From NCBI GenBank assembly GCA_002709695.1, contig PAQF01000026.1:155646-219645 (forward strand): a DNA stretch of 64,000 nucleotides, written 5' to 3'. The DNA is from Candidatus Poribacteria bacterium (lineage in GTDB: Bacteria > Poribacteria > WGA-4E > UBA9662). Under the pieces are notes generated by a model. It was not told the origin of the DNA. It did no database searches and saw only the letters and a program-made list of their open reading frames with translations. How positions within the stretch are numbered: position 1 is the first letter of the stretch; the number at the start of each line of letters is the position of its first letter. Below are positions 1 through 64,000 of the stretch, piece after piece. A program made the position numbers and the translations under genes.

Positions 1-1
1 A

Positions 2-619
2 GAACGAATGAAAGCCACACCAGGGGATTTAATGTTATTTGTTGCTGACACCCCCAAAATCGTCGCTGATTCACTTTCCAACTTACGCTTGCACCTTGGT
101 CGAAATCTAGATCTGATTGATCAGAATCGATATGACTTTCTGTGGGTTGTTGATTTCCCATTATTTGAGTGGAATGCAGAAGAGAATCGTTATGAACCAG
201 CTCACCACCTTTTTACAGCACCTACCGATGACAGTATTCCACTACTCGACACTGACCCCAGTAAAGCCCAATCACAACACTACGATTTGGTCATCAATGG
301 AAATGAAGTCGCAAGCGGAAGTGTTAGAATCCATCAGTGGGAGATTCAGCAAAAGATTTTAGAAAACCTGAAAATTTCACCTGAAGAAGTAAAATCAAGA
401 TTCGGATACTTTATTGAAGCATTGCAATACGGCACCCCTCCACACGCCGGTATTGCCCCAGGGCTAGACCGCCTGGTAATGTTAATGCTAGGGGAAGAAA
501 ACATCCGTGAAGTTATCGCTTTTCCAAAAACACAACGGGGTGCTTGCCTGATGACCGGGGCACCTTCCGATGTTACTGATTTCCAATTGGCAGAGTTATC
601 AATCAAAATTGACACATAA
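2..619 (+). CDS. aspS: Aspartyl-tRNA synthetase, C-terminal part (5' end outside window)
   Basis: This is the C-terminal third of a bacterial class II aspartyl-tRNA synthetase, which charges tRNA-Asp in the cytoplasm. The frame is open to the window edge, so the start lies upstream; the ATG at 8 is internal. The visible part holds the end of the GAD insertion domain, the HHLFTAP stretch and class II motif 3 (GIAPGLDRLVMLMLG, near 452-496) whose Arg contacts ATP. The tail KTQRGACLMTGAP is typical of bacterial AspRS. The full protein is normally about 590 residues. The next gene starts 35 bp downstream on the same strand. Confidence 0.95.
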   Translation, partial: ERMKATPGDLMLFVADTPKIVADSLSNLRLHLGRNLDLIDQNRYDFLWVVDFPLFEWNAEENRYEPAHHLFTAPTDDSIPLLDTDPSKAQSQHYDLVINGNEVASGSVRIHQWEIQQKILENLKISPEEVKSRFGYFIEALQYGTPPHAGIAPGLDRLVMLMLGEENIREVIAFPKTQRGACLMTGAPSDVTDFQLAELSIKIDT

Positions 620-654
620 ACATATTATTCAACACAAAATAAAGGAGAAAAGCA

Positions 655-1869
655 ATGAGTGACATTAGATACGATATTTTGGCAAATGACCTAGAAAAAC
701 AAGGGCTAAATGTAGACGAGATTAGAAATAACCTAAAAAAGCAACACATTGAAACACCTTCATGGGGGTATGGAAATTCTGGAACACGTTTCGGCGTTTT
801 CCATCAAGAAGGTGCTGCCCGGAACGCAGCGGAACGACTCGAAGATGCAGCAACTGTACATAAATACACGGGGGTATCCCCCACAGTTGCTCTCCATATT
901 CCATGGGATCAAACAGACAATTGGGATGGCCTCCAACAGTATGCGGCCGAACTTGGCATTGGTATTGGTGCCATTAACCCAAATGTTTTTCAAGACCAAA
1001 TTTACAAGTTGGGCAGTGTTTGCAATCCTGATTCATCAATTCGTCGAACAGCTATTGACCATATGCTTGAATGTGTCGACATAATGAATATAACGGGCTC
1101 AAAAGACTTAAGTTTATGGTTCGCTGATGGCACCAACTTCCCTGGACAAGGCGATTTCAGGCAAAGAAAACATTGGATGGAAGAAGCATTAAAAGAAATT
1201 TGCGACGCACTAAACGATAACCAACGAATGCTAATCGAATATAAATTCTTTGAACCTGGATTCTACCATACAGACTTGACTGATTGGGGGACGGCCTACG
1301 TAATGGCCAAAAAATTAGGTAGTAAAGCGCAGGTGCTTATTGATCTAGGACACCATCCTCTTGGCATCAACATCGAATTTATTGTTGCTTATTTAATTGA
1401 TGAGAATAAGCTTGGTGGGTTCCATTTCAACTGCAAGAAATTTGCCGATGACGACCTGACCGTGGGTTCCATAAATCCGCAGGAACTTTTTCTGATCTAT
1501 AACGAACTTGTGGCAGCCGAACTAGATCCAGAAGTAGAAACTGATATCGCTTATATGATCGATCAAAGCCACAACCTTAAACCAAAGGTCGAAGCCAGCA
1601 TCCAATCAGTTTGCAATCTCCAAACAGCCTATGCTAAAGCTTTAATTGTTGATCGCGAATCACTAGCTGAGGCACAGGCAGCAGGTGAAATCATTGATGC
1701 CGAGCAGATTCTACAACGTGCGGCAGAAACTGATGTGCGCCCTTTATTAGAACAGGTTCGATTAGAAATGAACCTAGATCCCAACCCTTTAACTGCCTAT
1801 CGTAAAAGCGGATACTTTGAGAAAATCAGCAAAGCTCGAGTCGGTGGCGAAAGTCAAGGATGGGCTTAA
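655..1869 (+). CDS. rhaI: L-rhamnose isomerase-type sugar isomerase (TIM barrel)
   Basis: Predicted cytoplasmic metal-dependent aldose-ketose isomerase of the Pseudomonas stutzeri RhaI / L-rhamnose-D-allose isomerase family (404 residues; the family is about 400-430). The expected metal and catalytic positions are visible: E195 in [10 protein letters not shown]230 and H233/H234 in [11 protein letters not shown]257 in GGFHFN, D265 and D267 in ADDDL, and D303 in MIDQSHN. A good ribosome binding site (AAGGAG, 7 nt before the ATG) supports the start. It is followed after 6 bp by mazG, so the two may be co-transcribed. The family has broad aldose specificity, so rhamnose as substrate is inferred. 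No rhamnulokinase or aldolase lies nearby. Confidence 0.85.
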
Positions 1870-1875
1870 ACAACT

Positions 1876-2661
1876 ATGAAAAACATGTCCTTTGATCGCT
1901 TGGTGGATGTTGTTGCTACATTACGTAGCGACAACGGATGCCCTTGGGATCTCGCCCAAACTCATGAATCACTGAAGACGGATTTAATTGAGGAAGCATA
2001 CGAGCTCATTGAAGCGATTGATACCAAAGTTCCGAAGAAAATCTGTGATGAGCTTGGAGATTTGTTGATGCAGGTTATGTTACATTCGCAAATCGCTACA
2101 GATCGGAACGAATTTAGTGTTGACGATGTCATTGAAAACTTAACGGATAAACTGATCCGGAGGCATCCACATGTTTTCGGGTCAGTTGTTGCTAACGATG
2201 AAAACGAGGTACTAAAGAATTGGGAGGAGATTAAACGTAACGAAGATGGAAACAGAGATAGAAAATCGTCATTAGATGGGATCCCACATTCGTTGCCAAG
2301 CCTACAAAGAGCAGAGAAAATCCAAAAAAAAGCTTCAAGAGTGGGTTTTGATTGGAACCAAACAGAGGATGTCTTACCCAAACTTCAAGAAGAAATTGCT
2401 GAAATTGAGGAAGCATTACGAAAAAAAGACATCACCGAAATAGAAATGGAAATTGGTGATTTACTCTTTTCTGTTGTAAATTTATGCCGCTTCTTAAATG
2501 TGCAACCCGAGGAAGCATTACGAAAGTCTACGAGAAAATTCGTAGATCGGTTCCAAAGAGTAGAGGCCACACTTGAAAGGAACGATAAAACATTCGGAGA
2601 CTACGATCTTTCCAAACTCGATCAAATTTGGGAACAAGTTAAACTACAGGAAAAAACCTAA
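1876..2661 (+). CDS. mazG: Nucleoside triphosphate pyrophosphohydrolase MazG
   Basis: MazG hydrolyses NTPs to NMP and pyrophosphate, a house-cleaning and stress function. The 261-residue protein matches the E. coli type in length and has two all-alpha MazG domains. The first carries EExxE at 39-43 and DELGD at 58-62. The second carries LQEEIAEIEEAL and EMEIGDLL at roughly 175-200. The phrase GCPWDLAQTHESL near the N-terminus is diagnostic. It ends tail-to-tail with the YibE/F gene; the two stop codons overlap by 2 bases at 2659-2660, leaving no room for a terminator between them. Confidence 0.95.
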   Translation: MKNMSFDRLVDVVATLRSDNGCPWDLAQTHESLKTDLIEEAYELIEAIDTKVPKKICDELGDLLMQVMLHSQIATDRNEFSVDDVIENLTDKLIRRHPHVFGSVVANDENEVLKNWEEIKRNEDGNRDRKSSLDGIPHSLPSLQRAEKIQKKASRVGFDWNQTEDVLPKLQEEIAEIEEALRKKDITEIEMEIGDLLFSVVNLCRFLNVQPEEALRKSTRKFVDRFQRVEATLERNDKTFGDYDLSKLDQIWEQVKLQEKT

Positions 2662-5036
2662 CTTCTCCGATGCCAAAAGGCAGAAATTATGGCAGTAATC
2701 GGAATTACTAAAACCAATCCAAGTGTCCCGGCAAGGAGCCTAAGGATCTCTGCAGATGTAATTCCAATGCTGAGCAACTCCACTACTGGCGAAGCAAACA
2801 GGCTATTTCTTAAATCGGGCGCTATTATTGCCATTAAAAGCAGTATGCGTACGCCAATATATGCAAACAATAGCGTGTTAACCATAGTACCTAAAATATC
2901 TGTTCCAACATTCATCCCAGAAGAAATCAATTGCCACGTTGGCATCTTTGGGTTTGCCCGGCGAACTTCCTCCATTGATGACGAGACTTCAATAGCTCCA
3001 TCAACAGCAACACCCAATAAACCAATTAACATTCCAGCTAACAACAATTGACGAAAATCAAAGGGAATCCCAACCGCTTCGACGATATCAGCAGATATGG
3101 CATTTTCCATACCCGAAAAGTGCAAATAATGCTGCGAAATTACTATAATCAAGCCTGCAATTGTTACTCCACACATTGTACTCACAACAGCTGACAATGT
3201 TTTGCGACTAGGACCAATAACAAAAACCAACGAGCAAAAGGCAATCATACCACTGCTTAAAACCACAACCAAAACAGGTGGTTTACCACCTGCAATCAGC
3301 GGTAACATAAAAAAGTAAATAATCAATCCCGAAGCAACCATTGCAATAACTGTCCGGACGCCCTCATTTCGCCCAACTAAGATGATAACAACCAACATTA
3401 CACCGAACATCCAAATAAGAAATTGGTCTCTTCCATACTCTTGTACTAAGTTAACTAAACCTATTTGATCAGGAGATCCTCCAACGCGGCAAAGGACAAT
3501 ATCTCCTGGTTCTGCAGGAATCGTCAGTAGCGGCATCTTTTTCTGAATCACATTCCGCAATATCACGCTTTGCCCCTTATAAATTCCCGCTAGTAATTCG
3601 ATCTCCAGAATATCATGTACAGTTGACTCAGTTTCGGCATTACGTTCAAGTCGACGGATAATTTTCCCTTTCGCATACTCAGAAACTGAAACCAAATTAC
3701 CATTACCGTCCTCCTTTCGCACAACGGTGGCTGCCGAGTGCTTAACATAGTTCTGTAACCCTAAAGTAATACAAATAACAACTACTAAGCCAATTGGCAC
3801 CAAATATTGAGATTGTTTCTCCTTTTCTTGGCGATGTACCGTTTCTAATTCTTCAGTGGAAGGGAGATCTTGAGCTATACAGTCAGGATTAACTGTTGCA
3901 TATTTGGTCAATATTCCAGCTACAACTGACGTGATAGGAACAGTCATAACCAAACCAATTGTTCCAATAATGGCTTGCAGAATTGCAGCAGCAGTTGCTT
4001 CATCATTGACAATACGAAGAAAAGGATAAGACACACCAATTTCTGGAAAATCTATACGAGGTAGCAACATGGTGATAATCTCAGCACCAAGATAGGCAAA
4101 GATCAGGGTGTCTGCCATAGTACCCATCACATCCCTACCAACGTTAAAGCCAATGCGAATCGCTTGTCGCACGCTAACGTTGGGATTCACATCTTTGACT
4201 TCATGCACAGAAGAAGATATTGACATCCCAACATCCATCATGGCCCCAACTGATCCTAAGATCATTCCTGCCGACAACAAATCAGTGAAGTTCCACGAAT
4301 ATGCCCCAGGCGTTCGCCAGAGTGCAATACCTAGCTCAAGAAACCCAAATTCCTCAGCTAGTCCAGTGAGAGACATTGCCCTCTGTCCAACCACTGAAAG
4401 GACAGCAACCACTATCAAACCTCCAAGTGTACCAATCACACCTGAAATTACCTTCCGGCTAAAACCAACAATAACAATAAAAGTTAACAAAGTTAAAAGT
4501 GCTGAAATCAATAAAGACACAAAAATCGGGTTATAACCTTTGACTAAGAGTGGTATCAAGAGATAGAAAACGATTAGACCAGACAATAACATAGTTGCAA
4601 TCGCACGGATTCCCTTGGCTCCTCCAACTAGGATCATCAATACAGCCAAAAGCCCTGTCAAGTACAACAAATAAGGCGTTCGGAAATATTCCAACATCCG
4701 GACAGTATCAATCGTTTTTTGATCAGATCGTCGAAGGGGAATCTCAAGGAAGAGCCGATCGCCGATATACAGTTTCCGATCGCTATAATCACGGCCGATC
4801 CAAACGTTATCAATTTCCACTATTTGACCACGGAATCGGCCAGACAGAATTTGAAAGGTCACAATCTGATCAACTGATTCGTTGGTGTCAATTTTTTTTA
4901 CTTTCCCAATACAAACAATTGTTTCAAGAGCACCATGATAAACAGTCTGGGAAAACCGAAGGAGGGTAACATGTAGGAAAAAAGCTATCGCCAGAACTAA
5001 CACACAGCCGAAAAGCTTAAGGCGCCATTCAGTCAT
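2658..5036 (-). CDS. Double-length YibE/F family membrane protein
   Basis: Polytopic inner-membrane protein of the YibE/F family, whose biochemical role is not established. At 792 residues it is about twice the usual length because the family unit occurs twice. Unit 1 (about 1-390) has a short soluble beta-rich region (RFRGQIVEIDNVW) and then helices with LVGGAKGIRAI and SISSSVHEVKDVNP. Unit 2 (about 415-790) repeats the plan with ILVGRNEGVRTV and EVSSSMEEVRRANP. Each unit ends in a similar helix pair (GTIGLVMTVPITS versus GTLGLVLVIPITA). It starts 10 bp after the uvrC stop, so it is probably the last gene of a minus-strand operon with uvrC and the dehydrogenase upstream. The family call is firm; the function is unknown. 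Confidence 0.8.
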   Translation of the reverse strand: MTEWRLKLFGCVLVLAIAFFLHVTLLRFSQTVYHGALETIVCIGKVKKIDTNESVDQIVTFQILSGRFRGQIVEIDNVWIGRDYSDRKLYIGDRLFLEIPLRRSDQKTIDTVRMLEYFRTPYLLYLTGLLAVLMILVGGAKGIRAIATMLLSGLIVFYLLIPLLVKGYNPIFVSLLISALLTLLTFIVIVGFSRKVISGVIGTLGGLIVVAVLSVVGQRAMSLTGLAEEFGFLELGIALWRTPGAYSWNFTDLLSAGMILGSVGAMMDVGMSISSSVHEVKDVNPNVSVRQAIRIGFNVGRDVMGTMADTLIFAYLGAEIITMLLPRIDFPEIGVSYPFLRIVNDEATAAAILQAIIGTIGLVMTVPITSVVAGILTKYATVNPDCIAQDLPSTEELETVHRQEKEKQSQYLVPIGLVVVICITLGLQNYVKHSAATVVRKEDGNGNLVSVSEYAKGKIIRRLERNAETESTVHDILEIELLAGIYKGQSVILRNVIQKKMPLLTIPAEPGDIVLCRVGGSPDQIGLVNLVQEYGRDQFLIWMFGVMLVVIILVGRNEGVRTVIAMVASGLIIYFFMLPLIAGGKPPVLVVVLSSGMIAFCSLVFVIGPSRKTLSAVVSTMCGVTIAGLIIVISQHYLHFSGMENAISADIVEAVGIPFDFRQLLLAGMLIGLLGVAVDGAIEVSSSMEEVRRANPKMPTWQLISSGMNVGTDILGTMVNTLLFAYIGVRILLLMAIIAPDLRNSLFASPVVELLSIGITSAEILRLLAGTLGLVLVIPITAIISAFWHRRS

Positions 5037-5046
5037 TAACTAACTC

Positions 5047-6864
5047 TCACATACAATTCAGATGTTTCTGGATGTTTTTAGCAACCTGGAGGTTGATTGT
5101 TTCCACAGCAAGAAGTTTTTCTATGGTCGCATTACGAATTTCATCAATTGATCTGAAATGCCGTAGCAAAACTTTTTTTCGCTTCTTTCCAACGAGCGGA
5201 ATATCGTCCAAGACAGAATGTGTCAAATTTTTCACACGCAGTTTCCTATGATAATGAAGCGCAAAACGATGTGCTTCATTACGTATACGCTGGATAAGAT
5301 GGAGAGCAGAGTCTTCTCGGGAAATAATAATTGGGTCTTTCTGTTGAGGCAGGTAAATACGTTCAAATCGTTTGGCTAATCCAATGATAGGAACATGTGC
5401 TAACTCGAGCTGTTTTAGTGCTTGATAAGCAGAATTCAGTTGTCCTTTTCCTCCATCAATTAGAATCAAATCCGGAGAACGGGTCTCTACAATTGATTGC
5501 CGAAACCTTCGAGTGATGACTTCTTGCATCGAGGCATAATCATTTTGACCATCAACCCCCCGAATCTTGAAATGGCGATACTCTGATTTTTCAGGCTCAC
5601 CATTTTCCATTACAACCATTGAAGCAACAGTAAAACGGTCACCAAGATTAGAAATATCAAACCCTTCAATACGCTGGGGCAATCGCGGCAAACCAAGCAA
5701 TTTTTGGAGACTGAGCAAAACTGAATCCTCCTCATCAGCAACAGTACAGTTGTAATCTCTCTGTTCAAGGATCAAACGCGCATTTTTGGTTGCCATTTCA
5801 ACGAGTTGATTTTTTCGACCACGCTGCGGAATATGGATAGAGATCCGACTACCACGCTTTTCAGACAACCAATTTTCGATTGTATTTGGCATCTCAATAG
5901 TATCCGGCAGGATAATAGTTTGGGGTATAAAAGAGGTGTTTTCGTAATATTGCTGAATAAATGCTGTTAATGCCTCGATTTTGAAGCCTGATTCAACATT
6001 GGTCAAAAAATAATGTTCTCGATCGAGCAATTTCCCGTCACGAACCATCATCACTTGGACACATGCTTCGCTATCACGATAAGCAATACCAATTACATCT
6101 TCATCTACATCCAGCGGTGTATCAATATTCTGTTTAGCTACTGCATCTTCAACCATACTAATCTGGTCACGGTATTTAGCAGCCAATTCAAAATGGAGTT
6201 TTTCTGCAGCTAACTCCATTTTGGCACGAATATCAGAGACAACCTGGTTAATATCACCACTTAAAAATCGAACCACATGCTTCACGATGGCCTCGTAAGA
6301 CACAGGATCAACGTAATCTGCACACGGTGCATCACAACACTTAATATGATAATCAAGACACGGCCGATGCTTGTTTCCTTCTTCATTAAGCTGAAGTTCA
6401 CATGTACGAATGGGAAAAATTCTTGTTAATAGCTTAATTGTTTGACGCATGACACGCGGCTTTATGTATGGGCCAAAATATTTTGCGTTATCCTTTTCAA
6501 TTTTTCGCACAATTTGCAACGAAGGAAACGGCTCACCAACAGTAACTTTAATATAAGGATAATGGCCACTGTCTTTCAGCTTAATATTGTAACGTGGCAG
6601 ATGTTTCTTGATCAAATTGTTCTCAAGAACGAGTGCTTCAACAACGTTCGAAGTCACAATATACTCTACATCTTCAATGTGCCGCAACATCAACCCAGTT
6701 TTACCATGAGGCTTAGCTGACGGTCGAAAGTAAGACTGAACACGATGACGAATCGACTTTGCCTTTCCAACATATAGGATCTTACCCGACCGGCTTTTCA
6801 TCATATAAATACCGGGCTCCGTTGGAAATTTTTTCAGATTATCTCTAATCTTCTGGAGTGACAT
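5047..6864 (-). CDS. uvrC: Excinuclease ABC subunit C
   Basis: UvrC makes the dual incisions of nucleotide excision repair. The 605-residue protein has all expected parts in order: GIY-YIG nuclease domain (about 12-95, with PGIYMM and LYVGKA), the cysteine cluster (C-x14-C-x6-CC-x3-C near 150-180) that binds a metal or Fe-S cluster, the UVR motif for UvrB contact (AAEKLHFELAAKYRDQI), the RNase H-like nuclease domain (GFDISNLGD and DLILIDGGKGQL) and a C-terminal helix-hairpin-helix region (IPLVGKKRKKVLLRHF). It sits 12 bp downstream of a dehydrogenase gene and 10 bp upstream of the YibE/F gene on the same strand. No uvrA or uvrB is present here. Confidence 0.97.
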   Translation of the reverse strand: MSLQKIRDNLKKFPTEPGIYMMKSRSGKILYVGKAKSIRHRVQSYFRPSAKPHGKTGLMLRHIEDVEYIVTSNVVEALVLENNLIKKHLPRYNIKLKDSGHYPYIKVTVGEPFPSLQIVRKIEKDNAKYFGPYIKPRVMRQTIKLLTRIFPIRTCELQLNEEGNKHRPCLDYHIKCCDAPCADYVDPVSYEAIVKHVVRFLSGDINQVVSDIRAKMELAAEKLHFELAAKYRDQISMVEDAVAKQNIDTPLDVDEDVIGIAYRDSEACVQVMMVRDGKLLDREHYFLTNVESGFKIEALTAFIQQYYENTSFIPQTIILPDTIEMPNTIENWLSEKRGSRISIHIPQRGRKNQLVEMATKNARLILEQRDYNCTVADEEDSVLLSLQKLLGLPRLPQRIEGFDISNLGDRFTVASMVVMENGEPEKSEYRHFKIRGVDGQNDYASMQEVITRRFRQSIVETRSPDLILIDGGKGQLNSAYQALKQLELAHVPIIGLAKRFERIYLPQQKDPIIISREDSALHLIQRIRNEAHRFALHYHRKLRVKNLTHSVLDDIPLVGKKRKKVLLRHFRSIDEIRNATIEKLLAVETINLQVAKNIQKHLNCM

Positions 6865-6876
6865 CTATAATATAAA

Positions 6877-7779
6877 TTAGCTTGCGCCCGATAATTTCTC
6901 AAGCGCCAGCATCAAGGCGTGTGTACCAAGACGGCCGTGACCTTGTGCTTGAGTCGCCAGATAAAGTTGATGAACAAGCGAAAGTCCAGGAAGGCTAATA
7001 CCCATACGTTTGGCTTCATCTAATGCAATCCCCATATCCTTGATAAAATGTTCAACAAAAAAACCAGGATCAAAGTTACGTTTCAAAACACGTGGAGCTA
7101 GATTATCTAGTGACCAACAACCAGCCGCGCCCTTACTAATTGTCGATAACATAATTTCAAGGTCAAGTCCTGCTTTCGCACCGTAGAGTAACGCTTCACA
7201 AACACCTATCATAGTACCAGAAATGGTAATTTGATTACACATTTTCGTATGCTGACCAGACCCTGCTACCCCCTGATAGACAATATTTTGGCCCATAGCT
7301 TCAAAGAGAGGATGAATAGCGTCAACAGTTTCTTGGTCCCCCCCAATCATAATCGCCAAACGCGCCTCACGAGCCCCAACATCCCCCCCAGAGACAGGCG
7401 CGTCAATTGATGACACATCTTGAGCCTGAGCTACTTGATGGATCTCGATCGCCAGTGAGGGTTCAGTTGTCGTCATGTCAACGACAATACTTCCCGATTT
7501 TGCCGTCGTTAAAATCCCACTTTCGCCTAAATATACTTGGCGCACATCTTCTGGGAAGCCAACAATGGTGAAGACAATATCTGAGTTTGCTGCAACTTCT
7601 GCTGGAGAATTAGCCCAAGTTGCACCAAGTTCCAGTAGAGGATCAGCCTTGGATTTGGTGCGTGTAAATACCGTTGCATTATAACCAAGATCCATCACAT
7701 GTTGACACATCCAACGCCCCATAACACCTGTACCAACCCAACCGATTTTTATCTGTGAGGGGCTAACTTCTTTAATCAT
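6877..7779 (-). CDS. 3-hydroxyisobutyrate dehydrogenase-family NAD(P) oxidoreductase
   Basis: Soluble beta-hydroxyacid dehydrogenase (300 residues, the usual length) of the group containing 3-hydroxyisobutyrate dehydrogenase, tartronate semialdehyde reductase and glyoxylate/succinic semialdehyde reductase. The N-terminal Rossmann fold shows IGWVGTGVMGRWM. The substrate-binding signature DAPVSGGDVGAREARL lies near residue 120, and the catalytic Lys is in HTKMCNQ near 178. The start is supported by GGAGAAAATTT directly before the ATG. The exact substrate cannot be read from sequence. It is likely the first gene of the operon continuing into uvrC. Confidence 0.85.
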   Translation of the reverse strand: MIKEVSPSQIKIGWVGTGVMGRWMCQHVMDLGYNATVFTRTKSKADPLLELGATWANSPAEVAANSDIVFTIVGFPEDVRQVYLGESGILTTAKSGSIVVDMTTTEPSLAIEIHQVAQAQDVSSIDAPVSGGDVGAREARLAIMIGGDQETVDAIHPLFEAMGQNIVYQGVAGSGQHTKMCNQITISGTMIGVCEALLYGAKAGLDLEIMLSTISKGAAGCWSLDNLAPRVLKRNFDPGFFVEHFIKDMGIALDEAKRMGISLPGLSLVHQLYLATQAQGHGRLGTHALMLALEKLSGAS

Positions 7780-7808
7780 AAATTTTCTCCTACACTTTAT
7801 AAATTTTG

Positions 7809-9071
7809 TTAATTATTCTGAAAATTGTATCCAAAAGCTTCGACAAGCTCTACAGCTTTACCCAGACCATCTTCAGTCTCGATCTTATTCCCAAGTTTTT
7901 TAGCTCTAGTTGACATTGATTCGGAATTAATAACTTGCAAAATTCGACCAGCCAAACTCTTAGCAGTCATCTGTTTTCGAGGGAGAATTTTAGGAGCAAC
8001 GCCAAGTTTTCGGAGTCTACTCCCCCAATATGGTTGATCAGCCAAATGAGGTATCACAATAGATGGCACACCGGCAAGACACGCCGCGTGGGTAGTACCA
8101 GCACCACCATGGTGAATTACACATCTACCCTGTCGAAACAAAAAATCGTGTGGTACATGACCAACAGAAAGAATGTTACTATCCGACCTGTTTGATTCAA
8201 CACCCAACTCCCCCCAACCTGCTTGGATTATTGCCCTTTGACCAGTTATCTGAATAGCCTCAACGATAGTTCGGGTCGTCTCCTCCCCCCTAGTTCCCCC
8301 CATAGAACCAAAGGAAACAATAACTGGTTTAGGTTCCTGATCTAAAAACCTGCACAAATCTATGGGAACTTCGTAATCTGGTTCTTCAAAAAACCAAGCT
8401 CCAGTAAATTTATGATAAGACGGCAAATCCGGCGGAGGTCTTGTAATAGAAGGAGATGACGCAACTAAGTTCAGTTGGGATGAATACATACCTTTAATTC
8501 CAATCAAACTCCTAGGATCCCCACCAACCGAATCAAAAAAAGCATTAAACAAAGGATCCGCTTGATAATACATCATCAATTCAACTATCTTCCACATCAA
8601 GTAATTACCACACCTCCCCAAATTCGGCGCTGGTGAGGGAGCAGTGTAAACAGACTTGATGAATCCAGGGCAGTAGCTGACTGTCATCCAAGGCAAATTC
8701 CTTCTGATTGCTGCTTCCTGTCCCGGCATGTCAGCCGAGTGGCAGACTACTATATCGCAATCTGTCATAGCATCAAGACAATCATTATACCATTGTTCCG
8801 CTTGATTGAGAATCCCTTCTTTTGCAATCACCAAAGCAGATTTGAGAGGGTTCCGGATATTGATAATCCCATCCATGATTCGATCAAATCGGCCTTTCTC
8901 AAAAGGAACACCTACCGGACAAAATCCAACTCCAATTTGCTGAAACTGTTGGCCGTAAACGCTTGAAGCACAAACTTGAACTTGATGACCAGCAATTTTC
9001 AACTCTCGGGCCAAAGCAAAAAAAGGCCGCACATCACCAGTAGTTCCCCAAGTTGTCAACATAATTTTCAT
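7809..9071 (-). CDS. MGT/GT1-family UDP-glycosyltransferase
   Basis: GT-B fold glycosyltransferase related to macrolide and sterol glucosyltransferases (GT1), which transfer a sugar from a nucleotide donor to a lipid or small-molecule acceptor. The N-terminal acceptor domain opens with KIMLTTWGTTGDVRPFFALA. The C-terminal donor domain holds the PSPG-like motif HHGGAGTTHAACLAGVPS followed by PHLADQPYWG. I chose the ATG at 9071 because it directly precedes the first beta strand; a TTG at 9116 would add 15 unconserved residues. The acceptor is unknown. It lies 29 bp upstream of the dehydrogenase gene on the same strand. Confidence 0.85.
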   Translation of the reverse strand: MKIMLTTWGTTGDVRPFFALARELKIAGHQVQVCASSVYGQQFQQIGVGFCPVGVPFEKGRFDRIMDGIINIRNPLKSALVIAKEGILNQAEQWYNDCLDAMTDCDIVVCHSADMPGQEAAIRRNLPWMTVSYCPGFIKSVYTAPSPAPNLGRCGNYLMWKIVELMMYYQADPLFNAFFDSVGGDPRSLIGIKGMYSSQLNLVASSPSITRPPPDLPSYHKFTGAWFFEEPDYEVPIDLCRFLDQEPKPVIVSFGSMGGTRGEETTRTIVEAIQITGQRAIIQAGWGELGVESNRSDSNILSVGHVPHDFLFRQGRCVIHHGGAGTTHAACLAGVPSIVIPHLADQPYWGSRLRKLGVAPKILPRKQMTAKSLAGRILQVINSESMSTRAKKLGNKIETEDGLGKAVELVEAFGYNFQNN

Positions 9072-9804
9072 TGGATTCACTTGACCAAAAAATCTCCCTA
9101 TCTTAAACAATGACAAACTACTTCTTTAGAAATGTGGAACCAAGTAGATTCTCCCCAGCCAAGTGTTCACACCAACGTTTTCTTGAGTAAAACACACTAT
9201 TATAAATATTCATGAAGGTACTGTGTGGAAAGTGTGGATTCCCTGTTTGTAGAGAAGCGATGAATGTTGGAGTACACATGCTAAATTCAAGCCCAAGAAG
9301 CGTTGTATCAAAAGTGAGATAACGACAACAAGTAGGCCTAAGCATGACATCAATTACCAAGGAAGCAATTGGTTTGATAATAAGCTTAATAAATAGCTCG
9401 CTAAAAAGAAGGTACATCTGATAAAAGTTTTTACCACGCTTAGAATCGATTTTAGCTACATGCCCACCCAAAAAACCATAAATCAATAAAAGAAAATCTC
9501 CATAAGATTCTTATCAAGAATTAACTCGAAAACAACCTATCCACGGATTTTTACCCGTTGAATCGTGGCCTCGGGCATTTCGGATTTTAGCTCTTCCTGC
9601 TTCAGTTATGCAGAATTTAACTTTAATCCGGTTCTTATCTTTGAGCATCTGTACTTACATCAAGAGAAGAAACATACAATTTATTTATATTACGATACAA
9701 TAGTTAACCCCAAAGAGAAAACCTTTTTGCAAATCCAGTTATGACTCTGATACAATTGGTGGTCATCTAAAACGTATTTAAGCTTAATCCTAAGTTCCTA
9801 GAAT
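9072..9804. other. Gene-poor tract between divergent genes
   Basis: About 730 bp separate the glycosyltransferase (leftwards) from the TPR lipoprotein (rightwards). A 122-codon leftward frame at 9118-9486 starts with TTG, has no family features and is weak. A 44-codon frame at 9514-9648 is listed separately. A short inverted pair CCACG/CGTGG flanks an 18-nt loop around 9540-9568. Promoters for both divergent genes should lie here, but I see no convincing pair of -35/-10 boxes. Confidence 0.5.
9514..9648 (-). CDS. Possible 44-residue small protein
   Basis: A short open frame from ATG at 9648 to TGA at 9514 encodes a basic peptide beginning MLKDKNRIKVKFCITEAG and containing GHDSTGKNPWIGCFRVNS. 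I do not recognise it. The composition (Arg/Lys/Gly rich, one Trp) looks more protein-like than the rest of this intergenic tract. It has no clear ribosome binding site and may be a chance frame or the tail of a decayed gene. Confidence 0.2.
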   Translation of the reverse strand: MLKDKNRIKVKFCITEAGRAKIRNARGHDSTGKNPWIGCFRVNS

Positions 9805-10395
9805 ATGCACAAGGCTATATTTTTTTTTGTTTTTCTAAGCTTCCTTTTCAGTTGCGCAACAGACCGTGATTTTGATTCCGAGCTGTCTTCGAAAAACCAA
9901 GATGACGGCTGGGCTAAATACAATCAAAACAACTTTTCTCAAGCCCTCTTGGCATTTGAACGAGCAATCAGCTTCGAACCGAACCTATCTGATGCACATA
10001 ATGGTTTGGGATGGACACACCTCAGTATATCTCAAATCCCCAGTAGTAATCCACAGATAATTGCCAAAGCACAAAGATCCTTTCAAGATGCAATTCTCGC
10101 CGACCCCCAAAATTCGGACGCTTGGATAGGATTAGCTAATGTTCTTTTTCTCCGACGCGAGAAGCCTGACGACTTTGAAACAGCAATTCGAGCTATCGAA
10201 AATGCATTAGCTGCTGACCAGAACTATTTTTTTCGGCATAATTATGATTCGATTGATGATATTTATATTCTAAAGGCACTCTGCTACTATCACCTTGGCA
10301 AAACAACACAGGCGGCTTCTACTATTCAAACTGCTCTGAAATTAGATCCCACCAACCAATCGATAAACCATCTAAAAAAGTTGTTAGAATTTTGA
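9805..10395 (+). CDS. TPR-repeat lipoprotein
   Basis: Predicted exported lipoprotein of 196 residues. The signal sequence MHKAIFFFVFLSFLFSC places Cys17 as the lipidation site. Tetratricopeptide repeats follow, the clearest being GWAKYNQNNFSQALLAFERAI (split around residues 35-55), the segment ending NSDAWIGLANVLFL, and AICYYHLGK-like helices near 150-185. TPRs usually mediate protein-protein contacts, here at the inner face of an envelope membrane. It is followed after 10 bp by tgt. Partner unknown. Confidence 0.75.
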   Translation: MHKAIFFFVFLSFLFSCATDRDFDSELSSKNQDDGWAKYNQNNFSQALLAFERAISFEPNLSDAHNGLGWTHLSISQIPSSNPQIIAKAQRSFQDAILADPQNSDAWIGLANVLFLRREKPDDFETAIRAIENALAADQNYFFRHNYDSIDDIYILKALCYYHLGKTTQAASTIQTALKLDPTNQSINHLKKLLEF

Positions 10396-10399
10396 GTAA

Positions 10400-11548
<1,149 letters not shown>

Positions 11549-11643
11549 CATGATATTTTTGTCAATCCAAAGAAATCATGACACGCTCGCTTCCATCAAA
11601 CAAAACCAATAATTATCTTAATAGAATCAATCAGAGGTTACTT

Positions 11644-12237
11644 ATGGAGAAACTTGAGTCTCTCAATGCAATTGTTATCCAGCAAAAGAAAGAATGGGGA
11701 GAAATCATTACCAACTTCGAAACCAAAAATCGATATGCAGTTTTTAGTTCAAATGGGGAGGAACTATTCTTAGCCGCTGAAGAGGGTGGATCTTTTCTTT
11801 TGAGGTGGTTTTTGAAAGCACTGAGACCCTTTAAAATTCGTATCTTAGATACACAAGGCAAAATTATTCTTTCATTACACCGCCCATTCCGATTTTATTT
11901 TCATATTGTTGAAATCTTTGATAATCAGGGAAAATTGGTCGGAACAATTAAAAGGCAATTTTCAATTTTACGTCGAATATATTCTGTAAATGCTCCATCA
12001 GAACAAGAAATATATCAGCTTTTCGGCCCTCTACTCCACCCATGGACTTTCAATATCTACCAAGATGATAAAGAAGTTGGAAACATCACAAAAAAATGGA
12101 GTGGGCTTTTAAAAGAAACCTTTACTGATTCCGATAACTTTGGTATCACATTCCCATCAGATGCAGATACTAACCAAAAAAGTATACTTCTAGGTGCAGT
12201 ATTCCTAATTGATTTTGTCTATTTTGAAAATAATTAA
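11644..12237 (+). CDS. Phospholipid scramblase / LURP-one-like family protein
   Basis: Predicted soluble beta-barrel protein of the scramblase (tubby-like fold) superfamily. Features shared with the family are the opening strand VIQQKKEWGEIIT, the IVEIFDNQGKLVGTIKRQ hairpin, the strand ITKKWSGLLKETFTDSDNFG and the hydrophobic C-terminal helix LLGAVFLIDFVYFE. An ATG at 11578 would add 22 unconserved residues; the ATG at 11644 has AGAGG six bases upstream, so I prefer it. Bacterial members have no proven lipid-flipping activity, so the function is left open. The stop lies 5 bp from the convergent peroxiredoxin stop. Confidence 0.7.
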   Translation: MEKLESLNAIVIQQKKEWGEIITNFETKNRYAVFSSNGEELFLAAEEGGSFLLRWFLKALRPFKIRILDTQGKIILSLHRPFRFYFHIVEIFDNQGKLVGTIKRQFSILRRIYSVNAPSEQEIYQLFGPLLHPWTFNIYQDDKEVGNITKKWSGLLKETFTDSDNFGITFPSDADTNQKSILLGAVFLIDFVYFENN

Positions 12238-12242
12238 TCCTC

Positions 12243-13226
12243 CTAATTCAGAATTTTGATAGAATCAATCAGGTCTCTTCCATGTTTTCGAACACTAACC
12301 TTGTCATCAACTTGAAGAATATCGCCGTTTTTCCCAATCAAAATTGTTATACGCTTGCAATTGCCTTTCGGTTTTGATATTGCATGGTAAAGCAAACTGA
12401 TATTACGACCAGTATCAACCAACAAAGGGAATCCAAGACTATATTTATCAACAAATTTCTTATGTGATTCTTGGTTTTGTACACTAATACCATAAACAGC
12501 AGTTTCAAGAACTTTGAAATCGTTCAACTCATCCCGGAGTGAACAGACCTCCATCGTTCAGCCAGGTGTCATATCCATTGGGTAAAATGCAAGGACTATG
12601 TTCTTCTTACCTTTGAGGTTACTAATTTGGTGCGCTTTACCATCCTGATCATATGCGATAAAATCTGGTGCTGGTTGTCCGGGTTTTATCTGGAATTCCG
12701 CTGTATCCTTAATCATCTGCACCAAATCGGAACCATGGTTTTGTACATCAACTTCTTTGTCAATAGCACGAATATAACCGGCACGATCAATTATAAACGT
12801 AACACGGTTGGATCGAGACTCGTCTCGTGATCCACTATACTGTTGACTAACAATATAATCTGTATCAGCTAAAAGTATGAATCCAAATTCTTCAGCTTGG
12901 CTAAATTGTTTATGTGATTCTTGGTCATCAGTGCTGATACCATAAACAACTGTTTCGGTAGCCTCAATTTCACTTAGCTCGTCACGGAGCGATCGTAATT
13001 CCGCAGTTCAGCCACCAGTAAAATCTTTAGGATAAAAAGCCAAAACGACGTTTTTCTTACCAAGATGCCGAGATAGCTCATACTTTCGACCATCATTACC
13101 CATCAAAGCAAAATTGGGAGCAACCATACCAACTTTTAAATTTTCCATGACATCTTCCTCAGTTCTAATATCTAACACAACTATTACAAAAGCCAAAAAC
13201 ATACTCGCTAAAATTTTTGGTATCAT
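12243..13226 (-). CDS. Tandem two-domain peroxiredoxin with two in-frame UGA (Sec) codons
   Basis: One 328-codon frame encodes two BCP/PrxQ-type peroxiredoxin domains, predicted to reduce hydrogen or organic peroxides. The only in-frame stops before the terminal TAG are TGA at 13008-13010 (residue 73) and at 12558-12560 (residue 223). Each occupies the peroxidatic Cys of PxxxTxx[19 protein letters not shown] and [19 protein letters not shown] checked every triplet between them and found no other stop. Both domains keep the catalytic Arg ([16 protein letters not shown]). Domain 2 has a resolving Cys five residues on (C228); domain 1 has none. Residues 4-19 form a hydrophobic signal or anchor ([14 protein letters not shown]), suggesting export. 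The start at 13226 has GGAGG 8 nt upstream. Standard gene callers would split this into fragments at 13008 and 12554. Confidence 0.85.
12527..12540 (-). promoter_or_regulatory. Candidate bacterial SECIS hairpin, Prx domain 2
   Basis: Positions +18 to +31 after the second UGA form ACUC-CGGGAU-GAGU, the same 4-bp stem, 6-nt loop and spacing as the domain 1 element, again with G at loop position 2. The outer pair is A-U here and G-C in domain 1, a compensatory difference falling on synonymous Ser and Leu codon positions. Confidence 0.5.
12977..12990 (-). promoter_or_regulatory. Candidate bacterial SECIS hairpin, Prx domain 1
   Basis: On the coding strand, positions +18 to +31 after the first UGA form GCUC-CGUGAC-GAGC: a perfect 4-bp stem with a 6-nt loop starting at +22. 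Bacterial SECIS elements need a short stem, a 3-14 nt loop with G in the first two positions and 16-37 nt spacing from UGA; all are met. It lies within the SLRDEL codons. Confidence 0.5.
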
Positions 13227-13267
13227 GTCTATAACCTCCATTGGTAAATGGTACAAGATTTCATCAT

Positions 13268-16200
13268 ATGAAGCAAACTTATCCTAAAAGTCAAAAACAG
13301 AATAGATTACATACATCTATTCCACTTGCACTTCTACTACTCATCGCATGCCAACTTGGCCATTCACAACAGAACTTCAATTTCCAAAATTTCACACGGG
13401 CCAGGAACAATATAAGTAGCAACAATATCCACCTAATTGCTGAAGACCAATTGGGACAGATCTGGACAATCACAGATCATGGGCTGAATTTCTTTAATGG
13501 ATTTTGGTCAGAAATTCCTATTTCGGATACAGCAACTTGCCTCACCTTTGCGAATGAAAACGAGATTTGGATTGGAACAGATAATGGCATCCATCGAGGT
13601 CTTCTAGACTTAAACCGGATCAATTGGCTTGATCACTATACAACTGAAGAAGGGTTATTAACTAACAAAATTCTTACCATGATTCAGCGAAAAAATGGCG
13701 AGATATTGGCAGGAACACTACTCGGCATCAACCAATTCGATGGAAAATCATGGCAAATAGCCTTAAACATAGAAACACATATCATTTATGAAGACAGGAA
13801 CTCCGAGCTCTGGTTTGTGCATAATACAACCCCAAATTTCTTAAGCCATTTCGATGGAACGAATCTTTTCACATTTGGTCCAAACGATGGGATACCTAAT
13901 AGTGACATCCGAACCATTGGGCAGGATAATAACGGCAACATCTGGATTGGAACAAACAAAGGGATTGCAATTTATGATGGCCTGAATTGGCAAATTGTTA
14001 CCACTGCTGATGGCATCATCAGCAACAATATTCAGATAATAACAACTGACAGACAAGGCAGTATATGGATAGGTACAAATGCAGGCATTAGTTTTCAGAA
14101 CCCCATAGGCTGGATTAACCTAACAAAAGCAAATGGTTTAGCAAGTAACCACATCAGCTCGCTTCTATCCTCCACGAACGGCGGAATTTGGATTGGAACT
14201 AGCGACAATGGACTGAGTTTTTCAGATCGTTCGTGGCAACCAATCCCAACTAATGGAAAAAACAACCAAGTCAATACGATGTTCTCTGACCAGAACAACA
14301 CAATTTGGATTGGCACACAAAATGGAATTTTCCGCACAAACGGGAGTGATGTTATACGAGAGAAAAGGGAATTTGGAGCAATTCGTAAAATCATTCAGGA
14401 CACCAATGAAAATTTGTGGTTGGCAACCAGCTTAGGTCTCGAAAAATTTAATGGTTTCTCATGGGAAAAATTCTATTTTAATAATGGTACAAACGAAGTT
14501 CAATCGATCTGTGTCGATAGATCGGACCACCTATGGATTAGTACCGGAATTCTACTATTTAATGACCCTATTGGTTTCTTGCCTGACTTAGTCAGATACG
14601 ACGGTAAAACTTTTCATCAGATGTCCAACATTGCAACAAAAATTAACCGTACAATCACACAACTATTCGCTGATCCATCCGGTTGGATCTACTTGGCAAC
14701 GGCCGGTAACGAAGTAATGGCTAGTTCCCTCTGGATCTATGATCAGAACACTGGAACATTAGAGGAAATATCTGGAATACAAATGGGACGAATTTCAACG
14801 ATAGTTAGCACAGAAAGAGATATCTGGGTTGGTTCGGACAACGGAATTCATATTTTTGGATCAAGACAAAAAAAAACAAAACTTCGGCTCACTACAGCTG
14901 AAGGCTTAATTGACAATCATGTACAGACATTATACGTTGATAGTAAAAACCGGGTCTGGGTTGGCACAAATGATGGCGTAAGTATCTTTCAAAATGAACA
15001 AATTTTTCGCACGCTGACAGCAAGTGACGGACTCAATAGCAATAACATCTCCGCTATCATTGAATCAACGGACGGAAGTTTTTGGTTCGGCAGTTTTGAT
15101 GACGGAACTTTAAGCCGGTTTATACAGGAGAATATACCACCAACTACACGTATCATTAGCGGCCCAATGAACGGAGAAACTGTTGGTGAAACAAGTGTAA
15201 ACTTTAGGTTTGAAGGTGGCGATGCCAGCAGCTCAAACTTTCGCTACCAATTTCGGATTAACAACGGTAGCTTTAAGCTAACAGACAACAACGGCTTTGA
15301 TAATCGAGCTTTTTTAGCGGGTCTCGAGGACGGACCACACCAGTTTTTGGTCCAAGCCATAGATCAAGAAGGGAACATTGATCAGATTGGCGCTAAATCC
15401 AATTTTGTGGTTGATTCATCAATCCCCATCTCACAAATATCACAACCTAACAAAAATCAGGTTATTAACGGTATTTTCGATATCGAAGGAACCTCAAACG
15501 ACCCAACAGATTTTTCCCATTATGAAATCCATATTTATGACACTGATATTGTTTTTAGCAAAAAAAACAGTGTTGAAAACAGTCTACTATACAGGTGGAA
15601 TACTTTCACTGTCAATGACGGTCAATATCAAATACAACTCATTTCATTCGATCAAATAAACGGTTCTTACGACCGCCAACATAAAAGTGAAGTAACCTTA
15701 GCTATCGAAGTTGACAATACTGAGCCTGAAGTGAGAATAATCCGACCACGGCAAGGTGCCATCATATCTGGTAACACAGAAGTTGAAGTATCAGCATATG
15801 ATAAACACCTAACACATTACACATTGGAATACAGTCCTATCGGAAACAAATGGCAAAAAATTGGCGAGTTTCCAATTGACAGCTCGCCAGCCGTTTCTAA
15901 GCGTTTGAGCTGGAATACCTCACAGATCGACGGCTATTCTTCTTTACGTGCTAAAGCTACAGACCAAGCTGGAAATATAGGAATATCACAAACAGTCTCA
16001 ATTAGACTGAAAAATGATTCCGCACTACCAATAGCACAACTGCGCAAGATAAATCGACCTGTTAGTGGCGAAGTTGCAATCTATGGCACAGCGAAAATGC
16101 GTCCAAACAAGAAAACGGGGCTGAAAGACACTTTGGTTGAATTTCGCCCTACGACAGGGGACACAAATTGGCAAGTGATTTACCAATCTCAACTCCAATT

Positions 16201-17908
16201 CGACGATGAGCAGATTTTCCGCTGGAACACCTCTGAAATCCCCGATGGGAAGTACCTTCTACGGTTGATCGCAATGGATTATAATGAATACGAATCTAAA
16301 AACGAAATCGAAATCTCATTGGATAATATTTCACCAACAGTCATCATCGATTCACCCAAAACAGGTGATGTTTTACGAACTGATGTCATCCCAATCATTG
16401 GCACAATGAACGACCTAAATTTCGACATCTATATCCTAGAATACCTTGCTCCCAACGGTGCATGGGCTGAGATCTCCAAATCAGTCGAATCACTTGTATC
16501 CAGTAAATTAGGGAACTGGAATGCTACTCAGCTTATAGCTGGCAGATACCAAATACGCGCAACTGCTTTTGACCAAGCAGGGAATTTCACTCAGACAACA
16601 CCGCCAATTGAAATTGTTCTCGACGATACAAGAGCCACTGCGACATTGACTAAGCCAGAGCCTAATACATATATTAACCATTCGGTACAAATTTACGGCA
16701 TTGCCACAGATGAGAACTTCGATCGCTACACCCTTGACTTTCGCACTATGAGTTCGAAAAACCAGTGGCACCTAATCGATACTCAACGAGATGAGCTAAA
16801 AGGAGAAGGACTTCTTTCCAACTGGAGATTATCCTCGTTGAATGACGGAGCGTACGAAATCCAGCTTACGGTATTTGACAAATCTGGCCAATTTTCTAAA
16901 GATCAGGTAAATGTCATTGTTGATGACACCACGCCAAAAGGAAGAATCACCTCTCCAGTCTCCGGACAACAAGTTCCACCAAATATTAGTATTATCGGAT
17001 CTGCATACGACCTCAATTTCAAGAGATACATCATTGAGTATGGAGCAGGTAAAGCCCCAATTCTGTGGCGATCAATTTCGAAGATAGGATTTCTCGAAGC
17101 CGTTTTAGAAGGTCCCTTAGCAGAATGGAATTCCTCAAACTTAATTGGAGAATATACACTTCGCTTAACCGTCGAAGATCAAGTGGGTTTAACCAGCAGT
17201 CACCAAATACACGTGTTCTTCAAAGACTATGTCGACAATCAGCGTATTGAGCGTGTTGAAAGCCTAGATGGTCAAGCTAGTCTCGTTCTCCCAACAAATT
17301 GCTTAACTGAACAAACTATTATTACTATCAACCCAAAAACTCATGGTTATGAATTTGCTCCTCGAGATCTAAAACTCAATCCAAGGAAACCAGCAACAAT
17401 TGAATTTATGAACCATCGATTTATGAACCATCGTAAGAGCAATAAAATTGGTATCTTTAGGTGGGAGAATCATCATGATAGGTCACTTCCAGGTTCTTGG
17501 AAATTAATCGGTGGAACACCAAATTACCATAAGCAAACGATATCAACAACTATCACAAAACTTGGTCAGTATGCAGTCTTAGACCTAGAAAATCCCATCG
17601 AAGAACACATTGATGGCGCAATAACTAGGCTAAACTCACAACCACGGCTATTTTCACCGAACCACGGTGAAGAAACAGCGATCTCTTTCCATTTGAACAA
17701 GCCTGGTAACGTAAAAATTAAGATTTACAATATTGCAGGCCGTTTGCGACGTAGCTTTGAAGGGAAAAACCTCATTAGTGGAAATCATGTTTTTTGGTGG
17801 GATGGGCGAGACAATCAAAACGACCTTGTAGTAAGCAATATATATATAATAGCAGTTGAAACTGAAAATACAATCAAAACGAAAACTGTTGTCGTTAAGA
17901 ACAATTAA
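13268..17908 (+). CDS. Giant secreted Reg_prop beta-propeller / Ig-like protein with FlgD-type C-terminal domain
   Basis: Exported protein of 1546 residues. A signal peptide ([18 protein letters not shown]) leads into about 600 residues of two-component-regulator propeller repeats, recognised by recurring IWIGTxxG and GLxSNxI, enough for two seven-bladed propellers. A Y_Y_Y-like domain follows (begins [13 protein letters not shown]). Then come six Ig-like modules of about 100 residues, each with an LNFxxYxLEY-type strand and a DGxYxIRLxAxDQxG motif. The last 90 residues are FlgD/type IX-like ([36 protein letters not shown]). The propeller and Y_Y_Y layout is that of hybrid two-component sensors, but there is no transmembrane helix or kinase. 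I chose ATG 13268; a TTG at 13241 would run towards the divergent Prx gene. Confidence 0.8.
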
Positions 17909-18139
17909 TGTTCTTTTATCCAACAAACTGAAAAAACTAGGCTATAGTAGGCTCACTTCACGTCATCCTGTGAACCATCCAGTTGAAGACAAAATACTAT
18001 GAAGAAACATAACCACTTGAACATACAAATCAAAGACTTAGCTGATTACCTATAGACATTTCCTAATTGAACTTAGGTTACAATAGAACATACAATACAT
18101 CACAAATATAACAATCACTATGAGCCAAAAATAGAACAC

Positions 18140-19006
18140 ATGGAAAAACAAATCAAATCTGCAATTTTACTGGTGCATTGCGCTGACAGAAAGGGACTAA
18201 TCGCATCGGTAACTGAATTTATTTACAGAAGCAATGGCAATATAATTCGCCTTGACCAACACGTCGATTCCAAAAAGCACATTTTTTTCATGCGAGCCGA
18301 GTGGGACTTAAACAATACTAGCGTTCCTGCAGAAGAACTTGGAGTACATTTTCAAACCGAAATTGCAGAGAAATTTGGAATGCAATGGAAACTGTACTTT
18401 TCGGATGAGTCCCCCCGTATCGCCGTTTTTGTATCAAAACTATCACACTGTCTGTATGATATTCTATCCCGATACCAAGCTAGAGAATGGAACGTTGAAA
18501 TACCCCTAATTATTAGCAATCATCCTAATCTAGAACCAGTCGCAAAGGGATTCGGCATTGATTACTATATCTTTCCTATCACAAAAACTAACAAACGTTC
18601 TCAGGAACAGAAACAATTAGCACTTTTGAAAGAATATAATATCGAATCCATTGTCCTAGCCCGCTATATGCAAATAATGACTAACAAGTTTGTTGAAAAT
18701 TATCCTAATCAAATCATCAATATTCACCACTCTTTTCTTCCTGCCTTTCCTGGAGCTCAACCATATCATTCAGCTCACGAACGTGGAGTCAAAATCATTG
18801 GTGCCACCAGTCATTATGTGACTTCTGAGCTAGACGCAGGACCAATCATTGAACAAGATATTGTCAATATTAGTCATAAAGATACAGTAATGGATCTAAT
18901 CAGGAAGGGACGAGACTTAGAGAAGGTTGTTCTGGCACGAGCGATATGGTTCCACCTCAAGCGAAAAGTTCTAGTTCACGACAATCGCACAATAGTTTTT
19001 GAATAA
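18140..19006 (+). CDS. purU: Formyltetrahydrofolate deformylase
   Basis: PurU hydrolyses 10-formyl-THF to formate and THF, feeding formate to purine synthesis and balancing one-carbon pools. The 288-residue protein has an N-terminal ACT domain (about 8-90, with CADRKGLIASVTEFI) and a C-terminal formyl-transferase-fold domain. The catalytic Asn-His-Asp set is visible in INIHHSFLPAFPG and LDAGPIIEQD. It stands alone on its strand, about 230 bp after the giant propeller gene; I see no strong ribosome binding site. Confidence 0.95.
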   Translation: MEKQIKSAILLVHCADRKGLIASVTEFIYRSNGNIIRLDQHVDSKKHIFFMRAEWDLNNTSVPAEELGVHFQTEIAEKFGMQWKLYFSDESPRIAVFVSKLSHCLYDILSRYQAREWNVEIPLIISNHPNLEPVAKGFGIDYYIFPITKTNKRSQEQKQLALLKEYNIESIVLARYMQIMTNKFVENYPNQIINIHHSFLPAFPGAQPYHSAHERGVKIIGATSHYVTSELDAGPIIEQDIVNISHKDTVMDLIRKGRDLEKVVLARAIWFHLKRKVLVHDNRTIVFE

Positions 19007-19085
19007 AACCCAGCTTGAAGTTTGGCAACTATGTATCTTCACAAACTTAACTGATTGAGTCGGACCAGAAAAACTATGAATGAAG

Positions 19086-19991
19086 TTAATTAAATCCACA
19101 TTTTTTCACTTTAGGTCTCAAACCCCCGGACAAAACGGCAATAACCTCTTGCATAATGGGAAATGCTTCTTGGTCTTCTGGTTGGAGATCTGCTAACTGA
19201 GTATCACCAACAAACCGAAAAACATCGGCTGCGCCATCTAGGATCTTCGGAGTAAGCCCAAGCTCAGCGAAAGTTGCCGCTATTTCTTCCATCTCTCCAA
19301 CCCAACGTCTGGACTTTGACGGCAAGCTAGGTATGCTATTCTCCATCCGCTCGTATAAGCTGGCTTGGCTTAACTGCAACTCACTTGCTAGAGACTCCGA
19401 CACCCCTAAGAGTTTCGATGCAGTCAACAACTCAATACAAAGCGCTGACAGCCCCTTCGTCAAAGCAGCATAACACATTTTAATCGCTGAAGCCTTACCA
19501 ACCTTGTCGCCTAATGGGCGGATATCCAGCCCAAACTGGTTAAGCTGGCTAAATAACCCCAAACTTGGACCAGAAACATAGAAACGCGTTACCCCTTCAG
19601 ATCTAGGTGGTGGACCAATAATAGAAACATCCAGATAATTTGCTCCTACCTTCGCAACAGTCTCTGATATCCTACAGGTCGTTTGGGGGGATATAGCATT
19701 ACAATCAGCATATAACACTTTCGCTTGTGTCTCGATTATGGTTTCCGACACCATTTCTGCGACCTTTTCTGCTCGTGATGGAACTAAGATGGACAAAACA
19801 ATATCGGCTTCACTAACCAAAGCTTGCAAGGTCGAAACGTCCAATATTCCAGCACTCTCAGCCAATAATCGTGTGCGTTGACTTCTCTCTGTTAAGCAAG
19901 TAATTACACGCAACCCGTGTTCGACCAAGACACGTCCAACTGTGTGCCCCATATCCCCTGGGCTTAGAATTGCAACAGTTTCCAATGACAT
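19086..19991 (-). CDS. NAD(P)-binding dehydrogenase with DUF1932 C-terminal domain
   Basis: Predicted oxidoreductase of the 6-phosphogluconate dehydrogenase-like superfamily (301 residues). The N-terminal Rossmann domain begins VAILSPGDMGHTVGRVL and contains the conserved stretch DVSIIGPPPRSEG near 140. The C-terminal DUF1932 helical domain contains RRWVGEMEEIAATFAELG. Substrates of this group are poorly defined; it resembles hydroxyisobutyrate-type dehydrogenases but belongs to a separate clade. It is monocistronic as far as I can see, with 293 bp of apparently non-coding sequence upstream. Confidence 0.75.
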   Translation of the reverse strand: MSLETVAILSPGDMGHTVGRVLVEHGLRVITCLTERSQRTRLLAESAGILDVSTLQALVSEADIVLSILVPSRAEKVAEMVSETIIETQAKVLYADCNAISPQTTCRISETVAKVGANYLDVSIIGPPPRSEGVTRFYVSGPSLGLFSQLNQFGLDIRPLGDKVGKASAIKMCYAALTKGLSALCIELLTASKLLGVSESLASELQLSQASLYERMENSIPSLPSKSRRWVGEMEEIAATFAELGLTPKILDGAADVFRFVGDTQLADLQPEDQEAFPIMQEVIAVLSGGLRPKVKKCGFN

Positions 19992-20284
19992 AATCTGTAA
20001 CTTATAAGTAACCCTAACTTTTTAAAACAATACAAATAAGGATGCTTTTAATGAAGACCATAAGCTAAGCTGAAACCATCAACTAAGAATGAGATTGAAA
20101 CCAAATGAGAATTCGTAATGACAAGCTCAATAACATACTAACTATCAAACAATGCACACACTTGCAGGCAGGTAACGCTGTCTCGAACCTTTAAGAAGTT
20201 GATGGGCTCGAAAAGCAATCTCGAGTATCGTTCGTTGCACTACCACATCCTGTCTTGACAACAATACATAGGTAATTCTTTGGC

Positions 20285-21766
20285 CTAATTGGTTGGAACA
20301 ACATCACCTAAGCAGAAAAGATAGCGGTCTGATGATCCTATATACAAATTCCCATTTGCCACGGCTGGAGATGAATAGATTTTAATTTCACCCGCCACAT
20401 CATCGGTATTGTACCACCAGTTCATATCACCTGTTTCTGATTCAAGACAATAAATCACACCATTCGTTCCACCGAAATAGACCGAATCCCTTGTAACTGC
20501 CGGGGATGAAACGATGGGCGTATCGACAGAAGTCTTCCAAAAAATGTCACCGGTCTCAGCCTCAAGAGCATAAACATATCCATCCCGGCATCCAAAATAG
20601 ACGTAATTCTCCATAAACGAGATCGCCGTTAAAACAGCATCTTCCGTTTGAAATGACCAGACCTCTTCTCCCGTTTTGAGATTGAGTGCAACTACTCCTC
20701 CGGCAGGCACTTGGTGACTTTCAACAAAGTTACCTTTGCCCAAACCAAAATAGATTAACTCTTCACTAACCGTTGGGCTTCCCCAAACTGGAAAATCAAC
20801 AGATTTGACCCATATATTAGAACCACTCTCAGCAGACACAGCATAAATCTCTGGTTGTCCATAGCCACTACCAAAGTATAAATTCCCATCCACTACAATT
20901 GGTGAAATATCAACATGCAAATCAGGATAATGCCATATTTCTTTTCCTTCTAGTGCATCAAGACAGTAAACACCATCACTTCCAGCCCCGAAATATACAC
21001 GGCCCTGATTGATACACGGACTAGACTCAACATGACTTGTCGTTTGGAAAGCCCAAATTTCCCGCCCTGTATCCGCATCAAAACAACGCAGACAGGAATC
21101 TACATCGTAGTGTAATCCCTCTCCAATGTAGACCCGACCACCCACAACTGCTGGCGACGAGAAGACCTGCTGTTGTGATGGTGATTTCCAAATCACAGCA
21201 CCTGTTCTCACATCAAGACAATAAATCAACCCATCTGTGCGAAAGAGCGAACCGCGACCCGCCCCAATATACAAACGGTCACCAACAATAGCTGGTGAGG
21301 ACGAAAAATCCATCGCTTTCGCTCCTTGATCTTTAAACGCCCACAATAAATTTGCATCATCTGGGCCCAGATGATTTTTCTGGTGTCCTTGGCGGTGGGA
21401 GCCCCCACGGAAAGTTACCCATGATTGGTTAGTACTAGAAGATGGAAAATTTTCCGATACACGTGTTGTTATATCAGCATGTGGCAACCTCATCTGATAT
21501 AAAAAGAACCCGCTACTGACCATCACACTTAAAAGAATAATTGCCGTGATGATTTTATGGTGCCAAGCAATAGCAAACAATGTGCGGTAGGTTCCGGTTT
21601 TGAAAATTGCCAAAAGTCCTATACCAACAACAGCAAGAATCTGAGGTAACACACTAACCAGTGCGGCTAAAGGACCAACCAACGCAGGAATAACTGCCTG
21701 TGCAGGCACAGTCACGCTGACAAGTATCATAGTAAGCACCAGAAATATCAACACCTTTCTCATCAA
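20285..21766 (-). CDS. Membrane-anchored PQQ-type beta-propeller repeat protein
   Basis: Protein of 493 residues with about three hydrophobic segments in the first 100 residues (VLIFLVLTMILVSVTVPA; ILAVVGIGLLAIF; ITAIILLSVMVSSGFFLY) and then a propeller of the PQQ/BamB-like type. The repeats follow the pattern SSPAVxxxxVYxGxxxGxxYCLDxxTGxxxW, at least seven times. Such domains often act as scaffolds and need not bind PQQ. The gene sits 15 bp downstream of the GATase-like secreted protein gene, so the pair is probably one unit. No dehydrogenase active-site features were seen. Confidence 0.75.
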   Translation of the reverse strand: MMRKVLIFLVLTMILVSVTVPAQAVIPALVGPLAALVSVLPQILAVVGIGLLAIFKTGTYRTLFAIAWHHKIITAIILLSVMVSSGFFLYQMRLPHADITTRVSENFPSSSTNQSWVTFRGGSHRQGHQKNHLGPDDANLLWAFKDQGAKAMDFSSSPAIVGDRLYIGAGRGSLFRTDGLIYCLDVRTGAVIWKSPSQQQVFSSPAVVGGRVYIGEGLHYDVDSCLRCFDADTGREIWAFQTTSHVESSPCINQGRVYFGAGSDGVYCLDALEGKEIWHYPDLHVDISPIVVDGNLYFGSGYGQPEIYAVSAESGSNIWVKSVDFPVWGSPTVSEELIYFGLGKGNFVESHQVPAGGVVALNLKTGEEVWSFQTEDAVLTAISFMENYVYFGCRDGYVYALEAETGDIFWKTSVDTPIVSSPAVTRDSVYFGGTNGVIYCLESETGDMNWWYNTDDVAGEIKIYSSPAVANGNLYIGSSDRYLFCLGDVVPTN

Positions 21767-21781
21767 GGTTTTCCCTCAAGC

Positions 21782-22969
21782 TTATTCTGAAAGCCAGTTA
21801 GCAGCAAAATATATAAGATTCTCAATCATCAAGCGATTGACAAATACATTGGCAGTCGTTTCATTTTGAAAACCAGTTAATAGATACATTCCACGCCCAT
21901 ATTTGAGCATAGCCACAGCAACATTTTTCCCTGAATTTGTCGTTGCCAAGATGACATATTTACTACTCCAGTCCGACCAGGTATCGTCCAGAAACACCTC
22001 GCCCGATCTTATCTCATGAGGAATATCAAACAGAGACCCTGCATGTTCGGTCATTTCGAAGTCCGTTCGTCCCATACTTTCAATTCCTTTTATTGGCTCA
22101 GATATCCAACCAATTTCACATGGACGACCATCATCACTATCTTGACTGGATACTATTGCAACTCCACCACTTTTGACAAAGGCTTTAATCTTTTTTTCTT
22201 GTTTGGTGGTTAAAAAGTACTTATCGTTACTAATTACTCCTTGGCCAAGCCACAAGATGTCTGCTTTTTCAATACCAGGGAGGTCGCGATTTGCTGTTTT
22301 TTGGTAAACGATTTTGTGATTGGCAACTTGATCAAACTCAGTCAAGGCTGTAAATTCGACATCATAATGAGTTCCATTGAGGACCATAACACGTACAGCT
22401 CCTTTTGGAGCATCCGCTAGATTATAAGATTGAGATTCTTTTTTCTCTTTTGGTTTGATTTTCCCCGCAAAAACTTGGCGCAAATGATTTTGGAAATCAA
22501 CTGTTGATCCCTTGTAAGTACGATGCATGTAAATTTCAATATGCGTAAAATTCCACCAAGTCTTATCTCTCTCAGATCGTTTGGGGGCAAAGACCTGAAA
22601 CCAAATACCACCAATATGCCCTACACTGGTAATGCGGCCACCTTCGTCTTTATAAAAAATGATAACTGGCTCTCCAACTTTAAACTTTCGAATAAGTTGT
22701 TGAGGGAAATTCCCTTGCCCAACACCAATGTTAATTTTAATCTGACTAAACTCGGTTTTTCCCTTTAAATTATCCTCAGGCTTTACCTTTGCTGTCATCC
22801 GCTTTGGGTCAACTTCAGTAACTGTGCCAAAAAGGACATTAGAACATTCGCTCAGCACCTCCTGAAGTGAATATTCTTTCTCAATAAAAGCATCAACATC
22901 ATAATGCGAGGAGTGAACAATAAGAACAAAAAATAAGATTGAAAAACTAAACGGAGATCTACCTATCAT
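21782..22969 (-). CDS. Secreted protein with ThuA/GATase-like domain
   Basis: Exported 395-residue protein. A signal peptide (FSILFFVLIVHSSHYDVDA) precedes an OB-like beta domain of about 150 residues (LFGTVTEVDPKRMTAKV, NFPQQLIRKFKVGEPVIIFY). The C-terminal 200 residues resemble a class I glutamine-amidotransferase/ThuA fold: VRVMVLNGTHYD, ADILWLGQGV, IKAFVKSGGVAIVSSQD and YGRGMYLLTGFQNE. I see no GATase catalytic Cys nucleophile, so amidotransferase activity is unlikely. Homologues with this layout occur in Poribacteria- and planctomycete-like genomes; their role is unknown. Confidence 0.6.
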   Translation of the reverse strand: MIGRSPFSFSILFFVLIVHSSHYDVDAFIEKEYSLQEVLSECSNVLFGTVTEVDPKRMTAKVKPEDNLKGKTEFSQIKINIGVGQGNFPQQLIRKFKVGEPVIIFYKDEGGRITSVGHIGGIWFQVFAPKRSERDKTWWNFTHIEIYMHRTYKGSTVDFQNHLRQVFAGKIKPKEKKESQSYNLADAPKGAVRVMVLNGTHYDVEFTALTEFDQVANHKIVYQKTANRDLPGIEKADILWLGQGVISNDKYFLTTKQEKKIKAFVKSGGVAIVSSQDSDDGRPCEIGWISEPIKGIESMGRTDFEMTEHAGSLFDIPHEIRSGEVFLDDTWSDWSSKYVILATTNSGKNVAVAMLKYGRGMYLLTGFQNETTANVFVNRLMIENLIYFAANWLSE

Positions 22970-23182
22970 TCTTTACAGTTCCCTTAAGATAAGCTGCAGA
23001 TTAAGACTTCCTTTACCGGGTTCCGCTATTGTGAATCAGGGAAATTGTATACGCAAAAGCCACGGAATTAAGGGTCATTTTCTATCTACAAAAAGTCAAT
23101 TAATTTCCCAAAAGAATAGAACTGGGTAAACCAGAGCCAAATTGCGCAAGACAAAAATCCGCGATGCAATATACGGACCGGT

Positions 23183-24073
23183 TTACACTTCTTCCTCGAT
23201 AAAGATTGGTTGAGTCCAAGCCACACTCCCCCCTGCCCCATAGCATTCCGCACGGATATAGCTCAAACTAAGTGCTTGGTTCAAGTCTTCTGGCAAAGAA
23301 TAACTAGCCTCAGCTCCATCAACAATTAACTGAATCACCCCTAATTTACTAACGAAACAGACTCTCTGGGCATCTTTAGTCTTCACATGAACCGTAGTTC
23401 CATTAATCCCTATAGAACTGATAGTAACACCAGTGGAAGCGTAAAAACTGCCGTTACGCAACCCTACATCAATTTGATCAACCGTACAATCTTCAGCCTG
23501 TACAACATTCCATGCAATTCCAACATCTCCAGGCTGATGGGAGTCATCATTGCCATATCCCCAAAGCCGATGACCACCAGACAATAAACGGTCCCATCGG
23601 TCCGAGGCAAGTGCAGTTCCTTGCAATCGTTGGATAACACCATTATAAATTTCGATACCATGATATCCATCTAATGATTCCATTAAGACATGTGGAAAAT
23701 GGTTGTATTGTGCGCCCCAATTAGGATGATTTAAAATGCAGATTGATTGATCGGCGATGATCTCTCGCACCACAACTTGCCGATCAGGATTAGGAGCAAC
23801 ACGATTATTCGCATTAACCTGTTGAATATGTGGACCATTTGCTGTCACCTCTACTGCAGGGATGAGCAACATGGAAGTATTCCGCTGATATCGACTCGGA
23901 TCTACCAAAATATCGTGATCGGAAATACAGAGAAAATCATAGCCTCGAGATTCGTAATCGGCAATAACTGTCTCTGGAGGGCATGAGCCATCACTCTCTG
24001 TAGTGTGGGTGTGCAAATTTCCACGGAACCAGCTTTCAATGTTAGAATAGCTACTTTTTAGCTTAATTGACAT
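23183..24073 (-). CDS. PHP-domain metal-dependent phosphoesterase (CehA/McbA-like)
   Basis: Predicted cytoplasmic metal-dependent hydrolase (296 residues). The PHP metal-ligand motifs are all present: GNLHTHTTESDG near residue 16, CISDHDIL near 52, ILNHPNWG near 115 and GNDDSHQPGD near 173. The remaining C-terminal 90 residues are a beta-sandwich extension (STGVTISSIGINGTTV) as in CehA/McbA-type proteins. Phosphoesterase activity is the family expectation; the substrate is unknown. Confidence 0.85.
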   Translation of the reverse strand: MSIKLKSSYSNIESWFRGNLHTHTTESDGSCPPETVIADYESRGYDFLCISDHDILVDPSRYQRNTSMLLIPAVEVTANGPHIQQVNANNRVAPNPDRQVVVREIIADQSICILNHPNWGAQYNHFPHVLMESLDGYHGIEIYNGVIQRLQGTALASDRWDRLLSGGHRLWGYGNDDSHQPGDVGIAWNVVQAEDCTVDQIDVGLRNGSFYASTGVTISSIGINGTTVHVKTKDAQRVCFVSKLGVIQLIVDGAEASYSLPEDLNQALSLSYIRAECYGAGGSVAWTQPIFIEEEV

Positions 24074-24157
24074 TTAATTCAACCTTATACAATAATCTGG
24101 ATACAACACACCAGCCTAATAGACTGTTACATTTTAAAGAATAACTGACCTACAATA

Positions 24158-25366
24158 TTAATTGATCGAAGCGTAGTATTCAGCAACCACCTGCCAAGCC
24201 TTCTCGCCCATAAATCCATCTGGAGGTGTTTCTCCATTTCGCGCATATTCGCGCATTTGTGAACCAGAAATCATTAGAAAATCATCGGCCCGACTAGGAT
24301 CAAAGAAACCCATCGTGCCAGACACCTTATCATAAGCAGCAAATTTGAACTCGATGATTTCTAGTTTTTCCAGACCTATAGCCATCTGCAGGACTTTCAT
24401 ACCGTGGAAAGGATCGTAAATGGGTTGCCCCGTCTCGGGATGCGCTATCCCTGCAGGGTCACGCCCAACGATATAGTGACTCGCACCTGCATTGATTCGG
24501 GCTTTGGCATGCCATTGAACTTCTGTCGGACCTCCGTAAAGCATAGGACTGGGAAAAATAGAAATAACTGTTGAGATAGGATCTAGCACCCCATCTTCAA
24601 GTACTGCATCATGTTGACGCATCCTGACATCCAGAGGTACATCATCATCTTTCGTCCATCCTCCAAGCGGATGAAGTAAAAGCACAGGATTTTTGTATCC
24701 TTGCGCTTTCAGTTGTTCTTTCGTCTCATTCATTAACAAGGCATGGCCATTATGAACTGGATTTCGGAGTTGAAAAGCGTACACTGCATCTGCACCACGT
24801 TTCTCGAATTCCATACGTAACTGAGCAGGAGAAAGACGGTAGTGATCAAGCTCATCATCATAAACGATCGGGCTAAGAACTTCGAGATCACCACCAACTA
24901 GCTGTGCGCCCATTTTCATAATTCGTTCGACTGTCGGATGGCCCGTGTGTGTACACCCAACAGTACGGGCAGCATATTCTTCTTTCGGGTTAGCATAAAA
25001 CTCCGGATCTCGTAAAATTGCCACAGACTCACCATTTGATTTTGACAAGGTAATTGCGTCGGCGTTTTGTAAGCGGCTATAATCCTGATCTGAGATATCA
25101 AGTGTAATCGGAACGGATTGATTGACAAATGCCCCATTCGGTTGCCGTATGGCATTAAAATGAATTGTTTGTAAAAACTGATCCTCGCGCATAAATCCAG
25201 TAATAGGACTTGCCCAACCTTCGCTTAATATATGAATCCATTGCAAATGATATTCGTTAATGATCAGTTTCGGCAATAATTCAGCTTCCGATTTACTTGC
25301 TGATCTTTGATTTTCCGGAACGAGGAGATTAACTAACTCCCCACCATCAGGTTCAATTAAAGGCAT
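24158..25366 (-). CDS. sat: ATP sulfurylase, PAPS-synthase type
   Basis: Sulfate adenylyltransferase forming APS from ATP and sulfate (402 residues). Catalytic motifs are QLRNPVHNGH (HxxH), the segment around LLHPLGGWTKDDDVP and VGRDPAGIAHPETG. From memory the sequence is closest to the sulfurylase domain of animal PAPS synthases, for example GGELVNLLVP at the start, FPSPMLYGGPTEVQWHAKAR and ISGSQMREYARNGETPPDGF near the end. No APS kinase domain is fused and no cysDN, cysH or aprAB genes are near, so whether it serves assimilation or sulfation is open. The start ATG at 25366 leads directly into the conserved N-terminus. Confidence 0.92.
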   Translation of the reverse strand: MPLIEPDGGELVNLLVPENQRSASKSEAELLPKLIINEYHLQWIHILSEGWASPITGFMREDQFLQTIHFNAIRQPNGAFVNQSVPITLDISDQDYSRLQNADAITLSKSNGESVAILRDPEFYANPKEEYAARTVGCTHTGHPTVERIMKMGAQLVGGDLEVLSPIVYDDELDHYRLSPAQLRMEFEKRGADAVYAFQLRNPVHNGHALLMNETKEQLKAQGYKNPVLLLHPLGGWTKDDDVPLDVRMRQHDAVLEDGVLDPISTVISIFPSPMLYGGPTEVQWHAKARINAGASHYIVGRDPAGIAHPETGQPIYDPFHGMKVLQMAIGLEKLEIIEFKFAAYDKVSGTMGFFDPSRADDFLMISGSQMREYARNGETPPDGFMGEKAWQVVAEYYASIN

Positions 25367-25511
25367 TAAATTTCCTTCGAGCGTCTTGTTTTTATACGAT
25401 TATGATAACCAGCGTTTATGTTTTTGTCAATATCAGGAGACAAGAAACAATAACGAAAAAGTCCATCAAGAGAAGCGTTAGCTACCGTTAATGAACCGGC
25501 GTATATTAGCA

Positions 25512-27122
25512 TCAACAGTTTGTACACAAGTCTATCAGCTGATCTATATTGCCTATGCATTCCCAGACATTAGTATTGTCCACTACACGGATACATCCTT
25601 CTACATCATCCTGCAAACCTTGCACTACCGGAGTCAGCTTATCCAGTTCTGCCAAAGCCTGCTTTATATCCATTCGATCACCACCGGCTTCCTTTGGAAA
25701 TAAGACTCCTCTGAGTAAACGGAAATACACTACTGCGGCTACGATGATATCCACAGCTAACAAATCCACCTCTCGCTTGCTACAAGTCAAACCTCTAGTC
25801 TTCAGGTAAACACGACACAAAGTCCGACGATTGAATCCATTCTCCCAAGAATTATACAATAGATCCTGTCGGACCTGACTAACGCAAGAATGCTCAAAGT
25901 CAACTGCCAACAACACATCAGCTGGGGTTAACAAAGTGTTGCCTTTATGCAAATCCCCATGTGTACTCACCACCTCCCCTCCACTCTCAGACAATGGCGT
26001 GGGTAAAGCGGCACTCAGTTGCTGCATTTCCTGCGCTGTATACCTCTCCAAGTTGCCTTCATGGTAGGCGACACAAGACCAAATTAGTGACCCAACTGGA
26101 ACATCTTGCAAACAAGGATACTTCTGACACATCTCTTCTTGCCAAGAATCAAACCAGTTGATAGGGACTGTGTGCAACCGTGCTGCGAGTTCCCCAATCC
26201 GTCTCATCCAAGTTTCGGAGCTAAATTCCGGCTTTTGGCCAACGAACGGCTCAATAACCCAGTTATCTGCCGACGCGATTATGGCAGGGGCTCCACCTAC
26301 CTTAGAAAAAACATTTGATGCTGCCACCATGCGTCGATTCCTAAGAGGATTATCTACATACCGTTTCAGTACTACTTTGGCAGGGGTGACCTCTGCATTT
26401 GGCAATTCAATAGTGTAAATGATCTCCGTCAACGGAGATCCTCCTCCTTTAAGCTCATTAACCTTGAAAGAGGCAGGATCCAACTTAGCAGGCCAATTAG
26501 CATACTTGATCACAAAAGCTGAAATCTCAGTTAATCTGGCTTTTCTAATAGCCGCAGGTTCCCAACCCCAAACTAAGTCCGGAGCATGCATGGACGACAA
26601 GGTACCATCATCATTAAGTAAAAACTGCTGGATCTCCTTGCCTTGCCCTTCCTCAAGAAGACCATAGAACAATACTTTACTACCTTCCCTCAACCGGCCA
26701 CGATCAACCATCAAGCACTGTGGAGCATCAACAGCTATCTGCTTAGGCCTTTCCGCCCAATGGACTATACCATCCTTCGTCATGTAGACTCGAACTGCCT
26801 TTTTCGCTTCTCCCAATACAATATGGTTCACGGGCCTTCCTTTATGCTCTCCTTGATCCACATCGTACCTTCGTTCCAATACAATCCCCTTACCTCTAGG
26901 TGAATTTACCACTAAAGGCACTGGATCCTGCTGACTACCAAATTGGCTGTCTTTGGAATTCAACTTAGCCTGCAGCAAATCTGGAAAGGTCAGAATACAA
27001 GAGGGATCAACCGAACCTTTCTGGACCAAGAAAGCTCTCTCCCCCTGGCCAAAATTGGCAACTGGTTTCTGGGTAGTATCTATACGTTGCCCAGTCTTTG
27101 TCTTTGTATCTCGGTTACTCAT
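25512..27122 (-). CDS. APH/choline-kinase-like phosphotransferase with unknown N-terminal half
   Basis: A 536-residue protein whose C-terminal half is a kinase-like aminoglycoside/choline phosphotransferase domain: the Brenner motif is STHGDLHKGNTLL (near 390) and the DFG-equivalent is LLAVDFEHS. Helices after it match the fold (DLLYNSWENGF, VAAVVYFRLLRG). The first 230 residues have no family I recognise; they include VLKRYVDNPLRNRRM, which may already be the N-lobe with its Lys. By eye the gene and its upstream neighbour are richer in GC than most of the window, so recent acquisition is possible. The substrate is unknown. Confidence 0.65.
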   Translation of the reverse strand: MSNRDTKTKTGQRIDTTQKPVANFGQGERAFLVQKGSVDPSCILTFPDLLQAKLNSKDSQFGSQQDPVPLVVNSPRGKGIVLERRYDVDQGEHKGRPVNHIVLGEAKKAVRVYMTKDGIVHWAERPKQIAVDAPQCLMVDRGRLREGSKVLFYGLLEEGQGKEIQQFLLNDDGTLSSMHAPDLVWGWEPAAIRKARLTEISAFVIKYANWPAKLDPASFKVNELKGGGSPLTEIIYTIELPNAEVTPAKVVLKRYVDNPLRNRRMVAASNVFSKVGGAPAIIASADNWVIEPFVGQKPEFSSETWMRRIGELAARLHTVPINWFDSWQEEMCQKYPCLQDVPVGSLIWSCVAYHEGNLERYTAQEMQQLSAALPTPLSESGGEVVSTHGDLHKGNTLLTPADVLLAVDFEHSCVSQVRQDLLYNSWENGFNRRTLCRVYLKTRGLTCSKREVDLLAVDIIVAAVVYFRLLRGVLFPKEAGGDRMDIKQALAELDKLTPVVQGLQDDVEGCIRVVDNTNVWECIGNIDQLIDLCTNC

Positions 27123-27416
27123 CTATCATCTCTATACGGAACTAAATTGTGTCCGGGAATGATTTCAGTAAACCACTTGGATCAGATAAAAACATCAGTA
27201 AACAACATAGATTCAGTTTCATGAATGCTTCAGCCAATGGTGTGAACTTGGACACTGAGAACAACACTGTTGATACCACTCACACGGTCATTTAAACCCT
27301 GAATCATACTATCAACGAATCAAATCTAGAGCACTACTACACTGGTACGGCACGGAACAAATTGGAATATCCCACTTCTAATGAGCGAATCAACAAGATC
27401 GGTGGCTTGCCCCTAG

Positions 27417-28871
27417 TCAACTCCAGTCCTTTCTCCATGCCTTGTAGTACCAACATCGCTCAGCAGGGTCGAAGAACAAAGCAGTCAAAGTAAGTCCCAT
27501 TGCCGAGATGAAAAACAGAATAGCACTGGGAGTCCGTCCTGTCCAATCCATCCAGGGTAAAGGGAAACCAAAGAAAGCGAAGTTTAGTCCAAAGTAAATC
27601 CACGTGCAAAATATGAGTGCACTTCGGATGAAAGCAGGATGCTCCCTGTTTGGTTCCGCTTTGAGTGCGAAACCAACCGCGAGGGTAGTGGCAAACAGCA
27701 TTGGCAAGATAAAATAAGCTAGCCAACCTACACTCAAGTCGATTGGATTTCCCACCGAATAAACCAACATACGCAATGTTTTTCCAGCAATAGGGAGTAG
27801 CGTAATTGGCAACAGTTGCAGGTATGACCACCAACGGCCCTGCACACAAGCTACTAACGGGATAAGCCCCATCATTAAACCAAGGTCATAGATGCCATCA
27901 ATCCAAGAGAATTTGCTAAAGTCCACCAACACCAACAGGGATAGATGAAGACTCAGCAACCCACCTATCAACCAACTGGGTAGGGGACTGGAAACTGGCT
28001 GAGACGAAACGTCAATTTGGTGCCGATTCAGCCACAGTCCAAGGCCAAGAAAAGCCCCCATCACCGTACCAAAGGTAGTCTCCATGATGTTCCACCAGTT
28101 AAAATATCGAGTAAACGACCCGACGAAGCTCTCGCTAAAGAAATCGGGATTCCAAGCATTAGTGGCCTGTAATGCTTGACCGAGAGGAAAACCCAATGCC
28201 CCGCCGAGTATCCCCCAAAACGCCAAGTTTCTGGCAAGAGAATCTTTTTTTACTAATGCGGCGTATAAAACGCCCATAATCAACGCACACCATAGGCCTC
28301 CCCATATTTCGGGCCGGTGCTTCAGCTCAACCCCCGGCTCCCAAAACCAGTGATCAGAAAAATATAGCAGTGGAAGGCGTTTGTTTCCCGGATCATGCGG
28401 TGAGTTAAATAGCCACCACCCTACAACAAGGGCAGTCAGCATTCCAATGACTAACAGGAACATCTCAAAATGACGATAACGTTTGCCACCTAAGCCTAAA
28501 CCAAGGAAAAACCCAGAGAAGCCAATCCAAACACCGCCCTTGATAGCCAAACCAAGCATTCCCCAACGAAGAGAAGCCCAGTTACCCACCAACGACGCAT
28601 CATGGGTCAAGCCAACTGTCTGGCCGTAGGTCATCGACCCCCCAAAGCCCATTGCGATCGTTCCCAATGCGGCGGCTCGAATCACATGAATAGAGGTATT
28701 ACCAGGGCAAAATAGAAACACCAGATTCAAGCTCACCAACACACCCGCGATCATGGCACCAGTCTCGTGGCCGTATTGACCGCGAATACCCCATCCCATA
28801 CCACCAGCCATAGCAGTCGTAAGCATCACCAGCCAAAGTGGTGGTTTAAAATGTAATGTTTGGTCAACCAT
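27417..28871 (-). CDS. Polytopic membrane protein of unknown function
   Basis: Inner-membrane protein of 484 residues with about 11-13 hydrophobic helices. It opens with a short cytoplasmic stretch and the helix-associated motif GGMGWGIRGQYGHETGAM, which looks conserved and may be functional. Other features are Gly-rich helices (GFSGFFLGLGLGG) and a periplasmic-looking loop rich in Trp and His (YFSDHWFWEPGVELKHRPEIW). I do not recognise a transporter family. Its higher GC resembles the APH-like gene 294 bp downstream on the same strand; the interval between them holds nothing I can name. Confidence 0.6.
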   Translation of the reverse strand: MVDQTLHFKPPLWLVMLTTAMAGGMGWGIRGQYGHETGAMIAGVLVSLNLVFLFCPGNTSIHVIRAAALGTIAMGFGGSMTYGQTVGLTHDASLVGNWASLRWGMLGLAIKGGVWIGFSGFFLGLGLGGKRYRHFEMFLLVIGMLTALVVGWWLFNSPHDPGNKRLPLLYFSDHWFWEPGVELKHRPEIWGGLWCALIMGVLYAALVKKDSLARNLAFWGILGGALGFPLGQALQATNAWNPDFFSESFVGSFTRYFNWWNIMETTFGTVMGAFLGLGLWLNRHQIDVSSQPVSSPLPSWLIGGLLSLHLSLLVLVDFSKFSWIDGIYDLGLMMGLIPLVACVQGRWWSYLQLLPITLLPIAGKTLRMLVYSVGNPIDLSVGWLAYFILPMLFATTLAVGFALKAEPNREHPAFIRSALIFCTWIYFGLNFAFFGFPLPWMDWTGRTPSAILFFISAMGLTLTALFFDPAERCWYYKAWRKDWS

Positions 28872-28982
28872 ATGTAATTTGTAAATTGTCCTGTAAAGGA
28901 CGCTTAGGCAAGTTGCACCTTGATATCCATGCCATACTTCAGTTCAAATAACCTCATTTCGGTATTGAATCTCAATGCACAA

Positions 28983-30023
28983 TCAAAGCAAGATATCCCT
29001 CATTGAGTCGATTAAACCACCGGGAGGAACAAATGGAAGCTCAACAGGTACGTACGTTAGAGCACTTTGGTATATCCCCATCAGCAGATTAAATTCTGCC
29101 AGTGATTGGGAGAGATGAGTTGGATGCACATTCTGATCATCATCAAGCCAATCAAAAACAGCATCAGTAAGCCCAGCTTGACCTAAAATATCTTGTTCTC
29201 CGTAACTATGAGTTCCACTTTCATAACCATTTTCTGGTGTGCTCCGTTCCCAACCATCCATGTTCCAATGAATAAATCCACAAGTACCAAAAACAGCAAT
29301 CCGTTTATGTAAATGTGCCGCGGAGTTCTCACTGATAGATGGCGCACCCTCAGTTCCGAAAGTAACAAGACTACGTACTCCATTAGCATAATTTATTGAT
29401 GCGGTTGCGTGACCTGGAGACGGTTGGAGAGAATCCAGAGGGCTTCCATCCGCGACCTGCCCAAAAACTTTGACAGGTCGAGAATTGTCGATATAGGAAG
29501 AAACAAGCTGAAGGACGTGTGGGCCCTGATCTATTGGCGTAGAACGTGCACTAGCATCAATAAATTTTATCTCACCTATTCTTCCTGCGGCTATATCACG
29601 TTTGAGTTCCAAATTTCGCGGGTGGAAGTTGAGTTGCGTATTAACACAGAATTTAGTCTTGGTATTCTCACATAACTCCGCTAACTGTTTCCAATCTTCC
29701 GCAGCTACTGCAACTGGTTTCTCGACAATAGCCGCAGGCACTGCATGATCCGATGCAATTTTCATAAGCGAATGACGAATCAACTGACCAGTTCCACGCA
29801 ACGTGGGCGCAGTAACAATATGTAATAAATCAGGATTTTCTCGCTCCAGCATCTGATGAAGATCTGTATAGCGTTCCGAGATGCCAAAATCGTCCCCAAA
29901 GGTATTAAGAAGTTCTTCATTCATATCGCATATGGCGACAATTTTCCCACCCTTCACATGTTGATATGCCTGGGCATGTCCACGTGCTCGCCCACCACAA
30001 CCTAAAAACGCAGATTTATACAT
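28983..30023 (-). CDS. Gfo/Idh/MocA family oxidoreductase
   Basis: NAD(P)-dependent sugar- or polyol-type oxidoreductase (346 residues). The N-terminal Rossmann fold is AFLGCGGRARGHAQAY, followed by VAICDMN. The family lysine is in VEKPVAVAAEDW near residue 103. The C-terminal alpha/beta domain includes DQGPHVLQLVSSYI. The start is supported by a purine-rich GGGAGGGAG tract 10-18 bases upstream. A strong palindrome lies 54-80 bp upstream and may be its operator. The substrate is unknown. Confidence 0.85.
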   Translation of the reverse strand: MYKSAFLGCGGRARGHAQAYQHVKGGKIVAICDMNEELLNTFGDDFGISERYTDLHQMLERENPDLLHIVTAPTLRGTGQLIRHSLMKIASDHAVPAAIVEKPVAVAAEDWKQLAELCENTKTKFCVNTQLNFHPRNLELKRDIAAGRIGEIKFIDASARSTPIDQGPHVLQLVSSYIDNSRPVKVFGQVADGSPLDSLQPSPGHATASINYANGVRSLVTFGTEGAPSISENSAAHLHKRIAVFGTCGFIHWNMDGWERSTPENGYESGTHSYGEQDILGQAGLTDAVFDWLDDDQNVHPTHLSQSLAEFNLLMGIYQSALTYVPVELPFVPPGGLIDSMRDILL

Positions 30024-30076
30024 GGCAGTATCTCCCTCCCTAAAAAGCTCTATATACTTATATCTTTACCTTCAAT

Positions 30077-30103
30077 AATTCAAGTTGTTTGTCAACTTGA
30101 ATT
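30077..30103. promoter_or_regulatory. Perfect 11-bp inverted repeat, candidate operator
   Basis: Arms AATTCAAGTTG and CAACTTGAATT flank the 5-nt spacer TTTGT, 54 bp upstream of the oxidoreductase start. No U-tract follows on either strand, which argues against a terminator. On the minus strand a CTTGAA box inside the repeat lies 16 bp before TATAAG, so the palindrome would overlap a possible -35 region. Confidence 0.45.
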
Positions 30104-31197
30104 CCCAATTGGAAGCAACACATACAACTCTGACACAGTCAAAAACGTTTGAACAGGGCCTTAATTCCTCATTATAACAGGGTTAACATAACCAGTAAAC
30201 ATTTTAAAGCCCTAGGAAACTCAGAAATATTTTCATTCATTTTGATTTGCATAATAGTACGTTTAACCTGGCATCTTTTTTAGCTCATAGCCTCCCCTAA
30301 CGCATCAATCAAATCAACAACATACACACACGCCATTGACAAAATAATTGCGTTTATTTACAGAAAAAGCAACCCTGCTCCAACAAAACGAGGAAAAGTC
30401 GATATACTATTTCCTCGTCGATACACAGTAAGACAACAGCCGTTTTTCAAGGTTCCAACAGTAATCATATATACGGAACTATATCGGGATCATAGTTGTC
30501 TACGGTTGATCACTTAAGAACTTATCACCAATATTCCCTTGATTCAGCGTTCTTTCTGAGGGAAAAGCGACAAAGCGAAGCTAATTGACTGGACAAAGAA
30601 ATATTTAAGTCCACATAAAAAAGCAAACAGTTGAAGAAGCAAGCAAAATGGGAAAAGGACACTAGGACAACCATGAATGGCATTGAAAAGCACCTGCATA
30701 GTTGTAATTTCCATCTCGGTTACAAAAAACCAAGTGATGGACATCATTATACAGACATTTAGATCCACTGATTTAATAGCTCAAGCTTCCCATCAGCTTG
30801 CTACCAAGTTTCATCTCCGGAAAAACGTCGACAGCAAAAACATGAAGAATGCGTTCGCTTCCTCGAATACTCTCGGGCTAATGATACATACTGAGGAGAA
30901 ACACACAAAAGGAAGTCCTAAAATAGAAGATACCGAACTAAACAGCGAAAAGAACTACTATGCAATCAAGAAAGGCTAAAAACAGTCTGATCACACCGAA
31001 AACTTTAATTTTCTAATACAGCTCTAACACACGGGATCATACGGATGGTAAACTAGTCCAAATAAGATTTGGCATTCTGCCTAATTACAATTCAGAGAAT
31101 CAAACCAAATCTAACCTCTCGATTACCCAATTATGACTAATTTCCTTAGAGTGTTTTTTGGTCCTTAGCTTAGGCGAATCTCTATGGACTAACCAAA
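30104..31197. other. Long intergenic tract without a supportable gene
   Basis: About 1.1 kb between a leftward oxidoreductase and a rightward secreted protein. Two overlapping antisense frames (30544-30768 minus, 74 codons; 30677-30979 plus, 100 codons) have no recognisable motif and no ribosome binding site. The composition is strongly AT-rich. It may be the remnant of a decayed gene; I see no repeat or RNA gene. Confidence 0.5.
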
Positions 31198-32220
31198 ATG
31201 ACACTGAAACGATCGATGACCTTTTGTGTAAGCATTCTACTATATATAAGCAATCTTGCCCATGCTAAAGACTTCAGAATCGAAATGGGAGATGCTCAAG
31301 TTGTCCAAGCTAAAGGGGCAGGAGTGCCTGTGCACCCATGGTTTCCAGATGGTCATATTACCATTCTGAAAAGTGGAGAGACTTTACAAATGTACTGGGC
31401 AGGATCATCGAGCTATAGGACTATTGGTAAATCCTTAGAATCAATGCAATTGGATCCTAAAAAACCAGTATTGTCTAAAGGAAATCAGATGTCCTTTGAT
31501 AACGGAGGTACATGGTTGATGTCCGTTCATCGTTCTACAGCACACAACCTACTTGGATTCTATCATGCGGAAGATCACAAATGGGGCAAAAACCAAAATC
31601 CTAATAAAGTGGCGTGGAAATCCATAGCAATATGCGAGTCCAAAAATGATGGAAAATCGTGGACTAAAGGAGGTCAAATCATAACATCTCCAAAGAAAAA
31701 GCCATCCACACCAGTGTGGGGAGGAAGCGGAGATTTCTGTGTAGTATATGACAATTTGAACTCTCGATGGGTTTGTTATTACCAAGAACATTTTCTTTAC
31801 ATGGCAATCTCCAATGACCTCAAAGCCTCTCCCGGAAGTTGGTTCAAATACCATCAGGAGGAGTTCTCCGAGCCCGGATTGGGAGGCAAAGAAAATCCCA
31901 TTGAGAATCTAAAAAGTCATCCAGGTGGAAACCCATCTGTTCATTTTAATACGTATCTAAAAAGATGGCTAATGGTATGGCACACGTGGCAGGGTAATAT
32001 TGTTTATTCTTCGAGTCAAAATATGACAGAGTGGACTTCTCCAAAACTTCTTATCTCTAACGGAACGGTAAATGAGAAGGCATGGTATGCAACCATTATT
32101 GGAATTACTGACGCAGTTGTAGGCCAATATGCGTGGCTTTACTATGCCTATTGGCCAGATAAAAATAACTGGAAAAGGCAATTTATGAAACGTGCCATTC
32201 GATTCATTAGGATAGAATAA
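31198..32220 (+). CDS. Secreted glycosidase-like beta-propeller protein
   Basis: Exported 340-residue protein with a signal peptide ending around NLAHA. The mature part is rich in Trp and in propeller-like motifs: SFDNGGTWLMSVHRS, GKSWTKGGQIIT, CVVYDNLNSRWVCYY, NPSVHFNTYLKRWLMVW and VYSSSQNMTEWTSP. This pattern matches the five-bladed propeller of GH43/GH32-like or sialidase-like proteins, in which each blade compares sample data against a sugar-binding pocket. I cannot assign the catalytic acids, so enzymatic activity is not claimed. It stands alone, with 500 bp to the next gene. Confidence 0.55.
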   Translation: MTLKRSMTFCVSILLYISNLAHAKDFRIEMGDAQVVQAKGAGVPVHPWFPDGHITILKSGETLQMYWAGSSSYRTIGKSLESMQLDPKKPVLSKGNQMSFDNGGTWLMSVHRSTAHNLLGFYHAEDHKWGKNQNPNKVAWKSIAICESKNDGKSWTKGGQIITSPKKKPSTPVWGGSGDFCVVYDNLNSRWVCYYQEHFLYMAISNDLKASPGSWFKYHQEEFSEPGLGGKENPIENLKSHPGGNPSVHFNTYLKRWLMVWHTWQGNIVYSSSQNMTEWTSPKLLISNGTVNEKAWYATIIGITDAVVGQYAWLYYAYWPDKNNWKRQFMKRAIRFIRIE

Positions 32221-32720
32221 AATCGTGAAACCATATAAAACGAATTAGTTCTTGTCAGATATTGGAATTGAGTGGCAATAAAGATTCAGGTAGGATAAAT
32301 TGAGTGATACCAATTCTTTAGACAAAGGTCTTTATAAATCAACATACTAAAGTCAATCACAGAAGATCCTAAAAAATGTAAACTCATTGGGACTGTTGGT
32401 GTCGCAAATCCAATGTAAGCAACATTGGAATAGATGTTTTTCATTATTGAAGGAACCAGAATATACTAACCTATATCATCTGAAACTAAAGAACATTTTT
32501 CACTAAAATGAAGCGTGTAACTCTCCCTTTTTCCTAATTCTGAGATGCTAGTACAATACAGCATTGGCGCGAAATCTGCTTGACTGTGTTTCTTCTAAAA
32601 TAGTATAATTTTCTAACATAACGTTGCGTGAATTCAACATGTCTTCTTAGCGTGAATTCAACATGTCTTCTTAATATAAACATTCGTCTTACTATAAAAC
32701 ATTGAAACAGGAGAGTTACA
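32221..32720. other. Intergenic leader upstream of the Ycf48-like gene
   Basis: About 500 bp with no coding frame of note. It carries a 24-bp tandem duplication close to its end (32626-32673) and is otherwise AT-rich. The promoter of the Ycf48-like gene should lie here. Confidence 0.5.
32626..32673. repeat. Perfect 24-bp tandem duplication
   Basis: Two identical adjacent copies, 32626-32649 and 32650-32673, each beginning GCGTGAATTC and ending TGTCTTCTTA, 47 bp upstream of the TTG start of the Ycf48-like gene. It could be a recent slippage event or a doubled binding site. Confidence 0.9.
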
Positions 32721-34622
32721 TTGAGGATTAGAATTACGTCCACGATATGCCCAGTCATTTTTTTGCTTTTTAGCTCTATAAACATTATTTACGCACAAGA
32801 AGACTGGAGTCTCATCCGAGGATCGAAATGGCAATCTAATTTGAACGATGTCTTCTTTGTTGATAATTCACATGGATGGATTGTTGGCTCAAACTCGACA
32901 ATCCTACATACAAGCAATGGGGGAAAAGATTGGATTGATCAACCCAATCAACCATTGCCTTTTAAAGTCGAGTTGCACAAAGTCCGTTTTATTTCGCCTA
33001 AGCTTGGTTGGGTTGTTGGTGGGAACGGTACTATCTTGAAAACTACTGATGGCGGATCTACCTGGCAAAAATTAACAACGGGAACTTTCACCGTTTTACA
33101 AGCTGTATCATTCATTGATGAAAAACATGGTTGGTTAACAGGTGAAGGGGGACTGATCATGGTAACGGAAAATGGTGGACGCAGCTGGAAGAAACAAAGC
33201 AATCAGGATACCACGAATAATTCTTTATTGAGCGTGCATTTTGCCAACCAGAAAGAAGGCTGGGCTGTAGGCAAAGCTGGTACTGTCATTCACTCAACGG
33301 ATGGCGGTTCAACATGGATAGACCAAAAAGGGAAAACGGCTTCAAGTCTATCGTCGCTCTGTATGTTGACAAATAATGTTGGTTGGGCTTCGGGTGGTAA
33401 TGGTGCCTTGATTCATACTGTAGATGGAGGAAAAAATTGGGAAGACAGGACGGAAGACAGCAGTGTACCACACTCAAACGGAATGCCCGAACCCATCTGG
33501 GGCATCCACTTTGCAAACGAAGATATTGGTCTTGCCGCAGCTGAATTTGGCGTGATATTACGCACGGTTGATGCAGGCGCAACATGGACGGCGTTAAACC
33601 CACGCCCAGCCCCAAACAAACTGAACGCAGTATATATGGTTTCGGAACAAGAAGCATGGATCGTCGGAGATTATAGCACCATTCTTCACAGTTCCAATGG
33701 TGGTGAATCTTGGGACGTTATCTCTAGCAATGCCGACTTGAAAAAGATCACTTTCGTTGATGCCAAGAAAGCATGGGCAGTTGGACTCTCAGGAACTATT
33801 TTGAACACAGACGATGGCGGTAAAACTTGGTCTGAACAAAACAGTGGAAACGTGTTTGAGTTGTTTGGTATTGGTTTCGTTTCACCAAATCAGGGATACG
33901 TTGTCGGTAGCAATGCCACATTGATCGAAACATCTAACGGTGGTAACAACTGGGAGATGGTCAACGACCCGAGCGATGAAGGACATGGAACAGCTAAACG
34001 AATTGTATTTGACGATCCCATGACAAGCTGGAAAAGCGCACTTGGTTTTTACAATCTTCATTTTCCAACTTCAACTCATGGCTGGGGAGTTGGGGAAATG
34101 GGCAAAATTGCTCACACTAACGATGGGGGTAAGAACTGGTTCGGGCAGTCAACTAATAACCCACAAATCGATTTCAGTAATTTGTTTGGTGTGTACTTCG
34201 TAGATGCGAACACTGGTTGGACTGTAGGTGCAGGTGGATCAATCGCCAAAACAACCGATGGCGGTAAAACTTGGCAAGCACAATACGGTTGTTCTGAAGA
34301 GTTGAGATCCGTTTTCGCGCTTAGTGCTGATATTGCTTGGATTGTTGGTAGCCAAGGCGCCATTTATGCAACTAAGGATGGTAGTTCTTGGACCAGACAA
34401 ATTGCTCCGACTGATGAAAATCTACATGGAGTCACTTTCGCTGATGCCAAAACAGGTTGGGTTATCGGTAGTAATGGCGTAATACTGCAAACGACAGATG
34501 GAGGTACCACTTGGCTCATGCAAAAAAGCCCAACCACAAACAGCTTATCCGATATCGCTCAGGCTGAAGATGGCACAGTTTGGGCAATCGGCGAGTGGGG
34601 AACAATTATTGCAACGCAATAA
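32721..34622 (+). CDS. Secreted Ycf48/BNR-repeat propeller protein
   Basis: Exported 633-residue protein starting at TTG, fixed by GGAGAG seven to twelve bases upstream. After a signal peptide (STICPVIFLLFSSINIIYAQ) it consists almost wholly of about 13 repeats of the Ycf48/HCF136 type, each with GWxVGxxGTILxTxDGGxTW; 13-14 blades would form two seven-bladed propellers. Ycf48 assists photosystem II assembly in cyanobacteria, but nothing photosynthetic is seen here; in non-phototrophs such proteins are extracellular or surface-bound scaffolds of unknown role. It precedes the TolC gene by about 130 bp. Confidence 0.8.
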   Translation: MRIRITSTICPVIFLLFSSINIIYAQEDWSLIRGSKWQSNLNDVFFVDNSHGWIVGSNSTILHTSNGGKDWIDQPNQPLPFKVELHKVRFISPKLGWVVGGNGTILKTTDGGSTWQKLTTGTFTVLQAVSFIDEKHGWLTGEGGLIMVTENGGRSWKKQSNQDTTNNSLLSVHFANQKEGWAVGKAGTVIHSTDGGSTWIDQKGKTASSLSSLCMLTNNVGWASGGNGALIHTVDGGKNWEDRTEDSSVPHSNGMPEPIWGIHFANEDIGLAAAEFGVILRTVDAGATWTALNPRPAPNKLNAVYMVSEQEAWIVGDYSTILHSSNGGESWDVISSNADLKKITFVDAKKAWAVGLSGTILNTDDGGKTWSEQNSGNVFELFGIGFVSPNQGYVVGSNATLIETSNGGNNWEMVNDPSDEGHGTAKRIVFDDPMTSWKSALGFYNLHFPTSTHGWGVGEMGKIAHTNDGGKNWFGQSTNNPQIDFSNLFGVYFVDANTGWTVGAGGSIAKTTDGGKTWQAQYGCSEELRSVFALSADIAWIVGSQGAIYATKDGSSWTRQIAPTDENLHGVTFADAKTGWVIGSNGVILQTTDGGTTWLMQKSPTTNSLSDIAQAEDGTVWAIGEWGTIIATQ

Positions 34623-34641
34623 ATCTGAATCTCGCACCTAC

Positions 34642-34695
34642 TGAAAAACAGGTTGGGAGTAAGTATTCGGTTTTCGGCTTCTTTGTTGTTTTTCA
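34642..34695. terminator. Inverted repeat after the Ycf48-like gene
   Basis: Nine-base arms TGAAAAACA (34642-34650) and TGTTTTTCA (34687-34695) can pair across a 36-nt loop between two same-strand genes. The stem is AT-rich and the loop long, so a terminator is only a possibility. Confidence 0.2.
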
Positions 34696-34750
34696 ACTTA
34701 AAAGTTATTTCTTGATACTTATTCCCTTTTGCATTTTAGGGTGATTTAAA

Positions 34751-36088
34751 TTGTTTTCTCTTAATCCTTGGTTGGTTTTACTTTTCTTCGCATTGCTATG
34801 TCCTCCAATTGGATTCGCACAACAAGATGTTAAAACTATTTTTACTCTTACAGAGAGTATCCAGTTAGCAGAGAAAAATAACCTGCAAATCCGATCTGTC
34901 AAAGAAAAACTGAAGCATAGCAAAAAAGAACAACGGATTGCAAAACCTTTTGCCATGCCATCCGTCAGCTTTACGGGAAACTATACATACTTCGGTGAAT
35001 TAGCTAAAAATGTGCTTCCTCCCTTTGTACCCGGAGCTGATCCCGTTGAAATAACCTTTGGAGCACATCACAATCTCCAAGCGGGCCTAGCTTTTAAGCA
35101 ACCGCTATTTGCCTCAGGTCGTTATTTGTATACCTACCAAAGTGCAAAATTGAATGTTCAAGCTGCTGAAGAAGAGCTTAAAATAAAGCAAAAACAGCTA
35201 AGCTTTGACGTAGCTCAGGCTTTCTATGGTTTGCTAGCTACTATGGAGTTCGTTAAAGTATCACAAAGTACGGTTGATTTAGCAAAACAACAACTTAGCA
35301 TCTCACAGAAGCTATTCGATTCAGGAGCATCAACCAATTTTGATGTGCTTCGTGCCAAGGTTCAACTCGCAAATGCTGAGTCGGAACTTATCCGCGCCAA
35401 AAATGCAATCCTTATTGCTAAAGATGCATTTAAAAACTTACTGAATATAAACCAACAGGATAAAGTTGGGATTCGAGGAAATTTTAATTTACCAAAAGTT
35501 CAATTAGATCTTCATCAATTAGTACAAGTAGCAACTGAGAACCGGCCAGAACTGAATCAACTCAGTTACCTAGAACAAATAAAGAAAAAAGAAGTTGCAA
35601 TGGTAAAAGCAAATGCTCGACCAAGTCTCTCACTCATTTCCAACTATCAACTTGATGAGAACGAGAAACTGTCCAAAATGAATCGAATATGGAACATTGG
35701 TCTTTCGCTAAATTACCCTATATTTGATGGACTCGTAACCAAAGCTAAAATACAACGAACTGAGTTAAATATAGAGCAATTAGCATTACAAAAAGAACAA
35801 ACGGAAGACCTCGTTAAGTTCGAAGTGCGTTCCGCCTATTTAAAATTAATGGAAGCTCAAACTCTGATTGAGGTACAAAAGGAAACCATAGAGCAAGCAA
35901 AAGAAGGGGTCCGCTTAGCAAACTTGCAATACGAAAATGGGCTGATTACCAGTGTTCAGTTAACAGACGCTCAACTGGCATTAACACAAGCAAAAGTTAG
36001 CCGCCTTTTATCACTTCGCGATTATGCTGTCGGCCACGCAAACCTCCAAAAAGCTATCGGAGTTCCAATCAAAAAAGATAAGAGCTAA
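34751..36088 (+). CDS. TolC-family outer membrane efflux protein
   Basis: Predicted trimeric outer-membrane channel subunit (445 residues) of an efflux or type I secretion system. A TTG start leads into a signal peptide (LLFFALLCPPIGFAQQ). Two long alternating helical regions of OEP repeats follow, with the family signatures LTESIQLAEKNN, ASTNFDVLRAKVQLANAESEL and the matching second half ITSVQLTDAQLALTQAK. It is followed after about 70 bp by its likely partner, a membrane-fusion lipoprotein. No inner-membrane pump gene is adjacent. Confidence 0.92.
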   Translation: MFSLNPWLVLLFFALLCPPIGFAQQDVKTIFTLTESIQLAEKNNLQIRSVKEKLKHSKKEQRIAKPFAMPSVSFTGNYTYFGELAKNVLPPFVPGADPVEITFGAHHNLQAGLAFKQPLFASGRYLYTYQSAKLNVQAAEEELKIKQKQLSFDVAQAFYGLLATMEFVKVSQSTVDLAKQQLSISQKLFDSGASTNFDVLRAKVQLANAESELIRAKNAILIAKDAFKNLLNINQQDKVGIRGNFNLPKVQLDLHQLVQVATENRPELNQLSYLEQIKKKEVAMVKANARPSLSLISNYQLDENEKLSKMNRIWNIGLSLNYPIFDGLVTKAKIQRTELNIEQLALQKEQTEDLVKFEVRSAYLKLMEAQTLIEVQKETIEQAKEGVRLANLQYENGLITSVQLTDAQLALTQAKVSRLLSLRDYAVGHANLQKAIGVPIKKDKS

Positions 36089-36159
36089 CTTACTGGTATC
36101 ATTCCGGATTTTGATGATTGCTAAAGGTTAAAATAATTAATTTTGGGTATTCAAATATA

Positions 36160-37764
36160 ATGTTGCGAATAAATTCTATCCTCTGTTTCATAACATTTTT
36201 CATTTGGCTGAGTATTGGATGTCAAAAGCCTAATGGTCTCACATCAGAGAACCAGGCTGAATCGGAAAAGATCAAACCGGTCGAAGTCACAAGGGTAGAA
36301 AAAGGTAACATCCAATCGGATCTTGAGTTGTCTGGATCAATCACAGCCAATTCGCGAGTGGTTGTCATGTCCCAGATGATGGGTAAAATTATTGAAATAC
36401 GTGTCAATGAAGGTCAAACCGTTGCTAAAGGGGATATAATTGCGGTTATTGAAAGTGACGAATTGGAGTTGCGTCTGCGTCAAACACAAGCTGCATATCA
36501 TGCTGCTGAAATAAAATATACCCAAGCACAAAAACTGGCAAAAATACGCATTTCAGCACAGGTTGCACAAGCCCGAGCACAATTATCTGCAGCCGAAACC
36601 AAGCTTCAGCAGGTTTTAGATCTGTCTCAAAAACAAACACTATCAAAAATCGAACAAGCCGAAGCAGGTTTAGCTTCTATACAAGCAAATTTTGAAAAAA
36701 TCCGGGGAGGCACACGAGAAGAGGATAAAAAACAAGCTCAAGCTCTTGTTGATCGAGCAAAAGCTAACCTAACCAACATTACAAGCAACTATAACCGTAT
36801 GAAACCTCTGTTCGATGATGGTGCTATAAGTGCTCAATCTTTCGATAGTATAAAAGCACAACTTAACATATCTAAGGCGCAATACAGCTCAGCAATTGAA
36901 CAAAAAAAACTTATGGAAAGAGGACCTCAAGAGGAAGACATCCGTGCCCTTGGAGCACAAGTTAAACAAGCCGAAGCGGCAGTCAAACTCGCACGGTTAT
37001 CTGACGAGACAAAAACATGGGAAAAAGACATCTCTCTGATGCAATCGCAGGTTGAAACAGCACGCGCGAATTTGCAGTCAGTTGAAGCCCTAGAAGATGC
37101 TAAAAGTTGGGAAGCTGAAATCGCCTCGGCTGAGACATTGGTAATTCAAACACGGGCTTCCGTCGACCTCGCTAAGAAAATGCTCTCATACGCAAAAATT
37201 GCTGCCCCCATTGGAGGTATTATCTCAAAACGCAACCTTGATGCAGGCAACATAATCGCACCTGCAGTACCTATCTGCGAAATTGTAGATATGCGCTCAG
37301 TTAAAGCCGTAGTATACGTTATTGAATCAGACTTGCCTAAAGTTGAAATTGGGCGCGAAGTCAGTATTCATGTGGACAGTTGGAACGACCCATTTTCTGG
37401 CAGGGTAGCTGAAGTAAGTCCAGTATTAGACATCTCAAGTAGATCCGCAAAAGTGGAAATAGCCGTCAAAAATCCTGATCTACGCCTCAAGCCTGGAATG
37501 TTTTCAAAAATAACGATACCAATGCAAATTCGTAAAGAGGTCATTATATTATCCAAATCTGCCATTGTTAGAAATATTGCGTCGGGAGAGAATTCAGTAT
37601 TTATAATTGATTCCGGCATCAGCAGAAAAAGACGGATAGAATTGGGATTAACTAAAGGAAATATTGCTGAAATCCGAAAAGGTCTCTCAATTGGAGAACA
37701 AATTGCAATCGCAGGGCAGCATTCGCTAAAAGATGGTGACAAGGTTAGAATTGTGAATCGCTAA
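36160..37764 (+). CDS. HlyD/RND-type periplasmic adaptor lipoprotein
   Basis: Membrane-fusion protein (534 residues) bridging a pump and TolC. ATG 36160 begins a lipoprotein-like signal ending LSIGC (Cys21; Ser at -3 is unusual); an upstream TTG at 36118 would spoil this. The lipoyl half (GQTVAKGDIIAVIESDEL) is followed by an unusually long alpha-helical hairpin of about 230 residues, rich in Ala, Gln and Lys. Then come the second lipoyl half (IAAPIGGIISKRNLDAGN), a beta-barrel (VVYVIESDLPKVEIG) and a membrane-proximal domain (KDGDKVRIV). Domain order fits RND or MacA-like adaptors. Confidence 0.88.
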   Translation: MLRINSILCFITFFIWLSIGCQKPNGLTSENQAESEKIKPVEVTRVEKGNIQSDLELSGSITANSRVVVMSQMMGKIIEIRVNEGQTVAKGDIIAVIESDELELRLRQTQAAYHAAEIKYTQAQKLAKIRISAQVAQARAQLSAAETKLQQVLDLSQKQTLSKIEQAEAGLASIQANFEKIRGGTREEDKKQAQALVDRAKANLTNITSNYNRMKPLFDDGAISAQSFDSIKAQLNISKAQYSSAIEQKKLMERGPQEEDIRALGAQVKQAEAAVKLARLSDETKTWEKDISLMQSQVETARANLQSVEALEDAKSWEAEIASAETLVIQTRASVDLAKKMLSYAKIAAPIGGIISKRNLDAGNIIAPAVPICEIVDMRSVKAVVYVIESDLPKVEIGREVSIHVDSWNDPFSGRVAEVSPVLDISSRSAKVEIAVKNPDLRLKPGMFSKITIPMQIRKEVIILSKSAIVRNIASGENSVFIIDSGISRKRRIELGLTKGNIAEIRKGLSIGEQIAIAGQHSLKDGDKVRIVNR

Positions 37765-37781
37765 TTATATTGGTGACATAT

Positions 37782-39737
37782 ATGAAGCAGAGAAATCAGA
37801 ATCATCAAACAGCCGTTACTTGGCGTTCAATCCTGATCGGGCTTCTGCTAATACCGCCGAACGTTTTTTGGGTGATTGAGGTCGAATGTGTTTGGCACTC
37901 TGGTCACCCCACAACCATCTCTCTGTTTTGGAATGTTGTTCTCAATCTATTTGGTTTAATACTGATTAATCTCCTGCTGAAAAGATTTGCACCCAGAGCT
38001 GCATTGACACAAGCTGAGATGATTACCATCTATGCCATGCTCTCAATTGCATCCGGGCTTGCGGGCCATGATACACTTGCTCTTACCATTCCAGCTATCC
38101 CCCATGCCTTTTGGTTCGCTACACCTGAAAATGATTGGGCGTCTCTTTTCCACTCCCATATACCAAGACATCTTGTTGTAACTGATAGAGAGATTATTCG
38201 TGGATTTTACGAGGGGGATACTAATTTTTACACCTCTAAAATTTTGAATGCATGGATTGGTCCCACACTTTGGTGGACTGGATTTATTCTTGCTTTGGGT
38301 GTGGTGATGATCTGCATGAACGTGATTGTCCGTAAACAATGGACAGAGCACGAAAAGCTAGCGTATCCGATTATCCAGTTACCATTGGCCATTACAGATC
38401 GGGGAGGAGCTTCCGGTTTCTTTCAAAATCGTGTATTATGGTATGGTTTTATCATTGCTGCTGTCTTGGACATTTGGCATGGCCTAGCACATTTTTATCC
38501 ATTTCTGCCAGATTTTAGTGTTCGTCACGACGCACGAAACTGGGGAAGATTCTTCACGGAAAAACCTTGGAATGCGGTTGGAGGTATTACAGTTCCACTT
38601 TATCCTTTTGTAATTGGGCTAGGATTTCTGCTCCCACTTGATCTATCATTTTCAATCTGGTTCTTTTACATCGTTGAAAAGTTACAGAGGGTTTTTGCCA
38701 GCGCGGTCAGTATGCCATCCCCATATCCATATTTTGATGAACAATCTATTGGGGCGTGGATGGCTATATTCATCGCAACACTAGCCATAACACGCAGACA
38801 TCTAATCAATGTCATAAAAATTGTTTTGGGAAGAACAAGTAGCATCGACGACTCCACTGAACCGATTCGCTATCGAACGGCCATTCTCCTAATTTTCTTG
38901 GCAAGTGCAGGTATCATTTGGTTCTGCTTGAAAGCAGGAATGACATTACTGATTATTCTTCCTTACTTTGCTTTCTTTTTTGCACTGTCTTTGGCTATCA
39001 CGAGAGTTCGTGCGGAAATCGGCCCTCCTGCTCACGAAATGGCTGGTTGGGTAAATGGACAAAGGTTCCTTATAAATCTGCTGGGCACACGTGTAGTTGG
39101 ACCAAAGAACTTAACTGTTTTTACGCTCTTTTGGTTTTTTAGTGGTCGTGGTTATCGAGAACATATAATGCCACATCAACTAGAATCGTTTAAAATGGCA
39201 GAACGAACAAAAATGAATACCAAACGTCTGGTCACAGCAATGATTATAGCTGTAATTTTTGGTTCAATTGCTTCCTTTTGGGCTACAGTAAGTGAACTGT
39301 ATCGTTTGGGTGGTGCCGTCACTGGAGCAGGTGGAGGAATTGGCCCATCTATTGGACATGTGACTTATATATTTCAATGGCTTGATACCACTTTAACTTA
39401 TCCTAAAGATACGGATATTCCTGCCATTGGATTCATGGCAGGTAGCATGGCCTTTACTTTTGGCCTAATGCTGATGCGAATGTGGTTTCTCTGGTGGCCC
39501 CTTCATCCTGCTGGATACGCTATTTCTATGACAGGTGGCGTTGGCTACTTCTGGACATGCTTAGTAGTAAGCTCTATCGCTAAATGGATTGTCTTAAGGT
39601 TTGGTGGTGTCGCCCTGTATCGCAAAGCGGTTTTGTTTTTCTTTGGAGTTCTTCTAGGTGAATATTGCGTAGGTGCATTCTGGAGTGTACTGAGCGTTAT
39701 TATTCAACAACCGATTTATGATTTTGCCCCTGGTTAA
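37782..39737 (+). CDS. DUF6785/DUF6784-type polytopic membrane protein
   Basis: Inner-membrane protein of 651 residues with about 14 hydrophobic helices. It belongs, from memory, to a family common in Poribacteria and Planctomycetes annotated DUF6785 with a C-terminal DUF6784, distantly like OPT-type oligopeptide transporters. Recognisable stretches are RWRSILIG-like N-terminus (TWRSILIGLLLIPPN), YPIIQLPLAIT, RAEIGPPAHEMAGW and the C-terminal WWPLHPAGYAISMTGG. Located directly behind the adaptor gene (17 bp), it could be the pump partner, but that is inference from position only. GTG 37773 and TTG 37770 are alternative starts. Confidence 0.65.
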   Translation: MKQRNQNHQTAVTWRSILIGLLLIPPNVFWVIEVECVWHSGHPTTISLFWNVVLNLFGLILINLLLKRFAPRAALTQAEMITIYAMLSIASGLAGHDTLALTIPAIPHAFWFATPENDWASLFHSHIPRHLVVTDREIIRGFYEGDTNFYTSKILNAWIGPTLWWTGFILALGVVMICMNVIVRKQWTEHEKLAYPIIQLPLAITDRGGASGFFQNRVLWYGFIIAAVLDIWHGLAHFYPFLPDFSVRHDARNWGRFFTEKPWNAVGGITVPLYPFVIGLGFLLPLDLSFSIWFFYIVEKLQRVFASAVSMPSPYPYFDEQSIGAWMAIFIATLAITRRHLINVIKIVLGRTSSIDDSTEPIRYRTAILLIFLASAGIIWFCLKAGMTLLIILPYFAFFFALSLAITRVRAEIGPPAHEMAGWVNGQRFLINLLGTRVVGPKNLTVFTLFWFFSGRGYREHIMPHQLESFKMAERTKMNTKRLVTAMIIAVIFGSIASFWATVSELYRLGGAVTGAGGGIGPSIGHVTYIFQWLDTTLTYPKDTDIPAIGFMAGSMAFTFGLMLMRMWFLWWPLHPAGYAISMTGGVGYFWTCLVVSSIAKWIVLRFGGVALYRKAVLFFFGVLLGEYCVGAFWSVLSVIIQQPIYDFAPG

Positions 39738-39783
39738 ATTATTCGGAATTTATGTAATTCTTATACAGAATAAGGCTTTACAA

Positions 39784-40863
39784 ATGAATTCAAATTTATT
39801 TTTTTTAAATTGCAAATCGGCTAGCAGGTTTGCTGGTTTTATGCTCATTTTTGTTTTGCTACCAGTTTACCTTACAATAGCAGAGGAAGGTAGCCACCCA
39901 GCCGAATTTCTGAGCCTAGGTGTTGGAGCACGCGCTTTAGGAATGGGAGGAATGTTTGTGTCCATTGCCAACGATGCCACAGCAGCATATTGGAATCCCG
40001 CAGGGTTAACCGAAGCAGGAAATCATGCATTTTCCACAATGTATTCTGACAGTTTTAGATCCAGCCAAGGTGGATTCTTAAACAAAGGACTAGTGCAATA
40101 TAGCTTTATTAATTATGTCCTACAAATCGAGGATATCGGGAGCGTAGGTGTAAGTTGGATTCGTCTGGGAGTCGATGAAATCCCCAGAACGACCTTTATC
40201 GATGTCAATGGCGATGGTGAACTTGGATCTTTCCAAGATAAGAATGCAAATGGAGAGAAAGATCCAGGAGAGTTCTACATTGATCGCCCAACGGTTGCCG
40301 AATATTTCAATAATGCCGACAACGCAATCCTATTTTCATATGCAAAAATAATAAACGCTAATCTATCTGTTGGTGGTAATCTCAAAATTTTACGACAGAC
40401 CATCTTCCAAAACTCTGGCAATGGTTTCGGAACTGACCTTGGGATGATTTTTCAACCGATTAACAATTTACGACTCGGTCTCATGATCCAAGACGCCACT
40501 GGCACACAAATCGCTTGGGATACGGGAAGCAACCCAACTTTCACACGTAAAACTCGACTGCGAATCGGTGGCTCATACGGATTCAGCATAAGCAAGATTG
40601 GACACCTAACATGCGGTATAGATGCAGAATCTAGGCAGGCAGATCTAAAATCCGACCAAAGCAACGACATACTAGTCTACTATGGCTCTGAATTGTGGTT
40701 GTTTAAATTGGTCGCGCTCCGTATCGGTGGTCGAGGAGGCAAAATCTCTTCGGGGGCTGGGTTCCGACTTAAGTTTCAAGAAGCACAAGTTTTTGCTGAC
40801 TACGCATTTAAATCTCATGACCTTGGCAGTTCACAAAGAATATCTGTATCAGGAAGCTTTTAA
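39784..40863 (+). CDS. PorV/PorQ-family outer membrane beta-barrel protein
   Basis: Predicted outer-membrane barrel of the PorV/UPF0164 family (359 residues). After the signal peptide the diagnostic motif appears: FLSLGVGARALGMGGMFV followed by ATAAYWNPAGL. The body has alternating strands and an aromatic-ended C-terminus (SQRISVSGSF). In Bacteroidetes PorV shuttles cargo with type IX sorting domains; in other phyla the family is widespread with less certain roles. An acidic insert (DVNGDGELGSFQDKNANGEK) looks like a calcium-binding loop. ATG 39784 is preferred; an upstream ATG at 39718 would overlap the preceding gene. Confidence 0.8.
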   Translation: MNSNLFFLNCKSASRFAGFMLIFVLLPVYLTIAEEGSHPAEFLSLGVGARALGMGGMFVSIANDATAAYWNPAGLTEAGNHAFSTMYSDSFRSSQGGFLNKGLVQYSFINYVLQIEDIGSVGVSWIRLGVDEIPRTTFIDVNGDGELGSFQDKNANGEKDPGEFYIDRPTVAEYFNNADNAILFSYAKIINANLSVGGNLKILRQTIFQNSGNGFGTDLGMIFQPINNLRLGLMIQDATGTQIAWDTGSNPTFTRKTRLRIGGSYGFSISKIGHLTCGIDAESRQADLKSDQSNDILVYYGSELWLFKLVALRIGGRGGKISSGAGFRLKFQEAQVFADYAFKSHDLGSSQRISVSGSF

Positions 40864-40874
40864 CGAGGAAAAAC

Positions 40875-41189
40875 TTGTCGGAACAAGCACTGATTATACC
40901 AATTGCAGGAACAGAAGAATCGTGGTTGGAACTTTATTGGGACATGGAACACCATATCGCTGAATTTCGATTACATATAATGGAAGAAGAAACCCCCATT
41001 CAATTATGGGAAATGTCCGTCCCTATCCCGAAATCCGACACAGCGATAGATCTGCTGAAACCTCTTGAAAATTTGGGCGATCTATGTTACTCACTTTACA
41101 AAACCACTCCAGAAACAATGGAGGTTCTTCCAGACCTTGCACATGTACTCTTAGACTTCCGCCGCTTTATGCAAAATCTTCAAAACTGA
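40875..41189 (+). CDS. Hypothetical protein, 104 residues
   Basis: Small acidic protein starting at TTG with CGAGGA six to eleven bases upstream. It has an N-terminal beta-rich part (LIIPIAGTEESWLELYW, RLHIMEEETPIQLWEM) and a helical C-terminus (DLLKPLENLGDLCYSL, LAHVLLDFRRFMQNL). I do not recognise it. It sits 11 bp after the PorV gene and 20 bp before arsC on the same strand, so it is likely translated as part of that operon. Confidence 0.5.
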   Translation: MSEQALIIPIAGTEESWLELYWDMEHHIAEFRLHIMEEETPIQLWEMSVPIPKSDTAIDLLKPLENLGDLCYSLYKTTPETMEVLPDLAHVLLDFRRFMQNLQN

Positions 41190-41209
41190 AAAAACGAAGG
41201 AGTAAACCT

Positions 41210-41566
41210 ATGCCACCAATTCCGAAAATGTTCCACAATCCAAAATGTTCCAAGAGTCGGGCAACACTCCAACTCTTAAAGGAAAGAAAACAAGAAATCA
41301 AAATAATCGAGTACTTGCAGGAACCACCCACCGCTGAAGAGCTTGATCGTATTCTTCGCCAACTCGATAAGAAACCAATCGAGATAATTCGTGTAAAAGA
41401 AGATCGTTTCAGTGAACTCGGACTTTCTATTAATGATAACCGATCAAGAGAAGAATGGATCCAAATCATGATTGAGAACCCAACACTAATTGAACGCCCA
41501 ATAGTTGTTAACAACGACAAGGCCATTCTCGGTAGACCACCTGAAAATGTCATTGAAATATTATAA
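41210..41566 (+). CDS. arsC: ArsC-family glutaredoxin-dependent arsenate reductase-like protein
   Basis: Thioredoxin-fold protein of 118 residues in the ArsC/YffB family. The nucleophilic Cys13 lies in the CxxSR motif (HNPKCSKSRATL). The later conserved segment IERPIVVNNDKAILGRPPE carries the Arg pair of the substrate site. ATG 41210 has AAGGAG eight bases upstream. Classical ArsC reduces arsenate with glutaredoxin; no arsR or arsB is adjacent, so a general thiol role (as for YffB or Spx-like relatives) is also possible. Confidence 0.85.
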   Translation: MPPIPKMFHNPKCSKSRATLQLLKERKQEIKIIEYLQEPPTAEELDRILRQLDKKPIEIIRVKEDRFSELGLSINDNRSREEWIQIMIENPTLIERPIVVNNDKAILGRPPENVIEIL

Positions 41567-41609
41567 TCAAAATAATTTATCACGAAACTATGAAAGGTAA
41601 TGAAATCGC

Positions 41610-42035
41610 TTGCTAATTCGTTCACTAATCGGTGTAGCAATTTTGAATTTTATTCTTCCGCCAACTCCCCCGGATGAATTAGCCGATCTTGACTTTATCC
41701 TAAGGTCTAACCCAATTACAATTCCCATGAAGCAATCAAACAGAATTTCCAATTCCCGAGAAACATCTGAATTCAAGTTGATCTCAACCAAATTGATCAG
41801 AATCTACCAGAAGTTTATCTCGTCACAAGATAGCGAAGTATGTAACTTCACCCCTAGTTGTTCTCAATTTGGAATGTCCGCAATCCAGAATTTTGGTGTT
41901 TTACAGGGGGTCTTGCTAATTACCGACCGGCTTTGTCGATGTAATGGGGCAGCTAAATTCCATTATCCAATAGATCTCCAAACGGGACTATCTTTCGATC
42001 CAATTGATCATTATTCGCACCAATCATTGAGATGA
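41610..42035 (+). CDS. yidD: YidD-family membrane protein insertion factor
   Basis: Protein of 141 residues, longer than the usual 70-85 because of an N-terminal extension of about 55 residues. The YidD core is clear: LIRIYQKFISS, then CNFTPSCSQFGMSAIQ and the cysteine pair RLCRCN. YidD assists YidC-dependent insertion of inner-membrane proteins in E. coli. It starts at TTG. Its stop overlaps the next start by 4 bases (ATGA at 42032-42035), indicating translational coupling to the TPR gene. No yidC, rnpA or rpmH accompanies it. Confidence 0.85.
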   Translation: MLIRSLIGVAILNFILPPTPPDELADLDFILRSNPITIPMKQSNRISNSRETSEFKLISTKLIRIYQKFISSQDSEVCNFTPSCSQFGMSAIQNFGVLQGVLLITDRLCRCNGAAKFHYPIDLQTGLSFDPIDHYSHQSLR

Positions 42036-42871
42036 TGATTTGTTTTGTCATGCTTTTTTTGATACTTACCCTAGGGGTAAATGCTAACCCTATTGACTAC
42101 AACCATCCTCAAAACATACGAAAGTTTGCCGATCACCTTTATGATCAAGGCGATTATCTATCAGCTATCGGGGAATATCAACGTTATCTATTTTCTAGTC
42201 CCAAAGATAAAAATCAGATCTTGTATCGAATTGGACTAAGTTACCGTGCAACGGGACAAATTAGTAAGGCAATAGATACTTTCAATTGGATCCTAAAAAA
42301 ACAACCCAGTAGTCAGCTAGCCAAGACCATTTACTATCAAATCGCACATTCTCATTTTTTAGCTAATGAGTACGAGAAAGCAATTGATTTTCTTGGACAA
42401 ACTACCGATCCACTAGCTCGTCAATTAACTGGCATTAATCTTTTGATGCTCAAGCGTTGGAACTCAGCACTAGAATTATTCAATCAACTTGATCTTGAAA
42501 ATCTCCCAACTGATATACGAAAAAGTAATGCTAACTACCAAGAACTGGCGGTTAGAGGAAAGCACCTGCCACGAAAAAGTCCAATACTTGCTGGTTGCCT
42601 TTCTACAGTTATTCCAGGAACAGGCAAGATTTACAATGAGCGTCTTGCCGATGCAGTTAACGCAATGATTACCATTGGACTCAGCAGTTGGCTAGCTTAC
42701 GATGGATTTAAGAAAAACGGACCGAACTCGGTTAAAGGTTGGACATTCGGCGTTGTTGCCTGTTCCTTTTACTTGGGTAACATCTATGGGGCCGTGATCG
42801 CTTCACAAACACATAATCAACAAATAGAATCGAAATTCTTAGAACAATTAAGGTGGGATATTGGACAATGA
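42032..42871 (+). CDS. TPR protein with C-terminal membrane hairpin, paralog 1
   Basis: Exported or membrane protein of 279 residues with a signal sequence (MICFVMLFLILTLGVNANP). TPR-like helices occupy about 28-150 (FADHLYDQGDYLSAIGEYQ, YRIGLSYRATGQISKAID). The C-terminal third has two hydrophobic segments introduced by the motif STVIPGTGKIYNERLADAV. The next gene encodes a paralog with the same plan. Coupled to yidD by an ATGA overlap and to the paralog by a second ATGA overlap, which suggests the three act in one envelope process. Specific function unknown. Confidence 0.7.
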   Translation: MMICFVMLFLILTLGVNANPIDYNHPQNIRKFADHLYDQGDYLSAIGEYQRYLFSSPKDKNQILYRIGLSYRATGQISKAIDTFNWILKKQPSSQLAKTIYYQIAHSHFLANEYEKAIDFLGQTTDPLARQLTGINLLMLKRWNSALELFNQLDLENLPTDIRKSNANYQELAVRGKHLPRKSPILAGCLSTVIPGTGKIYNERLADAVNAMITIGLSSWLAYDGFKKNGPNSVKGWTFGVVACSFYLGNIYGAVIASQTHNQQIESKFLEQLRWDIGQ

Positions 42872-43689
42872 TACTTTCTCTCTTGTCCGTATTAGTTTGC
42901 ACAGATCCTGCAGTTGATCTTGGCGACTCCTTTTCTAATTTAGGAAATTACAATCAAGCCATTACCGAATACAAACGATTCCTTTTTTTTAATCCAGAGG
43001 GATCTAAATCAGCTGAGATTCACTATAAGATAGGATTAGCATATAAATCAGATCACCTATGGGATCAAGCAATTCAATCAATGAACTCTGCGTTGAAACG
43101 TACCAAAGACTTGGAATCTAAATCTAAGATCCAAATTGACTTAGCTATCACTTACCTTGCCAGCAATCAACCCAATTTGGCTTTACTCAAATTAATGAGT
43201 GTATTATCTCAACCAACATCGAGTCAGTTACACAAGCGTGCCTCGTTTCTTAAAGGACTCACTGAAATTTATCTGTTTAACTGGAAGGCAGCACGTTCAA
43301 CTTTCAAAACATACTTCGAAAACGAATCAAGATTCCATCAAATTGATACAATAATAAATCAAGCAATTAAAAGTCCTAGAAAGTCAGGCTCTGTTGCCAC
43401 AATTTTGTCGACGATTCTACCTGGTTCAGGTCAAATTTATGCTAACAATTGGGTAGATGGATTCAACGCACTTGTACTCAACGGCTTGTTTGGTTACACT
43501 TCGTTTTCAGCAGCTAAATCCGGCAATTATCGTGATTCCTCATTCTTGACACTATTTTTATGGATGCGTTATTATTTGGGGAACCGAAACAATGCAAAGC
43601 AAACTGCTTATCAAGTCAACAGAAAACAAGATTTGGCCTTTGCAAAATTGGTTGTAGAGGAATTACAAGCGATATGGCAAGAAAAATAA
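42868..43689 (+). CDS. TPR protein with C-terminal membrane hairpin, paralog 2
   Basis: A 273-residue paralog of the preceding gene. It has a short signal sequence (MILSLLSVLVC), TPR helices (FSNLGNYNQAITEYKRF, YKIGLAYKSDHLWDQAIQ) and the motif STILPGSGQIYANNWVDGFN before two hydrophobic segments. ATG 42868 lies in an ATGA overlap with the previous stop, so I prefer it to the GTG at 42853. Its 3' end overlaps the next gene start by 16 bases. The PGSGQIY motif recurs in small membrane proteins of many phyla; function unknown. Confidence 0.7.
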   Translation: MILSLLSVLVCTDPAVDLGDSFSNLGNYNQAITEYKRFLFFNPEGSKSAEIHYKIGLAYKSDHLWDQAIQSMNSALKRTKDLESKSKIQIDLAITYLASNQPNLALLKLMSVLSQPTSSQLHKRASFLKGLTEIYLFNWKAARSTFKTYFENESRFHQIDTIINQAIKSPRKSGSVATILSTILPGSGQIYANNWVDGFNALVLNGLFGYTSFSAAKSGNYRDSSFLTLFLWMRYYLGNRNNAKQTAYQVNRKQDLAFAKLVVEELQAIWQEK

Positions 43690-44939
43690 AAATTGGACTC
43701 GTCGGAGTGGGTATGTTTGGTGGCGATGTACACTTACGTACCTACGCTGACTTACAGAGAAGCGGGATCGCACCATGGCTTGGTCGCATAGGATATGATG
43801 ACTTTGCCTCCGAATTCGCTGATGTGACTTTTGAGCTCGTTGGTACGGGTACTCGCACAAAGGTGTCAGGAGAACGTGCGAAAGTCACATACGGTGACCT
43901 AACCGGTGTACCAATCAAGACCTTCCATGGTGAAACTCCATGGGTACATATGATCGAACAGTTCCCAGACCTTGATATCCTAGCAGTTGCAACACCTGAT
44001 CATCTTCATACTGCTCCAATTCTCCATGGACTTCAAAAGGATATACATGTGGTGGCGGAGAAACCAATGACACTAAGCACCGCAGAAGCAGACAAAATTA
44101 TCAAACTCGCACAAGAAAAAAATTTACTGGTCGGTCTAGACATGCATAAAAGATACGATCCAGACCACCTCAAAATATTCCATGAACTGGTAGATCAAAT
44201 GGGAAAACCTATCTATGGGCGGGCAGTTTTGGAAGAGCCGCTTGAGGTTTCCACAAACACATTCAAGTGGGTAGAAGAAAGTGACCCTTTTAGCTATGTA
44301 GGAGTTCACTGGACGGATCTTTTTGTCGGTTACCTCAACATCAAACCAGTTTCAATTTTTGCTGTCGGGCAAAAGATGAAATTAAGTCAGGAATATGGAA
44401 TTAACGCCTACGACGCTACACAGGTAAGCGTTGTATTTGATAACGGTATGCATGTTCATTTTGCCAATAATTGGATTACCCCGAACGACTTCGAAGGTCC
44501 CGTTAATCAAGAAAGTGAAATTTTAATGACGAGAGGAAAAATAGAATCAGATTCCCAATATCGTGGGTTACGCTACACGATCGAAGGTGGTGGATCCCAT
44601 ACGTCAAATACGCATTTCACACGTGATGTGTTTCGTCACGATGGATCAAAAGCTTACGTCGGTTATGGCAAAGATAGCCTAATTGCCTGTATCCTCGGCG
44701 TTTTGCGGATTAAATTCAATAACCATTCGCTGATAGACATCGACCGTACATACCCGACAGCTGAGGAGGGCCGAATTTCAGTTGCCATCATTGAGACGGC
44801 TAGAATTGTGATGGATCTTAATTTCGGTTATCTGCAGAAAAATATGGGGACGCCCGTAACAGCTAAGTTTGGAAACGATGGCATCATAATTCTTGATCCA
44901 TACACAGGAAATCGGCACATTTACGACAAATTGCTATAG
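43674..44939 (+). CDS. Gfo/Idh/MocA family oxidoreductase (long form)
   Basis: NAD(P)-dependent oxidoreductase of 421 residues, longer than typical for the family (about 350) because of an insert of about 45 residues after the first strand. The Rossmann motif is IGLVGVGMFGGDVHL, the family Lys is in VAEKPMTLSTAEA, and the C-terminal domain includes VGVHWTDLFVGYLNI. ATG 43674 begins just before the first strand; earlier in-frame starts would lie inside the preceding gene. It is followed by an aminotransferase, suggesting sequential oxidation and amination of a sugar or cyclitol (inference). Confidence 0.85.
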   Translation: MARKIKIGLVGVGMFGGDVHLRTYADLQRSGIAPWLGRIGYDDFASEFADVTFELVGTGTRTKVSGERAKVTYGDLTGVPIKTFHGETPWVHMIEQFPDLDILAVATPDHLHTAPILHGLQKDIHVVAEKPMTLSTAEADKIIKLAQEKNLLVGLDMHKRYDPDHLKIFHELVDQMGKPIYGRAVLEEPLEVSTNTFKWVEESDPFSYVGVHWTDLFVGYLNIKPVSIFAVGQKMKLSQEYGINAYDATQVSVVFDNGMHVHFANNWITPNDFEGPVNQESEILMTRGKIESDSQYRGLRYTIEGGGSHTSNTHFTRDVFRHDGSKAYVGYGKDSLIACILGVLRIKFNNHSLIDIDRTYPTAEEGRISVAIIETARIVMDLNFGYLQKNMGTPVTAKFGNDGIIILDPYTGNRHIYDKLL

Positions 44940-44957
44940 GAGGAAGGTCTGGATTAA

Positions 44958-46268
44958 ATGGCAAGTACACCAATTTATATTGAAAATGATAGCAGATCCA
45001 ATGAAATTCGTAAGCAAACAATCGACCTTATCCCAAAAAGCCACAAGACATACACACCAACTCAACTGGTAGTTAATCGAGCTGAGGGTGCTCGGCTCTG
45101 GAATCCTGAAGGTCGAGAGTTTATCGATTTTTCATCGGGAGTATTAGTAGCCAATTTGGGACATAATCACCCTTACTTTGAAGAACGGTACGCTAGTTAC
45201 ATCAGTAACTTACCAAGAAATGCTTATAATATGCTGACCGAGATTGAGGTAACTGCAGCTAGACGTCTAATCAAAAACCTAAACCACAAAAAAATGGAAA
45301 AGGTATTATGGTCAACTTGCGGTTCTGCGGGTATTATCAAGGCGATCTGGTCGGCGCTGCAATACCATCCAGATCGCCATATTATCCTATCAACAAAATA
45401 TGGGTTTCATGGCAAAAAAGGGCTAGCGGGGGACATCACTGGAGAAAAAAGCAAAAATCCAAACGTTCGCTGGATTGATTTCATCATGTTTACTGACCAA
45501 AGGGATGTTCCCGCTCAGCCTTCTGACCAGGATCATTGGATTGGCCAGCAACTAGATGCACTTAAACAAGAATATCCAAATCAGATTTCAATGCTAGTAA
45601 CAGAACCCTACCTTGGTGCAAAAGGTTCTTTTCACCCACCCTCATGGTACCTCCGCCAATTAAACGACTGGTGTGACGAAAACAACATAGTTTTTATTTT
45701 AGATGAAGTCCAATCCTGTCATGGCCGAACTGGTGAAATGTATGCATTCAAGAAGCATGGGCTGGATCCCGATCTAGTTGTACTGGGAAAGGGTATTGGA
45801 AATGGTGAACCGATTTCTGCCGTTACGGGACGAGCTGATATATTAGACCTTATGGACTATGGTGAAGCATCTGACACATTTAGTGGAAATCCACGTGGCT
45901 GTGCAGCGGTTGTTGCAACCTTGGACACTTTCGAAAAATTCCCTATTGTCGAAAACTGTTATAAAATGAGTGGAATTGTCGCTAATCAACTTTATAAACT
46001 TATCGAAGAATTCGAATTTTTAGGCCACGCTAGAGGCGAGGGCCTAGTTTGGGGATTAGAAATAAACGCATACGCAGGAAGATCAGCAGATGAAATGGCA
46101 AATGAATCAGTTTTACAAGCCTACCACCATGGTATTCATTTAATTGGTCCGCTTGCAGGAAATGTGTTGCGTATCTCTCCTCCGCTCATTATTTCCCATA
46201 CAGAAGTCATCGAAGGTTTTAACCGATTATACAAAGCATTCGATGCCATAAGCAATATGACAAGATAA
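44958..46268 (+). CDS. Class III PLP-dependent aminotransferase
   Basis: Aminotransferase of 436 residues in the 4-aminobutyrate/acetylornithine group, transferring an amino group between an omega-amine or amino-sugar-like donor and a keto acid. The cofactor Asp is in FILDEVQSCHGRTG and the Schiff-base Lys is K278 in VLGKGIGNGEP. The N-terminal motif LWNPEGREFIDFSSG and the SGNPRGCAAVVATL helix are typical. An AGGAGG lies 15-20 bases before the start. It ends with TAATG, overlapping the methyltransferase start by one base. Substrate not determinable from sequence. Confidence 0.88.
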   Translation: MASTPIYIENDSRSNEIRKQTIDLIPKSHKTYTPTQLVVNRAEGARLWNPEGREFIDFSSGVLVANLGHNHPYFEERYASYISNLPRNAYNMLTEIEVTAARRLIKNLNHKKMEKVLWSTCGSAGIIKAIWSALQYHPDRHIILSTKYGFHGKKGLAGDITGEKSKNPNVRWIDFIMFTDQRDVPAQPSDQDHWIGQQLDALKQEYPNQISMLVTEPYLGAKGSFHPPSWYLRQLNDWCDENNIVFILDEVQSCHGRTGEMYAFKKHGLDPDLVVLGKGIGNGEPISAVTGRADILDLMDYGEASDTFSGNPRGCAAVVATLDTFEKFPIVENCYKMSGIVANQLYKLIEEFEFLGHARGEGLVWGLEINAYAGRSADEMANESVLQAYHHGIHLIGPLAGNVLRISPPLIISHTEVIEGFNRLYKAFDAISNMTR

Positions 46269-47113
46269 TGGGAATCCAGACGATGGATCTAGAATTTATT
46301 ACCTGTCCAGTATGTGCTGTTCAGGGCACAAGCCCATTACTTAACAAAGACGGATTTTCGATTGTTACTTGCAATCATTGCAATCTAAAATACGTCAACC
46401 CACGCCTAAAAGCTAGCAACTTGGAAGAAAACTACATTGATGGTTATTACCCAGTGGCAAAACGCAATCATATCCAACATAATGACATGGAATGGCTACA
46501 GATGGAAGAACGGTTGGGCGAGATCCAAAGGAAATTCCCACATCAGGGCCGTATTCTAGACCTAGGATGCGGAATGGGAACTTTCTTATACCTAGCAAGA
46601 AAAAAAGGATGGGAGACCTTCGGTGTAGATTTGTCTCAAGATGGAGTAGGTTTTGCCCGTGAAAATTATAATCTGGATATCTTTTGCGGTAGCGTTTTTG
46701 AAATTGGTTTTCCCAGTCATCACTTCGATGTTATTACACTATACCATGTGCTGGAACACATTCCAGAACCAAATTTGCTACTCGCAGAACTACGACGCAT
46801 ATTAAAACCAAAAAGAGGATGCCTTGTTGTTGAAGTACCAAATGGCGAAAGCATACAAATCCGTATTCAAGGTAAGAATTGGCCGTATGTACATCCCGCA
46901 GACCATCTCTACTATTTTTCGGTATCAACACTAACCAAGTTGCTTAAAAAACATGGATTTAACCGGGTTGAAGCAGGAAAGCCCAAACGAGTTGGGAGAA
47001 GAAATGGGGTAATCAATCAACTGAAGTTTGCTACTCAATATAGCGTTTCATCAGTGTTAGTTAAATATAATCTAGCAACAATAATTCGTTGCTATGCTAC
47101 TTCCAATCAATAG
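46268..47113 (+). CDS. Class I SAM-dependent methyltransferase with zinc-ribbon-like N-terminus
   Basis: Methyltransferase of 281 residues. A four-cysteine ribbon (CPVC ... CNHC in the first 40 residues) precedes a methyltransferase_12/23-type domain: motif I LDLGCGMGTFLYL, FGVDLSQDG, and HVLEHIPEPNLLLAEL. This N-terminal ribbon and core resemble C- and O-methyltransferases of sugar and polyketide pathways. Translationally coupled to the aminotransferase. It ends 7 bases inside the convergent purS gene. Role in modifying a product of the preceding two enzymes is inferred. Confidence 0.8.
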   Translation: MGIQTMDLEFITCPVCAVQGTSPLLNKDGFSIVTCNHCNLKYVNPRLKASNLEENYIDGYYPVAKRNHIQHNDMEWLQMEERLGEIQRKFPHQGRILDLGCGMGTFLYLARKKGWETFGVDLSQDGVGFARENYNLDIFCGSVFEIGFPSHHFDVITLYHVLEHIPEPNLLLAELRRILKPKRGCLVVEVPNGESIQIRIQGKNWPYVHPADHLYYFSVSTLTKLLKKHGFNRVEAGKPKRVGRRNGVINQLKFATQYSVSSVLVKYNLATIIRCYATSNQ

Positions 47114-47580
47114 ACATCAAAAGTTTCAATGACTTCGTTTGATAATAAACGGGTGGCTATAGTCTTTACTTGAGCGTGGTTAACATCGCCTTTAACCCAG
47201 TATTTTCTCCCTGTTTGCACTGATTTAACTCCTAAAATCCCAAGATCTGAAATCCCTTTCTCCACACTTTGTCCGACAGCATCAGTTACACCCAATTTAA
47301 ACTGGACTTCAATTGCCAAATCGCTCTGTGGGACATTCGGTTTAACAGTCACCACCACATTCTCATTGCATTCAAAATCCTGAGTGATTGGATCTGCAAG
47401 TAATTTAGAAGCAACCTGATAGACGATATCCGAATCAATGTCACCTTCAAGGTAGTAGATCTGTGCCGTACGGACTTCATCGACATTGGGAATTCCAAGA
47501 TCCATGATATCTTGTCGCAATATTCTTCCAATATTATCGTCTATATTCGGTTTATAAGTGACTTCGATTTTCCAACCCAT
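47107..47580 (-). CDS. purS: Tandem PurS-domain protein
   Basis: A 157-residue protein made of two PurS-like domains of about 78 residues. Domain 1 shows KIEVTYKPNIDDNIGRIL and VRTAQIYYLEGD; domain 2 shows AIEVQFKLGVTDAVGQSV and VQTGRKYWVKGD. PurS is normally a single-domain dimer that joins PurL and PurQ to form FGAM synthase in purine synthesis. The N-terminal part of large PurL enzymes is a fused PurS pair, so this protein could be a free single-chain version. It lies 15 bp downstream of prmA on the same strand; purL and purQ are not in the window. Confidence 0.75.
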   Translation of the reverse strand: MGWKIEVTYKPNIDDNIGRILRQDIMDLGIPNVDEVRTAQIYYLEGDIDSDIVYQVASKLLADPITQDFECNENVVVTVKPNVPQSDLAIEVQFKLGVTDAVGQSVEKGISDLGILGVKSVQTGRKYWVKGDVNHAQVKTIATRLLSNEVIETFDVY

Positions 47581-47595
47581 TGATCCTTACTGACC

Positions 47596-48477
47596 TCACT
47601 TTTTCAGTCTAGCCAAAATAGCGAACCATTCGTTACTCTGACGGGTTTTTAAACATTCGAAATTATTCTTAATCAATTCGGTTTTCACTTTATATACTTC
47701 GTTTTCCATTATACCCGACAGGATAAGATGCCCACCTGATTTCAGATATTTAGGCACTTGTGGTATCATAGGTAATATAACCTTGGTCAAAATGTTAGCT
47801 ACAATCAGATGGAATTTTTGATTTAACTCAGTAACCCGATCCATCTGCTTGACATCAACCACACCTTCAACAGAATTATGTCCAAAGTTTTCTCCGGCGA
47901 TTTCCACAGCTTTTTTATCCACATCAACCGCACAGATCTTTTTGGCTCCAAGTTTGGCTGCAACGATGGCCAAAATTCCAGATCCTGTTCCAATATCAGC
48001 TATAATTTCTCCTCCCTTGATGACTTCTTCCAGTAACAAAATTGACAGCTGTGTTGTCGGATGATGACCTGTTCCAAAAGCCATTCCTGGATTAAGACGA
48101 ATCAGAACGTCACTTTCAGAAGGTTCAACGCGATGCCATGTCGGAGCAATAATTATCCGCTTACCTATTTTTAGCGGAGGAAAAGCTGACCGCCAATTCT
48201 CAGACCAATTGGCGGTTGGTACAGATTTCAAGTGCACTTCTGTGTTTTCAGCGGAGAGACCAAAACTCGGCAATTTTTTTATGAAGTTGCGCAGGTTGAT
48301 AACGCGGGTTCCAACTAAATCACTAACAGGAAAGTACGCAATAAGGATTGTTTGATCGCTTTTTTCGGGATCGGTCTTGATTTCAACACCATTAGCTTTC
48401 TGATCGAAAAGGTAATTTTCTATTGCCGCAGATGCTTCCTCAGACGTTTCGACTGTGATTTGAGCCCACTTCATCAT
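47596..48477 (-). CDS. prmA: Ribosomal protein L11 methyltransferase
   Basis: PrmA trimethylates ribosomal protein L11. The 293-residue protein has the N-terminal substrate-recognition domain (WAQITVETSEEASAAI) and the methyltransferase core. The invariant PrmA stretch NPGMAFGTGHHPTTQLS is present, as are the SAM motif DIGTGSGILAIVAAKLGA and the loop VANILTKVILP. It follows dnaJ by about 70 bp, a common gene order in bacteria. A second ATG is the next codon, so the start could be three bases later. Confidence 0.95.
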   Translation of the reverse strand: MMKWAQITVETSEEASAAIENYLFDQKANGVEIKTDPEKSDQTILIAYFPVSDLVGTRVINLRNFIKKLPSFGLSAENTEVHLKSVPTANWSENWRSAFPPLKIGKRIIIAPTWHRVEPSESDVLIRLNPGMAFGTGHHPTTQLSILLLEEVIKGGEIIADIGTGSGILAIVAAKLGAKKICAVDVDKKAVEIAGENFGHNSVEGVVDVKQMDRVTELNQKFHLIVANILTKVILPMIPQVPKYLKSGGHLILSGIMENEVYKVKTELIKNNFECLKTRQSNEWFAILARLKK

Positions 48478-48546
48478 TGAACTTCAGTTGCTAACATCAC
48501 GATAATATAGATAGACAAATTATGAAAATGTGCGAAACTAAGGTTA

Positions 48547-49686
48547 TCATCTATTTCCATCTGCGTTACGAAAGAATCTTTCCCCAATTCTACGTAGAAT
48601 ATTGCTGTTATCAGATTCGATTTGTTCTCCACGCATGTCGGCAAAGGTTTCCAATAACTCTTTTTCCTGAGCAGTTAGACTTTTCGGTGTTTGGATCTCT
48701 ATAATCACGATCAAATCGCCAGAAGCACGGCTATTATAATATGGAATACCTTTACCACCAATTCTCAGACGATCACCAAATTGAGTACCAGGAGGTATCT
48801 GCAATTCTTCAGTATCTTTGATAGTCGGCACATCGACTTCCACACCAAGCGCAGCTTGTGTAAATGTAATACAAACCGCAGTAATAAGATCATTACCTTG
48901 TCTAATGAATTGTTCACTCGATCTGACGTGAATCACAACAATGAGATCTCCAGGAGGACCTCCATTTACGCCAGATTCCCCTTCACCACGAACCTTTAAC
49001 TGGTTCCCAGTATCAACACCCTTTGGTACAGAGACACGCAGATTCCGCGTCTTCTGTGTCATACCTTCGCCACCACAAACTTTACAACTGTTAAGAATAA
49101 CACGTCCTTGTCCGCCACACCTAGCACAAGTTCGAGTCACACTGAAAAAGCCGCTTTGCATACTAACTTTTCCACGCCCAGTACACTCGGGACAAACTTG
49201 AGGTTGCGTTCCTGGCTCCGCCCCACTACCATTACAGGTTTCACAAGCTTCAAGACGAGGAATATTTATCTCAGTAGACTTACCTTCGACAACATCTTCA
49301 AGATCAATTTCAAGATCATATTGTAGATTACGCCCACGTTTTGGTCCCGTTTGACCATGACGTGAATCAGAAAAGCCAAACAAATCACCAAAATCACCAA
49401 AGATATTGTTGACAATATCTTCGAACCCCCCGAAATTTTGAGCGCTAACATCCATACCTTCTAAACCAGCATGACCGAATTGATCATATCTCTGCCGCTT
49501 CTCAGGCGTACTTAAAACTTCATAAGCTTCAGTAGCTTCCTTGAACTTGCCTTCGGCTGCCGAGTCATCAGGATTTTTGTCAGGATGATACTTAATGGCA
49601 AGTTTTCGGTAGGCTTTTTTGACTTGATCCAAATCTGCAGACTGACTTACACCCAAGATTTCATAATAATCGCGTTTCTCTGCCAT
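48547..49686 (-). CDS. dnaJ: Chaperone protein DnaJ
   Basis: Type I Hsp40 co-chaperone of DnaK (379 residues). The J domain carries HPD at 34-36. A short Gly/Phe-rich region contains [20 protein letters not shown]. The zinc-binding region has four CxxCxGxG modules ([32 protein letters not shown]), and the C-terminal substrate-binding domains follow. dnaK and grpE are not in the window; dnaJ here sits between rpmE and prmA. Confidence 0.97.
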
Positions 49687-49729
49687 ATAAAACCCCTCGT
49701 TCTGCTAACCTCAATCAAAAGTGGTATTT

Positions 49730-49936
49730 TCACTTCTTCTGGCTATAACGTTGGTTGAAACGTTCAACACGCCCTGCTGTATCTATGATTTTTGATTGCT
49801 GACCAGTATAGTAAGGGTGACAATTTGAGCAGATCTCCACACTCATTTGCGGATTACTCGACATAGTTTTAAAAATCGTTCCGCAGATACACCGTATTTC
49901 GGCTTCTACAAGTTCAGGGTGAATATTGGGCTTCAT
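49730..49936 (-). CDS. rpmE: 50S ribosomal protein L31
   Basis: Large-subunit ribosomal protein of 68 residues. It starts MKPNIHPELVEAEIRC as typical for L31, with zinc-ligand cysteines C16, C18, C36 and C39, so it is the zinc-containing form. The motif CHPYYTGQQ and the basic tail GRVERFNQRY are diagnostic. It lies about 55 bp downstream of rho, the usual neighbour in many bacteria. Confidence 0.97.
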   Translation of the reverse strand: MKPNIHPELVEAEIRCICGTIFKTMSSNPQMSVEICSNCHPYYTGQQSKIIDTAGRVERFNQRYSQKK

Positions 49937-49991
49937 AATTCAATATTTCTCCAGCATTCTTTTGGTATTATATAAGGATCAAACAGACATA

Positions 49992-51314
49992 TTAGCGCCA
50001 TCGATGTGCTGAGTTCTTACTTCCCGAATCTGATTTAGTTGGATTAGATGTCATCATTTCAAGCAAGTCTTCATTCGTAGGGTTTTTCTCTAGTTGTTCA
50101 GAAAGAAGTTCCATTGATTCTGCAACTCCCATCTGGCTCAAGAATTTGCGTAACACCCACACTTTTCTCAAAACATCAGGTTTCATTAGTGATTCTTCAC
50201 GTCTTGTTTTGGACAGAGATATATTAATTGTTGGAAATATACTCCGGTCCAACAACGATCTCTCAAGATGGACTTCCATGTTACCAGTACCTTTGAACTC
50301 CTCAAAAATTGCATCATCCGCCCGGCTTTCAGTATCAATCAGCGCAGTAGCAATGATTGTTAGGCTACCACCTTCTTCGATTTTTCGGGCGGAACCAAAG
50401 AATTTACGAGGCTTAACAAAAGCTAACGAATCTAAACCACCAGTCAACGTCTTTCCACTGGTTGGGACAACCAAGTTACATGCTCTTGCAAAACGAGTCA
50501 TGCTATCCAAAAGAATCACAACATCTTTACCATACTCAACCCAGCGTTTAGCTTTTTCGATTACCATATCGACAACTGCAACATGACGTTCTGGGTGCTC
50601 ATCAAACGTGGAACTGACAACTTCACCTTTAACAACCCGACTCACGTCAGTCACCTCTTCAGGACGTTCATCTATCAATAAAACCATCAACAATACTTCT
50701 GGATGATTAGAAGCAAGACCTTGGGCAATATTTTTTAGCAGAGTAGTTTTTCCACTGTATGGAGGAGCAACAATTGTTCCTCGCTGGCCTTTGCCAATTG
50801 GGCACATAAGGTCAACAATACGCGTTGCGAACTCCTTCGGGTCATGCTCAAGTCTAAGTTGTTCATGGGGATAAATTGGTGTTAAGTTATCAAACAAAAT
50901 TCTATCTTTTGAATTTTGAGGTGGTTCCCCATTTATCTTCTCAACTTTTAACAAAGCATAATAGTGCTCTTCTTTATCTCCGGTTTTCTTCGGCGGCCGA
51001 ATTTGCCCTTCAACCATATGACCTGTCCGAAGATCGAATTTTCGAACCTGTGAATGAGATACATAGATATCATCGTTACTTTGCAAATAATTATACCTAT
51101 GCGACCTCAAAAAACCATACCCTTCAGGTAAAACCTCAAGAACGCCACCGCCAAACATCGGGCCATCGTTTCGGTTAGCTTTAGCATCAACAATCAATGA
51201 AATTAGATCTTGCTTTCGCAAACCACTATATCCACCTAGCCCAAAATTTTTAGCCATCTTGCCCAATTCTGCAATTGTCATATCTTGTAAAGCGACAATG
51301 TTAAGGTTCTTCAT
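49992..51314 (-). CDS. rho: Transcription termination factor Rho
   Basis: Hexameric RNA-dependent ATPase that terminates transcription (440 residues). The order is Rho-N helical domain (1-45), an RNA-binding cold-shock domain with RNP1 GYGFLRS (about 64-71), and a RecA-like ATPase. The P-loop reads APPYSGKT; the common form is APPKAGKT, so Tyr replaces the first Lys while the Walker Lys is kept. Walker B is LMVLLIDERPEEV and the R-loop region DSMTRFARACN is intact. It heads a minus-strand block rho-rpmE-dnaJ-prmA-purS. rho is usually autoregulated through its long leader, consistent with the 553-bp upstream gap. Confidence 0.97.
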   Translation of the reverse strand: MKNLNIVALQDMTIAELGKMAKNFGLGGYSGLRKQDLISLIVDAKANRNDGPMFGGGVLEVLPEGYGFLRSHRYNYLQSNDDIYVSHSQVRKFDLRTGHMVEGQIRPPKKTGDKEEHYYALLKVEKINGEPPQNSKDRILFDNLTPIYPHEQLRLEHDPKEFATRIVDLMCPIGKGQRGTIVAPPYSGKTTLLKNIAQGLASNHPEVLLMVLLIDERPEEVTDVSRVVKGEVVSSTFDEHPERHVAVVDMVIEKAKRWVEYGKDVVILLDSMTRFARACNLVVPTSGKTLTGGLDSLAFVKPRKFFGSARKIEEGGSLTIIATALIDTESRADDAIFEEFKGTGNMEVHLERSLLDRSIFPTINISLSKTRREESLMKPDVLRKVWVLRKFLSQMGVAESMELLSEQLEKNPTNEDLLEMMTSNPTKSDSGSKNSAHRWR

Positions 51315-51867
51315 ATTCTTTGTCTCCCCCTAAAATTCGGGCTACACAGGTTTCGTTAACAAGTTATTTTCCAACCCAAGTCCTAGATTATTGAATTCCT
51401 TCGAAGCTAACCGTAGAATTTCTGGTTGTTGAAGTTGCGAGATCCGGAATAAAGAAAGGTTTTTCTTAAAACACAACTCTTTGCTTTTCAATTACGTCAC
51501 AAAATTATTAAGCAGCCTCGAATTCGCACACTAAAATAATATAAATCATACACCTTCCAAGGCATTCAAAAAGGATTCTACAAAGGAAAGTCTCGAATTA
51601 AATAGAACGGACATTGAGAAGAGCCTCAGACCCGAAAATGATCTAGGAATGAAGCATTACTTGAACTTCTAAAAATATTTGGCAGGGTAATCTCCAGAAA
51701 ACCACGTGGATTATACACTAAAGACACTACAGGCGTCAAGTGATTATCATTTTTTTTCAAAAACACTCAGATTTTCCAATAAAACCGACAACTACATCAT
51801 CTTAACCTTACCCCATCAAATTGACAAAAACCAAGATGGGAAGAGAATAAGAAACAGCTAAATTGGA
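51315..51867. other. Leader region upstream of rho, no gene found
   Basis: This 553-bp interval separates rho from the molybdopterin hydroxylase gene; both genes read leftwards, so it serves as the rho 5' region and the 3' end of the hydroxylase transcript. It is AT-rich with no open frame of interest. I found no clear hairpin-plus-T terminator or rut-like C-rich tract by eye. Confidence 0.5.
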
Positions 51868-54123
51868 TCAGATTTTCCCCATAGCTGCTAAAATCCGATC
51901 AGGAGACATAGGTAGCTCTTTCATTCGAATACCAATAGCACCATAGATTGCATTAGCAATTGCAGCAGCAGGTGGGACGATAGGGACTTCTCCAACACCT
52001 CTAACCCCATACGGATGACCTGGATTTGGCACTTCAACAATGACAGCTTCGATCATTGGCACATCATAGCTAGTAGGCATCCGATAATCAAGGAAACTCG
52101 AATTTGTCATTCGCCCCTCATCATTATAAACATACTCTTCATTCAAAGCCCAACCTATACCTTGAACAGCACCACCATGCATCTGCCCTTCAACATAGCT
52201 CGGATGAATTGCTTTACCTACATCTTGTACAGCAGTATAACGTAGAATCGAAACCTTTCCAGTCTCTGGATCTACCTCAACATCAACAATATGAGTGGCA
52301 AAAGCACCACCAATTCCCTTGGGATCAACTGCACCACGCCCAACAATTGGCGTACCTTCGTCACTGATTATACTTGCCAAATCCTTAAAGAAAACATCGT
52401 GCACTTTTCCGTTTTTGCTTCTAAAAGTACCATCATCAAAAGTAACTTCATTTTCATCAACTTCCCACAAATCTGCCGCAAAGGTTTTCATTTGCCTAAC
52501 AACGTCGTTGGCCGCCTCGATAGCAGCATAACCAGTAGCAAACGTGGTCCGGCTACCGCCAGTCACACCTGTATACCCAACAGAGTCGGTATCGACTACA
52601 TAGGGATTGATATCTTCTGCGGATATACCCAAAACCTCTGCTGCTTGCATAGCGATTGACGTTCTTGTTCCACCAATGTCCGTCGAACCTTCGATCAAGT
52701 TAACAGTACCATCTGAGTTAACGTTTAAAGAAACACTTGATTTCAGACCAATATTAAACCAAAACCCAGAAGCAACACCTCGACCACGGTATTTCCCGTC
52801 AAGTGGTGTGTTGTAGTGTTCATGAGCTTTTGCCGCTTCAACGGTCTCAATATTACCAATTCTGGGAAAGATTGGTCCATCAACACGCCGAGTTCCTTCT
52901 TTCGCGCCATTCTTAATTCGAAACTCCAGTGGATCCATCCCCAGTTTTTCGCACAATTCGTCGACTACGGTTTCTGCCATAGCGGCGTTAGTAGCACCTG
53001 GAGCTCTGTAAGGCGCCGTTTTTGGTATATTGAGAACAACATCGTAACCATCAACGAGGAAATTGTCGATACTGTACGGAGAGAAAATACACTGCGCGCC
53101 ACAATCAACAAGTGCTCCTGGGTAAGCTCCTGCCTCATAGACCAATTCCGCTTTGGCAGCAGTGATTTGACCATCCTTTTTGACTCCCATTTTAACAGTA
53201 ATATATGATCCAGCTGTTGGCCCCGTACTTTCGAACACATCAGCCCTATCCATCAACATCTTAACAGGGCATGAAGTTTTCATCGATAGGAGTGCCGCCA
53301 CCGGCTCCAAGTAAACAGGAATCTTGCCACCAAACCCACCACCAATCTCCATAGGTACGACTTTAATATCCGAAACCGGCATCTGTAAAATCTTTTCTAA
53401 TTGCTCGCGAACTTCAAATGCACCTTGTGTACTACACCAAATCGTTAAGTGACCGTCCGACCTGTAGAGTGCTGTCGCATTATGCGGTTCAATGTACCCT
53501 TGATGGACGGTTGCCGTCTTGAACTCCTTTTCAACAACTTCATCAGCTTCAGCAAATCCTTTTTCAATGTCCCCTTGTTGAAACTGGAGATGCTTAGCAA
53601 GATTACTGGCTTCTGAAGAAGTTTTGCCGAGCGAAGTTGTTTTAAGATTCTCATGCAATAAAGGAGCATCTTTAGCCATTGCCTCGCGCACATCCATCAC
53701 CGGCGGCAAAATCTCGTAGTCTATTTCAATTAGACCTGCTGCCTCTTCGGCGATATGCGGGCTGGTCGCGGCAACAGCAGCAACAGCATGACCTTTATAA
53801 AGAACCTTATTACTAGCCAAAATATTGTCTTGGAGGAATTTAATATCCGTCGCACCACCTTCCCCAAGCACAACCACTCCCCCACCTGTCTCTGGCATGT
53901 CAGTTGCAGTGACGGTCGCTTTAACACCCGCATATGCTTCTGCTTTGCTAGTATCAATAGACCTAATACGCGCATGCGCATGCGGACTTCTTAATACCTT
54001 ACCATGTAATAAGCCCACCATCGTAAAGTCAGCACCATACAAAGCACGACCAGTCACTTTATCAACACCATCATGACGAATGGGACGAGTCCCGATCACT
54101 TTGTATTCTTTGTCATTGGACAT
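51868..54123 (-). CDS. Xanthine dehydrogenase-family molybdopterin-binding subunit
   Basis: Large molybdenum-cofactor subunit of a hydroxylase of the xanthine dehydrogenase / aldehyde oxidase / CoxL family (751 residues). It opens with the aldehyde oxidase a/b hammerhead domain (RHDGVDKVTGRALYGADF) and continues with MoCo-binding stretches EIGGGFGGKIPVYLEP, APYRAPGATNAAMAETVVDE and IEGSTDIGGTRTSIAMQAAE. The catalytic Glu is in GVRGVGEVPIVPPAAAIAN near the C-terminus. The 2Fe-2S and FAD subunits that normally accompany it are absent from both flanks. It lacks the CoxL AYRCSFR loop, so CO oxidation is unlikely; the substrate is unknown. Confidence 0.9.
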   Translation of the reverse strand: MSNDKEYKVIGTRPIRHDGVDKVTGRALYGADFTMVGLLHGKVLRSPHAHARIRSIDTSKAEAYAGVKATVTATDMPETGGGVVVLGEGGATDIKFLQDNILASNKVLYKGHAVAAVAATSPHIAEEAAGLIEIDYEILPPVMDVREAMAKDAPLLHENLKTTSLGKTSSEASNLAKHLQFQQGDIEKGFAEADEVVEKEFKTATVHQGYIEPHNATALYRSDGHLTIWCSTQGAFEVREQLEKILQMPVSDIKVVPMEIGGGFGGKIPVYLEPVAALLSMKTSCPVKMLMDRADVFESTGPTAGSYITVKMGVKKDGQITAAKAELVYEAGAYPGALVDCGAQCIFSPYSIDNFLVDGYDVVLNIPKTAPYRAPGATNAAMAETVVDELCEKLGMDPLEFRIKNGAKEGTRRVDGPIFPRIGNIETVEAAKAHEHYNTPLDGKYRGRGVASGFWFNIGLKSSVSLNVNSDGTVNLIEGSTDIGGTRTSIAMQAAEVLGISAEDINPYVVDTDSVGYTGVTGGSRTTFATGYAAIEAANDVVRQMKTFAADLWEVDENEVTFDDGTFRSKNGKVHDVFFKDLASIISDEGTPIVGRGAVDPKGIGGAFATHIVDVEVDPETGKVSILRYTAVQDVGKAIHPSYVEGQMHGGAVQGIGWALNEEYVYNDEGRMTNSSFLDYRMPTSYDVPMIEAVIVEVPNPGHPYGVRGVGEVPIVPPAAAIANAIYGAIGIRMKELPMSPDRILAAMGKI

Positions 54124-54291
54124 TATGAATCCTCCTCCATAAAACTCGAGTTGAAGTATGGTTTTGATAGCTTACGTTCTTTAACCTCATTATTCTACAA
54201 AAATATTTATTCTTTTTCAACAACATTCCGAACTTAACCTACTTATTTGAATAATTTACGTCTAAGCTAAAGTATGTAGAAAAAAGCTCTA

Positions 54292-54672
54292 TTACTGATG
54301 CTCAGAATCTATTTTTCCACTAGGTCTGTTGCTGTCATCCTCAACCCTGATAACATCATCAACTTCGGGAGTAGAAACTTCAAGCAACTCCAAATCTGTT
54401 TTGGCTAAAATCCTATGCTGAGTTTCCGGATATATGGTAAAATAATCCCCTTCAGCCACGTCACACCACTCATCATCGATCAGGATCTTAGCTTCACCTT
54501 TCTTGACAAAAAGTGTTTCAACCTTGCGTTGGTGGTATTGCAGACTTGTCCTGTGCCCAGAATCTATGTTAATTATTTTGTAGCAATAGTGGTTATTGAG
54601 CTCTAACCATTCTTCCGACCCCCAAGGTTTTTTGATGCTTTTCGGTGAACTGCCAGAGGCACCAAATTTCAT
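54292..54672 (-). CDS. Cupin, mannose-6-phosphate isomerase type II-like
   Basis: Single-domain cupin of 126 residues resembling the C-terminal isomerase domain of bifunctional ManC/AlgA. The signature KKPWGSEEWLE opens the fold, followed by the metal-site region SLQYHQRKVETLFVKKG and the second cupin motif TIYPETQHRILA. The free-standing form lacks the GDP-mannose pyrophosphorylase domain. It could isomerise a sugar phosphate or merely bind one. Flanked by same-strand genes for a hydroxylase and a dioxygenase with 120-170 bp gaps, so an operon is uncertain. Confidence 0.75.
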   Translation of the reverse strand: MKFGASGSSPKSIKKPWGSEEWLELNNHYCYKIINIDSGHRTSLQYHQRKVETLFVKKGEAKILIDDEWCDVAEGDYFTIYPETQHRILAKTDLELLEVSTPEVDDVIRVEDDSNRPSGKIDSEHQ

Positions 54673-54794
54673 ATTTCTAACTCCATTACAAACTCTGTTT
54701 TTATAAATTATATTATAGATTAATTATATAGATGAGTTGAATTAAATTCCATCAGGCTTAAGATCCAACCTGTTCCTTAAATTCCTTGGCGCTT

Positions 54795-55589
54795 TCAACT
54801 TCGATACAGCACTGGGTTCATTTCACTATCGGCTAAGTCTCCCTCTTTCCTACCACCAAGAAAATTCTGAGCATCATGGAAACGACTCCGATTAGATAGT
54901 TCACCAACCCTAGTCCCATCAGGATAATAGGTAACAATCATAGCCTCACGCATGGTATTCGTTTGATTAGCAGTAGCACCATGCATAGTCCATCCATTGT
55001 GAAACGTAGCATCTCCTGCACGCATGGACGCTTGCCAACAAGAATACCGCTTCTCATCAATAAACCGTTGAAAAAACTCTTGCGATGAATCCGAAATAGC
55101 GTACTGTCCCATAAAACCGTCGACATGCGATCCTGTGGCAAATTGAATTGGCCCCATTTCAATTGGAGTATCTACCAAAGGCATCCACATTCCCATAGCA
55201 CTATCTGTTGCTAGTGGCCAATAGTATTGATCTTGATGCCAAGCGGTTATCCCTCCATTGGGTTCTTTAAATAGAGCCTGTTCATGGTAAATTCGAACGG
55301 CATCAACTCCCATTAGGTCAGCTGCGATTTTAGCGAAACGTTTGGCCAAAACAAATTGTGACACTCCCTGACTATGATAACGTAGATTCAGTGTCTGTAA
55401 GAAAGCCCGATTAGAAACATCCACCGCATCTCTTTCAGGAAACCGAGAGTAAGCTGTCTCGGTAATCGCATGACGATATACATTTACCTCCTTCGTTGTA
55501 CATACAGAAGGTAAATGTATGTGGCCATCTCGATGATACTCTTCAATTTGTGATTTTGTTAACGGATACTCAGAGGATAAATCTGTCAA
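54795..55589 (-). CDS. Phytanoyl-CoA dioxygenase (PhyH) family protein
   Basis: Fe(II)/2-oxoglutarate-dependent dioxygenase-like protein of about 264 residues. The iron-binding triad appears intact: HxD in AWHQDQYYWPL, and the distal His in FHNGWTMHGATANQT followed by the 2-oxoglutarate Arg in MREAMIVTYY. The family motif MGPIQFATGSH is present. No ATG is available near the conserved N-terminus; I chose the TTG at 55589, with AGGG about nine bases upstream; the TTG at 55616 and a GTG at 55598 are alternatives. The substrate is unknown; such genes are expanded in Poribacteria-like genomes. Confidence 0.82.
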   Translation of the reverse strand: MTDLSSEYPLTKSQIEEYHRDGHIHLPSVCTTKEVNVYRHAITETAYSRFPERDAVDVSNRAFLQTLNLRYHSQGVSQFVLAKRFAKIAADLMGVDAVRIYHEQALFKEPNGGITAWHQDQYYWPLATDSAMGMWMPLVDTPIEMGPIQFATGSHVDGFMGQYAISDSSQEFFQRFIDEKRYSCWQASMRAGDATFHNGWTMHGATANQTNTMREAMIVTYYPDGTRVGELSNRSRFHDAQNFLGGRKEGDLADSEMNPVLYRS

Positions 55590-55616
55590 AACACACACCC
55601 TACAGATACCAATCAA

Positions 55617-56271
55617 TTACGAATATCATCCTGAACTTCATTGAACTTCTCTCTCGATAATTTCAATCAATATTGGGAAAAGATTGAACACACTAGGTAC
55701 GAATCTGAAAAAGAACCCACTCATCTCTTAAAATTCAAGACTCGGAGCACAACCTACGTTAGCATGGCAGAAATGTGAAATCAACAACATTCTAATTTTT
55801 CTCTCTTTACTTCCACAATGGACATCCCATTGAAGACGCTTTTTATACTAAATGTACTATTTCATCTAAACCCAGCTAAACACAAAAGCACCAAGCCCAT
55901 AAAACAGACAACAATTCTCTAATAACTCTTTCACTTTTATTCTTAACTTGGGAAAAATACCCTGTAACCAATTAATTTCAAGGACAACAGAACAGTCTTC
56001 TTATCCCTAAGCACTGCTAATTACAATTTCCCCTTGCAATCAAACTTAATCAAACAAAACACGACGATCCAAGATATTGTGGACAATCACCAAACATTCC
56101 ACATACATTGCGATTAAACTATAAAACATTGCCTCATTGATTGGGTTGAACTCACAATCCACTTTAATAAACACCAGAACTTCTAAGTTCAGTGTTATTG
56201 ATCTATTAGGTGCTTTTTGCTAGGATATGATTCTAGACTTAATGTATACCAAACTAATGGAGGCCACTCAC
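55617..56271. other. Intergenic tract between divergent PhyH genes
   Basis: About 650 bp of AT-rich sequence between two divergently transcribed dioxygenase genes. I see no open frame with family features and no repeat. Promoters for both genes should lie here. Confidence 0.45.
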
Positions 56272-57078
56272 ATGGCAATGACTGAAGAAGAACGATTTAG
56301 ATTCGACCTAGCAGGTTTCCTTGTTCGCCCAGCGATTCTCAGCAAAACTGAAGTAGAGGAAATCTTTGATCAGATTGACCGTATCAAACACAAACCTAAA
56401 TCTCTGCTTCCCGAACACCAAGATGTACCAGGAGGCCCCTCTAGTGTTCTTATTGACCATCCTCAAGTAACTGATGTACTTCATGAAATTATTGGTCCTG
56501 ATATTCGGCTCGAAAATTGCAGCAGCATTTGGAGAAAAAAGGGCGAAGCCCACGGTGGTCTTCACGGTGGTGGTCCGAGTCAGGGTGACCCTATCTTCGG
56601 CTACCGGGTTCACAACGGGCGTATCCATGCTGGTATGGTACGCGTTATTTTTGAACTGACTGACATCGCTTTCGAAGACCAAAGTACCCACTTTATAATT
56701 GGTAGCCATAAAGCCAACTACAACATGCACCCGGACCACACATCACTGAAAAAAGGCGGGCGAAGCCAATTCTTAACCAGCTACGAATGTCCCGCAGGCA
56801 GTGCAATCTTCTTCACTGAGAACATCTGCCATGCTGGGCCAGAATGGAGAAAGGACACTCCACGTGTTGCCATATTACATGCCTATTCTCATCTAGCAAC
56901 CCATTGGCACAGACTTAAAATCCCGCCAGCAGTACTCGCAGGACTACCTCGAGAAAAGCAAGCCTATTTCCGAACACCTTGGATTGCCGATTTCCGTACC
57001 AGCCCAGCAACCCATAATACAGTTGAAAGATTTATAAACAACAATGAGGAAACAATCGATACTAACACTCAACCATAA
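56272..57078 (+). CDS. PhyH-family dioxygenase-like protein with unusual HGG metal motif
   Basis: Protein of 268 residues in the phytanoyl-CoA dioxygenase superfamily. Start ATG 56272 is fixed by GGAGG eight bases upstream, giving MAMTEEERFRFDLAGFLV. The family core is seen in VRVIFELTDIAFEDQSTHF, IIGSHKANYNMHP and ENICHAGPEWRKDTPRVA, where H187 is the likely distal ligand. The proximal motif is HGGLHGGGP (H94, H98): Gly stands where HxD would have Asp. This occurs in a subgroup of the family from memory and, in iron halogenases, goes with halide binding. No halogenase activity is claimed. Confidence 0.75.
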   Translation: MAMTEEERFRFDLAGFLVRPAILSKTEVEEIFDQIDRIKHKPKSLLPEHQDVPGGPSSVLIDHPQVTDVLHEIIGPDIRLENCSSIWRKKGEAHGGLHGGGPSQGDPIFGYRVHNGRIHAGMVRVIFELTDIAFEDQSTHFIIGSHKANYNMHPDHTSLKKGGRSQFLTSYECPAGSAIFFTENICHAGPEWRKDTPRVAILHAYSHLATHWHRLKIPPAVLAGLPREKQAYFRTPWIADFRTSPATHNTVERFINNNEETIDTNTQP

Positions 57079-57105
57079 ACAAACCGAGGCGGCCTTACAA
57101 TAGAG

Positions 57106-57882
57106 TTAGAGTTGGCTACCTCGATTAAATATCAGCTTTTCCTCATTGGAATCTGAGACAGAAAAAAGATATCCTCCAACAGTGAATTCAGTTAACTGCT
57201 TTAGATCCGTGATTTGATTTTTAATTATATAGCGAGTCATCAACCCTCTGGCTCTCTTGGAATGGAGGCCAATTACTTTATATTCACCATTTTTATATTC
57301 TTTAAAAACAGGTGTAATAACCCGTCCTTGAAACTTGTCAAAGTTTATTGATTTAGAATATTCATTAGAAGCGAGATTCACCAATACCCTTTCTTGAAGT
57401 GTCCCAACAACTTCGTTTAATTTTTCAACAATTATATCTCCCCAAAACTGATATAGATTTTTCCCTTCTGGGTTATTTAATTTAGTTCCCATCTCCAGCC
57501 GATATGGCTTCATCAGATCAAGAGGTCTCAATACCCCATATAAACCTGATAGAATTCGCAATTTGGATTGGGCAAGGTCAAAATCAAAGTCATGAAAAGT
57601 CTCTACATCTAAGCCTGAGTAAACATCCCCTTTAAAGGCTAAAATAGCTTGCTTTGCATTTGCTGGAGTAAATTTGGAATCCCATTCTGCAAAGCGCTTA
57701 ACATTGAGATTTGCTATTTTTTCACTAACCTTCATCAAATCCGCAATACGTGTCGAATCCAATTTACGACACTGTTCAACCAATTGACACGAATATGTCA
57801 AAAGTTCCGGGATACTATAGTTTTTCACAATTGCCGGTGTTTCGAAATCCAAAGTTTTTGATGGTGAGATGACAACTAACAT
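57106..57882 (-). CDS. yaaA: Peroxide stress protein YaaA
   Basis: YaaA/UPF0246 (DUF328) protein of 258 residues, known in E. coli to limit intracellular free iron and DNA damage during hydrogen peroxide stress. The diagnostic start MLVVISPSKTLDFETP is present, as are LAFKGDVYSGLDVETF, LRILSGLYGVLRPLDLMKPYRLEMG (split at residues 110-135) and the C-terminal KRARGLMTRYIIKNQI. It is convergent with the PhyH-like gene and monocistronic. Biological link to the peroxiredoxin gene far away is thematic only. Confidence 0.95.
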   Translation of the reverse strand: MLVVISPSKTLDFETPAIVKNYSIPELLTYSCQLVEQCRKLDSTRIADLMKVSEKIANLNVKRFAEWDSKFTPANAKQAILAFKGDVYSGLDVETFHDFDFDLAQSKLRILSGLYGVLRPLDLMKPYRLEMGTKLNNPEGKNLYQFWGDIIVEKLNEVVGTLQERVLVNLASNEYSKSINFDKFQGRVITPVFKEYKNGEYKVIGLHSKRARGLMTRYIIKNQITDLKQLTEFTVGGYLFSVSDSNEEKLIFNRGSQL

Positions 57883-58157
57883 AGTCTTTCTTAATTTCTC
57901 CTGAGAAAGTTTTATGTATATTATCTATAGTCTATTCTCTTTAACTAGAATAAACAAGCCATTGGATCGATTTTTAAGAAGGTAAATTTTCTTTCGGACG
58001 AATGTATCTTGCAACCTCTTTTCATGATTCGGTACAATGATGAAGTATTTGGAAGGATAATTAATTGATACTAGTTACCAAGTTCTTCCTAGCAAATTTG
58101 GGTTAATAGCGAAAATATCTTGATTTTTTATTGGAAAGAGGTTTTTGGAAATATCAG

Positions 58158-59186
58158 ATGCAGAACAAATTGAAAATTGTACTCGTAGGATGTGGAGGAA
58201 TGAGTGGAGCTTGGCTCAACGTTGCCACCCAGATGGATCAGGTTGAATTAGTCGGCCTAGTGGATATTAGGGAAGAAGTAGCTAACAAAAGAGCTAAAGA
58301 ATATAGCTTATCAGAAGTAATTATCGGTACCGATCTAAAAAGCGTTCTGCACCGAACCAAGCCCGATGTTGTCTTTGATTGTACTGTGCCTGAATCACAC
58401 ACACATATAACGACAACGGCACTTAGAAACGGTTGCCATGTTCTTGGAGAAAAACCAATGGCAGATAGCATGAAGAACGCTGAAGTATCGATAAAAGCAG
58501 CCACAGAAACAGGTAAACTTTATGCTGTAATTCAGAATCGCAGATACAATCCACAGATCCGAAGGCTAAAGAATTTTTTGGAATCGGGAGCTATCGGCAA
58601 TATAACAACAGTTAACTGCGACTTTTATATTGGGGCCCATTTCGGAGGATTCAGAGATCATATGGAACACGTATTGCTAGTGGATATGGCAATTCATACT
58701 CTAGACGCCGCGCGATTCATTTCCGGATCCGATCCAGTATCTGTCTACTGTAAAGAATGGAACCCAAAAGGCTCATGGTACGACCATGATGCTTCTGCTA
58801 TTGCAGTATATGAAATGACTAATGATATTGTTTATACCTACAGAGGAAGTTGGTGTTCAGAAGGATTACACACAAGTTGGGAAAGCGATTGGAGGATTAT
58901 TGGCACCAAGGGATCCGTTAAGTGGGACGGTGGAGATGATATGACAGCTGATATTGTAACCGAAGTTGGTGGTTTCCACTCAAAGTGTGAAAATGTCGAA
59001 CTCCCACCATTTGACGGAAAAGGCCGTGTTGGGGGACACCAAGGACTGATTCACGAATTTATCGAATGTGTCCAAACTGGTGGCACACCCGAAACAATTT
59101 ATACGGACAATATTAAGAGTCTAGCGATGGTATTCGGCGCCATTGAGAGTTCCAAATCGGGACAATGCCTAAAAATCGAATGTTAA
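58158..59186 (+). CDS. Gfo/Idh/MocA family oxidoreductase
   Basis: NAD(P)-dependent oxidoreductase of 342 residues. Rossmann motif IVLVGCGGMSGAWLNVA, family Lys in HVLGEKPMADSMKNAE near 100, and the C-terminal domain with HVLLVDMAIHTLDAARF. ATG 58158 starts right before the first strand; a TTG at 58131 would add nine residues. About 90 bp downstream lies a gene for an (alpha/alpha)6-barrel-like protein; the pair may act on a carbohydrate. Substrate unknown. Confidence 0.87.
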   Translation: MQNKLKIVLVGCGGMSGAWLNVATQMDQVELVGLVDIREEVANKRAKEYSLSEVIIGTDLKSVLHRTKPDVVFDCTVPESHTHITTTALRNGCHVLGEKPMADSMKNAEVSIKAATETGKLYAVIQNRRYNPQIRRLKNFLESGAIGNITTVNCDFYIGAHFGGFRDHMEHVLLVDMAIHTLDAARFISGSDPVSVYCKEWNPKGSWYDHDASAIAVYEMTNDIVYTYRGSWCSEGLHTSWESDWRIIGTKGSVKWDGGDDMTADIVTEVGGFHSKCENVELPPFDGKGRVGGHQGLIHEFIECVQTGGTPETIYTDNIKSLAMVFGAIESSKSGQCLKIEC

Positions 59187-59277
59187 TTTATTTATAAATT
59201 AGAACAACATTTCATTAAGTAAATAATAAAACGAGGTCTAAAATTACAGATATTCAATTCACTTGGAGGATCAATTA

Positions 59278-60684
59278 GTGACTTCAGAAGAAATTCTCGG
59301 AAAAATACATACCGCTATCAATGTAATTATAAAGGCTGGAACACCCTACAAGGGATTGTTTCCGTCAATCCTAGCCCCTCAAAACGGTGAGATGTTATTA
59401 ACTAAACCAACCAAAATTCCAGGGCAACGAAATGGTGATCGAGCTCATTTGGGAAGCAACCTGATTCATGATGAACCTTTATTGCAAACGATGTACGCTT
59501 TAGGGAAACCACAGTATGCTGAAGCTGCTGATAGATACCTATGCCATTTTTCCTTAAATTGCACAGACACCTTAACGGGTCTTTTCCCTTGGGGAGAGCA
59601 TTCATTTTGGCATGTTCTGGAGGAACGAGTTGGTTGCTCGCGAAATTCCCAAGATGGTAATGCAATCCATGATCATCTTCGCCAAGTGCCGTTTTGGCTA
59701 TGGGAAAAACTGAATAGCTTTAATCCTGATTGCATCCAAAATTTCGCTGATGGACTTGATTACCATTGGACCCAAGGATCTGGGTATGAATACATTCGTC
59801 ACGCTAATATCAACATTCTATCTCGACTTGAACGTGGAGGGCGCTCCTGCGATTTCCCAAGACATTCAGGCTTTTATATTTTTGATTTGACTTATGCTTA
59901 TGTTCAAAATCAACGACCGGAGACTCTTGAACAGATTTGCCTAATGACCGATTATTGGTGGGGGAAACGTGATGAGATTGGCCTTTTACTAATTGAGAGC
60001 CGGTCACCGAAAGAAGCTGAACGTTTTTTCGGTAACAACGCACCAACCCAAACATTGTCATTAGGAGCAAGTTTATTGGAATCAGCGGATCTGATAGAGG
60101 CATTTGAAGCTGACCTAGCCTCAAGAATGCGGAATTATGCTAAGGAGTATATTGCAGGGTTCTTGTCTGCACCGCATCAACTTTCGGACAGAAAATTTGT
60201 TAGCCTTTGTCAACAAGAAACTCAAGAAATTGTTGAACTGATGTCTACTTGGGGCAGTGTATATGGCACTAGTACAGCTTGTGGCACAGCTGTTCTTTGT
60301 ATCAACGCCTGGCGTCTAACACAAAACCAAGAATTGCTGAACTGGGCAAGGGCTGTTGGTCAAGCCTATCTTGATGAGCCACTTCCTCTTGCTAAAATAA
60401 AAGCAGAGGAATTCAAGATTCCGGCTGTTGATCCCGGGTTGGTCCTCGGGCTATTCTCTGATTTGTATGATATTACAGGTGAATCTGATTGGTTAGAAGC
60501 AGGGCTCGATCTTGCAGAAGATGTTTGTGATGTATATTTTCAGAATCAGCTGCCGCTAGGTGCCTCTAGTACTGGCTGGTACGAATCCCAATTAGGTCCG
60601 GCATTCCTAATTCACGGGTTAACTCGTTTGGCTCTTCTCGCTCAGGATAATTGCACTCTAGCCCCAAATTACACTGCCAGATAA
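59278..60684 (+). CDS. Putative (alpha/alpha)6-barrel carbohydrate-active protein
   Basis: Protein of 468 residues starting at GTG 59278, fixed by GGAGG eight bases upstream. It is mostly helical with repeated Trp/His-rich hairpins: GLFPWGEHSFWHVLEER, HDHLRQVPFWLWEKL, FDLTYAYVQNQRPETLEQ and AVGQAYLDEPLPLAK. The helical-hairpin layout resembles six-hairpin glycosidases and polysaccharide lyases (GH88/GH105/PL10-like), with several candidate acidic residues. No signal peptide, so it should be cytoplasmic. I cannot place it in a named family with certainty. Confidence 0.55.
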   Translation: MTSEEILGKIHTAINVIIKAGTPYKGLFPSILAPQNGEMLLTKPTKIPGQRNGDRAHLGSNLIHDEPLLQTMYALGKPQYAEAADRYLCHFSLNCTDTLTGLFPWGEHSFWHVLEERVGCSRNSQDGNAIHDHLRQVPFWLWEKLNSFNPDCIQNFADGLDYHWTQGSGYEYIRHANINILSRLERGGRSCDFPRHSGFYIFDLTYAYVQNQRPETLEQICLMTDYWWGKRDEIGLLLIESRSPKEAERFFGNNAPTQTLSLGASLLESADLIEAFEADLASRMRNYAKEYIAGFLSAPHQLSDRKFVSLCQQETQEIVELMSTWGSVYGTSTACGTAVLCINAWRLTQNQELLNWARAVGQAYLDEPLPLAKIKAEEFKIPAVDPGLVLGLFSDLYDITGESDWLEAGLDLAEDVCDVYFQNQLPLGASSTGWYESQLGPAFLIHGLTRLALLAQDNCTLAPNYTAR

Positions 60685-60874
60685 AAATTTACTATTCAAG
60701 GTATTCAGGATACCAACAAATAGGGCTACTGAACCAACAGGTAGAAAGCGCGGATTCTAGGATTTAAACACCAGATATACCCAATTCCCCATCGAGCAAA
60801 GGATATATAATACGTAAAATGCAAGAATATTCAGGGTGAACAAAGAACGTTTAGTACGTCTATCAGCTTTCTCT

Positions 60875-61950
60875 TCACCTGTAAACTTTTTTCACCTCTC
60901 CTAACACATTAAACCCTTCAGGACAAACCACATCTGCCTCCTTGAAAGTGTCACAAGCTAAAACCTGTTCTCTAAACTTTTCATACCATGGTGAGGCGGC
61001 TTGGATACCAAACCGATGCACTGCATCATAGTAAGTCAGAATCTGCCTAACAGGAATGCCTTGCGTATAAGGAGCACAACGACCGCAACTTCGACATGGA
61101 CCAATCCCTACTGCTTGAATATTATCCCAAAGCTGGCGGCGTTCCAATCCAGAAATGTTTTCGATGATCGAACCTAAAGCGCAATTCTCATCTGCAAACG
61201 CCTGTGTGCTCATACCTGAAAGCACACAGGAAATAGCTGGATGTAGTAAAGAAAAAAGCAATGCGCCTTGATAAGGAGTAGTGATATAGGAACCAAGTAT
61301 ATTGTAAAAGATCCCGATATCACTTGTAAGTATACCACCAGCCGTAGGAAAATTGACCACAACACCCAAATCCCGTTCTGCTGCTAAAGGTAAAATTTGA
61401 TCTTCAACTCGCTCAATGCGGATCAAGCTCATTGGAATTTGAATCACATCAAAAGCATCTGATTTAATCAAGGCTATCATCCGCTCCACGCTAGTCTGAT
61501 TATTATCAAAGGGTAAAAAATGATCAAAGCTAACACCAATGAACTGAGCTAATCCTTCCGAACGTGCGGATTCCAGTTTATGTAGCATTCCTTGTTTTCG
61601 CATCAATATCCTATAATGCTCCGCATTATTAAAGCCATGAGCATAAATAAGATCTATATTATCAACTTTGAGTTGAGCGAGACTCGTCTCAATACTTTCC
61701 TGTACAAGATCCGCATGGTTAAACGCTACTTTGGTAGCTAGAAAAAATTCTTGGCGACGGCCCTGAAGCGCTTGACCCAGATATTTTTCACTGTAACCGT
61801 AATTCCTAGCGGTATCGATAAAATTGACCCCATGCTCTAGTGCCTTGTGAACAGTTGCTACAGCCTGGTCAGGATGTTCATTAAGGCGCGCCCCCCAAAT
61901 CCAATTGCACTAACCTGAAGATTAGTCCTACCCAATTTTCGCATTTCCAT
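60875..61950 (-). CDS. Aldo/keto reductase with C-terminal 4Fe-4S motif, broken by one frameshift
   Basis: Aldo/keto reductase of about 358 residues. The N-terminal part (MEMRKLGRTNLQVSAIGFGG) is in one frame and the rest (ARLNEHPDQAV onward) in another. The switch is at a run of six C on the plus strand (61891-61896); one extra base restores a continuous frame. The catalytic set is then complete: Asp and Tyr in FIDTARNYGYSEK, Lys in FLATKVAF, His in DLIYAHGF. The C-terminus carries a cluster motif CRSCGRCAPYTQG. Either a homopolymer sequencing error or a genuine pseudogene. Intact downstream part runs from 61606 or earlier to 60875. Confidence 0.75.
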
Positions 61951-62224
61951 ATTCAATGGGTCTCTATATCGTTTGCCATAATTCTCCTCAATGTCGTAGA
62001 TGGTATCCGAAGTAAGATTTTTCCGCCAAGCACTTGGGCGTTTCAGGTGCAAATACTTAATTTGTAGCTGGGTGGAACAACAACTAACTCTGTACAAACA
62101 TGGCATTTACACTTCTGTAATTATGAAAACATGGAAAATCGAGATGGCCGCAGTAAAATGCTTTGCACCTGCCAAAATGATCATCGGGAGTTCTGGGATA
62201 ATCAGCTAAAGATGCAAGAACACT

Positions 62225-63334
62225 CTATCCTATAGGTGTAGGCAACTCAGCAACGTACTGGTAATTAGTGTCATGTTCCTGACGATCCAAGATCTCAGCA
62301 ATGTGTTTCCATGTTTCATATAAACCTCGGGGAGAATATGGCATTTCGTGTTTGATTAACCTGTGGAGCCGACCAAGTTTGTAACATGGAACCGCAGCAT
62401 ACATATGATGCTCAATGTGATAATTCATGTGCCAGTATAGAAACTGGAGAATCGGGTTAAGATAAATCGTCCGACTACACAAGCGAAAATCCGGCACGTT
62501 ATCCTGAAGCCCTACATGCTGGGCAGCATTACAAAGAAATTGTAACCATGCTCCAAACGTCTTTGGAAAAGTAACAACCAAAAGAACAATCCAATATCCT
62601 AACGCTAAAGACACACCTGCAATCAACAAGTGACCAATAAGTACAGTACGTTCCCAATTTACATAGGCACGACGACGCTCTGGATCAGTTTCAGGAAAGA
62701 GCGAAGCAATCCATGGGTTACCCATATCGAGGTAACCGGTGAAGTTTCGAAACTTGCTCCTAATGAGAGAGTCAGGGTATCGATAATTTATAATGGACGT
62801 CTTCCAAAGATTTTTCAAGTCGATCTTTTGGGGTAATAACACTTCCTGATCGTCGGGCGGATGTAGAGCATATTTGTGATGCTCAGTATGGCTAGCCCAA
62901 AACAGATGATGATTGTACCACCCCAAGAACGAGAAGATACGCAGGAAAACTCGATTGAGCCACCGGGAACTGAAAACCGAATCGTGAACAAGTTCGTGGA
63001 AGCCATTGACCAAAAAATGCCAGAAGTGCCCATTAACAAAAACCAACAGCGCAGTAACATACCAAGGCCAATGGAATGACGAATAGACAGCAACACCCGA
63101 AGCAGCAGCCAACACTCCCAGAAAACCCAGTGTCTGTGCAAAACCAAGAAAGTTGTCGCGCCTATTGAGTTCACGTAGCACTTCACGAGTAACGTGGCAA
63201 CGGTACCATTTTATACGTGCCTTTTGGAGTGGAACATTATACTGAGGCCCTTCAGTTAGAACTTCTTGGTCGGAAAGTACATTCTGGTTGGAACGTATTA
63301 TTCGGCTGGAATTTTCAGTTTCGGTAGGTGTCAT
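62225..63334 (-). CDS. Membrane fatty acid desaturase
   Basis: Integral-membrane di-iron desaturase (369 residues) introducing double bonds into fatty acyl chains or related lipids. The three histidine boxes are HELVH (113-117), HTEHH (149-153) and HIEHH (306-310), with extra His at AQHVG near 273. Hydrophobic pairs flank the boxes (FLGVLAAASGVAVYSSF; WYVTALLVFVNGHF; LLIAGVSLALGYWIVLLVV). The redox partner is not encoded nearby. ATG 63334 is the first codon of the frame; no strong Shine-Dalgarno. Confidence 0.9.
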   Translation of the reverse strand: MTPTETENSSRIIRSNQNVLSDQEVLTEGPQYNVPLQKARIKWYRCHVTREVLRELNRRDNFLGFAQTLGFLGVLAAASGVAVYSSFHWPWYVTALLVFVNGHFWHFLVNGFHELVHDSVFSSRWLNRVFLRIFSFLGWYNHHLFWASHTEHHKYALHPPDDQEVLLPQKIDLKNLWKTSIINYRYPDSLIRSKFRNFTGYLDMGNPWIASLFPETDPERRRAYVNWERTVLIGHLLIAGVSLALGYWIVLLVVTFPKTFGAWLQFLCNAAQHVGLQDNVPDFRLCSRTIYLNPILQFLYWHMNYHIEHHMYAAVPCYKLGRLHRLIKHEMPYSPRGLYETWKHIAEILDRQEHDTNYQYVAELPTPIG

Positions 63335-63453
63335 CGCAAAAACTTATAAGCTGAACCCCAAAAGATATAGATTAAAATAAAAATAACATACCGCAGATTT
63401 GATAGTCAATACTTAAGCAAGATGGATAATCTTCCTTACAGAATATCATCGAT

Positions 63454-64000
63454 CTATTCCAAATAAGATTTCATAGTATGCAAGGCCGTTTCAACGTCGC
63501 GATCGAAATCGCCAAAACTACACTCACAGGAAACACGCCCCTGATAACCTGTGGCTTGAAGGGTAGAAAAAAAATCCGAGAAATCGAAATTATCGTTGCC
63601 AGGATAAGAGCGCTTAACTGGTTCTGCAATGTGAACATGTGCTAGCCACTCAGCAGCTTCAACGATATTAGACATAGGTTCAGACTCCTGCCAAATATGA
63701 TAAAGATCAGCTAGGACCCTGATATTAGGGTGATTGACACGTTTGGCCAAGGCCAAACCATCAGCTACCGTCCGAATAATGTTGCACTCACGAGCGCACA
63801 ACGGTTCAATAGCAATAGTTATACCGTAGATTTCAGCATGGCCAGCTGCCATGGATAAAAAATCAGCTATTTGTCCTAAAGCCCGATCAAAGTTGTAACC
63901 TTCAGCCACATTACGAGAACCACTACTACCATAGACAATGATTTCACTGCCCAATAATTGAGCTCGACGACAAGCAGTGACCACATAATTGGATAAACGT
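63454..64000 (-). CDS. Sugar phosphate isomerase/epimerase-like TIM barrel (5' end outside window)
   Basis: C-terminal part of a xylose-isomerase-like TIM-barrel enzyme (AP endonuclease 2 superfamily). The frame is open to the window edge, so the start lies beyond 64000. Visible motifs are the metal Glu in ITIAIEPLCARECN, the Asp/His of VLADLYHIWQESE, the His pair in LAHVHIAEPVKR and the final Glu in GRVSCECSFG. Such enzymes isomerise or epimerise sugars, inosose or hydroxypyruvate. The substrate cannot be inferred. Confidence 0.85.
   Translation of the reverse strand, partial: RLSNYVVTACRRAQLLGSEIIVYGSSGSRNVAEGYNFDRALGQIADFLSMAAGHAEIYGITIAIEPLCARECNIIRTVADGLALAKRVNHPNIRVLADLYHIWQESEPMSNIVEAAEWLAHVHIAEPVKRSYPGNDNFDFSDFFSTLQATGYQGRVSCECSFGDFDRDVETALHTMKSYLE

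Follow-up and report, generated by a model that had tools for sequence, protein, structure and literature searches.

The window, the 64,000-nt stretch of Candidatus Poribacteria DNA analysed here, carries on its minus strand a tandem peroxiredoxin (Prx) coding sequence (13226..12243) of 327 amino acids, with an ATG at 13226, a TAG at 12245-12243 and a Shine-Dalgarno sequence, GGAGG, 8 nt upstream of the ATG. A sequence-only reading of this DNA had described one 328-codon frame encoding two fused Prx domains and interrupted only by two TGA codons, both at the catalytic position of PxxxTxxC (73 and 223). That description stands, the frame consisting of 327 residues and the TAG; the strand, absent from that reading, is minus, the plus strand across 12243-13226 being closed by many stops. 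TGA codon 73 (13008..13010) and TGA codon 223 (12558..12560) are the only internal in-frame stops, and the frame and the orthologue columns predict selenocysteine (Sec) at each, as the peroxidatic residues of domain 1 and domain 2 (U1 and U2 below). Residues 1-26 (13149..13226) have a hydrophobic core and form a probable export signal or membrane anchor, as judged by hydropathy and AxA-like ends. Pfam, motif and AlphaFold2 (AF2) evidence places domain 1 at about residues 31-175 (12702..13136) and domain 2 at about residues 179-327 (12246..12692). Domain 1 is of a 1-Sec type in this genome, with Arg at U+5, and domain 2 pairs its Sec with a Cys at U+5 (PrxQ-like resolving Cys 228). Each TGA is followed on the same strand by a predicted bacterial SECIS element (bSECIS) 21 nt after the UGA. 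The first is a weak core (12977..12990; −6.7 kcal/mol) with a 4-bp stem, GCUC/GAGC, and the loop CGUGAC, and the second a hairpin (12522..12544; −13.5 kcal/mol with flanks) with the loop CGGGAU. The divergent neighbour of the gene, at 13241-17908 on the plus strand, encodes 1555 residues in which two-component-regulator-type propeller repeats and a FlgD-like C-terminal end were recognised by eye.

Pfam detected two AhpC/TSA stretches in the protein (PF00578, E=2.9e-64), and both TGAs fall within PxxxTxxU, where Sec replaces the Cys of PxxxTxxC; the domain 2 motif reads PMDMTPGU, with the Thr of PxxxT retained. The active-site residues Arg141 and Arg292 are also present. AF2 returned a confident two-domain model (pLDDT 88, pTM 0.85) of two thioredoxin-like folds behind a hydrophobic N-terminus, with pLDDT about 50 over residues 1-26. 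Hydropathy in a 15-residue window exceeds 1.6 within the first 40 amino acids in 57/63 of the orthologues described below, many of them with AxA-like ends, suggesting on hydropathy that the tandem peroxiredoxin is probably exported. PrxU, a name used for the Sec-Prx of Eubacterium acidaminophilum, is likewise a peroxiredoxin family. The protein scores only 97.4 bits against the PrxU model (NF040737), far under its cut-off of 270, and is therefore not a PrxU member. The structures closest to the AF2 model were BCP, AhpE and PrxQ, with AhpE also among the best sequence matches. AhpE is a cytosolic enzyme. Domain 1 resembles this 1-Cys peroxiredoxin of Mycobacterium tuberculosis (PDB 1xxu, 4x1u), but AhpE is a single domain with Cys, whereas the protein described here has two domains with predicted Sec. 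The best NCBIfam match was the thioredoxin-dependent thiol peroxidase NF006960 (PrxQ/BCP; 172.5 bits against a cut-off of 140). Like PrxQ/BCP (PDB 3drn, 3ixr), domain 2 has a resolving Cys at +5; PrxQ, however, is a single Cys domain and not a two-domain protein whose first domain is without a resolving Cys.

A search that allowed read-through, covering 85 genomes from the phylum, 73 of them in the same order, recovered full-length orthologues (49-82% identity) from 63 genomes, all within the 73-genome order and representing all four of its families. TGA occupies both alignment columns in 63/63 orthologues (126/126 sites), with no TGC, TGT or other codon, and both Sec positions and both active-site Arg are invariant. 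No internal TGA was present elsewhere in the 63 full-length sequences. The sequence-only reading had argued that chance or decay would not place the TGAs exactly there, and the presence of both in every orthologue bears this out; TGA-to-sense variation at unrelated positions in homologues, which it had named as evidence to the contrary, is absent among the 63. No intact copy is present in ten of the order's 73 genomes: seven have nothing full length, and one each has a split frame, an N run or a single-domain form. Median pairwise dN/dS in the N-terminal (signal) region was 0.64. It fell to 0.06 for mature residues ahead of U1, 0.09 for the stretch from U1 to U2 and 0.11 for the part that follows U2, and since values remain low past both UGAs, translation beyond them is under strong selection. 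At neither site has any of the 63 orthologue species reverted to Cys, though one base change would suffice, and the old question of why proteins retain Sec thereby becomes directly testable.

The Sec machinery, for which the earlier reading had proposed a search, is present in the genome of the window (87 contigs, 96% complete). A tRNA-Sec (70.6 bits against a cut-off of 47; ARAGORN anticodon TCA) lies directly after the adjoining selB (343.6 bits), and selA (577 bits) and selD (360 bits) were also found. The selD gene (L019, 1357-2454 on the minus strand of contig C48) has a UGA at residue 21 within the CGU-AAK active-site loop, and SelD of this genome is, by its predicted sequence, itself a selenoprotein. 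Among the orthologue-bearing genomes selA was found in 58/63, the remaining five being fragmented drafts in which no selA was detected. TGA is the terminator of 12/45 long non-overlapping open reading frames in the window and the terminal stop of 6/63 orthologues of the tandem gene; the genetic code is therefore standard, in agreement with the earlier argument that TGA ends other genes of the window, and an altered code was ruled out.

RNA structure is in excess and synonymous change is suppressed at two sites of the gene and no others, the stretches of ~13 codons that directly follow the two TGAs, as bacterial SECIS elements require. When folding was compared with that of synonymous recodings at 33 positions, the two lowest mean z-scores were at U1 (−1.16) and U2 (−1.59, offset 152), the others along the gene ranging from −0.64 to +0.55. 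The observed/expected ratio of synonymous change was 0.36-0.37 just after U1 and 0.26-0.32 just after U2, against mostly 0.7-0.9 in windows clear of the UGAs. The U2 hairpin has 8 base pairs and an apical loop, CGGGAU or CGUGAU, 21 nt past the UGA; across orthologues its pairing is kept in 96.8% of cells, with double-sided changes at two pairs. For the U1 hairpin the figure is 87% of cells, and base pairs at the foot of its stem alternate between C-G, G-C and A-U; RNAalifold returned no common structure for the U1 set. Under the published bSECIS rules (PMC13188914; energy limit −7.5 kcal/mol), 63/63 U2 elements qualified, as did 65% of U1 elements and 22% of control positions. The first element of the window itself fits the geometry and misses the energy limit, at −6.7 kcal/mol.

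Taken together, the frame, the conserved TGAs, the selection past them, the RNA signature and the Sec machinery make it highly probable that the gene encodes two BCP/PrxQ-like domains with selenocysteine at both peroxidatic positions; Sec insertion and activity are what we infer from these data. Two in-frame stops in one gene, in assemblies of an error-prone MAG type, might instead reflect a decaying pseudogene or sequencing errors. The chance of this is negligible, as the same two codons recur in 63 independent assemblies, six of them single-contig (G023, G046, G080, G082, G083 and G084), and purifying selection is strong downstream of both stops. Because the design is kept in 63 related species, the gene is real, neither broken nor a product of sequencing error. 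A reassigned or near-cognate tRNA might instead insert Cys or Trp at the UGAs and so yield a protein without selenium, but nothing specific favours this reading beyond the fact that ordinary peroxiredoxins have cysteine there. It is very improbable given that TGA terminates genes in the window and some of the orthologues, that TGC and TGT appear at neither site in 63 species, and that the SECIS-like signature stands at the two UGAs only, in a genome with the full Sec machinery. Low selenium leads to termination at Sec-UGA codons in general. The two UGAs might accordingly act as regulatory switches with partial readthrough, giving a product truncated at UGA 73 or 223 when selenium is scarce, and a terminal stop is indeed never found at codons 73/223. 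We regard this too as very unlikely, since a product ending at residue 72 would be missing most of domain 1, its peroxidatic residue included, and the sequence bears no mark of a regulated switch.

If both UGAs are read as Sec, SelB and Sec-tRNA-Sec would decode UGA 73 and UGA 223, each insertion being directed by the stem-loop that begins a few codons past its UGA, and the probably exported protein would reduce hydroperoxides. Sec as the peroxide-reacting residue is established peroxiredoxin chemistry, and here it comes with the conserved PxxxTxxU and Arg141/Arg292. Each selenolate would attack the peroxide to give a selenenic acid. In domain 2 this would form a selenenyl-sulphide with the Cys five residues on, to be reduced in turn by a thiol donor; domain 1, which in the species of the window has no such Cys, would depend for its reduction on domain 2 or an external thiol. 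The two domains are unequally equipped across the orthologues. Thr at U−3 is present in domain 1 of 63/63 and in domain 2 of 13/63 (Gly in the other 50, the orthologues of family f4), while Cys at U+5 is present in domain 2 of 63/63 and in domain 1 of 24/63. The protein of the window has Thr in both domains and, at U+5, Cys in domain 2 only and Arg in domain 1. This complementary retention, together with the invariance of both Sec and of the active-site arginines, is what would be expected of an asymmetric relay in which domain 1 meets the peroxide and the Sec-Cys pair of domain 2 has as its main role the reduction of domain 1, either in the same chain or in the partner chain of a dimer. Such a relay, which would apply above all to the family lacking the Thr of PxxxTxxU in domain 2 and which refines rather than opposes the two-Sec peroxidase reading, is possible and on balance unlikely. 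The more specific proposal of an exported peroxiredoxin in which one Sec domain serves as in-chain reductant of the other, by Sec-to-Sec transfer, is slightly more doubtful still; there the duplicated domains may split the work, domain 1 contributing the peroxide-activating Thr and domain 2 the resolving Cys. Against a relay, domain 2 of the protein of the window still has PxxxT (PMDMTPGU), so that both domains can be peroxidases here. From the sequences, the favoured arrangement is one of two peroxidase sites, in which domain 2 is probably resolved by its own Sec-Cys pair and domain 1 by an external thiol. No conserved neighbour points to a reductant across families: the gene is flanked in f4 by membrane protein, PhyH-like and Gfo/Idh-like genes (named by eye) and in f1 by others, and because neighbours vary in this way gene context names no electron donor. 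The unequal loss of the catalytic Thr and the resolving Cys between the domains offers a testable case of subfunctionalisation.

In a maximum-likelihood tree, the domain 1 sequences fell into a single clade (99/99), and those of domain 2 formed a second that also took in one single-domain protein (100/100); at lower support (94/90), the two clades grouped along with two outside Cys rows. Single-domain Sec peroxiredoxins from other families of the phylum were placed elsewhere. Since the domain 1 and domain 2 clades group together, a duplication that predates the diversification of the order is the most likely origin of the tandem, as far as the sequences indicate. One single-domain Sec peroxiredoxin, L088 (G016:C35), is clearly domain 2-like after its Sec (75/106 identities vs 49/106), and before its Sec it is domain 1-like on the weak evidence of 28/43 identities vs 24/44; this sequence may have been derived from the tandem gene by an internal deletion. 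Genome G045 has, besides a normal copy, a paralogue (L085, G045:C108) whose domain 1 has Ser at the Sec site while domain 2 retains its Sec; the first domain has apparently been inactivated, to judge from that substitution. Adjacent, unfused pairs of Cys peroxiredoxin genes were seen at L118 (6001-7001) and in G092:C74, and these pairs possibly picture a pre-fusion stage.

The gene is real and conserved, and it is a variant of Sec-peroxiredoxin and no new class of system. Single-domain Sec peroxiredoxins are known in bacteria, as the sequence-only reading had stated: a 2026 catalogue of 119 prokaryotic selenoprotein families (PMC13188914) has a Prx entry with one Sec, and Prx is listed as TxxU in PMC9312934. 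The protein described here shares with this Sec-Prx (PF00578/COG1225 Bcp type, PxxxTxxU; PMC13188914 Table 1, PMC9312934) the domain family, the motif and the peroxidatic Sec, but where the catalogued form has one Sec, it has two domains, two predicted Sec per chain and a probable export signal. Two Sec in a bacterial PF00578 protein are also found in the Prx-like thiol:disulfide oxidoreductase with UxxU, and in other 2-Sec families of the same catalogue (PMC13188914); in the UxxU families, however, both Sec belong to one motif, whereas here they lie 150 residues apart in two duplicated domains. The available text of the GOS survey (PMC2398784) describes Prx fused to a PP2C-type phosphatase and neighbouring genes for Prx and Prx-like 2 selenoproteins, so that Sec-Prx is known to enter fusions and gene pairs; that text describes no Prx-Prx fusion.

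The earlier reading knew of no described two-domain form with two Sec, and the tandem two-Sec architecture was likewise absent from the available portions of selenoprotein surveys of 2008, 2022 and 2026 and from NCBIfam. Phrases for a tandem or double peroxiredoxin had no match in the open-licence literature, and a report outside that body is possible. In three other phyla, those of G087 (Planctomycetota), G094 (Chloroflexota) and G086, no tandem form was found at E<=1e-48 among 392, 400 and 388 genomes (~1,180), a search without a positive control there. A scan of public genome contigs for relatives back-translates Cys, so that only Cys forms could be found; its best matches were single-domain Cys peroxiredoxins, L118 being two adjacent unfused genes. 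A viral origin was also considered and rejected, six pattern matches in viral contigs encoding no relative. The selenoprotein catalogue gains a two-domain, two-selenocysteine peroxiredoxin architecture, found in all four families of the order, in a gene that ordinary annotation would split into fragments. Any ribosome translating the gene must pass two Sec-UGAs that are separated by 150 codons and have a hairpin each, and the presence of two in one message lets serial Sec insertion by bacteria be tested on a natural gene.

Other redoxin-like proteins were noted alongside the tandem gene. Three sequences from the same order (L099, L100 and L101), of ~370 residues, begin like lipoproteins and contain both carboxypeptidase-regulatory-like repeats (recognised by eye) and a Prx-like domain with FYRGGWUPFCR (UxxC), and by their sequence are probably another selenoprotein fusion. 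L096 (G017:C411) is a different two-domain redoxin-like protein, with UIFC (UxxC) in domain two and neither Cys nor Sec at that place in domain one.
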